Shown here in pieces: positions 1 through 64,000 of a stretch of 64,000 bases of DNA; position 1 is the stretch's first letter; each line of letters begins with the position of its first letter. The position numbers and the translations under genes are program-made. The DNA comes from Gossypium raimondii (taxonomy: Eukaryota; Streptophyta; Magnoliopsida; Malvales; Malvaceae), in NCBI RefSeq assembly GCF_025698545.1, contig NC_068576.1, positions 51,990,390 through 52,054,389 on the forward strand, in the 5' to 3' direction. Below the pieces are notes generated by a model. It saw only the letters and a program-made list of their open reading frames with translations. It had not been told where the DNA came from and made no database searches.

Positions 1-2529
1 AAACTCATGATCAAAGATTCAATGGACGGCCCTGATTCTTTTGATCCCACAAGAGAAGATAGAGAGATAGAACAAAATTTTGTTCGTATCTTTTGCATGA
101 CTCTGTCTGATTAGTCAAACGGCACGATTTCCTCTTCACTCTTCGTTTGTCGTAATCCCAACTTTTTAAACCCCCCAAAAAAAGAGTAAACATTATTTAT
201 TATTAAATATAATTTTATTTTATTGTTATTGTTTTAATTTTGATTTTTTACTTATGACTAAATCATATTTAACTTTTTGTTTTTGGGTGGGAGTGTGAGC
301 TTTTCACACTTTGTCAAAAATAAATTAAATAAATCCACCACTTTAATTAATTAGGAGGGAAAATAAAATAAACAAATAATATTTATATATTATTGGGTTT
401 GAAAAACATTTTTTATAATTATTGATAGAAGGGAAAAATAAAGTAATATATATATTGCATGTGAAGGCGGGAAAATCTGATTCCCCCTCTCTTAGATTGT
501 TTGCTCATCAAAACTGCAAGTCAAAGAGTTTGTTGGTTTTGAGAATTTTAATCAAGGCAAAACGACAAAGCGGATGTAATGTCACATGATACGTGTGAAA
601 GCCCACATTCTCTTTTTTATTTATATGGTTAGATTTAGATGCCCTTTTGTACTCAGGTTTCGGGTTTTTTTTTTTTCTTCCAAGTTACTATACGTAATTT
701 TAATATTAATTTGGTAAAAATATTTGGCTAAAACGGGTTTGGTAAATATGAATTTAAGTTTACACCTCAATATTTAATATCCTAATTAGTATGGTTAGAC
801 TCGTTTTCTGTGTTATTTTATTTATTTTTATATATTATATAGTTTATATATTATGAAAAATAAATTATATAATATAGTGTAGATATTAAAAGATATTTAA
901 GTTGTTAATGTTTTAAAATTTTAATAAAAATACTAAATATAATTAAATATATATCATTAAAAATAAATTAATGCTTTTCAAAAATAAAAGTAATCAATAT
1001 TAAATAAAAATCTATATTTTATAAAATAATTAAAAATAATATAAGATCCAAAGGAAAAGCAAAGAATTACGGTTGAGGGCTAAGATAAAATTTAAAAATC
1101 TTATGATGGGCAAAGCTAAGGATTTTGTGTTAGAATTGAATTTTGTTAGAAGGAACTAAAATGTATGTATGAAATTAAACTGAATTATTAATTTTAAGAT
1201 GTACTAAAAAGAAAATTATATTATTCAGATAAAATGGGCATTTAGAATTATGAAAGAATTTAAATAAAATTTAAACTTATGTTTTGAATTTAAACCAATT
1301 TAGCTAACTATTGTATAATGTTGATATCATCATAATTTATTATAAATCGAATTCAATTAGATCCATAAATACCTCTCGTACCAAATATTCTCTTATACAT
1401 ATTTATCTCTTTTACTCCCTTTACATGGGTGAATTATATATATATATGTCAACATGAGTTAAAAAAAGAGATGTATCATTAAATAGAAAAGAGAATATAT
1501 GTAAAGTGAGGAATTGTAAATTCAAAGGTATTTATTTTGTAAGCTTCACCCAATTTCTCAACTTTTAAAGTGTAAAGTTTATGAAGGAAGCATAGAATAG
1601 TATTCCAATTGCTAAAGTAATTTATTATTTACGCAAATTGGGTATTTATTTGTATTTCTTTGTTTCCACTTTACTTGCATGCTTGACTTAGGTAGTGCTT
1701 GAAAAGCTATATGATAATTAGGTTTAGTTATAATTGTTTGTAATTATATAAGGGTGGCATATTTAGTTAATCATTGTATTTTGTGAGTCTCACTGAATTT
1801 GATGTAATTGGAACACTCTAATTGCACTTTTCATTTATCCTATGGCTTTTCAAACACGTACAAATAATTTAAATTAAAAATTATTTTCATATTTTGAGAC
1901 ATCAAAAGCTTTGAAATGTGGTTGAAAGGACATTTGTTGTTCTAAAAATAACACTTCTCATATTAACATCATTTCGGTATAGCATAAAAAAAGTTGGATC
2001 GTATTAGCACATTGCATACTTTTTTAACTTCATTCATAAACGGAATTGAAATAATCTATACTTTGAAGAGTACATGAAAGAATGAGATCTTGATAATTTT
2101 AATGATATAAATTCAAATTGAGACGATGATAAAGAGTATATGTTGACTGTCAAAAAAAAAGAAAGAAATAACCCAATAAATATGAAATGCTAGAGCAATT
2201 AGATAAATTGCATGAGACTTTTATTGCTTTTGTTATTTTTATTAGTAATTGTATTATCGACTACTTTCTTGGACTAGCATATTACATATGATGATTTGAT
2301 TTCAAAATTTGTTACTTGTTTAGAATTTTTATCGTATTAATATTTTTATAGTAATTAATATATTTAAAAAATATAAATTATGTAACTATGTAATTATAAT
2401 TTGTACTACCAAACATGACATAGATAATTACGATATAATTACACTCTGTTAATCAAACACGTCTAAAAATTATAAATTTTATGATTAAAAAAATAAAATA
2501 ATAATTACATTTTTATTCAATTATTCTAC
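1..2529. other. AT-rich intergenic DNA, no gene seen
   Basis: I see no coding exon here. The sequence is very AT-rich with poly-A/T runs and short TA-rich microsatellites (for example near 1437-1447). Short open frames near the left edge lack any recognisable domain. The first 200 bases might be the 5' flank of a gene to the left, but nothing proves it. Confidence 0.6.
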
Positions 2530-2532
2530 ACT

Positions 2533-3174
2533 AGAGGTGTGCATGGGCCGGGCTCAACTAAAAAGTTAGGCCCATTTGCTAGGCTCAGACCCAGCTCGAA
2601 AAATAGGCCTAAAATTTTGACAAAGCCCAACCCGAATGAAAATGTTAAAACCGGGTCCGACCCGGCCCGCCCATATTAATTTTTATATAATTTTAAAACA
2701 TATATAATACATAAAAAATATCAAAATAAATATTTCCCAACAAATTGGAAATAAAATTTAAAAAATATGTATACTTAAATAACACTAAGATAGATGCAAC
2801 TTAACAAGCAAATGCCTCTAAAATAATAACAAAATTAACAAATATCTTTAAAATAATAACAAAATGAACAATAAAATAAGTTTTATACAATATCGAAACA
2901 ATAACAACAAAATAGTAGCAACATAATAGTAAAATAGTAGCAAAACAGGGAGAAAACAAAAAAAATATTAAAAAACAAAAAAAAATTGTGCTTTAGTGAA
3001 TTTGGGCCAAGCCGGGCCTAGGCAAAAATTGCCTTACTCGAGACCCGACTCATTTTCTAAACGAGCTTTATTTTTTTATCCAAGCCCATTTTTCAAACCT
3101 ATATTTTTGCCCAAACTTATTACATTTCGGACAGGCCTTCGGGCCGAGCCGGGTGGCCCGACCCATGTTCTATA
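2533..3174. mobile_element. Non-autonomous repeat with GGCCGGGC-type inverted ends
   Basis: The left end (GTGCATGGGCCGGGCTC, near 2540) and the right end (GGTGGCCCGACCCATG, near 3150) are imperfect inverted repeats. The interior is A-rich and non-coding. A second, more decayed copy with the same interior word order lies at about 27425-27920. No transposase is present. I read it as a deleted DNA transposon, possibly hAT-like; the exact ends and target duplication are uncertain. Confidence 0.6.
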
Positions 3175-3539
3175 CTATCTAAACAAATGGGAAAATAGAG
3201 TATTAGATTTAGTCTCTTCTCCATGCATATAGATGGAAAAAAAAAGGAAGCAATCTTTTTCTAACTTAAATTTTTTTTCATGTTTATTGCAAGAAATAAA
3301 TGTTTTTGAAAAGTAAAGTCAAAACAAAAGAACAAAAAAAAGAATATGGTTCAAATTTCTTTCCTAATTTTTCATATTAGATTATATTAGTCCAACTGAC
3401 CACTTTAAATATCGAATCATCGGAAATATTATAATATATTAATTTTTAGAAATACTATAACATAAATTATTATTATTACTACGTAAAAAATGAATAAATT
3501 ATATATATTTATATAAAAAGAATACTCAATAATGAACAA
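3175..3539. other. AT-rich spacer, nothing recognised
   Basis: Poly-A/T-rich sequence with no exon, RNA gene or repeat that I recognise. Confidence 0.5.
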
Positions 3540-3720
3540 CTAAAAGATAAATTGTAGAAAGGGGGATGGTGACAATTAGCCAATTAGAGGGGTTGGCAGT
3601 GGGGTCCATGATAAATCTCTTGGTCAACGACCAAAGACAGAGTCCGGATACGTGGGGTCCACACTAGTGACTCTACCTTCGTTCTGACGTCATCTTTGTC
3701 GGATTTCTTCTTCTTTTTTT
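3540..3720. promoter_or_regulatory. Possible regulatory island in a gene desert
   Basis: This is a short stretch of higher GC in otherwise AT-rich DNA. It packs a perfect inverted repeat TTGGTC-AAC-GACCAA that includes W-box-like GGTCAA, an ACGTGG G-box core, and a CTGACGTCATC palindrome of the TGACGTCA (bZIP/TGA) type, plus two GGGGTCC words. No gene starts nearby in this window. It may be the remnant or distal promoter of an unseen gene, or chance; function is inference only. Confidence 0.3.
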
Positions 3721-3975
3721 CCAGTTTTTATCAACATCCTATTTTATTTTTTTGGCCTGAACTTTACCAATAACGGTTTATTTAAATCAATTTTTCATAT
3801 TTGGGTTGTACTTACGTACATATTTATTCAAATAATAATTAATAGTACTTAATCAATCGGGAAAGTAAATTTGTAAATATTTAGTTTAAATAATATTACT
3901 ATTCTTAATACTAAAATGTGGTGTGAAAGCTTGTTGCAGTTCATGGAGGAAAATTGTTGCAAGGTAGAGATTAAG

Positions 3976-4222
3976 GTTTTTAAAATTGGGTACGTTGTTG
4001 AATCAGTCAGATTATTGATTTATCAATCTGATTAGTCTGTCCAATTCGATTAATAAATTATTAAAAAATAAAAATATTAAAAATATGCTTCAACCGTCCA
4101 ATTCAAATTAGTTTTTTTGCTCAGTTCATCTTAACCGATTCCCAAGTTAACCATTTCAATACCCTTCTTTGAATCGATACCTCAGTCGGTTCCTGATTCG
4201 ACTGGCTGGTCCGGTTCCATAT
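3976..4222. repeat. CCGGTTC-rich dispersed repeat
   Basis: The words AATCAGTC, CCAATTCGATTAATAAATTATT, GTTCATCTTAACCGATT and CTGGTCCGGTTCC resemble the sequence at about 33113-33320 inside an intron of the PRPP synthetase gene. Both copies share a central A/T stretch between pyrimidine-purine GGTTC/GAACC blocks. This suggests a dispersed MITE- or SINE-like family. Ends were not resolved. Confidence 0.35.
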
Positions 4223-4229
4223 TGTTGGT

Positions 4230-4321
4230 GCGTGGGGATAAAATGAATTTATGAGAAATTAATGAAAGCTTCAAAGTGTGGAGATAAAATAAAATTATGA
4301 TAAATTAACGAAAGCTTCAAA
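4230..4321. repeat. 46-bp tandem duplication
   Basis: Two adjacent copies of a 46-bp unit containing GATAAAATGAATTTATGA and ending GAAAGCTTCAAA. They differ at several positions. No coding role is visible. Confidence 0.7.
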
Positions 4322-7300
4322 ACGTGTATCAATACTCATTTTTTTTAAGGTTATATTCGCCTCCACCTATATTATGGTGCGTAGAAGAGTTATTTTGAAA
4401 ACGCTCCAGTAGATTCAAACAACCTTAGTTGAGACAGTTGTTATAAAAGAAAGAACTAGATTAGGAGGGAGGCTTGAACCGAAGTAAGTTGATATCTTAA
4501 GAGCCCCTCTTCCCCCTTTTAATGCCATATGATGGCTGTTTATAGGTCGATAGACTAGTAATGCGATGTGAAGTGTTTAAACTATAAATTTTATGCGTGA
4601 CAAGTGATATGTATTTTGTTAAAATGACTAAATTGTTAACAAAATTAAATAGTAGAGGTGATAGTTCAACGAAATCCAGAGTGCTCATAATAAAGATGTC
4701 TCTAGTGACGAGAATGTTTGTAATACGATAAAGGAGTGTCTAAAATTCTAACAATTTAAAAGAGAGAAAAAAAATCTTAGTAGAATTAATATCGTCGCTG
4801 CTGCTGTTATTTTCATTTAAATAAAATAAAATAAAATAATTTGTGTGGAAAAAAGTGAAGCGTTGGCTGGCTCTCTTTGGTGTAGTCTCTTTCTGGCATT
4901 TGAATATTTTGACGCAGCCATAACACCAGCTCTACTGTTCTGTTTCATGTGGAAAATTCAATTTATTGATTCACAAATACACTTAGTAATTAAAGAAACA
5001 AATCTATTATTTACATCAAATTAGACTTGATAATGGAAAAAAAGTCTTCTCCTGTAATAAATTATACCCCGTCAACTTCAAATTTAAATATCAAACGGTC
5101 AGACTTCATCTTAATCTTAAAAAGAATTGTCAAATACTTGGAAATATATATAAATATAAGAAACCAAAGTTTTCAAATGGGTTGATTTTGAAACAAAATT
5201 TTTTTATTTTAAACTTTAATATCAAGTAATTGACTCAAGTCCAAAATTAATTTTTTATTTAAAAAATAAATGTATAACTTTCAAAATTACAAAGCTAATT
5301 GGCTGTTTATATTTGGTTTGTCTTTGATTTGAAGTGTAGCAAAAGGAAATATTGTTATTCTATTTCTACATTAGTTTAATTAATTCAACAAATGCTTGTT
5401 TTTGTGCGACCATTTAAAATCTTATATTATATGATTATTAAATGATTAAAACTATTGAAAGTTTCAAGGGTTGTTGTTTAGTTCACATTCAAAATATAAA
5501 ACAAAGACGTGCTAATATTATTAGATTTGATTAACATGAGTATTATTGTTAATATAGGAAGGCGTGAGTTCGAATGCGTTGAAGACCTATTTATAGGTTG
5601 GAGAGAGAGTATGAGTAGTTATAAATATTGTGTCAAGAGAGTAAATATTATTAAAATTTATAATAAAAGACCCGCCTAAGCCTTGCTTTACCAAACACCT
5701 CTGTCATTGGTAAGCTCTTAGATGGCTTCAGAATCATAATTCATCCTTATATTTCAAAATGGAGCAAATATTTAGAGGGAGGTACAAGTTTCCCTTATTC
5801 TTTTATAAATTGATTTTTTTAAATATATATATAGGCAAACACATACACATTGAAACCTTCTTACTTATAATATTCACCAACTTTTTTTCCTTTTTAAATT
5901 CAATTATAAACCTAGAACTTTTTCCCTAAATATATATTTCAAACATTGATGATTGATTTGTTCTTTTACTTGATTAAGTTGTTGGGAGGTTTTTTTCTTA
6001 ACTATAATTATACATCTAAATAACTGTTAATGGGATTCAACTTTTTTTTAGAAGAAGTTTTTAAAGTATTGCCTTTCGAGTAATTGGTTGGACCCCAACA
6101 ACAATGGAAGTAATTGTACTTGGACGGGATTTTGTTACTCAAATTTGTAGAGAGTCCAAATGCTTTTAAGAGGCTTGTCATGGGTGTGAATTTACAGAGC
6201 AGAGAGCACTTTGGTTAGTAAAAATATGACTTACAAGATTTATGAGAGAGATTGATATACAATGTGATATTTAAAAATAACCCGATGTGCACAAAAATAA
6301 AAAAAATTAATTCAAAATAAATTGGGAAAATCACAATAAAACATGAAAAGAATGAAATTATAGAGTGATAGTAAAGAATAGTTTTAAAGTAAGATTTGTA
6401 AAAAAAAATAGAAATAGGAAGGGGGATGGGAAGAAGAAGAAGAAAAAAGAAAGAGCCATTGACTTTGTCTCTGTTATCGGTTTGGGAGTGCAATTACCAC
6501 AAATACAATGTGAATTAATTTTAGTTCCTTGCCTTACTTTTATTCTTTTATGCATTGCAAAATCAGTGTCATTTCAATTTGAAAAAGAGAGAGGAAATGA
6601 GGAATTTGAGAAGGATACTGAAACTGAAAATTCCACCTAAAAAATGCAAGATTTGCTTAATTGTCAAATTGCCTACCATGTGTTTGGTTTGACCTAGTGG
6701 TTTTCTTAAAAAGAAGAAAAGCATTAAGTTGGGTTTCAAAGTATAAGGTGAAAACCATTTCATAATAGAGAAACCAATGATAATACATTTTGGGTTATTT
6801 CTAATTCAAACCTTTGGAAGTGAGATTTAGTGTAAAAAACGAGAGGGTAGCCACCTAACCAACACCCCCCCTCTCAATAGTCAATTTCTGTGTTTGTTGG
6901 TTGAATTAGGAAAGACCTTCCCAACCTCATGGTTTAGACTTTTTTCAGACTTTGCTTGCTGTAGGCCTTTTATATATATATATAATAAAAACCTTCTTGA
7001 TATGATCTTTTGACCTAAATTAATTACTTATATTTTATAAACTTTTAGGTCTAATTATAAATTTCATCCATTTATTTTATGATAATTAAGAAATTAGTCT
7101 CTCTATTTTAATTTCTCATGTTTTGATCATTGGGCTTTATAGAAACAAAGAAAAATCATTTGCTCAGCAGTTCAAAAATTTATAGGTAACAAATTAGCAA
7201 CAGATTATGATAAATCAAAGTAGGACTAATTTTTTAGTTTTCGCAAAGTAAAAGGGATGAAAGTAAAAATTAAACAACTTTTTTTTTCATCCGCAAATTA

Positions 7301-8185
7301 GATAAAGAAAATTGAGAGACAAGGACCTCCAAAGCAAGGAGTCCATGGACCATTTTCAAACTTTAATTTAAGGCCCCTACAAAAGCAGAATCCAACATGT
7401 TTTTCACACTAATGAAGAAAATTTTGACTGGACGGTAACTGCTCTATGCTAGAAACCCAAAGCTTTACGAATAAGTACAAAAATTTGTCAATAAAATCAA
7501 ACACATCGGCTCTTTATTCCAGAATCCAGAAGAAACAAAAGTCAAAGATCGTGCACCAATGGATAGATAATGTGATCGCCGAATCCACATGCCTTTGACA
7601 AAGTGAAATCTAGTATTAGTATTGGCATCTTAAGCAAAAATATCCGCCTTTGCATCTTCTAATTTTCCCATCCTTTTTTCACCATATCAGCAGTGAGTCC
7701 CAGGGTATCTTAGTTTTGCATATTTTTTTGGAACCATTTGTTAGGGTATCTTATTCATGTGAGCATTTAGGTAGTATGTCAAGTTGAGTAACTAATGGCA
7801 TCACATCATTTGAGCATATCTTATACACCCCAAACTCTAGTAGACTAGATTATTCCTGGAAACTACACAAACCATTTACATTTGAAGAGAATCTTGTTTT
7901 TGAAACTTGTCTTTTTGAAAGTAGCATGTAGTTTTCAAGGGTGCATCATCCATGTTTGAGCACCCTCTGAAGGAACAAATATGCAATCAATACGGCCACA
8001 CATGTGCATCACAACTGGAGAACTCATTGGCAACTATTGAGTATAATTTACATTTGAGCTGTATTCAGATTCCATCAGTATTGCTGTGAGATAGATTATT
8101 GTTCTTACCGATGCCTCGATTTATGAAGATGAACATAGAAAGTACTAATTTTCTATTAAGGAGACAAGCAATGCTTGAAAGAAGT
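4322..8185. other. Intergenic DNA, mostly unannotatable
   Basis: No exon was recognised. At 5555-5680 there is a tRNA-like B-box word (GAGTTCGAATGC) followed by text resembling cotton SINE-like repeats. At about 7035-7290 the words CATCCATTTATTTTATGAT and GTAAAAGGGATGAAAG form a fold-back typical of a MITE. Near 6850-6975 a C-rich patch with MYB-type CACCTAACC is followed by a TA-repeat TATA-like stretch, but no transcript start can be proved. Confidence 0.45.
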
Positions 8186-8313
8186 CTTTACAATTTTGTT
8201 TCAATCATTTTGATAATCCCACATGGTGGGATAGTGGCTCAAAACTGACCTTTACAATTTTGTTTCAATCATTTTGATAATCCCACATGGTGGGATAGTG
8301 GCTCAAAACTGAC
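8186..8313. repeat. 64-bp direct duplication across the stop codon of the SAYSvFN gene
   Basis: Two adjacent, nearly identical 64-bp units (8186-8249 and 8250-8313). On the minus strand each begins GTCAGTTTTGAGCC, so the last residues, stop codon and start of the 3' UTR are repeated. Each unit also contains the inverted repeat TCCCACCATGTGGGA. The near identity implies a recent duplication. The coding frame ends in the first copy, so the second lies in the 3' UTR. Confidence 0.9.
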
Positions 8314-11175
8314 CTGTCCTTATATCTCTATCAATGGCATCTGCATTCAGGGTCCCAGGAAGCTCTCTAAAATCTTCATTGAAGATGGAATATGCACTGT
8401 AAATATTGGAATGGAAAAGATAAGTCAGTCGTGGAAAGAAATGAGCAGTTCATGTTAAAAAAACTCACGTTATATAGGGTTTAGAAACTAAACAAAGACC
8501 CGAAAACAACCCCTATGTCCTATGATAATCTACAAGAGGTTCCTGCGCATGAACTTCGTTAGTATTTGGTCATTGGTTCATATGCTTAAGAAATTCTCCA
8601 CAACTACCTTTGAGAAAAAGTCAGAAGAAAACATAATTCAAACAAAATTTTCATTTTGTTTGGAAGTATCAGGGGAATCAGCAACATGTATCAGAGTCAT
8701 GTAACAGTTTATTTGTTATTATCTTATACATATATCATGAACTTTGGCTACCTTAGGAATTGGAGTTTAGAAGCAAGAGGATACCTGACATCACCAGGTT
8801 GCCGCCGTCCAAGGTTCAGGAAAATTGTACAAAAACCAGTTCCAAGTATCTGAGCAAATGGGGGGCAAAGAAAATATGAACATATTTCATAATGGAAATG
8901 CTCTGGATAATCTAAATAAATATTTCGTGCAAAAGTGTGATAGATTGTCCATGTCTTTAAATAATCTTTCTCCTCATCTCTGATTTTGCATTGTTATATG
9001 TTTTATATAAAGTACATAAGATACAAAACACAACGGTATGGATGATATAACATCAGAAATTATGTCTTGAATCCTTCCAAAAAATCTTGAAGGTAACACC
9101 ACAATTTTTTTTACATGTAGGCACACACTCTAATACACTGAAAATTATCTAATCTATTATAATAAGACAACCAAAGATACCGACTCTCTAAAAGAAAGTG
9201 ACATCAATAACCATCTGTTTTTCTATGTCATCAAGGAAGACACTACAAGTTCCAGTATTCCTCAATGTTGTGGAGATACAAAGAAATTGGTTAAGTGAAC
9301 TCATCCATATAGCCCTACTTCCCAACAAGTGAAAAGAGGATACATCCAACACACATAAACAGCAGTACAGAGGAGACAAATCCAACTTACATATAATGGT
9401 CCAAGATCCCATTTATGGGCAACATGTGCCAGTATAAACCATAAGATAACAAGAATCCATGCCTTAAGACTTAGAGAAAAAATTGCCATCAAAAGGATAT
9501 CTACAAAAAGACATACAAGGAAAGGTCAACAAGTGAACTCTTAATAGGAAAAATAACAACAGCTCAATTCAAAGTTGATTCTCACCAGGAAGCTTCAATC
9601 TATTTAGTAAAAACGAGTAAAGCTTCTTTTTCCACCAACTTGTTGACTGTGGAAGCTGAAATTTCTGTTGGAAGAAATGAGGGGAAAAAAATTAACAACG
9701 AAAATTCTTGGTTTACCAAAGTGGCATCCAAGCTCAGTTTAGTGACTGTTAATTCAGTCATACCAAATCTTCCTCATCATCGTCAATATCGAGTCCACTT
9801 GGTGCCTTTGGTTTGACAGCAACAATAAGTGAATCTAGAAAATTGGAACACAGTCAGTGCCTGCATCTTAATAGCTAAACATTAACCGGGACCACAAAAA
9901 TGAAATTTACAGAGCCCCTGGATGTTAAGAGCAAAACCAAAGGGTAGCAATAGTCAAGACATGAGGAAGTTATTTTAAACCTAAACAACAGAAAATAATA
10001 AAACTTTAAAGATTATAAAAGTGAGGGAACTGGGAAAGGAGCTAGTTCCTTCCCCCACAAACTTCATGATAATTGCATGCAGTGAAAGCAAACTAATTAT
10101 AAAAGAATAAAAGCCAAGATATATACCACCATCATTGAGTTGTATGTAAATGTCATCTTCATCTTCACGGTCATGCAATACCTTCCCTTGTGAGATTAGT
10201 TTCAAATTCTCTACTGGTAAACGATTCTTTCCAGCTATCAATTTTCTCAAATCATGAACCTAGTTTTGATAAAAATACAAGCACCTAATAAATATGTGTA
10301 ATGGTACTAAAAGTTTTCTACCAAGTTTGTTCTCATCATTAGGATACATGATTTTTTTCGATACCAAGAAACAAGGAAAGTTCCTATGCTAAAGAAAAAA
10401 AAAAAGAGAAGAAGAGATAACAACCGAAATTTTAAGTGCTTAAGAAAACTGCATTAGCCACTGTACATGATATACTACGAGAAGGCAAATGTGACATAAA
10501 ATTCACATAATGTTTTTTCTTTTCAATGCATAGGAAATGGCAATTTTTCATTGTAAAATGAATCAGAGAAATATCTTTAGACTCAATACTGGAAAGTAAA
10601 AAAATGATCAAATATTATTAGGCTCTATGGACCTTAATGTTCAAGGTCGACCAACAACAACCCAGAAACAATAAAAAGATAATTGAAAATTTGACGTCCA
10701 TTCTACAAGTATATGCATCTTAGTGTGCATGTCAATCTTTCAGCTAGCAAGCATTCTAAGATTCTCTCCTTTCCATTATGAGAACTGCAGTGTAAGGTAA
10801 TGCTTAATTTGACCCAGCACCTACATGGCTATATAATTGAATCAACCAATTCTGTTTAAGATACACTGGAAATCAAATATCAAAGGCTTCAATGCTTCTA
10901 CGATAGAAATTAGACATAAAAGTCAGATTTGCAAACAAATTCAATGCCCTCAATCTTATCTCAGCCATTGTGCTCTACATTGACTCATAATTGTTGTTAA
11001 CAAAAAGACAATTGATAACATAAAAATACATAGAAATCAACAGATTGGAACATACTCTGAGGGAACAAGGGACGTGAAGGCGAGAAGGGCGAGCAGGGCC
11101 AATGATTTTGAGAGTAATTTCCACCATCTTTTCGTGTTTTCCATTGGTTTCCTCTACAATCTCTTCCATTCTCAT
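8303..11175 (-). CDS. Ubiquitin-like and SAYSvFN domain membrane protein
   Basis: Seven exons: 11056-11175, 10127-10259, 9764-9834, 9586-9664, 9391-9500, 8785-8849 and 8303-8396, giving 672 nt and 223 aa. Every junction is GT-AG and keeps frame. Residues 17-97 form a ubiquitin-like fold (MVEITLKIIG, then LRKLIAGKNRLPVENLKLIS, then GKVLHDREDEDDIYIQL). An acidic linker (LDIDDDEEDL) follows, then a hydrophobic segment at about 135-160 (ILLMAIFSLSLKAWILVILW). The C-terminal SAYSvFN box is SAYSIFNEDFRELPGTLNAD, residues 193-212. In animals the SAYSvFN protein SAYSD1 is reported at the ER translocon in quality control of stalled, UFM1-modified ribosomes; a similar ER role here is inference. The ubiquitin-like part has no free GG end, so it is not a conjugated modifier. 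The start could be codon 1 or 3. Confidence 0.9.
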
Positions 11176-11746
11176 ATCATTATCTGATCTGTGATGGGTG
11201 TCGAAGAATTTACTCTCTTTTGTCTTGAATTTTTTTTTTCAAAGACCCAAATCTTGTCTCAAGGCTCTAAGCTTTAAATTTTGCCGTTTAATGGCTTCCT
11301 CAAAGTCCTCATCTTGGGAGACTTCTCGGCTGAAAGCTGAAACTTCCCAAAATAACAAAACTGCCCCAAGAGATTAGACTCATCCGACCCTCTTCAAATA
11401 GACCGGGTTTTACCCTAAAAGTACAGACCGGGTTTGCGAACCTAACTCGCAAAAAACACTTTTTTTATCAACTACAAAGTTGGTAATTATATTTGGGAGT
11501 TTACATTATCAATTTATTACATTATGATTATTTAATTATTATTTCTTATTAAAATTGTAATCACAAGCTAATGTGGCACGTTAATTCAATCGTTTTTATA
11601 TACATGAATTTTATATAGATTAAACTTACATTTTTTTTAGTTCATTCTCAACAACCACCTCAAAAATTCTTTATTTTCTCTCAATCTAACCTAAAACCCT
11701 AACCTCTTAATCTCTACCAACAGTCACCTCCTTCTCTTGTGGATTC
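11176..11746. other. 5' flank of the SAYSvFN gene
   Basis: This is the upstream region of the minus-strand gene ending at 11175, with pyrimidine-rich stretches on the gene strand and a telo-box-like AAAACCCTAA at about 11693-11702. No other exon is visible. A Harbinger element is inserted just beyond it. Confidence 0.5.
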
Positions 11747-11760
11747 TTACAGCACGTTTG

Positions 11761-11905
11761 GTTCGCTGTATTGAAATAGAGGCGTAATGGAATAGAGGTG
11801 TAATGGAATAGAGGCGTAATAGTAAATCAATTGTTTGGTTGAATGTAATGGAATAGAGACGTAATAGTAATCTTGTGTTTGGTTGAATGGAATATAGGAG
11901 TAATA
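11761..11905. repeat. Subterminal repeats of the Harbinger element
   Basis: Repeats of about 20 bp containing GGAATAGAGGCGTAAT or close variants, alternating with TTTGGTTGAATG. Such subterminal words are the usual binding sites for the Harbinger Myb-like protein and transposase; that role is inferred. Confidence 0.6.
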
Positions 11906-12000
11906 GCATAATAGAAAAAACTAAAATAACTAGAATACCCTTAGCATAAATTTGTTTGGGTAAATGATTATTGTTATTGTGATTTAATTTTTAATAAGAT

Positions 12001-12800
12001 TATTAATATCAATAATAAATAATTTAATCATATTTAAACATAATTATTATTAAATATAATATAATTGAAATATATAATTTAATAAAATTCTTAATAATTA
12101 ATATTCTTATATGAATTTACTCAAATCATAATATATGATACTATAAAATATAAATTAACATAATTATTATTAAATATATTATAATTAAAATATATAATTT
12201 AATAAAATTATCAATAATTAATATTCTTATATGAATTTACTCAAATCATAATATATGATACTATAAAAGATAAATTAACATAATTATTATTAAATATATT
12301 TTAATTAAAATATATAATTTAACAAAATTCTTAATAATTAATATTCTTATATGAATTTACTCAAATCATAATATATGATACTATAAAAGATAATTTGAAA
12401 TAATTAATATTAAATATATTTTAATTAAAATATATGATTTAATAAAATTCTTAATAATTAATATTCTTATATGAATTTACTCAAATCATAATATATGATA
12501 CTATAAAAGATAATTTGAAATAATTAATATTAAATATATTTTAATTAAAATATATGATTTAATAAAATTTAAAATAATTATAACTAATAAATTTTCTTAT
12601 ATGAATTTGTATAATTTAAAATAATTATTATTACATATAATTTAATAATAATATATAATTTCATAAAATTCTTGATAATAAATTTTCTTATATGAATTTA
12701 TACAATTTAAAATAATTAATATTAAATATAATTTAATAATGATATATAATTTCATAAAATTCTTAATAATAAAATGTTCTTATATGAATTTACTAAAATC
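12001..12800. repeat. 120-bp AT-rich tandem array inside the Harbinger element
   Basis: The unit contains AATATTCTTATATGAATTTA, CTCAAATCATAATATATGAT and ATTAAATATATTTTAATT. It repeats at an exact 120-bp spacing through at least 12121, 12241, 12361 and 12481, then continues as two or more degenerate copies to about 12800. It sits between the left terminal repeat and the 3' end of ORF1. It is non-coding. Confidence 0.9.
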
Positions 12801-12937
12801 AAAATATAACTTGAGAATTATATTCTGCACAAACATAATTAACTTATATTAAGAAAATGTTAGATGAAAATGAAATTCTACATCATAATTCATATGTTAT
12901 ATAGTTTTACAACATCAAAAAGTTTGAACATTGATTT

Positions 12938-13995
12938 TTAATGGTGAGAAAGAAATCTTCTGACCCATTCCAATCGCGCAACAGAATGTAAACTAAAGAA
13001 AACGATCATTTGAGTTGGATGATCTGGAATTTTACTCAAAGCTTCATACCGCTGATCGTCGGTTAAACCTTCAATTTCCCATAAGGTTGAATATAAATTT
13101 GAAGCTTTCTCTTCCATCTTTTGATATTCTTCTAACTTCTGTTGAACTACCACATCGGAGGCAATACTCCTACTGATTTGATCGCCAACGGCCTTGATGT
13201 TTTTGGCCAATAAAGTGGTAGCCTCATCAAATGAAGAATACATATTATCACGAGCATCAGATTTCTTCTTTTTCTTGTTTGAAGATGAGGAACCCCCTTG
13301 GTCTCTATCTCCTCGTAGCTCCGAACCAGAAACATCAATGTCGTCCAAAGAGACGTCAGCTTCGCAGTCATAGAATGTGTTTCTCTCTTCATTCATATCT
13401 GTAGTAGGTACATCCTCAGCATATATTTCTTCAAGAACATCAGCAGCTGTTTGAGCATCTTTCCCAATCGCTCGATCTCTTGCGTATATGGCAGTAAGCT
13501 GGTCGTAGTAAGGGAAAGTACGATGTCTGAATTGAGCGGCTTCTCTGTGACTCTAAAAAAAATGAAGAAATCATATTAGTTATAAGTTTGGTAAAAAAAA
13601 AACAAATAAAGACTTGAAATACATTTTACCTTTAAATAGGAGTCCCAAACTGCATCTTCAGCAACAACGAGCTGCCTATGCTCGTCCCAACCAAAACTGC
13701 TATTGTTTTGGCCATTAAGCATGTCATAGACGATTGACCATTCCCTTTTCAGTAACCTAATTCTCGATTCAATATTTGGTTTCGCCTTCAACATTGCATT
13801 TGGTAAAGCCTTTTCTAGCATTTTCTTCAACTTGTTTAAATAACCGGCTTTGAACCCGGTATCAGCATTAAATGTTCCAACGTTGTGCAAGTCCACCATA
13901 CAAGAAACTAATGCTACATCTTCTTCTGGAACCCATTTTCTTTTGGTTCCTCGAGAAGCTTGAGAAGAAGCATTTGATTGTGGAACACCTGACAT
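12938..13995 (-). CDS. Harbinger ORF1: Myb/SANT-like DNA-binding protein
   Basis: Two exons, 13630-13995 and 12938-13552, joined in phase 0 by a GT-AG intron, give 981 nt and 326 aa with no break. The N-terminal half is a Myb/SANT-like (trihelix) domain: RGTKRKWVPEEDVALVSCMV, then FKAGYLNKLKKMLEKALP, LKREWSIVYDML and FGWDEHRQLVVAEDAVWDSY. The C-terminal half has an acidic stretch, a KKKKK basic patch that may be a nuclear signal, and a helical tail. In Harbinger elements this protein works with the transposase, helping it enter the nucleus and bind the ends. It lies beside the transposase gene in the same orientation. The frame survives although the partner transposase has decayed. Confidence 0.85.
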
Positions 13996-14209
13996 TTTAA
14001 TCTTAAGGAAAAAAATAAATTATATTAATTACTATTTTTAATATCATGAATCAAAAGGTGCATACTTTATAAAATTATATCAGTAGTTCAATATCAACAA
14101 GTTTAGTACAATACATAAATCAATTCAAACACCACCAAAGTTTCACAATTATTTATACATAAAATAACATCAACAAATTAAGTCAAACTCATTTTAGCTC
14201 TAAACCTAA

Positions 14210-15605
14210 CTAATTTCTAGATGCTTGCCATTCATTGAACATTTGGTTGGCTAGTTCCATCCTCCAAGTAGCCCAAGCATCCGATGGATGAATATTTGCG
14301 ATATTCGGTTCATTTTCATCCACCACATTACTAGGTAATCCTTCTCACACATCTGCTTCAATAGGATCAATACTCATATGGGTTCGAATAAAATTATGGT
14401 GCAAACAACATGCAATAATAATTCTATTGTGCGCCCTTACAGGATAGAATGATGGACTCCTAAGTATTCCCCATCTAACTTTTAATAACCCAAAGCATCT
14501 TTCAATAACATTACGTGCTGAGGCATGTTTCATATTAAAAAACTCTTGCGGAGAACTTGGCTGATAACCCTGACGCCACTCTTTCAAATGATATCGTTGT
14601 CCTCTAAAAGGTACAAGAAATCCCTCACAATTTGTGTATCCAGCATCAACTAGATAATAACAACCTAAAAAATATATTTTTTTAAATGATTAATTCAGCA
14701 CAAAAAAATTTGATCTTAATGAATAATTCAAAGTCCTCTAACTATTTACTTTACCATGAGGAACTTTTAGTCCATGTGTCCTACTAATGGCATCTCGAAG
14801 AACCCGTCCATCAGCAACTGAACCTTCCCAACCAGGAAGAACGTAAACAAATTGCATATCAAGTGTACAAACACCTGGCATATTTGTTGCTATGTCACCT
14901 TTTCGCGTTTGATATCTAGGTTTATCAACTGTTGGAACACTAATCTTGATGTGGGTTCCACAAGAGCACCTAAGCAATTCTATATCAGATGATATAAAAC
15001 CTTGAGTTAGAATACTAATTTAAATCTAAATCAACTAAATGTTGTACAAACTATATATAAAACTCACAGTTCAATACCTTAAACCATTTTCACCTTGTGT
15101 CAGAAGAATCAGCTGTAATTGGATCCGCCTTTTTAAATAACACATCTTGTAAGTGTATGACAGCATTTAAAACACTATGAAATGCTCTGCTAATAGTTTC
15201 CCCGGACCTTCTAAAGTGATGCTTGATAACTCGATTTTTCAGGTGATGGGAGATGATATGTAAAAACATTGCCACTTGCTCATCAACAAGCATGTTTCTG
15301 GACGACTTCAATCCCCCTAACGATTCTAACATCTCACATAGTTTAAAAAAGGCAATTCTATTCATCCTAACTTGTTCAATACAGGTCTCGTCACTAGCAT
15401 ATACAAGCATTTTCACATAATCCCGTTTTGCATAAAAATCTAAAGTGTAAGACCTAATCATTGGTCTATAAGTATGTAGGCTAAGGCTGGCACCCATTCT
15501 AAATAAGAACCAAATCGCAATTCTACAGATTTCCAACCATATTGTCAATGCAGCATCAATTCTTTTACGCCTCACACTTTGTGCAATTAAAGGCAGACGA
15601 GCCAT
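14210..15605 (-). pseudogene. Harbinger DDE transposase, decayed
   Basis: Three exons can be traced (15078-15605, 14755-14979, 14210-14664), about 402 codons. The N-terminal helix-turn-helix-like region contains MARLPLIAQSVRRKRIDAAL and LVDEQVAMFLHIISHHLKN. The catalytic core has GALDGTH (first D), LVDAGYTN (second D) and ASARNVIERCFGLLKVRWG (E). Three lesions are seen. A stop replaces the W in DTRWKWFK just before the first intron. A one-base loss falls at the first catalytic Asp codon. A stop replaces Gly shortly after IEADV. The copy cannot encode a full enzyme. As a plain DNA transposon gene it is otherwise close to the plant PIF consensus, so decay looks fairly recent. Confidence 0.85.
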
Positions 15606-18262
15606 TACTGCAACATATTAAAATTAGAACTCAGTATCAATCCCCTGAAGTTGCAATTACACATTATCAATATATTTATAAATTATAATTTTTTTTTGTC
15701 TATAGCAACTTGCATAAATTTTTCGTCTTCGGAATTAAAATTTGTAGGTATATGTATAATTGAACTAAAATTAATTGTTGGTATTTGTTAGATTATAACT
15801 AAACTCATTATGATTTAATAAATTATAAAGCATGTTCAAATTTGTAGCTTTTGCTTTTGAGTTCAAAAATAATTTTCAAAAATAATTCGATTTAGAAAGT
15901 TGTTTGTTTGGTATTACATACTGGCGCTAACACTTTTGAGAAACAATTTAAGAAGTAATACTATACTAGGCTTAATAATTATTAGTCAAATTTTTTATCA
16001 AATTTATTACTAATCATTAAATTTAAGGTAAATTGCACCTAAGGTAATTAAATTGTTAATATATTTAGCTAATGTGTCTCAACATTTCTAAAAACTTAAA
16101 AGAGAAACGTAAAAATAGACCTTCAAATTAGTTAACTAACTATTAAATCAACATTATAAATGTTTATTTAAATTTTATTTTTAGACTTTAGAGATGCAAA
16201 ATTATTAAAATAAATCTCGTATAAGATATCTTTTCAATTAATAAAATAGCTAATTCATTCAATTTTGTTGAGATATTGTTAATCTTCATGAGATTTTATC
16301 AATTTTAATTTTGAGAACATTTTGTCCGTTCTTGTAACAAAAACATGAGTAATTAACATTATACGCATTTGAAAAGAAATGAACTCTTTATGAATAATTA
16401 TGTCAATTGAGTGTCATTTTATAATTTGATAATTTATTTGAAAATAATATTATAATCAATTCAATTAAATAAGAAATTTGAATATTATTATCAAGTATAA
16501 AAATTTATGTTAGCATTTTAATCGTTGATGTACGAATTATATTTTAATTAAAATATGAGGATTTAATCTTAAATTTGGACATTATATAAGAATCGAAATT
16601 GGAACTTGATTGATTGTTTGAGTCTTTAATAATTAATTCAATAATTAAAATAGAGAGCTTGTTATATAAAAAAAGCCTTGTAAATTACTTCAATAATTAT
16701 TTGACTCTTTAATAATAACAACATAATTAACCCTTAATCGAATATCTACCTCTACCTCAAGTAACTCTTTTACAACATTTCATTTCAAAATCTAAAGAAT
16801 AACAGAACTATATCATGCCAAACTTGCAATTAATAATCCCCAAAACAAGCAGGAACCAGAACCTATAAAATAATATCAAAACAGACGCAACAATTTCCAG
16901 TTTCATCTTCTAGTCACTAACAACAACTAAACAATTTCTGAATTGAAAAAACAGCACTAACAACATTTTCCACTGTAAACTCCTTCAAACAACAGCAGAG
17001 TATCACAAAACTGTCTGAATTTAAATGGCAATTCACAAGTTTGGATCAGTCATTAAGCTAACTTAGAAAATGAAGCCGTAATTACTCACTGCCTCAAGTC
17101 TGCAGTTAAGCTTATTAACTTTGATTGCAACCAAAATGAACCTAATGGTTCTGTACTACTACCTATGAAATAATAAACATAGCTTAAACAACTTCAATTA
17201 ACATACTTGCATGCCTTAAAAGTCTTTGGATTACATAACAAAGGAAAAGAGACAACAATCTTCCATGTATCAGATGTAAGATATCTATCAAACCCAACAC
17301 CATTCCACCTAAGCTAAGCAAACTGGAACAAAATCTAGCCAAAAGAGTAGAGCATTACTAACAACAAAATATAAACAGACCAAGACGCAACAACAACTAA
17401 AATTACGCAAATTCTCCATTGTTTGGAATTTGAGCAGATTAAGTATGCCAAACAACAACTAAACAATCATAAAGCTCATTAGCATGCCAAAGAACAAAAA
17501 CAACAGATCGAAAGCAGTTAAGTAGGAATAGCAAGGGAGAGCAGATTCGTCCCCTCAAGTTTCTCTTCACAAATCGCAGAGGAGTTTTACTTGGGGAGGA
17601 AAACTAACCTGTAACCAGGGAAATCGGGGAAGAATTCGATGAACAACAACCTGTAATGAGAAAAGGGAAATCGATTAACTCAAACAAATAATGCAATATA
17701 GGCAAGAACCGAAACAAATAATGCAATACAGGCAAGAACCGAAACAAACTATTTAGCCCTAAAATTATGTCTTTCAATCGAACATGCAAAACAAACTTTG
17801 GAAAAACCTCTGGAAAACTAACTGGGTGAATGCAAAATTGGGTAAGATTGCAATGAAGAAGGTGTCTGAAATAAGAAAAGGGAAATCGATTTGGGTTAGT
17901 GAACAGTTAAAATAAAACAGCAAATCGGTTCCTCCTTCTTGATAAAATGAAGAAAATCAAAGAAACAAACTCAAATCAATGACGGATTGAGTGGAAGGGA
18001 AAAGAAATTACCTGTACAAGGAGGCGTCGGAGAATCTAAAGGCTGAGGACGAGGGCAAAAAATGGAAAAGCAGAGAAGGGGAAAACACGGATTAGGAAAT
18101 GGGGATGAGGGAGCGTAATAGTTATTAGCGCAATAACTACATAGGGGGTAACCGATTACACGTGGATTGGGATTACAGCGAACCAAACGACCGTTTAGTA
18201 GTGGGCCCGTTGCATAGGGGGGAATACGCATGCATTCCCCCCAACCAAACGCGCTATTACTG
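15606..18262. other. Non-coding right half of the Harbinger element
   Basis: This is the upstream side of both element genes. It holds AT-rich sequence, a purine-rich stretch (16800-17600) and a 30-bp direct duplication (AAACAAATAATGCAATAYAG units at 17682 and 17712). The right terminal region (18100-18262) carries TAATAGTTATTAGCGCAATA and GAATACGCATGCATTCCC palindromes. No exon was recognised. Confidence 0.55.
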
Positions 18263-18265
18263 TTA

Positions 18266-19149
18266 GGAAACTGTTTAGAAAAATATATGGATAGCGAAAT
18301 TTTAAAATTTTCTGAAATGGATATTTGATATGATATCTAAAATAATAAATTTGATTAAACAATTACCTATATGTAGAAGACACGGGTAGGATTTCTTGTT
18401 ACAAACCCTTTATAAAGGTGCTCAGAGTTTCTGATAGACTCGAATTGAGGTTTAAACTCTTCAAATTTTCAACCAATTGATATTATATAATATTTTCAAA
18501 CACACGATTGTTTAGAGAGTGAACTCTAACTTAAAGAAGAGAAAATAAGACAAAAACAAGACTTTTCTTAGAAAGAATCCTTATGCAAGCCTCTATAGAC
18601 AAATCGAAAATTTTTTATTATTTAGATTCAAATTATAATGGTTAGATCATCGCAATTATAATTACTCCTAATCTAAAATATAAAGTTAGAAGAATTATTT
18701 ATATAAAATGCCACTAAATTTTACACACAAGAATTTAATTCTCATTCGGAATTTTAAACTAATTACATTAGAGGACTTGCCAAGGGTATATGATTGGCGA
18801 CTTCAATGGCAAATGAGCCATCTCTTGATTTAAATAGAAAAATAAACTCAGATATTTAATTAATTAAATAATTATTAGTTTTCATTAAATCATTTATAAA
18901 ATCCAATTCTAATTCCATTAAATTCTTGATTGAGTTATTGTACTAGAATTTATGTGCAAACTTATTAAGTTATGCAGATGAATTTAAACTGTAAGGACTA
19001 CATATAATTTCACTTTGGACTCAATTATTTAATTTATTCATCCAATTAAATATAATCCAAAGAAATTAAATTAATTCTAAGTGATCTCTTGCATTCTCAA
19101 GATCCATGCAATTTATTTCTTATTTATCGTTTTATCCATTCATTCAAAG
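18266..19149. other. Unassigned AT-rich DNA between two transposons
   Basis: No gene or known repeat was recognised. Because it joins directly to the CACTA subterminal array it may be interior sequence of that element, but I could not find a left CACTA end to prove it. Confidence 0.4.
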
Positions 19150-19733
19150 TTTTTCCTCAAATTAGATATCTTTACCGGTGTTTCTCCAATAACCCCACTA
19201 TATCCCAATATTTGCGGCGTCTTTTACAATGCGCCACTAAAGAAATAAAATGAAGCAATAAAACGGTAGCGTTTTGTCTAAATTTTTTCCTCAAATTAGT
19301 TATCTTTACCGGCGTTTCCCTGAAAACGTCGCTAATTCAATCTTTTCCGGCGTTTTTTACAATGCGCCGCTAAAGAAATAAAATGAAACAACAAAACGGT
19401 ACTGTTTTGCTCAGATTTTTTCCTCAAATTCGTTATCTTTACCGGCGTTTCTAAGAAAACGCCGCTATATTCCAATTGTTTGCGGCGTTTTTGTGGAAGC
19501 GCCACTAAATTCATAAAGTAACCAAAAAACGGAGCCATTTTGCAAACAAGTTTTGTGGCGTTGAGGTAAAAACGCCGCTATTGCAGGTCAATTACAACGT
19601 TCCTATTTCTTGCGCCACTAATAATCATTTATTGCGGCGTTTGTCTCTGGACGCCGCTAAAACTCTATTTTTTGTGGTGTTTTTTGTTTAAACGCCGCTA
19701 AGACCGCCGCTAAAGACCTGTTTTGGTGTAGTG
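19150..19733 (+). mobile_element. CACTA (En/Spm) transposon right end with subterminal repeats
   Basis: The sequence stops at TTTTGGTGTAGTG (to 19733), the inverse of the canonical CACTAC terminus. Inside it, TTTGCGGCGTTT / AACGCCGCTA words alternate in both orientations about every 20-70 bp, the typical transposase-binding subterminal array of plant CACTA elements. No transposase and no matching left CACTAC end are visible, so this is a fragment. The next three bases are AGC, a possible target duplication. Confidence 0.8.
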
Positions 19734-19752
19734 AGCACACTGGTTCGGATAC

Positions 19753-22598
19753 TGTAACACCCCTTACCCGAGACCATGGCCGGAGTCGAGCATGAGGCGT
19801 TACTTGACTTAACTTAAAAGTTCGGGGCATAAAAATTTACTTTCAAATTTAATTTCATCATTCATAATACAGCTGTCCTCCTGTACAGCAGTCACTAAAA
19901 TAATTATAATTCAAGCTACGAAACTCGAAATTTAGATCCGTAAATTTTCCATAAAACTAGACTCATATATCTATTCACCATAAATTTTTCAGAATTTTTG
20001 CTTTAGCCAATTAGTACAGTTTATTAGTTGAAGTCTCCCCTATTTCACTAATCGACTATCCTAACCACTCATCACTAAAATTTAATTATCTCTTATTAAA
20101 GGCTTCATATGGTGATTAAACTTATTTCTACTGAAAATAGACTCATTAAGGAGTCTATACATATAAATTATAACTCAAAATTCCTTCTGTACAATTTTTA
20201 ATGAATTTCTAAAGTCAGAACAGGGGACTTCAAAACATTCTTGCCCTGTTTCACTAAAATTCAAATATCTAAAAGTATATAATTCTTTTGCTTACTCCAC
20301 TTCTTTCCTATGAAAGTAGACTCTTTCAGCTTTAATTTCATATCTCACTCAACTTATAATTCTATTTCCACTATTTTTGGTGATTTTTAAAAGTTACATC
20401 AATGCTGCTGTCCAAGAACTGCTCCATTGCAATTTTTAAAAAAAATTCAATATAACCCCTTTATAATTGTCTAACCTTCCCTGCAAATTTCAAATCACAA
20501 CCAATTCCAGTATTTCATCTACTTCATTTAAATACTAATGAATTTCAACCAATCAACCATTTCAAACTAAAACATGTATATATTTCGATATCTAACGCAA
20601 CCATAACATTCAAATTTACTTTTACTTCAATTCCTATACATGCCATATAAATCCAAAAGTTGCTTAACATAAACTACGGAGTATATCTGGGTAGTGTGAT
20701 TTTTGATGTAGATCCGATCCTCCGAATGTATAAATACGTTAATCTACAAAAACAATAAACACACACATGTAAGCTTATAGAAAAGCTTAGTAAGTTTATA
20801 GGCATAAAACATAAATCTTACCAAACACTTGTACACTTATACAATATACACCATTACTAAATTTACTCATCAACCACAATCTTTGGTGAGTTCCTTGGTA
20901 TAAACTCACTACTACTTATTCTTTTACCATAATTCCTTTGGGCCCATTTGTCACTTACCATCCTTGATCAAAATTAAGGAACAGTTATGGAAATTTGAGT
21001 ACTTCACTTTCACTTTGCCATATGACCTCTTATCACTTGTCCTTGATCGATAAGTGTAGCTAGGCTACCACTTATCACTTTACCATTTGATCGATAAGTG
21101 TAGTGAAGCTTCCACTTATCACTTTATCACTTGATCGATAAGTGTAGCCACTTATCACTTTGTTTCTTGATCGATAAGTGTAACCACTTATCACTTTGTT
21201 TCTTGATCGATAAGTGTAACCACTTATCACTTTGTTTCTTGATCAGATAAGTGTAGCTAAAACTACCACTTATCACTTTGTCACTTGATCGAAGTACTCA
21301 AATCCGACGCTCCACTTAATTTGATCATTTATTCGATTTTCACATTTTATTTTATTCTCATTTCAACAATAAATACATTTCACCATACATTGTATAATTC
21401 ATGAAATTAACATTTAATCATTAAATTTCAGCCATATGAACTTACTCGGATCGATTTGCGAATTTGTAAAAGTTCGTGGACTAATCGGCTACTTTTTCTT
21501 TTCCTCGACTTGTTTCGTGTTCTCGATCTAAAATGCAAATTTATTCATTCATCAGCATTTAATTCAATTCTAATTCATTTCACAATTTATGCCCTTTAAT
21601 TTTCGAAGTTACACTTTTACCCCAAACTTTACAGTTTTTACAATTTGATCCCTACTCAATTAACCCTCAATTGATCTAATTTTTCTCAATTAACACCTTT
21701 TCCAACTATTTCAGACTACTACATAGCCTTTCATACTCAAAACCGCAACACCAAACCTTAATTCCCAACTTTTTCACAATTAGGTCCCTAAAATCAATTT
21801 CTATCAAAATTACTTAATAAAATCATCATATAACAAAATTAAAGCTTCAATTTCATGTTTATTCATCATAAAAATCCAACACTAATCAATGGTAACTTTC
21901 AAAATCAGCCATGGAATCAAAAACTAATGAAATAATTAGTTGGACCTAATTGTAAAAGTATCAAAATCACAAAAATTAGAAGAAATAATCAAGAATTAAA
22001 CTTACATGATTCAAAAATATGAAAAACCAGCTTATTCCAGACCTCCTATGGCGTTTTTGCTGATAAATTGTGAAGAGATCTCTAGATTTTTCACTTTTGT
22101 CTTTGTTTTAAATGTTTAATTTGTTAAGTTTCCAATTTTGCCCCTGTTTCTCCTTACATTCTGCTGATTTTTCTTACCCAACCGTCCAGCCCATATAATT
22201 TGGGCCTAATAGCCTTTTAAATCCCTCCACTTTAGTCACTTAAGCTATTTAATCACAATTTAACAAATTTTACACTATTCCCAATTTAGTCCTTTTAGTT
22301 AATTAACTATCCAAACGTTAAAATTTTCTAACGAAACTTTAATACCAACTCAATGACACTCTATAAATATTTCTAAAATATTTATGGCTCGGTTTAAAAT
22401 CTTCGAGGTCTCGATACCTCATTTTTTTATTTTAATTATTTTAATATTTATTCCTAGTACACTATTCACTATTTCAAAAATTTTCCTAACTTCACATTTA
22501 ACTTATACTTACTAAATTTATAATATTTTCTACTCGTTTGTCAGATTTAGTGATCTCGAATCACCATTCCGACACCACTAAAAATTCAGGCTATTACA
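19753..22598 (+). mobile_element. Solo LTR, long type (probably Gypsy), TSD GATAC
   Basis: The unit starts TGTAACACCCC and ends GGCTATTACA. It is flanked on both sides by the perfect five-base duplication GATAC (19748-19752 and 22599-22603). No gag or pol sequence lies inside, so it reads as a single LTR of about 2.85 kb left by recombination, or a non-coding relative. Related sequence occurs in opposite orientation at 42.3-44.9 kb. Gypsy assignment is inference from memory of cotton LTRs. The clean target duplication suggests modest age. Confidence 0.8.
21010..21290. repeat. Short tandem repeats with hairpins inside the solo LTR
   Basis: Six or so units of roughly 40-45 bp built from CCACTTATCACTTTGTTTC and TTGATCGATAAGTGTA. 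Each unit carries CACTTATC and its inverse GATAAGTG, so each could form a small hairpin. It is part of the LTR, not a separate gene. Confidence 0.85.
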
Positions 22599-22865
22599 GA
22601 TACAATACTTGAAATCAATGAAACCAAAGATGTGATGAAGAAGGCAATCGGGTAGGTCACTCAATCTATCCTCCAATTCCAGCGTTGTTTAATTCTTGCC
22701 ATCATCACCAAAATCATTAATTCTCTAAGAAATACATATATAATTTGAAAGTGATGAATACCAAAGATCAGACTTAACTCGTTTTAATAAGACTCTAACT
22801 CTGATAACAATATATATATTAATTCTACTCTAACTTGGAGTTAAATATAAATTATATTTGAACCC

Positions 22866-22928
22866 TATGTGATGGCTTGATGGTTAAGGGTGTTCTTTCA
22901 GGTGTGGTTTGAGATTAACTTTCGAAGA

Positions 22929-22977
<49 letters not shown>

Positions 22978-22985
22978 TTGAATGT
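22866..22985 (+). mobile_element. Possible SINE-like tRNA-derived repeat
   Basis: GTGATGGCTTGATGGTTAAG resembles a tRNA A box. About 33 bases later GGTTTGAGATT resembles a B box. An ATT-repeat tail follows. Similar words are common in cotton SINE-like repeats, recalled from memory. No target duplication was established. Confidence 0.3.
22930..22977. repeat. (ATT)n microsatellite
   Basis: About sixteen uninterrupted ATT units. Confidence 0.95.
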
Positions 22986-23208
22986 ATGCCCATCCACGTG
23001 ATGGGACTTAACTATTAACTTTTTATTTTATTAAATTTGTTGGTGTGATATTTTAAAATAAAAAATTCACTTGGTAGCTATACAATTAAAAAAATGATTT
23101 TATTTGAACTTGAGTTTAACAATATAATTTCAACAGTGTTAATAGTTAGACTTAAATTTTAAAGTCTAAGAAATAAAGAGACTAAATTCCTAGAAATAGA
23201 GCATAAAT

Positions 23209-23323
23209 TAAATTCCATATTTATGAATAATACAGGACTTATGTCATATTTTGACATTATAAAACTAAATTCCATATTTATGATTAATATAGGGACTTAT
23301 GTCATATTTTAACATTATAAATA
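23209..23323. repeat. 57-bp tandem duplication
   Basis: Two adjacent copies of a unit beginning TAAATTCCATATTTATGA and containing ACTTATGTCATATTTT. They differ at a few positions. Non-coding. Confidence 0.85.
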
Positions 23324-24997
23324 TATTAGTTGGCATATAAGTGTGTATACATGATAGTTGCATCTATTAATTAAATTACTTTTAATTATTTTTTTATAAA
23401 ATTTAACATTATATAAATAAGATGATTAAGAAATTAAAACTAAATAATATATGTGTTTAATTTTAAATAAATATATGTATCAAGTGTTTTAATTTATTAA
23501 ACTGATTATAGTTTAATTTATTTTAATCATATTTTCCATTATTTTAAATTAATTATAATTTATTAAATTTTGTTATTTTTATAAATTAAATGAGCAATAT
23601 TAAATTATTTAAAATTTAGTTTATTTGATTTTAAATTACTATATGTTTAAATAATATATTAAAATAAGTTTTAACTTCTTTAAAAATTACGGAAGTTTTA
23701 GTATATTAGTAACATAGTTACTCAAATATGTTTTAAAATTTCAAAACAAAACTTATTGATTTTAATTAAATTTTAATTCGTAAATAAATGATGAAAATAC
23801 AACCAACTTGCATCATGAAAAACGTGGACTAAGTTCCATGTAATAAAATTTTTGAAGTTGTACCGAATCGATTTTCAATAGTATTGTAAAATTTGATTTT
23901 TGATTAAATTAAATTAATTAAATTAGTAAATAATTAAGAAAGAAAGAAAAAGAAATGGCATGAAGCCTGGGTAAAAGTTAGATCATACCGATCAAACAAG
24001 GCCGAGTCCTGCACTAAATGTCAGTAGCATCAAAATACAAACAAATGCAATCATGTAACTGAAAATTTTGTATTTTATGTACATCGAATCTCTCGTTTCT
24101 TTTTTGAGATACATCGAATATCTTAGTACTAATGTTGTTGTTTTTTCTTTTGTCTAAACACATTTTTTTTTTACATCAATTATCTTTCCAATACATGTTT
24201 TAATCAATTTAAATTAAGATAATTATTTGATACACCAACAAATTAAAGATTTATATTGAAAGAGTTACATTCTGTTTTAGTATTTTTTTATTGCTTATGA
24301 AATATATTATAAAAGTTAATTTGATGAATATAAGAACATCCATAAATTTAGGGTCCGTTTGATTGCCAAGAAAATGTTTTCCGTAAAATAATTTCGGAAA
24401 ATGTTTTACTTTTCTATAAAATGATTTACTAGAAAATATTTTTGGTGTTTGATTGAATTTGTGTAAAATATTTTCATTGTTTGGCGATTTCAAAATATTT
24501 TCCGGAAAAGTTGTTTTACATATATTAATATATATTAATAAATTTTATATTTTAAATTGTTTTTACATATATTGCAATGATTTATTTATAAATAAATAAA
24601 TCAAATTAAATATATAATAATACTCAATTATTAAAATATAAAAGCATTGTAAACTACTTCTGAAATTTACTAATTAGTAGTGAATCAATTGTAGTGATCT
24701 CCTGATGAAATTACGCTCAGCATAAAAACAATTACGAGAAATGAATTCAATGCCAAAGTACAAGATAAATGGAACCAATCATTACTTGGTATGAGGTTAA
24801 TGCTTGCAATAGAGGGATCAACACAATCAGTTGATAACTTTAAGAAATTGATTCGAGGTAAATTATTCTTCTGAATCATAAAATGGGAAAAAGAACAATA
24901 AAATTAATGATACTGAGACAATAAAAATTATAACAGATGATCGTTTATCTTGGTCTTCCAGATGTCGATGTTTGCACTAAAGATGTGGCAACTCTCA

Positions 24998-25290
24998 TTA
25001 ACAGCCCATTACCACACAATTATACACAAAAGTACACTTGCGTGCCTTGACAAAGAAGCACATTCCACTCTTGTCCATCCTGTTTCCCTCATCCGGATTC
25101 CAAGAATGCGAACAATTACTCCATCATCATGCCTCCATGATCTCCAGCTCCTATTACTAGTAAACTGTTTCCGCATGCTTTAAATGCCAGCCCCCAATCA
25201 TAGGAAGAGTCCGCCCTCACAGGTAGTCTCTTCACAACACTCCATGAGTTATTAACCTTATCATATTTCTTAACCTTATCACAACACTTC
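24998..25290 (-). pseudogene. F-box/kelch (SKIP11-like) C-terminal fragment
   Basis: Minus-strand translation gives [20 protein letters not shown], then [17 protein letters not shown] and, after frameshifts, a second frame ending FVYNCVVMGC-stop (stop at 24998-25000). This matches the last kelch repeat and invariant VYNCAVMGC tail of plant SKIP11/At1g74510-type F-box/kelch proteins, recalled from memory. The F-box and earlier kelch repeats are absent, and the frame is broken between the two parts. It lies wholly inside the TTA-flanked element, so it was probably captured by it or was old when the element formed. Confidence 0.75.
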
Positions 25291-26329
25291 ATTATTTCTG
25301 CTCTCCTGGTCCAAGCTTCTAAATCTGGAGGTGTGGCAATGCTGAAACAGAACTTTATAGCTCTTAGTAAAACTGATCAAAACTTCCTGCAATTAGTACC
25401 TCAATCCAAATTGATTGCCTAGGCCAGCCGCATTGTGCAGTAAAGAGTTAAGCCATAACAAAGTAAAATTTATAACAAACTTAGTTATCTGATGATACTT
25501 AGAGAAAGAGGGATGATGAAATGTTGAACCAAAAACTAAATTAAGCAAATTGAGCTGTTTCAGAATTGAATGATGCGCATTTTAGTTTTGAAGCAATATA
25601 CAGTATGTAACATCATCAAAAAGAAAATAAAAGAATGAGATTAGGAATCTTTAAGTTCCAGACAAATGGAAGAACTGCTATAGAACATACTCTAAGTAAG
25701 AGAGGAATATGCCAAATGTTGGGAACATAATGAATATTTAGGATGTTCGCAGCCTGTGAAGAACCAGAAGGATAAACACAATCCTTAGTAAAGATGACCA
25801 AACTAACTCAAAAGAATACAAACCAAATTTGCAATCAAATTTACCTCAACGTGACAAAATTGTGAAAGCTTCATCTTCGTATTATCCAATAATGGCTATA
25901 AGTCACCAACCAAAAGGGTGTATTTACCATCAATTTAGGACAAAGCTTAGATCAAGAAAACAAAGAAATCAAAAGGATATCCAGTAAGATAGGAGAAAAC
26001 ACAAGCAAACCCAAGGGCTAAAGCTGAGAAAATGCAGTTGTTCACAAAATATTTCTATGATATGAATGCTACAGATACAATGCCAAGTTTTATACGACAA
26101 GTTCAACAGTAGTTTGCAGCAAAACTTATGCAAGTAAAGCGCCAACATAATGCCACACCCCTCAAAGATGATAATGATTACATAGGTTCATGCCAACACA
26201 TTTAAAAACTAATAAAAATGCCTAAAAGTGCTACAATGAGCCAACACAATAATACTACAGAAAGATAAAATGCAATGATGCAATTCCCCAAACGATTCTA
26301 ATGAAAAATCACCTACCACAAGAAGTACA

Positions 26330-27050
26330 CAGGAGGCAGTGTACCTGAGCTAAGCGACATGTAAGCAGATAAGGAATTAGGCTGACATGAATGAGGCAGA
26401 AGTTATCTTTCCCTGAGGAAGAAAATGAAAATTATTGTGACACATGAGGATTAATATCCAAATATACCAAATAGATTGATATAGTCTCTTTGAACCACTC
26501 CATAGATGCAGAATCAAATGTTCTAGATTGAGGTTTAACAGAATGGGAACGGCTACAAGACATTCCCACTAATCCTATTTGAACAAATAATGTGTGAACT
26601 TAAAGACTTTGAATTTTTGCTCATTAGTTGTGTCTCGGCCACCACCACCATTACCATATCTGAATTATTTCATTACCACCAACAAAAATCCAACTTGCAC
26701 AGTTCAAGGAAGATGAAACGGTAAATAACAAAAACCATAAAAAATTAAAAAGAGGGATTAACCAGCAACCAATTGGGCCAAAACAACATGTTGCTTCTAA
26801 AAAACAACCACATATTTCTTCCTTTTCATTCATACCTTCGAGAGAGGAAGATGAACTCCATCGTCGATTGGTGCAGTGTAGATTTCGACAACGAAAGGCG
26901 GAAATGAGGAAAATCAAAGATGAATGCCGGTGGTTGGTGTTGGGAACCATTGCTGGCTGGCGGCAAGCACTAAATCAGGGTGGGAAGGAAGGGGGAAGGG
27001 GAAGAGGCTTTGGGTTACATTTACTGCTGAAGAGAAAAACTTTGGAAAAT
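26330..27050 (-). other. Possible captured untranslated exons
   Basis: On the minus strand a GC-richer segment (about 27040-26845) ends TCTCTCGAAG followed by a good donor GTATGA. Further down, CGCTTAGCTCAG is followed by GTACAC. This looks like 5' untranslated exon structure that could belong to the same captured gene. No protein domain is seen. Weak inference. Confidence 0.25.
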
Positions 27051-27424
27051 GTCTTACCAAATGATAAACGGTAAGACATTTTCCTAAAATGAAGAGTTCT
27101 TTTCCCGTGTTTTGGAAAAACTTTTACAATGGGAGTTCATTTTCCACCAAACAAACAGTGGAAAATGAGGAAAATATTTCCCGTAAAATGTTTTACAGGT
27201 AAACAAACACAGCCTTAGTTTTTTTTTTGTATTACTGAAGTAAAAATAAAAAAATTGACCTGATTGATTATTTATTTGGCACAAGTATAAATAATTTTCA
27301 TTTATCCATTTAAACAATGATGATGATAAACTTAATTTAATTTAAACAACAATTGCAGTGATAAGATTTCTACTTTTGAACTTTAAATTAAATTAATCTT
27401 TATCTACAATAAATAGATAAAATT

Positions 27425-27920
27425 TTAGGTTTATTTGATAGGTTTGGGTTTGGTTGGATCCGAAAATATGTCTAAAATTTTGCTCAAATTTGGCTTGCTT
27501 ATATTGACTTTTTATATAAAAATAAAATTTAAAAATATAACACATTAAATACACTAAAAACATTAAAATAAATATTTCTCAACAAATTAAAAATAATTAA
27601 AAAATCTTTACATAGATGTAACTTAACAAGCAAATGCCTAAAATAGTAACAAAAGTAACAATAAAATAAGAGATATACAATATTCAAATAATAGTAATAT
27701 AATAATAAAATGATGGCGTAACAATGAAAACGACAACAATAAAACAACAACATTTTTTTTTTTGCAAATTCAGGTTGGGTTGGGCCTATACCAAAAAAGT
27801 TTACTCGAGACGCTACCCGTTTTTTAAACGGGTCTTATTTTTTTTCCTAAGCTTATTTTTCGAATCTATATTTTTACTTAAATTCTTTTATTTTTCGAAC
27901 GAATCGTTTTACACCTGACA
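27425..27920. mobile_element. Second, decayed copy of the GGCCGGGC-ended element
   Basis: The interior matches 2690-3120 in order: AAATATTTCTCAACAAATTA, GATGTAACTTAACAAGCAAA, repeated AATAGTAACAA words, then TTTACTCGAGACGCTACCCG and CGAATCTATATTTTTACTTA. The GC-rich ends have drifted. It is non-coding and more diverged than the copy at 2533-3174. Confidence 0.6.
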
Positions 27921-30436
27921 CAATATAAAATTTTACTTTAAAACTTATTTTTTAAAGTAATGGGCAAAGAAAAAAAGGATCAAATATGAGAGATAACATG
28001 AATAATGCTATTTATTTTATTTAAAATCAATATTAAACTGTGACAGAATAATTTATTATAATTCAAGACCAAGTAAAATCTTATTTATTCTGAAACTGTT
28101 GCATGGATGACTTTTTATATTGTGTTGTGTTGGCTGTATATCCAATCGTAATCGAACAAAATGCATGGAAAATGAAATTCTTGAGCATAGCCATAGGCAT
28201 CAGTCATCTCATAAACGAATAAATTAGCCGAAATATTGGAATGGAAATTTCTTGTCCACTGAATCTTTGACTCTAACAAATAAAAGTCTAATTCTTGTTT
28301 CAGTCCTTCTACTATTTCTTTTACCTTTTAATTCCTGGAATTAAATTCCGTTATTTGTTTGATTTAATGATTAACACTGTCAAATTACTTTCGTTGAATT
28401 GAATAATGAGACATTATTTTTATAAAAAAATACTCATGGGGCCAATTTTACATCACTTGGAAGCTATTGCTTCTCTGAAATAATATTGGAGAATTTTACA
28501 ACTTGAATTCAAAACCTAAAGAAAATTACATATAACCTAATTAAATAAATTTTAATTTAATAGTGTTATCAATTGGAATTTAATTACTGAATCTAAAAGG
28601 AAAAAGTAGAGGAGAAAAAAATGGAATTAAAAGCAAAAGGACTAAATTTTAAATGTGTGAAAAGTACAAAGACTGAAAGCATAATTAAATTAGGTAAGTG
28701 TGAAAGCAAGAGGCTTGCCTTGCATGTTTCAGTCCATGCCCACCGCCCAGTACTTTTACTTTTTGGACGTGGCATAAACCCAATAAAAGGACGTACCCGG
28801 CTGTTCAACTTATTTATTCTCGTTTACTTTTGACTCCCAAACCCCTCGTCCAATCCCTCTCTTTTTAGTATTCTCAAATCCGGTCTGTCACCATAAATAA
28901 TGATAATAGAAAATTTTAAATAAAAATACGACATCAAAGTTTTTAATCAGAAATTTCGTTTCCGAAATAAAAAAAAGTTCATGCAAAACAAAAATATATA
29001 TAATGATTGCATTCAATGTCCATTTTCAAATTTTAAAATAATATTATTAAAATAAATTATTATAAATATTAAACACGAATGATAAAATGTACAACAAAAA
29101 TGTAATGATAGAGAAACTATATTTTTACTCAACAATTAGTTAGGTGCATGATATTAGAATATATATTAATTTAAGTTTATAATTATTTAATGATTAAAAT
29201 AAGTTTTGAGTTAATGTATTTTTCGTAGATTTTAAAATTTAGTTTTTTACTTTTATTTTTAAAATCAAGTCTATTTATTAACGCCATTAGCATTCTAAAA
29301 TTCATCAATATGATATTTTGAAATTAAAAATAATAACTTTTACACATAGAATAAAAATGACATTATAATAAATATAAATTTAATAAAAAATTAATAGCGT
29401 TAATAATTAAATTTAACTTTTAAATATAAAAGATAAAAATACTAAATCTAGATTTTAAAGGTATGAAAAGTAAAATAAACTGAAGCATATTAACCTTAAT
29501 TTTTTTTTATAATTTTACTAAATGACACTGATGTTAACCAATTAGTCATTCTATATATAGGATAAGTTAGTATTTAAGGAAATAAAATCTACAATTAATG
29601 AAGTTACTTTATTAAGCATGAAAATATTTAATTTATTCACTAAATCAGTAAAATAAAACCTACTTGCATTATAAATATTAAGACTCAATCCACTGCATCT
29701 TAAATATTTTGAATATTTTAAAGGAAAAATTATGTGTATTCTCTATACTTCTCAAATATGGTTCTAAGAAATATATAATAACGTTTAATATCTAATTTTA
29801 GTAATTTTTTCAATTTAGTTATTAAATTTATTTATTCGGTTTTAAAATTTGATAATTTTCTTAATTTGGTCTTCCAATTTAAATTTCATTAGATTGTAAT
29901 GATGTGGCACTAATAAATTATGCCTTAATCACTTGAAAAAAATATAAAATCTAAAAATTAAAAAAATATTCAAAATATAAAAAATATAAAAATATAAGTG
30001 ATGATGTGACACTTTTAAATTGTGTCATGTCATTATATTTTAACGAGATCTAAATTTAGAGACTAAACTAAAAAGTAACTAAATTTCAGAACTAATGTTG
30101 ACTAAAAATTTTAAAAATAAATATTATTTTATCCTTTTTAAAAACAATATTTTATACTAAAATAAAAATTTTGAAATGTTATAACTACTATCAAAGTATA
30201 AATATAAATACACGAATAATTATTCCAATAATAATATTTTATAGTAAAAATAAAAACTTAAGAATTAACAAAACATATATGCTAAATACTAACTATATTT
30301 TTTTTCGAGTAAAATACGCTAAGTTCAGTGTCGTCATAAGTAGGATAGAGACAAAGCGTGTGGCTCGTAGCGTAGGAATCCAAAAGTGGGGAGTAAAAGA
30401 AAAAAGAACAGGGGCCGCTGCACTTTCTGGACCATC
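27921..30436. other. Intergenic DNA upstream of the PRPP synthetase gene
   Basis: No exon was recognised. At about 29715-30090 a fold-back pair (AATTTAGTTATTAAATTTAT against GAGACTAAACTAAAAAGTAA, with matching GATGTGRCAC arms) looks like a MITE. The remainder is AT-rich. Confidence 0.45.
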
Positions 30437-30448
30437 TATATTATAAAA
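30437..30448 (+). promoter_or_regulatory. TATA box of the PRPP synthetase gene
   Basis: TATATTATAAAA lies about 125 bases before the start codon, followed by a C/T-rich leader (CTCCTTCATCATCTCC), the usual arrangement for a plant TATA promoter and 5' UTR. Confidence 0.6.
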
Positions 30449-30572
30449 TGCCACCGCATCTTTACTCCTTCATCATCTCCTTCGCCGCCGCTTATTTTTC
30501 TTAACCGCCGCGAACCCAGCCCTAATTGCCAGAAGAAGAATATATATACATAAATTAACAACCAAAGGAAGA

Positions 30573-33500
30573 ATGGCTTCGTTGACGATTATTTCTCCGT
30601 GTAACTCCTCGTCGTCGTCTTTGTCGTCCTCTTCGTCTTCACTCTTCGCCGGTTCCTCTCTCAGCCATAAAACCGTCGGTTACAATCAGTCTCGCTCTCG
30701 TACCTGTGCTTCTAACAGCTTCGTAAGCCAAATTTATTTTATTATATATGAACTTTGATTTCGTTTACAGAATTTTTGGATGTCTTTAAGAATCTCAAGT
30801 GAGTTTTTTTTTTATAACTTTTTTTCCGATGTTAGCTTTCTTTTTCTTATTATATAATTCGGTTTTAATTTCTGTTTTTAAAGCTGAATATTTTATTTTT
30901 ATTAGTATTATTTTTTATGTATTGCGCCGCACGTGTTGGTATATGATGAAATCGACAGTGTAACGTTTTTTTTCCTTGAAAAATTTGGCTTCGTTTTGAT
31001 TCGTCCGCAACTATTTTCCAGTTAATGGAAGTTCTTTCAACAAAAGGCAAGTTCTTGGGTAACTGGGAAAGAGAAGAAAACAAAACAAAACAAAATTATA
31101 GAACCCTCGTTTGTTTAGTAGCGTTAAAGTTGGACTGATATGGTTGCTTGCTTTTCTTTTTTCTTTTGAAAATACTAGAAATGTAACCTGCCTCAACCAG
31201 TGGATATTGGAAATGGGAAGCCAACGGTTCCAATCGTTAATGAAAGGACACTGCCCAAGTTCTTGGAATCGGCTCGAATGGAAACAAGTGTTAACAGAAA
31301 TGGTGCCAAGCTCAAAGTGTTTTCTGGGACTGCCAATCCTGCGCTTTCTCAGGTTAATGGATTACATTTTGGTTACCTTATTGCCTTCTGTTGTAGAGAG
31401 AAGAGGCCTTTTTAAATGTATCGCTTTCAATAACCTTGTCGTAAATGCTAAGATTAGTAAGTTGTAGACCTTAAGGGACTGTTGCCAATGCAGCTTTCGG
31501 GTAATTGACTGAAGGTTTGAAGGATGCTTCTAACACCGTCTCAATTCTGAAAAATATACATGTGTATATATATACGTTTGACAATTTGCTATAAGATTTT
31601 TGGAAAATGTCATTTGACCCAAAATAAGAGCCTTCCTGAAATAAGAAAATGTTGCTGGGCAGGTTCCCATAGTCTCTCATGATCCCTTCTAGCTTGAACC
31701 AGTCAATATGTTGCCGCCTGCTTGCATGACATTTCGACAATTTCTCCTACAAAGATGGATCTGCACCGCTATAACAAGATTTTGCAAATTCTTTTTAGAG
31801 CTATTGTACCTAGTCAAGCTTCATGTGTTTTTCATGCTTTTAAGTATTAGGAGTACTCTTCGTCTCTTAACTTATGCAATTATGCTTTCTTATTTCTTGC
31901 AACTTGCGTTTGCTTGCTATGTTATTTTATTGCAGGAAATTGCATGGTACATGGGCCTGGAGCTGGGGAAGATTAACATTAAGCGATTTGCTGATGGGGA
32001 AATTTATGTTCAGCTCCAAGAGAGTGTTAGAGGATGTGATGTATATTTAGTGCAATCAACATGCCCTCCTGCAAATGAGAATCTCATGGAGCTTCTTATA
32101 ATGGTAGATGCTTGTCGGAGAGCATCGGCCAAAAATATCACTGTGGTGATTCCTTATTTTGGTTATGCCAGAGCTGATAGAAAGGCAAGTTCAAGTGTCT
32201 CTATTTGGTAATGAATTGTAGGGTATGAAATTGGATTATCAACTAAGATACCTGCTGCAAATTAAATTGATTAAAATCTGACCACCTGATGTAGCCTGGT
32301 CTAGTGATATTTTGTTATTCATATTGTCATAATCAAAACAAAATATGACATGTTGTGTTTATGTTGATTGAATCAATGTCCTTGCTTTGCAGTTTTTATT
32401 TCCACAAGATATGAACTTCTGAAGCTTTTGAAACATATTATATTTTCCATGGGATACTAAATTATATTCTCTCTGTCTGTATACTTATTTTCAGACTCAA
32501 GGGCGTGAATCCATTGCAGCCAAACTTGTTGCAAATCTGATCACTGAAGCTGGTGCAAACCGTGTTCTTGCTTGTGACCTTCATTCTGGGCAGTCCATGG
32601 GTTACTTTGATATTCCAGTGGACCATGTCCACTGCCAGGTAATCAACTTCTAATTTATAGCTGTTGACTGTCAATGGATAAGTGATTACTGATTCTTATA
32701 TGTTTTTACTGTGCTGTGGATTGTAGTCTGTGATTCTTGATTATCTTGCCAGCAAGACAATTTCTTCTGATGACATGGTGGTGGTTTCACCTGATGTTGG
32801 AGGAGTAGCAAGAGCACGATCTTTTGCAAAAAAACTATCAGATGCACCTTTAGCCATTGTGGATAAAAGACGTCATGGACACAATGTTGCAGAGGTAATG
32901 CTTTCTCTTCATCACTGCTCTCAGTATCTTTCTTCCACATTGATTGTGCTTTTATATTTACTGTTATTTAAGGCAGTTTTTAGTGTTCAAGACAGGATGA
33001 TGTTGTCCAGGGATGTAGTAGGATATTTGTTAGCTATTATAGAGACAATCAGTTAGGAAAGTGTTGTGCCTTTTTCCCATATTTAGTTGACATTTTTGTC
33101 TACCATAAGTCAAGGTTTTCATAAGCGGACCGATGTTCTAACTGGTCAGGCCATAGTCCAGACAGTTCGATTAGATAAATCATTAAAAAATTCATAAAAA
33201 TAAAAAATTAAACCTGTTTTTTAGTCCGGTTCAATGGGTCTGTTCCGGTTTGCGGCTCAACCGATCTAGAGCCTTTCTCCAGACTGGTTCCTGGTCTGGT
33301 TCAGATAGCCATGCCGTAAGTGTTTAAATAATTGCTGCAGTTAGTAATCAATATCAAGACATTTCAGGCTTGGCATTAAGCTGATATCTGCGGCCAATAA
33401 GTCTTCAGAATTCACAGTTTTTATTTCTATGTCTATCATGTTATTATTGTCTCAAGGTCTATGGTTAATTTTTATGTTGCAGGTAATGAACCTTATTGGT

Positions 33501-34194
33501 GACGTAAAAGGAAAAGTTGCAGTTATGGTGGATGATATGATTGACACTGCTGGTGAGTGAAAGCAATTTGAACTGTGCAAACATAAACCTGTTCTCAATC
33601 ACAAATACACGTGTAACTTTTGCTTATCATTATGTATTCAATGGTCAAATGGTGGCAAAAAACTCGTTTCTTGCACCTTTTTGTTTTCTCTTTAAAGTTC
33701 TGTTCTCGTCATCTTTTGTAAAGTACTTTTCTTATCCTTTTGGAGAAAATACTTCCATCTGGATTTTCCATGGTTGCCTTGAAAATTGTCTTTTTTGTCC
33801 ATCAGCTGTGTTATAAATTCAATTTATGTTTTACTAGGAACGATTGCAAAGGGGGCAGCACTGCTACACCAAGAGGGGGCGAGGGAAGTTTATGCGTGCT
33901 GTAGTCATGCAGTTTTCAGGTTTAAAATTAATTTTGTTTGGATTAGTGTGTCAGATGTATCAAACTTTTCATGGATATCATTTTGCTAAAATATATATTG
34001 TTTTTCATGGCAGCCCACCTGCAATAGATAGGCTGTCAAGTGGCCTTTTCCAAGAAGTGATCATTACCAATACTCTTCCAGTGGCAGAGAAGAACTACTT
34101 CCCCCAGCTCACAGTTCTCTCTGTGGCTAATCTGTTGGGTGAAACCATTTGGCGTGTTCACGATGATTGTTCTGTGAGTAGTATTTTTCAGTGA
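30573..34194 (+). CDS. PRS1: Ribose-phosphate pyrophosphokinase, probably plastid isoform
   Basis: Makes PRPP from ribose 5-phosphate and ATP for nucleotide, His and Trp synthesis. Eight exons: 30573-30722, 31179-31352, 31936-32184, 32495-32638, 32727-32894, 33483-33552, 33838-33919 and 34014-34194, giving 1218 nt and 405 aa with no break. The first 50 residues are Ser-rich ([20 protein letters not shown]) with few acidic residues, like a plastid transit peptide. Class I PRPP synthetase motifs follow: [73 protein letters not shown] and the PRPP loop [15 protein letters not shown]. The protein ends VSSIFQ. The third intron has a GC donor (AAAG|GCAAGT). Intron 5 holds a dispersed repeat. Similarity to Arabidopsis PRS1/PRS2 is from memory. 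Confidence 0.95.
33113..33320. repeat. CCGGTTC-rich dispersed repeat in intron 5 of the PRPP synthetase gene
   Basis: Contains GTTCTAACTGGTCAGGCC, TCATTAAAAAATTCATAAAA and CTGGTTCCTGGTCTGGTTC, resembling the sequence at 3976-4222. Family unresolved. Confidence 0.4.
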
Positions 34195-37100
34195 AATCAG
34201 ATAGGGAAGGAACTCCCAAAGGTGTTTTCTCCTTCAAAATTTTGCATGTGCAACCTAATGACGCCTTGGCTGCCTCCACTGAAACTAGATATGGATGGGA
34301 TAGGAATAGGTTTTAGATTCAAATCTGGCTTTAGTCCAAATACGAGGGAGAATCAACGCGATGTTGCTCATTTCTCTCTCCATCTATCTTCATTGGAGAT
34401 CTTAGTCTTTTCTTAGTTTCACTTTTTACTTTTTGCCAAGTATCTTCCTTTTTATTCTTCATTAAATCAACAACTTAGTTATAACTTTTCCAATTACCTT
34501 CCATCAGTTGGATGTTCTCTACTAAAACATCAAAAAACCTGATTGGTTCTTGTAACATAAAAGCTCACCCATTTGTGTCTGGCTGGTTCAGAACTTTCAA
34601 ATATAAGTTTCTGGTTCTGGGAGTGTTCATTTATACAACAACGCGAATTGTTATCATCGTGGACAAACCAGAGTGTTCATCTAAGATATTTATTTCCCAG
34701 TATACAAGTAAATCAGAATTTTTAATTTGAAGTCTCATATGTCATACGTTTGAACAGAATCAGATTTTTTGTAAATATGAATGAAACATCTCCCATTTGA
34801 TGTGGTTGAGAGTTTTTTTTTGTGTGTGTGTGTGTGTGTGTGATAGTGTATAATTGTATTCATGGAACATTAATCTTGGTCTACAGTCCTCTCTTTTTTT
34901 TCCTGTCTCTCTCTTTTTCTTCTTCCGCTTTATGTAATTGAGCCTCGCTGCTCTGAGTTTATTAATTTATGCAATTTTGTATTATCTTAGCTTTAGTTTG
35001 CCGCTTAATGCAAATTGTAATTTAAGAAAATGGGAGTGATCTACTGTGTAAAATTGAAGAAGTTTTACATCTTTAGCATATTATTTTTGACTGAGTTTCC
35101 CTTTCCTATGAATATATATATATAGTTTTAAAATTCAATTAAATAAAAGCTAAGTTTGTATGTAGGTGGTATATCTATATGTAAGTATTTTATAAAGTTG
35201 ATGTTGAGTTTATTTGACGGTAAAAGAAATCGAATATTAATGTAACGATATTTTTGTCTTTTTTAATTTTTATATGAAACATTTAAATGAAGGTCTAAGA
35301 AGTCTAAAAATTCTTGAATTTCAAGCAATTTATTATGTTACTTATAACTCAATTATTGAGTCTTTTACGTCTATTGTGAGTGTGATACTAATTCAATAAT
35401 AAAGTTCAGAAAAACAAACAAAAAAATCATATATTTATTAAATAAAGATAAAACATGTAATTTATTTTACTCTTTAAAAAAAAACTACACTTTAAAAAAG
35501 CCCAATACATTAATATGACTATCCACTCTTAAAAACCAACCCCTAAAATATATATATATTTTCTTTTTATCTTAGGAATTTTAGTATAATTTTATTTGAT
35601 TTATTAGGGGAAATGGTTTTTTTTGGTAGATTGTAAGGTTATTTCAGAAAGCATTTTATAAGATTGATGGTATAAGTTATTTCTATTGTTTAAAACACAA
35701 ATGTTGGTATTTTATTTAATTGATAAATAAATACATTTTTCATTTAATAAATCAAAATGGAAATTTATATTATATTATTTAATTGATAGATAAAATATTT
35801 TTATTCAATAAATTAATTTTATATATGAAATTAGGGAGGAACAACAAAACATTAAGGTTTTTCTCTTTATCTAAGTGATAGAAAAAAAAAATACATATTT
35901 TTATAAAAATGTTATTTGCTATAATTAAGGGAAAAATTGATTAAAATAATAAAAATGATGATTTTTGAAAATAATAGACAAAATGTAATGTAGTAAACGA
36001 TAAATGTTAATTTCGTCATCTAATAATAATAACAGCTATATATGTTGAATTTTCGAAAAGAAAAAGAATTGGAGAAGTATATTTCTTGGGTAAATTGCAT
36101 GAGTAATATCTAATTATTTGTAAGTTTTTTTGTCACCAAACTATGAAAATAACTATTTAACTATTTAATTTTGATATTTTTAATACATTTTCGTTTACAC
36201 ATTGCATTAATTTGGTCTGATTCTAAAAAAGTAGTCCTCAACATTCAAGCATTTTATAATTGGGTCCTAATTATAAAAAATATAAAATTAATTTTAATTA
36301 TAAAAATAAATATAATTTTAAAATTCAAACAATTCAAAAAATTCTACTTTTTTTTTTTTTGGTCTTACTCACAAACCTAGCTATCATCTTCTCTCTTCTT
36401 ACTCAACATATAATTTTCGCCTAATTTATTTAGAACTCTTAAATTCTTTTTATTTTCCTTAAAACTCAAACGTTCTATATTGTTTTTAATTCTTTGACTT
36501 CAACCCTTCATCACCATCCTTAAGTTCTCCATTGCCATTCTTCAACTCATCACCACCTTCACAATTGCAACAATCTTCATCACCAATATCTTTACCCTCA
36601 CTGCACAAGCTCTCCTCACCTCCCTGCCTTGACCCTTAAACACCATTCACTGGCCACCATAAGGTTGAAACTTTATTGGGTTTTAGCAACTCTTTTTTTT
36701 TTTTTTTGGTTAGTTGTTTTTCAAATGACTATACTTGAAATTCCATTTTTTTGTTAAGTAAATCTATGCGAGCAGATGACATAGCCTCTTATTAATATGA
36801 ACTTGAGCATAGATCCTTAATTAACGATTATGAAATATTTATACAACCATTTTCTGCCGTTTTATCCTTTTGATTATATTTTTCATTGGTTTCCTTTGTT
36901 TGATCATTGAGGGTTGATCAGTATAGGATTTTGGTGTTGTAAGTTGATTAATACTGGCATAAAAGTCTTTGTGTCTAAGGCTGAGTTTAGATGAGCGGTG
37001 AGTTTAGCTGCAATTACTGTAAAAATTAGGTGATAGAGAGATTAAATACTGTAGCGTGAAACAAAAAATAAGTTAAATGCACTGCACAGTAACCCACCGC

Positions 37101-37440
37101 CCTAAGTGCCAAAAATTTATATTTGAAAAAAACATACTATACCTTTTAATCCCTAAATTTGGAATTTAAGTCCACTTTGATACCTATATTTGTTATCCTT
37201 TTAGTAATTGAACTTGATAATTAAATTCATTTTTATTCCTGAACTTGGCAAAAGCAAAAGTGACCTGGCACTATCATCAAAATTAGATGGAATTTAAGTT
37301 CAAGGATTAAAACGGATCTAGTTGTTTAATCCAAATACTTAAGTGGACCAAAACAAAAGTCTAGGTATCAAAATGGACTAATTGCCAATTTCAGAGACTA
37401 AAAGTTATATTAACCCAAAAATTAGGGCATTTACCTTATT
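34195..37440. other. 3' flank of PRPP synthetase and intergenic DNA
   Basis: The first several hundred bases are probably the 3' UTR. A GT microsatellite (34819-34842) lies beyond. From 35.1 to 36.4 kb the sequence is AT-rich with nothing recognised. At about 37116-37425 ACCTTTTAATCCCTAAATTT and its near inverse AATTTCAGAGACTAAAAGTT bound a MITE-like fold-back. No exon was recognised. Confidence 0.5.
34819..34842. repeat. (GT)n microsatellite
   Basis: An uninterrupted TG run of about eleven units. Confidence 0.95.
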
Positions 37441-37470
37441 TATTTATTTATTTTTAATTCAAGTTGCTAC

Positions 37471-37497
37471 TAGGGTTTTACCCTGCATTATAAATAT
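37471..37497 (+). promoter_or_regulatory. Telo-box and TATA promoter of the snoRNA cluster
   Basis: TAGGGTTTTA (37471-37480) is an inverted telo-box (AAACCCTA), and TTATAAATAT (37488-37497) follows at once. Telo-box plus TATA is the known promoter layout of plant snoRNA and ribosomal-protein genes. The first snoRNA starts about 85 bases downstream. The cluster therefore looks independently transcribed rather than intronic. Confidence 0.65.
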
Positions 37498-37581
37498 CCT
37501 TTTCGCTGCCCAGCTTCAGCAACTACTTGAGCTTCGTTAAGCTGCCGTCTCTCTAATGTTCCTTTATTTTCTTCTAAAAAT

Positions 37582-37659
37582 AGCGTTGATGAACATCATT
37601 TTGTGTACCAGAGGAGTTTCTGGTGATGGTCACACAATCCCTCTAAGAAGTTCTGAGCT
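37582..37659 (+). ncRNA. Box C/D snoRNA, U61-like, 18S target
   Basis: Box C TTGATGA (37586-37592) and box D CTGA (37653-37656) sit inside an AGC/GCT terminal stem, with an internal C'-like TGATGG. The guide just before box D, TCCCTCTAAGAAG, pairs over 13 bases with the conserved 18S rRNA stretch CTTCTTAGAGGGA. By the box D plus five rule the methylated base is the second U of that stretch, the site homologous to human 18S Um1442 served by U61 (SNORD61). The rRNA sequence and human numbering are recalled from memory. Confidence 0.8.
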
Positions 37660-37740
37660 TACTCATTCCTATTTTTGTTTTAATTTTTTTAATGTTTAAA
37701 ATAAATTTTCTTTGATTTCTTGTAAAAGAAGGGAGAAAGG

Positions 37741-37841
37741 AATAAAAAGCGATGTGATGATAGAAATTCAATGGTCTGTCAATCCACTGATCTAATTTGA
37801 TGTTACATTGAAGTTCCGACAGGTTCTGATCGCTTTTTATT
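37741..37841 (+). ncRNA. Box C/D snoRNA with a 12-bp terminal stem, 18S target
   Basis: A perfect terminal stem AATAAAAAGCGA / TCGCTTTTTATT (37741-37752 and 37830-37841) encloses box C GTGATGA (37754-37760) and box D CTGA (37826-37829). Internal D' CTGA follows AATCCA, and a C'-like TTGATGT comes next. The D' guide GTCTGTCAATCC pairs over 12 bases with 18S GGATTGACAGAC. The predicted methylated base is the first U, homologous to human 18S Um1288. I found no target for the guide before box D (GAAGTTCCGACAGGTT). rRNA was recalled, not searched. Confidence 0.85.
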
Positions 37842-37911
37842 CCCCCTTTCTTCTAGATTTCTTTAAAAAATGATTTTAGGTTTGAACTTGGTTCTACTGA
37901 GTTAATGTTCT

Positions 37912-37999
37912 GGGCATATGATGAATCTCATGTTGTAATGGGTAATTTGCGTCTGAACTAGTATTTCTTGATGCTAAAACACCTTGGAGACCTGATGCC
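37912..37999 (+). ncRNA. Box C/D snoRNA with two guides (18S and 25S), copy 1
   Basis: The stem GGCAT/ATGCC surrounds C box ATGATGA (37918-37924) and D box CTGA (37992-37995), with D' CTGA after TTGCGT and C' TGATGC. The D' guide GGGTAATTTGCG pairs with conserved 18S CGCAAATTACCC. The predicted site is the first A, homologous to yeast Am436 and human Am468. The D guide ACCTTGGAGAC pairs with large-subunit GTCTCCAAGGT, the region modified with U24 in yeast and animals (recalled). A close paralogue lies 335 bases downstream. Confidence 0.85.
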
Positions 38000-38246
38000 A
38001 CTTTTTTCAATGTATTTGGAAACATTATTTTCTTTAGTGATTGAAGCCAGATCTTATGCTTATTTCGTTGGATTCCTTTTTTACTTAGGTTATGATGGTT
38101 TTGCTTATTAGATAGCATATCGCTAAAGGTTTGCTTACATCCTTAAATTAATGTTTCACTTTTTGTACGCTAATTCATTCAAAGCTTTGCTTTTTTATTT
38201 TGTTCGTTTATCAATTCAACAATTGTCCCCTCATGTTTATGTTTTT

Positions 38247-38331
38247 GGGCAACTGATGAATTCCTTTATGCAATGGGTAATTTGCGTCTGATAATCTTTA
38301 CTGATGCTATCACCTTGGATACCTGATGCCC
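38247..38331 (+). ncRNA. Box C/D snoRNA, copy 2 of the preceding gene
   Basis: The stem GGGCA/TGCCC surrounds C box CTGATGA and D box CTGA (38323-38326). The D' guide ATGGGTAATTTGCGT is identical to copy 1, so the 18S site is the same. The D guide has changed one base (CCTTGGATAC against CCTTGGAGAC), which would put a mismatch or wobble in the 25S duplex. This is a local tandem duplicate in which one guide is conserved and the other is drifting. Confidence 0.85.
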
Positions 38332-39160
38332 TTTTCTTGCATTACTTTTAAAGCATTATGTGCTTTGTCTTTTCTAATTTGAATTGCCTTTTGGATCCAT
38401 AATTAGCTTGTCAAGTTGGGTTCAGGTTTTATATCTTATATTTGAGTTATGATTAAGTGTATATCTGTATATTGACTGTATATTGATTCAAAGTGTCATT
38501 GTACTGCATGTGACATCTCCTAATAACTATTTAGCCCCAGTTTTGTTTAAGGGGACCTGTAATACTGAATGGATCCTTAAATGAGTTTGCTGATTTTTTT
38601 TTCTTGAGTTCTAGTCTTCTCCAATGGATTATTAACGGTGTATAATATAATGTCACCTCTTCAGAATTGTGTGCGTTACTTTTTTAATAAACCTTAGTTT
38701 TGATTTATGCTTCTCATGCCTTCTTCAAGACGATCTCTGATTTTGGTCAGATATGCTGTAAATGCTTAATGGATGAGCAACCTTGGCAAGGGGACTCGGA
38801 AGACTTTTTCTCTCGCTTGTAATACGCAATGGCTTGATTATGATATATATTTTTGTTTATTTGCCGAGAAGATCAAGTGTGTAATGTTTTGAGAAACACA
38901 CCAAATTGTATTTGTTCTTTTTATTGCATAGCAATTGGATTTGGTGGTTCTTTACATGTAACTTTTGCAATGAATCACATCCGACCAATTTGCAGGATAA
39001 CGTGCTATAAAACTATATTGAACTTCACTGCTGCCTCTAGTTTCTAATATATCACTGTCAAAAGATAACTTATTTTGAGAAACATAAGCGATTAATTTCC
39101 CTTGGACCAAGATGAATCCATTAAAGCGAAAGAGTTGATACAGTCAACTAAGAATTTAAA
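38332..39160. other. Downstream of the snoRNA cluster, nothing certain
   Basis: No further C/D box pair with a terminal stem was found. This could be the 3' part of the snoRNA precursor and the 3' flank of the minus-strand oxygenase gene that starts at 40657. No exon was recognised. Confidence 0.4.
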
Positions 39161-40657
39161 CTAGAGCTTCAATTTCTTCACCATAAATTTCCCATCAAGC
39201 TTGCTGCTCATCTTCAGTTCCATGAACTCCTGAAATGATACAGTCTTATAAAGTGCCTTGTTGGTCTTCGTAAGATCTGGCAAAGGACCAATCTGGGTAC
39301 ATCTTTTTGGATTGTGAAATGCTGCAATTGACAGCCGCTCTTTTTCCGGATTAACCACAGCTCTGTGTTCTATGCTTTTATATTCTCCATTGCTCATAAT
39401 CTGCATGTATAACATCTTTTCGTTTAGTGGCACTTTACGTATTCAATCAGTCAAGTGTATGGAGTTTCAAGTATTGTTATGCTTGTGTTACCTCCATCAT
39501 GTCTCCAATATTGATGATAAATGAGGCAGGGATGGGTTTAACAGGCACCCATTTCTCATTTCTCTTGATTTGTAATCCTTCAACTTCATTCACTTGAAGC
39601 AAGAGCGTTAAGCCTGTAGCGTCTGAGTGTGGTGCTAGACCATATACCTTGCTTGCCTCTGCACAGGGTGGATAATAGTTCATCCTTATTCCTTGTATTC
39701 CATCCTCAAAAAAGCTTGCAAGCATCTCGGGATCAGTCCCCAGGTTATTGGCCATCAGCTTCATTAGATGAATCATAACCTTATGCAACTCCATTGAGTA
39801 CTTATCAAAACTTGCTCTGAGAACAGAAAAAGTCGCAGACAATTAATGCTAAACCTAGTGGCGAATCTAGGGGTTGGGGGTTAAAAATTTTAAATTAATA
39901 AAAATAAAATTATATTTTTACCCCTAAAATTATAAAAAATTAATTTAATTCTTTAAAAATTATAAAAATATAAACTATAAAAACTTAAAATTTCATTCCC
40001 CTAAAAATTTGTTCTAACTTCTCCTTGGCTATACGCCTATACCCTATTACGGTCATGAAGTTGAAGGGTCAAGAGGGGGTTTATTGATTTACCCGAATGA
40101 AGGGGGGTTGGTCGGCCGGAATCTCGGATCTCTTGTGGACACAGGCAGGCCAAAAAGGAAGAGCATGTCACCCCAATCAAGCTTCTGGTCTTCTGAAAGA
40201 ACGAAAGCTTGACCGTACCCTTCAAGGTAATTTGGTATCTTTGCATAAGCCATTTTCTCCTCCAAGGGCAAGTTGAAGAACTCCTGTGTATCGGTCTTCA
40301 TTTTCTCAATCACTTCATCTGCTACCCCATGGTTGATTAACTGTTGCACCCAACAGTAAGAATGAACTACTGAATCCATAGACGTAAAAAAAGTATAATT
40401 GTGTTTCAATTAGGTACCTGGAAGAAACCCCAGTCTTTGCAAGCCTGGTGGAGTTTTTTCTGTTCATCATGATGGTCTAGTTTGCTCATGTCAATTACAG
40501 GAATCTGCTGGGATTCATCTATGGAAACTACATCGAATTCGACCTCTGGTCTGATGTATCTGGATGGGATTCTGTTGAGGTTCTTGGATGCAAGAGCTTG
40601 GACATTCTCAACTGGTAAAGAATATAACATATCTGTGCTCTGCACTTTTGTTTCCAT
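39161..40657 (-). CDS. SRG1-like 2-oxoglutarate/Fe(II) oxygenase, copy A (intact)
   Basis: Four exons: 40418-40657, 40093-40340, 39492-39816 and 39161-39400, giving 1053 nt and 350 aa, unbroken. The N-terminal DIOX_N region contains VPVxxVQALASKN-type text (LPVENVQALASKN), IPVIDMSKLD, WGFFQ/LINHG and EFFNLPLEEKMAYA. The C-terminal 2OG-Fe(II) domain has the iron ligands His226 and Asp228 (APHSDATGLTLLLQ) and His283 (SIEHRAVVN), and the 2-oxoglutarate RxS motif Arg293/Ser295 (RLSIA). The family (SRG1, norcoclaurine synthase-like and codeine demethylase-like enzymes, DOXC class) oxidises small molecules; the substrate cannot be read from sequence. Intron 2 contains a MITE-like insertion. It is the leftmost member of the tandem array. 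Confidence 0.93.
39858..40033. mobile_element. MITE-like insertion in intron 2 of oxygenase copy A
   Basis: GTGGCGAATCTAGGGG at the left and GTTCTAACTTCTCCTTGGC at the right are diverged inverted ends. The A/T-rich centre (AAAATTATAAAAAATTAATT) resembles the element at 51273-51497. Non-coding. Confidence 0.5.
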
Positions 40658-41554
40658 TGCTGTAAAGCTGTCTCAAGTTAAACACTACCCTCAAATTATG
40701 GTGTTAATGCGCTAGGTAATTTATGCTTTGCTCCTTTTCCATCATTTTCTGTTTTCTAAAATACAGAACACTACCAAATCGTTTTTGTCCTTTGCATGAA
40801 TTATTGAAAAATATATCCTTTTTTAATTATTATTTTCGAAGCTTTTTGTCGCCTTCACTTTGGATCAAATCTTTGGCCATCTGAAACGATCCTGCTCCGA
40901 CAGGCTATAAGCACTGAGAAATTAGAATTGCACACCAATTGTTTAATCAGAACTATTTAATACAATCAATTTTACATAAACTGTTTCTTTGTAGTTCCTT
41001 GAAGACCCTACTTTGTCATTTTCTCGATGAAAATCCTACCATTATGTTAGGAGCTAAACTAAAATTTCTCAGTAATTAGAATAACAGACAGAAAACAATG
41101 AAAAAGAAGATGAAGAGATTTTAAGAATATAAAAATATATATAAAGAAGAGAATGTTTTAAAGGAAAGTTACCTAAAACACGGAATGAAAACAGGAACAA
41201 AAATCTCTAAGTGTTTGGATTCTAATTCAATAAGAGTAGTTTTTCGGAATGAAATAGAATTTTTCTTTTCTTTTAATAAGAATGAAATACGATTTATTAG
41301 AATAGAATATAATTTTTTATAATTTATAATATATAATTTAATTTAATAAAGATACTTCGGTTACAATAGTAAAATTAATTATTTAATATGTTTTATAATA
41401 AATATATTTATAAAAAATTTCATTAAAAATTTATTTGGGTCAAATGAGTTTTTAACTTTTATCAAGATTTTTGTCAATGTAGGGGAATATGTGTTCGAGT
41501 GCTTATATCAGGGGTGGGGAAGTTGAGGTTGAACTGATATGTGACAATATAGAT
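40658..41554. other. Spacer between oxygenase copies A and B
   Basis: The right-hand part of the upstream region (about 40760-41060) is homologous to 48600-48900, upstream of copy B. Shared words include TTTGTCCTTTGCATGAATTA and CCTTGAAGACCC. The interval 41090-41500 is AT-rich with no gene. A SINE-like word (GTTCGAGTGC) occurs near 41490. Confidence 0.5.
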
Positions 41555-41672
41555 AGAAACACTTAAAGCATGTAATTTCTTCAACAATTCCGGTGAATAC
41601 ATTTATATTTCTCTGTCTTAACAATTGATTTTGCAAATGAACTGAAGAAAGCTTCTTCATTAGATGCAAAAG
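41555..41672 (-). pseudogene. Peroxidase last-exon relic 1
   Basis: GTCTTAACAATTGATTTTGC, AAATGAACTGAAGAAAGCTT and CTTCATTAGATGCAAAAG match the 3' end of exon 4 of the intact peroxidase gene (about 57720-57820) in the same orientation. Only about 120 bases remain. It separates oxygenase copies A and B. Confidence 0.7.
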
Positions 41673-41951
41673 TTCATGTTGTTGGAAACATGTCAAATAA
41701 GCTTAATCGATTTTTAATATGATTTTCACAAATTGTTGCATTTCCAGATACAACAATCCTGTTATTTCAAACATTGGAAACAAGTTGCAAAAGAAGAGAT
41801 TTAACATGGACGAAGAGCTAGTAAAGCCAATAAGATTTTTAACTAGAGCTTCATTTGATTCAACATCCCTGGACCTTTCCCGCTAAGCCTCAGTATCAGG
41901 AACTCCTCAAGTGACATAGTCTTGTACTGTGCTTTCTTTGTCTTAACAAGG

Positions 41952-42325
41952 TGATGAACTTTGGCCTGTAATGCAACAACAGACCAACATTGAAGCTGAA
42001 CCAGTGCAGCAACAACATTTTGTCCATATGTAACTTGACTTAGTTCTTTTGTAATTTGTATTTAAAGTTGGTAGGATTAGTTGTTGATTTGTGTTTGATG
42101 TAATAGTTGATATGTAAGCTACATTTTGTGTGTAATTCAAGCTTTGTTTTAGTCAATATATTAGTGGGAGCAGTTATGTATTAGGAATCTATCAATGCAA
42201 CTTATTTGTTCCTGTTATTCTTAATGAAAACATATAAGAAAATCACTTTTCAGATTTCAATCTTTGCTCAATTCTCTTTGAATTCGATTTTATCTTCTTC
42301 TTCTTTTGCTGCCAAAACCTCAACA
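41952..42325 (+). repeat. Copia 5' LTR
   Basis: 374 bp, TG...CA ends, matching 46752-47133 over its whole length. It is followed at once by AATGGT, as expected for the start of a tRNA-Met primer site. Confidence 0.9.
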
Positions 42326-42330
42326 AATGG

Positions 42331-44945
42331 TCTACGATTTCACAAAATGATTTCGTGAAAATTTCGTTCGAAAATTTCGACGTTTGAGCACTCAATTTAG
42401 TCAAAAGGACTAAATTGTAAAAAGTGCAAAAGTTGAGTTCTACATGTTAGAGGTGTCCAATTGTTATGAAACTTTAAATTGGAGGTACTTATATGGAATT
42501 AGACATTGGTTAAGTTGGTAGAAAAAAATGGACATGAGATAAGTGAAATAGAAAATTTTTAAGTTAGGGGCAATTTGGTAATCTAGTAATTAAAATGAAT
42601 TAAAAGGGAAAAAGATGGCAAATTATGCTCATCTTCTTCATTAGGACGAAATCAGCAAGGGGGGAAGCCATAGTTAGGGTTTTCAAGCTTCCAAGCTCCA
42701 TAGTAAGTGATCCCAAGCCCCGTTTTTAATGTTCTTTATGTTTTTGAGATCCCGGTAGCTTAATTTAGCTTATTTTAGCAATAATTTAACCTAGGGTTTT
42801 TATTTGGAAAAATACCCATAGGTGAAAAGTGTTTATTTTGATGTTTTATGATAGAATATGAAGCTATAAATTATGTTAAACAACTTTTGCTAGCCGATTT
42901 TAAGTGAAAACGAGTAAAACGACAAAATCGGTAAAAATACCTAATGTTCATAAGTACATGTTAGAGTGGGAATTGATGTTTCCATAGAAGGGAAAAATGT
43001 TCAGCATGTCATAAAACATAAGAATAAGGGATGAATTTTAATTTCCGAGCCTTGGGGAAAAAATGTAATTATGTAAAAGTTTAGGGGCAAATCGTAATTT
43101 TGAAAAAATTAGAGTCGAGGGCTGTTTTGATGAATGTGAGTATTAAATAAGTTAAATTTGCTATTTTAGATCAAGAAGAACGAAACTCGAGGTTAGACAA
43201 AGGGAAGAATAAAGTTGAAGACTAAGTTGGTGAATTGGACTATATTTGATACCGAGGTAAGTTTACGGTAAATAAATACAATATTTTAATAATTATTATT
43301 AATGTTGTTATTTTCCAGCAATTATATATTTATTTCATGAATTTATTTGATGATGACCCAAGCATAAAATGGTAGAGAATAAAAATTAAAAAGTCCCGTT
43401 GATACATAAGGATAGTATTGGATACAAATGTCATGACATTTGGGTAAAGAGGTCCCATGTAAGACCATGTCTGGGACATAGCATTGGCACCGAGATGAGA
43501 GGTCCCATGTAAGACCATGTCTGGGACATGGCGTTAACACGAGATGAGAGGTCCCTATAAGACCATGTCAGGACATGGCATGGGCACCGAGATGAGAACA
43601 TCCCATGTAAGACCATGTCTGGGACATGGCTTTGGCATGTTATTATCAGAAGAGACCCGAGTATCCTTATTGTTCCAATGTAGCTCTACGGGCTTGTAAA
43701 CGAATCATGTTCATGAAAGTTCAGTTTAAAGCATAAGTGGCAAGCTCAGGTAAGTTATAAGAGTTAAGAACTTATTATACTATCAATTGATGTTCAACGA
43801 TGCAACAAGAGATGAGTAAGTTATGCACACAAGTATTCTAAGTAAATAAGCAAGAGAACTAAAATGAGATTAGCTAAAGAGTAAACTAGAGATATAGACA
43901 CTTGAATTTAATTAATTGTGTTTAATGTTGTTATTTATTTGCTAGTAAACTTACTAAGCTTTATGCTTACTTCTTTTATTTCTTTTTCTCTTATAGTATT
44001 GCAAAGCTACTTCAAGGATCCTAAAGAAGTCGGAGATCGTCCACACTATCAACCACAACTGCTCGGTATTTTATGTCAAAACACGTTTGAGTTATGGCAT
44101 GTATAGGGATTTAGTTATTTTGTATGTTTGTAATGATGATTTTGCTAATGAATGATGTGTAAGCATTTGATGATGTATGGTCATTAAAATGGTTAAGTAT
44201 GAAGGTGTTTGTTGTTATGAAAGATTAGGTGATAAATTATGCATGGAAGTCATGAAAGGATAAAATTTTGCAAAGAAACAGAATTCAGGCAGCACAGTGA
44301 CGTGAATTTGAAAAATCACCTAGGATGGTATAAAATGAATTAGTGGGTGAATGATATATGGAATCAAAGCTTGTTGAGTCTATTTTCATGTAAAAATAAC
44401 TGTGTAACAAAAAGAAATTTATATTTTAAGATATGTGAATTTTAGTGAGACAAAGTCAGAACTTTTTTTGGAGTCCCCTGTTCTGAGTTTAGAAAATAAT
44501 TAAAAATTGTATAAAATGGTTATGAGTTATAGTTTATATTTCTAGATTCCTTATTGAGTCTATTTTCTGTAGAAACAAGTAAGAACTTCATATGAAAATC
44601 CTATAGTGAGAAAATTTATTTTTAGTAACAAGAGGTCAGAACAGTCAAACAGAGAAACAGGGGAGACTTTAACTAATAAACTGTACTAATTTGCTGAACC
44701 AAAAATTATAAAAATTTTATGGTATGTAGATATGAGTCTAGTTTTAGGGAAAATTTACGGAATTAAATTTTGAGTCCTGTAGCTCGAGTTATAATTAATT
44801 TAGTAACTGCTGCGCAATTGGACAGGTTTGCTGTAAATAGTGAAATTAATTTTCAAAGTAAATTTTTAAGCTCCGAATTAGTAAGATAAGCTAAGTAATA
44901 CCTCGTGCTTGACTCCGGAAACGGTCTCGAGTAAGGGGTGTTACA
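42331..44945 (-). mobile_element. Long LTR-type repeat (probably Gypsy) nested in the Copia element
   Basis: Its right end, AGTAAGGGGTGTTACA (to 44945), is the inverse of the TGTAACACCCCTTAC start of the solo LTR at 19753. The adjoining 600 bases (GACTCCGGAAACGGTCTCGA, then GAGTCTATTTTC words) are also homologous to it. The left part (CTACGATTTCACAAAATGAT onward) is typical of long cotton LTRs. The left boundary is not certain. No coding domain was seen. Old and incomplete. Confidence 0.6.
43430..43640. repeat. Tandem repeat with GACATGG palindromes inside the nested LTR
   Basis: Four units of about 55-60 bp containing GGTCCCATGTAAGACC, CCATGTCTGGGACATGG and GCACCGAGATGAGA. The CCATGTC-TGG-GACATGG core can form a hairpin in every unit. 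Part of the LTR. Confidence 0.85.
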
Positions 44946-45347
44946 TTTTGGTGTGAAAATGCTGTCTAATTTGGTATATAAATGCTGTCCAAAATTAATG
45001 TATATGAGCTGTCCAAACAGAGTAGATTACCTATGTTGTAATATGTAGTATAGTTAGTAAATTGAAATGAAATAAATGTTTGGATATATGCTTGATTTAT
45101 GATATTAAATTTTGATTAGGTAAATGATAATGATATGGTTGAGTTGTTGAAACATGATTAGTATATGAAATTTGATTAATGATGCATGTTTGATTTTAAT
45201 TGGTTATGTGATAATATATATATGGAATGAAATTTCACGGTTGAGTTAGTATAATTTAAAAAAAAATAAAAAAATTTCTGAGTTGGGTTTTGATCGGTAA
45301 TGCCTCGTAACTCTAATCCGATGACAGACACGGGTCGGGGTGTTACA
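44946..45347 (-). mobile_element. Head part of a second LTR-type repeat
   Basis: It ends CGGGTCGGGGTGTTACA (to 45347). The inverse, TGTAACACCCCGACCCG, is the start of a related LTR subfamily. The preceding repeat appears to sit inside or against it. Copia reverse-transcriptase sequence resumes immediately after. Confidence 0.55.
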
Positions 45348-45350
45348 GAA

Positions 45351-46710
45351 GTGGGTGTTTAGGGTCAAATACAATGCTGATGAGACTCTAAACAAACACA
45401 AGAAAAGACTTGTGGTGAAGGGATACAACCAATAATATGGGATCAAATTCATTGAAACCTTTGCTCCTGTTGCAAGGTTAGATACAATAAGACTTCTGTT
45501 TGCCTTGGCTGCTCAGAAGCAATGGAGAGTGCATCAGCTAGATGTCAAGTCTGCTTTTCTGAATGGCTTCCTCAAGGAAGAAATCTTCATTGAACAACCA
45601 GAAGGGTTCAAGGTTTCTGATGAAGAGGACAAGGTCTACAAGCTTAAAAAGGCCTTGTATGGTCTGAAGCAGGCCCCCAGGGCTTGGTATGATAGGGTTA
45701 ATGCATAGTTTAGGCTCGGGTTCGAGAAGAGTGTGAGTGAGCATACTCTTTATATGAAGAAATTAAAGAGTGAAACCCTGCTGATTGTGTCACTTTATGT
45801 GGATGACTTGCTCGTAACTGGAAGCAAGAAGGAGCTGATTAATGAGTTTAAAATGCAGGTGCAAGATGTTTTTGAAATGACTGACTTGGGGGAAATGACA
45901 TATTTTCTTGGTATGGAAGTAATTCAGACTGATCAAGCTATCTTGATAAGTCAGCAGACTTTTGCTTTGAAGATCCTAAACAAATTTTGCATGTCAAATT
46001 GCAAAATTGTTAGCACACCAGTGGTTCAAGGTGAAAAATTAACCAGCAATGGCAACCATGAAAGAGTTTATGAAAATGAGTATAAAAGCCTTGTAGGATG
46101 TCTGCTCTACTTGACAACTACAAGACCTGATATCATGTTTGCTGTTAGCCTTCTATCCAGATTCATGCATTGCTACGATGTTGTTCATTTTAAAGCAACC
46201 AAAAGAGTTCTTAGATATGTGAAAGGGATTTTGGATTATGGAGTGAAGTTTGAAAAGGCAAAAGAGCTCAAGCTGATAAGGTATTCTGATAGCGATTAGG
46301 CAGGTTCCATCGATGACATGAAGAGCACTTCTGGTTATTTCTTCACTCTTGGGTCAGGGGTCTTTTGTTGGAGTTCAAAGAAGCAACAAACTGTTACTCA
46401 ATCAACAGTTGAAGCATAGTAAATTGCAGCTGCAACAACTGTTAATCAAGCCATTTGGCTTAGGAAGCTCTTGTGTGATTTGAATGAAGATCAAGTTGAA
46501 GCTACTGAAATTAGAGTTGACAATCAGTCAGCTGTTGCCATAGCAAAAAATCCAGTATTTCATGGCAAGACCAAGCATTTTAAGATTAAATTTCATTTTG
46601 TTAGAGAGGCTGAACAATCAAATGAGGTTAATCTAACTCATTGCAGCTTAGAAAATCAGTCTACTGATATTCTAACTAAGTCTCTTGGTGCTAAAGATTT
46701 GAGAAGTTAA
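45351..46710 (+). mobile_element. Copia reverse transcriptase and RNase H remnant
   Basis: Recognisable Ty1/Copia blocks in order are the RT words [20 protein letters not shown] and LYVDDLLVTG, the connection region, and the RNase H words VDNQSAVAIAKNPVFHGKTK and STDILTK. Same strand as the LTRs. Broken in several places; a fossil. Confidence 0.9.
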
Positions 46711-46751
46711 GAAGAAATATTGGTGTTTGTTGCATACAGTCCAATGAGGAG

Positions 46752-47133
46752 TGATGAATTTTGGCCTGCAATGCAACAGCAGACCAGCATTGAAGCTGAA
46801 CCAGTGCAGCAACAACATTTTGTTCATACGTAACTTGACTTAGTTCTTTTGTAATTTGTATTTAAAGTTGGTAGGATTAGTTACTGATTTGTGTTTGATG
46901 TAATAGTTAATATGTCAGCTACATTTTGTCTGTAATTCAAGCTTTGTTTTAGTCAATACATCAGTGGGAGCAGTTATGTATTAGGAATCTGTCAATGTAA
47001 CTTATTTGTTCCTTTTATTCTTAATGAAAACATACAAAAAAAATCAATTTTCAGATTTTAATCTTTGCTCAATGCTATTTGAATTCGATTTTATCTTCTT
47101 TTCTTTTTTGTTTTTGCTGCCAAAACCCCAACA
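46752..47133 (+). repeat. Copia 3' LTR
   Basis: 382 bp, TG...CA ends, preceded by a short purine tract (ATGAGGAG). Pairs with the 5' LTR at 41952-42325. Confidence 0.9.
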
Positions 47134-48336
47134 CAAGGTCTGCCAATGGTCCAATCTTAGTACCTACTTTCGAATTGTGAAATGCTGCCATTGACAGTCG
47201 CTCTTTCTCCTGATTCACCACAACTCTATGTTCTATGCTTCTCTATTCTCCATTGCTCATAATCTGTATTCATAGAATCTCTTCACTTCGAGGCACATTA
47301 CATATACAATCCATCAAGTCTAAAGTCTGTATGTAGCTTCAAATATTGTTATGTTACCTCTATTATGTCTCCAATATCGACGATCAATGCACCAGGGATG
47401 GGTTTAACAGACACCCATTTTTCATCTGTCTTGATTTTTAATCCTTCATCTTCATTCACTTGAAGCAATAGTGTTAAGCCTGTGGCGTCAAAGTGTGGAG
47501 ATGCACCCAATACCTTGCTTGCCTCTACACAATGTGGATAATAGTTCATTCTTATAACTTGTGCTCCATCCTCAGAAAAGCTTGGAAGCATCTTAGGATC
47601 AATCCCCAAGTTCTTGGCAATCCGTTTAATGAGATAAATTGTAACCTTATGCAACTCCGTCGAGTACTTGTCAAAGGTTTTTCTGAAAACAATTCAAGTT
47701 ACAGACATCCTAATACGGTCATGAAGTTGAAGGATCATTATTGTCTATTGATTTACCTAAAGGAAGGGGGATTGGTCGGCCATAATCTTATATTTCTTAA
47801 TGGCACAGGCAGGGGAAAAAGACAGAGCATGTCATTCCAATCTAGCTTCTGATCTACCGACCTTACCAAGGTTTGACCGTAACCTTCAATCTCATTTGGT
47901 AGCTGTGCATAAGCCATCTTCTCCTCCAATGGAAACTTAAAGAACTCTTGAGTGTCAATCTTCATTTTCTCAATCAGTTCATCTGCTATCCCATGATTGA
48001 TTAACTGTTTCAACGTCAATAAAGATGAACCACTAAGTCCATTGATGTAAAAAAAAAAAGTTATTGTTCTTTAAGAATTCTGTTTCAATTAGGTACCTAG
48101 AAGAAACCCTAGTCTTTGCAAGCCTGGTGGAGTTTTTTCTGTTCATCACCATGATCTAGTTTGCTTATGTCAATTACAGGAATCTACTGGGATTCATCTA
48201 TGGGAACTACTTCAAATTCGATCTCAGGTCTGATATATCTGGATGGGATGTTCTTTAGGTTCTTGGATGCAAGCGCTTGGACACTATCAACAGGTAAAGA
48301 ACCAGCAAATGCTCTGCTCACCACCTTTGTTTCCAT

Positions 48337-49135
48337 TTCTGTGAAGCTGTTGTTGGAGAATATGGATAATTACATGGGTTAGCCCAAATTAAAATGATCT
48401 AATTTGGTTAAAGTTTTATTAGGTTTTAATTATTAAATAAAGTATGAGTCAAATATGTGTAAATACTCTAATCTTTTTGCTTGTTATCCATCATTTCTAA
48501 TTTCTATAATACAGACGCCTCCTAACCACTTTTGTTTCCATTGCCGTAAAGCTGTCTCAAGTTAAACAGTACGCTCAAATTATAATGTTAATGCATTACT
48601 TATTGAAAGGATATAAAACCACCAAACCGTTTTTGTCCTTTGCATGAATTATTGAAAAATATGTCCTTTTTTAATTTTTATTTTCGAAGCTTTTTGACTT
48701 TCACTTTGGGATCAAATCTTTGGAAATCTGAAACGACCCTGCACTAATGCCGACAGGCTATAAACACTGAGAAATTAAAATTGCACACCAATTGTTTAAT
48801 CAGAACTACTTAATATAATCATTTTTACATCAACTGCTTCTTTGTAGTTTCTTGAAGACCCTGCTTTGTCATTTTCTCGAACAAAACCCTACCATTCTAT
48901 TACGAGCTAATCTAAAATTACTTAGTAATCAGAATAACAGACAGAAAACAATGAAAAAGAAAAAGAAGATGAAGAGATTTTAGAGAAGACAAAAAAAAAA
49001 AAGAAAGAAAAGAGAATGTGTTTAAAGCAATGTTAGAATGAAATACAATTTTCTATTCTTTTAATAGGAACAGAATATGATTTTTATAATTTATAATTTA
49101 ATTTAATACAGATACAAATACTTATTTGCAGCAAC
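48337..49135. other. Spacer between oxygenase copies B and C
   Basis: Homologous to the spacer right of copy A (40680-41060), including GCATGAATTATTGAAAAATA and ACCAATTGTTTAATCAGAAC. It is therefore part of the duplicated unit. No gene was seen. Confidence 0.55.
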
Positions 49136-49345
49136 AAATTCTTTCTAATTTCTCTAACAATTTCGGTAAATAAATTTATATTCCCGTCTTAACAATTGAT
49201 TTTGCAAATGAACTGAAGAAAACTTCTTCATTAGATGCAAAAGCCCAAACCAACTTTATTATCTCCCCTTCATGGTCTAACACCATTAACAGATCATAAA
49301 AATCCATTTCCTTCAAAAGTGTTAATGTTAGCTTAGATTTTAGGA
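49136..49345 (-). pseudogene. Peroxidase last-exon relic 2
   Basis: About 210 bases align with peroxidase exon 4 at 57710-57920: CTTAACAATTGATTTTGCAA, then ATGAACTGAAGAAAACTTCT, CCCAAACCAACTTTATTATC and CCTTCATGGTCTAACACC. Same orientation. The reading frame is lost. It lies between oxygenase copies B and C. Confidence 0.85.
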
Positions 49346-49554
49346 GTTCATTTGGGAGTATGGGTCAAACGCTATTTAGGAGTTCCATGCAGTTGGAAAC
49401 ATGTCAAATAAGCTCAATCGATTTTAAATATAGTTTTCACAAATTGTTGCATTTCCAGATACAATAATCCTGTTATTTCAAACATTGAAATCAAGTCGCA
49501 AAAGAAGAGATTTAACATTGGACGAAGAGCTGATAAAGTCAATAAGATTTTGAA

Positions 49555-50857
49555 CTAGAGCTTCATTTGATTCAACAAATGTTTCCCTTGAACTTTCCTG
49601 CTAAGCCTCAGTCTCAGAAACTCCTCAAGTGACATAGTCTTGTACTGTGCTTTGTTTGTCCGAACAAGATCTGCCAATGGTCCAATCTCGGTACCTGCTT
49701 TCGGACTGTGAAATGCTGCCAACGACAGCCGCTCTTTCGCCTGATTCACCACAACTCTATGTTCTATGCTTTTGTATTCTCCATTGCTCATAATCTGCAT
49801 TCATAGCATCTCTTCACTTCGAGGCACATTACATATACAATCCATCAAGTCTAATGTCTGTATGTAGCTACAAATATTGTCATGTTACCTCTATTATGTC
49901 TCCAATGTTGACGATCAATGCTCCAGGGATGGGTTTAACAGGCACCCATTTCTCATCTTTCTTGATTTGTAATCCTTCAACTTCATTCACTTGAAGCAAC
50001 AGTGTTAAGCCTGTGGCGTCAGAGTGTGGAGATGCACCCAATACCTTGCTTGCCTCTGCACATGGTGGATAATAGTTCGTTCTTATAGCTTGTGCTCCAT
50101 CCTCGAAAAAGCTTGAAAGCATCTCAGGATCAGTTCCCAAGTTCTTGGCAATCCGATTAATGAGATAAATCGTAACCTTATGCAACTCCGTCGAGTACTT
50201 GTCAAAGGTTTCTCTGAAAACAACTCAAGTTACAGACATCCTAATACGGCCATGAAGTTGAAGGATCATTATTGTCAAGTTACCTGAAGGAAGGGGGATT
50301 GGTCGGCCAGAATCTTATATTTCTTAACGGTACAGGCAGGGGAAAAAGAAAGAGCATGTCATTCCAATCTAGCTTCTGATCTGCCGACCTTACCAAGGTT
50401 TGACCGTAACCTTCAATCTCATTTGGTAGCTGTGCATAAGCCATCTTCTCCTCCAATGGCAACTTAAAGAACTCTTGAGTGTCAATCTTCATTTTCTCAA
50501 TCAGTTCATCTGCTATCCCATGATTGATTAACTGTTTCAACGTCAGTAAAGATGAACTACTAAGTCCACTGATGTAAAAAAAAGTTATGGTTCTTTAAGA
50601 ATTCTGTTTAAATTAGGTACCTGGAAGAAACCCCAGTCTTTGCAAGCCTGATGGAGTTTTTTCTGTTCATCATCATGATCTAGTTTGCTCATGTCAATTA
50701 CAGGAAACTGCTGGGATTCATCTATGGAAACTATAAATTCGACCTCAGGTCTGATATATCTGGATGGGATGTTCTTCAGGTTCTTGGATGCAAGTGCTTG
50801 GACACTATCAACAGGTAAAGAACCAGCAAATCCTCTGCTCACCACCTTTGTGTCCAT
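49555..50857 (-). CDS. SRG1-like 2-oxoglutarate/Fe(II) oxygenase, copy C (intact)
   Basis: Four exons: 50621-50857, 50284-50531, 49889-50213 and 49555-49794, giving 1050 nt and 349 aa, unbroken. Exons 2-4 are the same lengths as in copy A. Key residues are present: His225 and Asp227 (SPHSDATGLTLLLQ), His282 (SIEHRVVVN), and Arg292/Ser294 (RLSLAAF). N-terminal words are SLPVDSVQALASKNLKNIPS, FPVIDMSKLD and FKLPLEEKMAYAQLP. Copy B is its closest relative in the window. Substrate unknown, as for copy A. The residue before NYYPPC reads T where copy A has M. Confidence 0.93.
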
Positions 50858-51127
50858 TTCTATCTGAGAAATTTTTTTATCTGTTTATATGCTAAATGCT
50901 ACTCTAATATGATACATCATTTTATTATCCATCATTTCTAATTTCTATAATGCACCTTGCACAAATTCCACTTGATAAAAAGGAAAGGCCATAAAGATTA
51001 ATTGCACAGCAATTGGCTAATCACAAAGATATAATACAATTAACTTTTTCATTAAACAATTTCTTAGTAGGTCTCTTGATGGCCCTAGTTTGTCATTTCT
51101 TGAGCAAACCTAAGGTCTAAGGGTTAA
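50858..51127. other. 5' flank of oxygenase copy C
   Basis: Short upstream region related to the other unit spacers (ACAATTTCTTAGTAGGTCTC, CCCTAGTTTGTCATTTC). Probably carries the promoter. No gene. Confidence 0.45.
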
Positions 51128-51565
51128 GAAACCTACCATTCTTTCTGATTTCTCCTTCAATTTCATTGAGTACACTATTTCACCATTGTAACACTTGATT
51201 TGTGAAATGAACAAAATGAAAGTTCTTGATTAGATGCAAAAGCCCAAACCAGCTTTTATTATCTCCCCTAAGGGGCGTAGCTAGGGCCATAGTTAGGGGA
51301 GTGATAGGTGCCTCAACCCGGAAAAAAAAATTACTTTGACCTTTTAAAACTTTAAAAATAAAATTATACTTTGGTCCTTCCTAAAAATGATCAAAGTTTA
51401 ATTTAATCCTTAAAAGATATAGACAATTAAAATATTCGTAAAAATTACAATTTAATTTCAGTCCTCTTAACAAATTTTCTAGCTTCGCCCTGCTCGCCTT
51501 CATGGTCTATTGTAACTTTAACACTATTGGATCATAACAATCCATTTCCTTAAAAATGTTAACAA
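51128..51565 (-). pseudogene. Peroxidase last-exon relic 3, split by a MITE
   Basis: 51128-51270 matches peroxidase exon 4 (CATTCTTTCTGATTTCTCCT, ATGCAAAAGCCCAAACCAGC). After a MITE at 51273-51497 the match resumes with GCCTTCATGGTCTATTG and ATCATAACAATCCATTTCCT. Same orientation as the intact gene. It lies between oxygenase copies C and D. Confidence 0.8.
51273..51497. mobile_element. MITE inserted in peroxidase relic 3
   Basis: Inverted ends GGGGCGTAGCTAGGG and AGGGCGAAGCTAGAA (read inward). The A/T-rich interior has TTTAAAACTTTAAAAATAAA and no coding sequence. A related copy is in intron 2 of oxygenase A. Confidence 0.65.
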
Positions 51566-52078
51566 GGACAAAGAGCTGATAAAGTGAACTAAGATTTTGA
51601 ACTAGATCTTCATTTGATTCAACAGATGTTTCCCATCAAGCTTGCTGCTCAGCTTCAAGTTCAGGAACTCCTCAGCTGGTATAGTATTATATAGTGCTTT
51701 GTTGGTCTTAAGAAGATCTGGCAAAGGGCCAATCTGGGCATTCTTGTTTCCATAGTGAAGTGCTGCAATTGACAGCCGCTCTTTCTCCGGATTAACCACA
51801 GCTCTATGTTCTAAGCTTTTATATTCTCCATTGCTCATAAGTCATAATATGCATGTACAACATCTTTTCGATTAGTGGGCACTTCACATATTCAATCAGT
51901 CAAGTGTATGGAGTTTCAAGTATTGTTATGCTTATGTTAACTCCACCATGTCTCCAATATTGATGATAAATGCGGTAGGGATGGGTTTAATAGGCACCCA
52001 TTTCTCATTTCTCTTGATTTGTAATCCTTCAACTTCATTCACTTGAAGCAAGAGCGTTAAGCCTGTAGAGTCTGAGTG

Positions 52079-52535
52079 TGTTGGTGTTTTTTGTACCGAG
52101 AGATCAGAACAAAGATAAGCAAAGAGAACACTTAGCAGATAGAATGAACTGCTTGTATATTCATCATCTTTTTCATTCCAAAAATTTACAATATATAAGT
52201 GAAATGGTTACAAGTTATCAACTAATCCTACCAAAACATTTTGGAAAAGTAAAAATAAAACTTGTACACGAACTAATTTGTCAAATCAGTATCTAAAAAC
52301 ATCATTTTAATACTAATTCTGCTTGTTTCAACAAGTCAATTTTAAGTAACAGATTTAACAAAAACATCAATTCCAGCATGTGCAAACCTTGCTCGCACTT
52401 CATTTGGGGGTTTGCCAAAACCCTTGACAGCTCACACTTTGATGAGCTCGTAGCTTTGTTTGAGCTCGTAACTTCAAATAAGCTCGCATATTTGTGACTT
52501 GAGTTCGTCATTGCATGAATGACCACTTCGCAACA
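52079..52535. mobile_element. Solo LTR (probably Copia) in exon 3 of oxygenase copy D
   Basis: 457 bp starting TGTTGGTG and ending CGCAACA, flanked by GAGTG (52074-52078) and GAGTA (52536-52540), a near-perfect five-base duplication. No coding sequence. Orientation unknown. Confidence 0.65.
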
Positions 52536-53707
52536 GAGTATAGTAATGTACCATATACCTTGTTTGTCGGCTATTTTACCCATTTGACCTAAAAAAATAA
52601 TATTTACTCAAATGACCTGAAATGAACAGTAAAATTAGATTATGGGAACTAGATGGCCGACACCACTATTTTTTTCTATTAAAAAAATAATTTTTGAGGT
52701 TTTGAACACTAGATGGCCGACACCCATATATTTAAAAATAAAAATAAAAATTGGGGTGCTGACACACTGATGGCCGGCACCCCTTTATCTAATTAAAAAA
52801 TAATTTTTTAGGGGTGTGGTGCCGGCCAACAAATGGCCAAAATCACCCAACAAAAAAAGATTAGGAATATTGCAACATAACCCCTCCTTGTTTTTCCATC
52901 TTTTTTATTTCCCAAGTGTAATTACATATTTTATATTTTAAAACAATATTGAACTACTTGTCATGTTTTTTAATTATTATTGCATTACTCACATTATTAT
53001 TAAATTTAAAAATTAATTTAAAATATATTGAACTATATATTTTATAAATATATTACTCGTTAGTTTTTAAAATAAAAAAACAATAATTTAGCAATGTTTA
53101 TTTGAATTATTATAAAAGATGAAAATCATTAAAGAATATTCAAAATTTATCAAAAAACATATAATTTAATTGTGCATATTAAATTTAAATTAAATTTAAA
53201 TTAACTACTTTTGATTTGAAAATTAACTAATTTAGTATCAATTACTGTCATTTTGGATACTGTATTTAGCATTTTAATATATTTTCACAATTATAAAATT
53301 CAATATTAAAATTAATAAATAGTTTTAAAATACTTTAGTTTGAAGTTCTTAAATAATATATTAAAATAAGATAACTTTAATAACTTTTATCAAAACCACC
53401 TCCAAACAATTATCATTACATTTAAAAATAAATATAATTTTTAGACTTAATTTATTATTTATACTTGAGTTTAACAACAATCAAGTTGCATTTAACAAAA
53501 TAAAACAAAAATTAAAAAAATCATGAAAATTCAAATATGATGAGGAAATTCAATCATGAAAATTTTAAATTTAATAATAATGTGAGTGATGCAATAATAA
53601 TTAAAAAACATTATAAGTAGTTCAATATTGTTTTAAAATAAAAAATATGTAATTAAACTTGGGAAATAAAAAAGATGAGAAAACAAAGAGGGGTTATGTT
53701 GCAATAT

Positions 53708-56257
53708 TGTAACACCCCTAACCTTTATCCATCGCTAGTACAGAGTTACAGAGCATTACTAGACTTTTCAGATCAAATACAAACATTTCATATCATTTAA
53801 CATACATAACATACTTTCAAGGCTCAGAATACACATTAGAAATAAATCGAGACTAAACCGAGTACTCAGAAAATTTTTCAAAAAATATAAAAAAATTTCA
53901 AAAGAGTAGGGGACACACGCCCGTGTGGCCAGACCGACGCCTGTGTCTCAGGCCGTGTGGGCTGTCGAAATAGGGGTACACGGTTGTGTCCCAACCCGTG
54001 TCCAATTTAGGGTGCTTATTGACTTGGGTCACACAACCAAGCTACACGCCTGTGTTCTAGGCAGTGTGAGTATACTGACTTGTAATATTAAAGTCCAGGG
54101 GTCACACGGCCAAGCCACACGCCCGTGTGCTAGGCCGTGTCAAAAATCCTAGGTATTCTGTTTTACAATTTAATAGATGCAGGGGATATAAGGCCAAACC
54201 ACACACCCGTGTGTTAGGCTGTGTGTCACACACGACTAAGACACACGCTAGTGTCTCTGCTCGTGTGGATGAAAATATGCTCTTTTCAAGTCACATTTCT
54301 CACCCATTTTTTATTTCAACCTAAACACTTAAATTTGCACACTCATATGCCATAACAAAACCTTCAATACAACCAAATCAAGTTTTAAACATATCATATT
54401 ATCAAATTTATTCAACATTCAAATCTACCATATTGATCAAAGCATATATTTGCATATTTATACCAAACATACTATACTATCTCATTCACCAACATGCCTA
54501 TAAACTATTCATCACTTAACCACATCAAACATATATCAAGCATGATAAGACCACATATACATATATAAGTTGATTGTAAATATAAACAAAATGTAATTTC
54601 ATAATATTTAAACAAACCAACTTTAATCAAATCCACACCAATCCTATACATGCCATATAAACCATAGTGTACGTTTCAAAAACTACCGGAATAAGCTGGA
54701 TAGTGTGACTTGATGTGCTGATCCGATCTTCCAACCTCTCGAAAATCTACAAAGACATTAACCAACATGAGTAAGCTTAATGAAACTTAGTAAGTTCGAT
54801 GGATTAAACATAAATCTTACCGAACCTACTATAACAGATCAATTAAATAAATTCATTCAATGTAAACTCCCTGCCAATCGCAACTTCACTCGATGAATAC
54901 ACTTATTTCAGATCAATATCAATAACAAACAATATGTCTTTCAATTTTAATTATATATTCACTTACCAAATCTTCCCAAATCGGAGAACGGCTTACAGAT
55001 AAGAGTACATCTTTTTCAGAAGCCCGAAAGCTGAATAGAAGCTCATGGGAGCTAAACAGAAACCCATAAGGGTTGAACGGAAGCTCGTAAGAGCTGAATG
55101 GAAACTCATAAGGGTTAAATAGAAGCTCGTGAGAGCTAAACGAAAAGTAAACACGAAAGTTTGCAACAAATGCTGAACCTCGGTTTACTTGGGTAAATTG
55201 GCTGTCATTTTCCCCTAACGCTGTCAATTCGCCAAATGCCGAATATACTCAAATCCTGCGTTCCATTCAATCCAAATATCAAATTCAAATTTATAACTTT
55301 AACAATATTTCATTTTCAACAATAGAATAAATACATAATACCATTCATCAATTCAATATAAATATTAAAGTTTAACCATACGAACTTACCTGGGTTAAAT
55401 TGTAATATTTGCAGGATTTTGGAGACTATTCTGCTAATTTTTTTTCATGAGTATCTATGGGATATTGATCTAAAATATAAAATTATTCATTCATTAGCAT
55501 ATATTTCAGTTCTAATTCAATTCAAAATTAATACCCTTCTATTTTTTAATTTACACAATTACCCCAAACTTTCTCGACTTTTACAATTTAGTCCTTAACT
55601 AATTAATCTTATCAAATTAACTAATTTTTTTCTCAATTAATAATTTATCTAAATATTCTAGGCTATCATACAGCTCTTGATAAAATAAAAATTTAATACC
55701 AAACCCTAATTCTTTAATTTTTCACAATTTGATCCTAAAACAATATTTAACAAAATCACTTTATTCATCTAAAACATCTAATACTTATCAATGGAAACTT
55801 TCAAAATTTTTAATAAAATTTTCACAAATGGGCTTTATTAACTCTTTAAATCCTCCCATATTTACCATTTAAGTCATTTAATCACTATTTATTATAATTC
55901 ACAAGTTTTGTACCTTTTTAATTTAGTCCTTTTTAATTAATTAACTATCAAAACGTTAAAATTTTCTATCAAAACTTTAATACTACCTTAATGACACTCC
56001 GTAAATACTTAGAAAAATATTTACGGCTCGATTTATAGAAACGAGGTCTCGATACCTCATTTTCTAAAACCACTTGACCTAGAATTTTACTACTCGAACC
56101 TAATAATTCATTATAAAACTTAAATTGCGAGTTCAAAAATATTTCTAAAACCACATTTGACTCATAAATACTAAATAATAAAATTTACGACCTTATTCGT
56201 AGAATTTAGTGGCCTCGAACCACTGTTTTCGACACTACTGAAAATCAGATTGTTACA
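53708..56257 (+). mobile_element. Solo LTR (probably Gypsy) inside the fold-back element
   Basis: Runs TGTAACACCCC...TTGTTACA, about 2.55 kb, flanked by AATAT (53703-53707) and ACTAT (56258-56262). The site can be read against the uninterrupted left arm of the fold-back element. No coding domain. Its 3' portion (GAGGTCTCGATACCTCA, GTGGCCTCGAACCACTG) resembles that of the solo LTR at 19753, so the two are related subfamilies. Confidence 0.8.
53910..54280. repeat. ACACGCCCGTGTG palindromic repeats within the solo LTR
   Basis: CACACGCCCGTGTGGCC, AGGCCGTGTGGGC, GTCACACGGCCAAGC and close variants recur about every 35-60 bases. The words are self-complementary (CACACGG/CCGTGTG). This is a well-known look of long cotton LTRs, from memory. 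Confidence 0.85.
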
Positions 56258-56952
56258 ACTATTCCCAATCTTTTTTGTTCGGTGATTTTGGCCATTTGTT
56301 GGCCGGCACTCCACCCCCCAAAAAAATTATTTTTTTAATCAGATAAAGGGGTGCCGACCACCAAAATTTTATTAAAAAAATACATGGGTGCCGGACATCT
56401 AGTGTCCAAAACCCCAAAAATTATTTTTTTAATAAAAAAATAGTGGTGCCGGCCATCTATTTCCCATAACTTAATTTTACTGTTCATTTCAAGTCATTTG
56501 GGTGAATACTTTTGAACCAGAGTAATTTTTGTAAATATTAATTTTTTTTAGATTAGATGAATAAAATAGCCTTGTTTGCCTCTGGACAAGGTGGAGTTCA
56601 TCCTTATTCCTTGTGTTCCATCCTCAAAAAATCTTGCAAGCATCTCGGGAACAGTCCCCAAGTTGTTGGCAATCAACTTCATGAGATGAATCATATCCTT
56701 ATACAACTCCATTGAGTACCTATCAAAACTTGCTCTGAAAACAGCATAAGTTGCAGACGATTAATGCTATACCCTATCACGGTCATGAAGTTGAAGGATG
56801 ATTACTGATTACCTGAATGAAGGGGTATTGGTCGGCCAGAATCTCATATTTTGCAAGGGCACAGGCAAGGGAAGAAGGAAGAGCATGTCGCGGCAATCAA
56901 GCTTCTGGTCTTCTGAAAGCACGAAGGCTTGACCATAGCCTTCAAGGTTGTT

Positions 56953-57693
56953 TGATGTAAAAATTATAAATTTATCATTCAACTATTTGAATTAAGTTCC
57001 TAACTGACATTGTGGAGATGAGTAAATTTATAATTTGATTACTCAACTATTAATAAATTTACAATTTAATCTTTTTCAACGATATTTAATAATTCTTACA
57101 TTGAAACAATAAGTTAATTTATGTTGTCTCAAGATCTTAGGTTTTTCTTTTCTTTTAATATTTCACCTTTCAAAAATAATCAATTAATCAAATAAAACGT
57201 ATGCGCGAAAAGAAGAATTGATGAATTATATAAAGAAATAAGAAGTCCTTAATTACAAGACAATCTAGTAGCATGTTTCTTTAGTTATTAATTGGATACA
57301 ATAATGATGATAAAAGTGATATAGATAATTAATTGCTAAACAAGAAGGAAATTAGTCACTATGAAGAAGGGTGTTTTTTTCATATTAATGGTGAGAATGA
57401 AATCAACGAAACAAGATAAAACTTCAAATTGTAAATTGCAAAATAAAAGCCGAAAAGGTTAGTCAGCCCCTGTTTTTTGAATTGCAGCATCCAACTTTTG
57501 CTGAAGGAGGTGTTTAAGAGGCTAATGATCAGTTTTGATGGTGAATATGGGGCATATATTGTTTCTCATAGATTGAGAGATCACAAGTGCTGTGGTCCAA
57601 AACTACTGGTTAATCATAACACTACTTGATACAAATACTTTTACATCAAACTGTTTCTTTGAAGGAGCTACTTGGTCATTTTCTTGCTAAGGC
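56953..57693. other. Spacer between oxygenase copy D and the peroxidase gene
   Basis: AT-rich, no exon. The last 100 bases (ACTGTTTCTTTGAAGGAGCT, TTGGTCATTTTCTTG) correspond to the spacers right of copies A and B, marking the unit boundary and the 3' flank of the peroxidase. Confidence 0.5.
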
Positions 57694-58962
<1,269 letters not shown>

Positions 58963-60031
58963 TCAAGCAAATTGGAAAATTAAAAAATCGCTTGTAGAAT
59001 TAAGGTGGCTCAAGTTGATAGATATTGCATGGCTATATCAATATATATATGGGCACACATTTTGACAGCTACGTTTTTCTTGTATCATTAATGCCTCTTC
59101 TGTGTTTTTCAAGCCAACTTATCTTTAAAAAAAATCCTTCGAGCTGTTTAATCAAAGTAGATACAACCAACACCTAATCTAACTGTTCTTTGTCTTTATT
59201 GTCATTTGTCACTACTAATCTTGCCACTGCTACAGTCTGAATGATCTGATTCGAAACCAAAAACAAACTTTCAACACATATATTATAATTTAAGCTCCTG
59301 TTGGTGTTATTAAAATAAATTCATAGTCAAATTATGGTTCTGTCTAACTCTTGAATCTTTCTCATCAGTCTGAATTTTCAATGAACTTCGGGAAATGCCA
59401 ATTTTAGTTTATAATATCACCAAAATTTGGCTCAAACTTCAAAAATTAAAGGGGAAAAAATAAAGAAGAGAAAAGTTACAAGACATGCTGAAATTACTGC
59501 AAAATTTCTGTGGGCTGTAAGAGGAGTTTGTAGAAATATAAACTTAAAAGGTGACTATAATATACAGAAGACAAAAAGAAGAAAAGAATTTTTAGTTTCT
59601 ATACTTCCAGCTCCACTAAAACGACAAGTTCTAAAGCTGTAGTTAACTCTATATCATAATAGTTTGACTCCCACTGCAAACTACTCAATATCCTACTGTC
59701 ATCTCTTGAACATAAAGTAGCTTGCTCATTTCCTGTAGTGCTATGTTATTGAATCCTCCTGTGGCATCTCGGAACATGTCCCCCAAAAAAAAGACCCTGC
59801 TTTCATCTCGTCGTGTTATTTGGTATCCTGCTTCTGTAATAATACATGTAATCAGACATTGAAAGAGCAATTATTATTGTATATCATTGAATATCAAATC
59901 GAGATGAGCTTTTTTTTTTTTTTTTATAATAACTACTTTGTTCAGATTCTTAGCACAGAGGGAACGGTCATCAAGACACTGGTATGTTTGGTAACTTGTT
60001 AATTGTTAAGTTTTATTACCTGGTTTTTCTG
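58963..60031. other. Peroxidase promoter region and 3' flank of the phosphatase gene
   Basis: 58963-59200 should hold the peroxidase promoter, with a TATATATATGGG stretch near 59040-59051. The 59640-60031 portion is probably the 3' UTR of the minus-strand phosphatase gene. No exon was recognised between them. Confidence 0.5.
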
Positions 60032-63000
60032 CTAAAGCTCAAAGTCTTCATTTTCATTAAAGAATATGTCAGGATGAACAGCAGCAGTGCTAACATTGAG
60101 AACCCTTTGCAACTTCCGATGGTCCAAGACTTCAACTTCAAGTAAAAACGTTGAACTGATGGGTCGATGATCAGAGAATCGTATTTCAGCTTGCTGGTAA
60201 CAAAGTTGTTTTATGCCTTTTCCTAACCAGAGTATACGATCACACCTACCAAGCGAATTAATACACATTATAAGCAATCGAATAATGTGGCAGTTTATGA
60301 ATAATCAGTGACATTGTGCCAGAAATGTTGGATTTCCAGAAATCTTTTCTAACTTTTAAATCACATTTTTGTTCGTTACTTTACAAAAGCTATTGCATAC
60401 CATGCCGGAGATCTCTTCTTCTCTCCTTCTCTAGGGATCTCACCAACATATCTATCTGAGTCCATTTCATACTTATAGGTGGGAGGAAAGTCTATTACCC
60501 CTTCTTTCCATCCATCAAATACATGGCCACTACACAGTTCATTATGAAGCTGTGGAACAGAATTGAAGCCATTTGTTATTAAAAAAGTCTGTACACTAAG
60601 GTAAAACTAGATCACTCTGATACTCACCTGATCATAGTTGATTAGTTTGTCCCAGCGCTTTAAAGCAACAAGCTTTCGAACCTCGGCATCCAACAAATTG
60701 AGACGATAATTCAAATCCCCGAACCAAAATATCTGACTGTCAAGAGAATAGCCATTTACAAATTAATGTCTCATGTAGAATTCACTAAGAATATAGGTGA
60801 CATTGATTGACATTAGCTGTTTGTTTGCTTCAAATTAATGCAAACTGCTCCACAAAAATTGGCAAACTGACTAGTTCTTGCGTACATGAAGTGTGAACAG
60901 AATTAATAAAAATTAGATGCTGAAATTTTACTTACTCATGAGATGGAATTGTTAGGGGCTGATCTGTATCAAGGGCAGATGAGAAATGGGTACGTCGTAT
61001 AATTTCATACACATCGGAGTTACGTTTTTGCTCAGCTCCAACCTTATGACCTGAAGTCAGATGAGAACACACAAAGCACAGCCTGGACTGAAAAAGTGTC
61101 ATGCTAACAGAAACTGATCCCTGCAAAAGCAAAACCCATTTAAGAAATCAATAATAATAATAAAGCATGAATGTTCAGTGTTTGATCAGTGCTAATGGTA
61201 AATGTCATCCACTTTGCAGCCGAAATAATTCACTAGAAAAGTATTTGTGGTAGCTATGAACCGTAGTTTTGGTGTCAAAGACATCTGTAAAATGCCTAAT
61301 CCGTTCCTAGAATAGAAGAATAGTCAATACCTTGTTTCCCATGTAGCCCATAAGACCAATTCCAACGGGAGAGACTTCCAAATTGTTTATATGTCTCCTC
61401 AGCCTCTTTCGTACCCATATCGATATGTATATTCCAACCATCTGTTTGCTAACTATCCTTACGTACTTTGGACGTGACGTTGCCCCATCATTGTCTTGTT
61501 GCTCCACTGGTACTTCTAAGAAAGTATCATCCTCCTCTTCAGGAAACTCGTCAGATATCTCGGAGAAAGAATCACCAACCTCTAGCTTTGGTTCCTCATG
61601 CACGATTGACTCTAGGTTTCCGGAGCTAAAGTGTGATCTTTTCAATCTTCTTCCTGTTAACAACGCATGATGCGGACTACAAAGGATGGAGTTATCTGCC
61701 AGAGTAAAGCCAATTCTAGCTGAGCTGCTTAGTACTCTCCGCAATTTCGAATGTGAAGAGACAACTTGTGGGGTTGCATCTAACGAGTGTTCTGGCCAGT
61801 CTAACCTAGTGTCAAAATCGACTCCATATATTCTCTTCATATTTAAATTTTGTCCAATGTCAGAAACTTTCTTCAACTCTTTTTCTTCTAATTCATAGCC
61901 ATTAGCAGTCTCCAGATCACGCATAATTCCCAACGGTGTGGCATCTATTTCATCTGCTAATACATCTGCAACCGAAGAAGTCCTTAACACAGGAGAAGGT
62001 GGGGCACTATAGCATTTGTGCTTGCTTTCAGGTTCCGAAGATTTGTTCAGAGTCCTTCGAATGATTGCCTCCCATTTAGGAATCGGTCTGTTATCCTCGG
62101 CTCCGAATACATTTCCGGCATTCAAAGGGACTACCTCTTGGAAGCTGTCCAAAGCAGATCTAGTATTAAAATATTGGATGAAAAAAAAACAGAAGCATCT
62201 AAAAACAAAACCAATAGTCAAGCAACAACCAGCAATTGAGAGAGAAAAATATAAGTAAATTGCATATGCACATGGTGCTTACTCATCCACAGCAGGCAAA
62301 GATGTGGAAGATTAAACCTCAAATGGTATAAGGTCCAGCAGAGAAAGGAAATACTCACCCAATAATGTAAATATCTGCTAGCTCTTCGGTGCAAAGCCAA
62401 TCATCAATCTTGAGATCCTCGAATGGAAGTCGTCCAGCAACATTCCAAGTGCATATTCTCAACCTACATATGCAACCACAATATGTTTCAATAAGAATTA
62501 ATACACAACACCTTAAGGCATTCACTTTAAGCATAAGCAATTTGCGGCCAACCTCACATCCTTTATATTGATGTATTGTGCACGCAGAGTTTCTGATTTC
62601 CCCCGCCTGTGTCTGAATCGATAACCCTTACTAGGTGAATCTGAACAATGAGACATCAAACCATACAAAACAACTTCAGACAAACAAATTATTAGATAAC
62701 AACAATTTACTTAAGACCTTAGTTAGGCTCATATTTTGATCTCTATAATACAGGGGTGTGGACATTGCATATATATTTTAACAGTTTTACATATAGGTCA
62801 CATGCACGGTTAAGAACCAAGGCCATCAGGGCGACATCAATAGAAATCAATGTTTACCGCATAGCAAAAAACAGGCATGGCAGAAGGGAACAAGAAGAAT
62901 CAACACAGATAAGTTTGAATATGCTCTTAAGCTGAAAGAAATATTGAAGAACTTTTATTCTAACAAGGCAAAGCACAGATGTAGAAAACAAATATTGCCT

Positions 63001-63414
63001 GAAATTCGGCTTCTGCAGTCAGATTGCTTTCCTGGTGTCCTATGGGTATGATCCTCATCATCGTCCAATCTCGAGTCTTTAATAGAGCAAGCTGGATGAA
63101 AATTGAAGAAAAACATCATCAAAAGAAGGAAAGTATAAGGAAAAGATAGATTGATCAATGTGACATGACATTACCATCATCTTCACTCTCGGTTTCGGTG
63201 TCGACCTCATCTTCACTAAAATCATACACTTTTGGCTTTATATTCAACCATTTCTTCATCACAATGGATGGCCAAAAGGCCTAAAATCAAAACAATTTGA
63301 CCAAAGTTAAGCAATTCAATCATCATTTTTTACATTAATTCCAAATTTGGATAAAAGCAAAAACCAGTAAGCACCGAAGCATACCTCAGAACGCCTTCCC
63401 CTCCTAGTTTTCAT
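60032..63414 (-). CDS. Type I inositol polyphosphate 5-phosphatase
   Basis: Ten exons: 63385-63414, 63175-63280, 62999-63091, 62553-62640, 62359-62463, 61331-62144, 60936-61120, 60628-60736, 60401-60549 and 60032-60245, giving 1893 nt and 630 aa. It removes the 5-phosphate from soluble inositol phosphates such as Ins(1,4,5)P3, damping calcium signalling. Catalytic-core motifs run WNVAG (about 112), [31 protein letters not shown] (405-418), [19 protein letters not shown] (477-486), PAWCDRILW (558-566) and SDHRPISS (584-591). The N-terminus ([36 protein letters not shown]) is like Arabidopsis IP5P1/IP5P2, recalled. The long exon 6 carries the variable acidic, Ser-rich insert typical of plant type I enzymes. 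The exon 3 donor is non-canonical (TCAG|GCAATA); a weaker in-phase GT lies 7 bases on and would change a few residues. Confidence 0.93.
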
Positions 63415-64000
63415 AATCTTTTATCAAAAAAAGAAAAAAAAAACTGAGAGTAGATATAAGCAGCTTCCAAGGAACAGGTTGTGGACCTTGAAAATGGAAG
63501 CAAGAACAGGAGGCTAAATTGTCTGATATTCACAGTTCTGTAAGATTAATATATAGAGTTATAACAGACAATTACAACAAAGGACTAAAGTCGGCTTATT
63601 TGATGCCAAGCACAAGGAAGATTCATGCTAGGCACCAAACAGAGAAAAACATGTTTCTCAGACATATAAATTAAACCTCAACTTGCAAAAAATAGATAAA
63701 AAGGAAAAAGAAAATTCTCTATGGTCCTCTTCTCAGACGTCCAAAATTCCTCTGCTAGAAAATTGGCAAAAGCATTTTTTTATATATATTATAAAATATT
63801 CAATTATAACCAGAAAAACAGACCCAGAAAAATCAAAAAAGTCACTTTCAATATAACATAACTACAGTCATAATTCAATTGATAATGCAACACGCTTTCA
63901 TGTCAAGCAATTCACTGGCTATGTAAAGAAAAAAAAAACGTTATTTTTAACTCTAATGAAAACCCAACAAGATTAAAACTTTAACAAATGCAAACCCAAA
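63415..64000 (-). other. 5' UTR and upstream region of the phosphatase gene
   Basis: A long pyrimidine-rich leader on the gene strand (TTTTTTTTTCTTTTTTTGAT just before the ATG) and AT-rich promoter sequence to the window edge. No further exon was recognised, but an upstream non-coding exon is possible. Confidence 0.5.

What the first reader, a model, noticed from the sequence alone, without database searches (positions are those of the whole stretch)
37471..38331. Independently transcribed cluster of four box C/D snoRNAs
Four C/D units (37582, 37741, 37912, 38247) share one strand. Each has a C box, a D box and a terminal stem, one of them a perfect 12-bp stem. A telo-box plus TATA lies just upstream. 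Guides match conserved rRNA: 18S CTTCTTAGAGGGA, 18S GGATTGACAGAC, 18S CGCAAATTACCC and LSU GTCTCCAAGGT. Counting along human 18S from memory, the first two predicted sites are 154 bases apart, which equals the spacing of Um1288 and Um1442. No protein gene hosts them.
Basis: partly seen in the sequence, partly recalled or inferred. Interest (0 to 1): 0.75.

Follow-up and report, generated by a model that had tools for sequence, protein, structure and literature searches.

The report
Ordinary plant snoRNA gene cluster
This looks like a normal plant gene cluster for four small RNAs that guide chemical marking of ribosomal RNA; a related cluster is already described in Arabidopsis and rice, and the one local touch is a second, slightly altered copy of the last member.

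The parts
37471..37478 (-). telo-box (AAACCCTA, reads TAGGGTTT on +)
   Evidence: same element 110 and 115 nt upstream of U61 in the C8 and C2 paralogues
37488..37494 (+). TATA box (TTATAAA)
   Evidence: TATAAATA in C8 and C2 paralogues
37581..37660 (+). C/D snoRNA U61 (RF01170): C box 37586-37592, D box 37653-37656, box D guide 37638-37652 to 18S (Arabidopsis U1384)
37749..37833 (+). C/D snoRNA snoR14 (RF01280): C box 37754-37760, D' 37787-37790, D 37826-37829; D' guide 37773-37785 to 18S (U1235); D guide about 37811-37824 to 25S (U803)
37739..37752 (+). 5' arm of the 14-bp external stem of snoR14
37830..37843 (+). 3' arm of the 14-bp external stem of snoR14
37910..38003 (+). C/D snoRNA snoZ101 copy a (RF00358): C box 37918-37924, D' 37953-37956, D 37992-37995; D' guide 37939-37952 to 18S (A440); D guide 37980-37991 to 25S (C1860)
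38244..38334 (+). C/D snoRNA snoZ101 copy b, tandem duplicate: C box 38253-38259, D' 38288-38291, D 38323-38326; D' guide 38274-38287 intact; D guide with a mismatch at d+3

Best explanation
[not shown]
Confidence: 0.95

Rival explanations
1. The locus is a decayed, silent duplicate, and the C8 or C2 cluster supplies the snoRNAs.
Against: For snoR14 the window copy is the best kept: 96.8 against 83.0 and 64.5 bits, both guides and a CTGA box D, whereas the C8 copy lacks one base of box D and the C2 copy lacks its D' guide. Units are conserved over drifting spacers.
Confidence: 0.04
2. The cluster lies in an intron or 3' untranslated region of the upstream PRPP-synthetase-like transcript rather than having its own promoter.
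For: Same strand; the last matching exon piece ends near 34191.
Against: That piece reaches the end of the Pfam domain (position 183 of 184) and a stop follows directly in its frame, 3.4 kb before U61; telo-box and TATA are conserved just upstream of U61 at all three loci.
Confidence: 0.03
3. A stable snoRNA-containing long RNA (sno-lincRNA, like Arabidopsis lncCOBRA1) with a role other than rRNA methylation.
For: A transcript with two snoRNA domains and a telo-box promoter has been reported (PMC9175010, passages).
Against: The guides are conserved and match known methylation sites; nothing here points to a role of the long form. It could coexist with normal processing.
Confidence: 0.03

Closest known systems
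U61-snoR14 snoRNA cluster of rice ('cluster 49') and Arabidopsis ('U61-U14.1-U56' as printed in PMC5122169, passages)
   Same: U61 and snoR14 in one cluster
   Different: here followed by two tandem snoZ101 copies; the third Arabidopsis member is named otherwise in the paper and I could not compare its sequence
Arabidopsis SnoR15 (18S A440 and 25S C1860 in PMC8053127 Table 1)
   Same: both predicted targets of snoZ101 are those of SnoR15
   Different: identity of the two names is inferred from targets only; no SnoR15 sequence was compared
C8 and C2 paralogous clusters of the same genome (L024, L025)
   Same: order, telo-box/TATA, most guides

Membership tests
Rfam snoU61 (RF01170) | score at or above gathering threshold | tested here: met
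   55.9 against 55 bits
Rfam snoR14 (RF01280) | score at or above gathering threshold | tested here: met
   96.8 against 40 bits
Rfam snoZ101 (RF00358) | score at or above gathering threshold, both copies | tested here: met
   81.3 and 72.9 against 44 bits
box C/D snoRNA | C box, D box CTGA and terminal stem | tested here: met
   read; the stem of U61 is only 3 bp
rRNA methylation guide | rRNA complementarity directly upstream of box D or D' | tested here: met
   [not shown]
rRNA methylation guide | 2'-O-methyl at the predicted site in this species | not testable with these tools
   no RNA data; sites mapped in Arabidopsis
plant polycistronic snoRNA gene (telo-box + Site II promoter) | telo-box and TATA upstream | tested here: met
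plant polycistronic snoRNA gene (telo-box + Site II promoter) | Site II element TGGGCY within 1 kb upstream | tested here: not met
   none at C12, C8 or C2; so it is a plant snoRNA cluster with only the telo-box half of the TeloSII pair. PMC4660826 itself describes a rice snoRNA locus with one of the two motifs missing (the telo-box)
plant polycistronic snoRNA gene (telo-box + Site II promoter) | one precursor RNA for all units | not testable with these tools
   no RNA data

The most novel reading that the evidence does not exclude
Probability: 0.3. Interest if true: 0.3.

Novelty: new member of a known kind. Interest (0 to 1): 0.13.

Why it matters
It adds a well supported snoRNA cluster and two paralogues to a plant genome, and offers a small natural case of how duplicated guide RNAs lose or split their guides. 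It opens no new mechanism.

Tried and rejected

An intact rDNA unit of this genome was not found. The 18S and 25S family searches gave no usable answer; one pattern gave no match and others gave divergent copies. A majority sequence of 13 18S rows (L016 and L023 are the same place, so 12 distinct copies) did not help at the snoR14 site, where only L018 and L022 keep GGATTGACAGA; copies on C47 and C217 keep GGATTGACAGACC. For one search I used 25S copy L038 and 18S copies L018 and L040, picked because they hold the sites, which favours the reading; the shuffles and the other CTGA sites faced the same targets. In one search only the first 80 of 128 tblastn rows were printed, so the C2 flanks were judged by blastn alone, over 9.8 kb.

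Full report

Promoter and context. A telo-box in reverse orientation starts 110 nt before U61 and a TATA box 92-93 nt before it; the pair is at -110/-92 in C8 and -115/-96 in C2. No Site II element lies in the 1 kb upstream at any of the three. Telo-boxes of that exact sequence are not rare (8 in the window), so the position shared by three loci is the evidence, not the motif. Telo-box plus Site II upstream of a TATA box is the described plant arrangement (PMC4660826, passages). The upstream gene gives Pfam matches Pribosyltran and Pribosyl_synth, E 6.8e-6 to 3.5e-5, on 3 of 4 exon pieces, each slightly below Pfam's cut-off as expected for pieces; the last piece reaches the end of the domain and a stop follows at 34192. 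The downstream gene, 39164-40672 on the other strand, matches 2OG-FeII_Oxy and DIOX_N above cut-off in 4 of 4 pieces. So no protein gene was found to host the cluster.

Limits. GGATTGACAGA is kept in 2 of 13 rows (12 distinct 18S copies), and in two further copies; the Rfam eukaryotic consensus has it.

Known or new. PMC5122169 (passages) describes a U61-snoR14 cluster in rice with an Arabidopsis counterpart. The finding is real and ordinary: a new member of a known kind.

Noticed in passing
L022, L023, L027-L031, L038-L040 (contigs C171, C5, C47, C48, C74, C269, C2, C12, C11): Many rDNA-like copies in the assembly are strongly divergent at otherwise conserved sites (full-length 25S matches 1739 to 2441 bits, others in pieces); pseudogene arrays or assembly damage.
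   Followed up: partly
window 39134-57000, - strand: Repeated similarity to one 2OG-Fe(II) oxygenase gene (about 39.1-40.7, 41.8-41.9, 47.1-48.3, 49.5-50.9, 51.6-52.1, 56.6-57.0 kb): a tandem array with partial copies.
   Followed up: partly
window 45709-46296, +: Reverse transcriptase of the RVT_2 type (Pfam), a copia-like retroelement piece inside the oxygenase array.
   Followed up: no
L025:7647-7788: Marginal MIR7502 microRNA precursor match (71.2 against 71 bits) about 2.8 kb upstream of the C2 snoRNA cluster.
   Followed up: no
[not shown]
   Followed up: no
window 58420-58656, -: Plant peroxidase exon (Pfam peroxidase).
   Followed up: no
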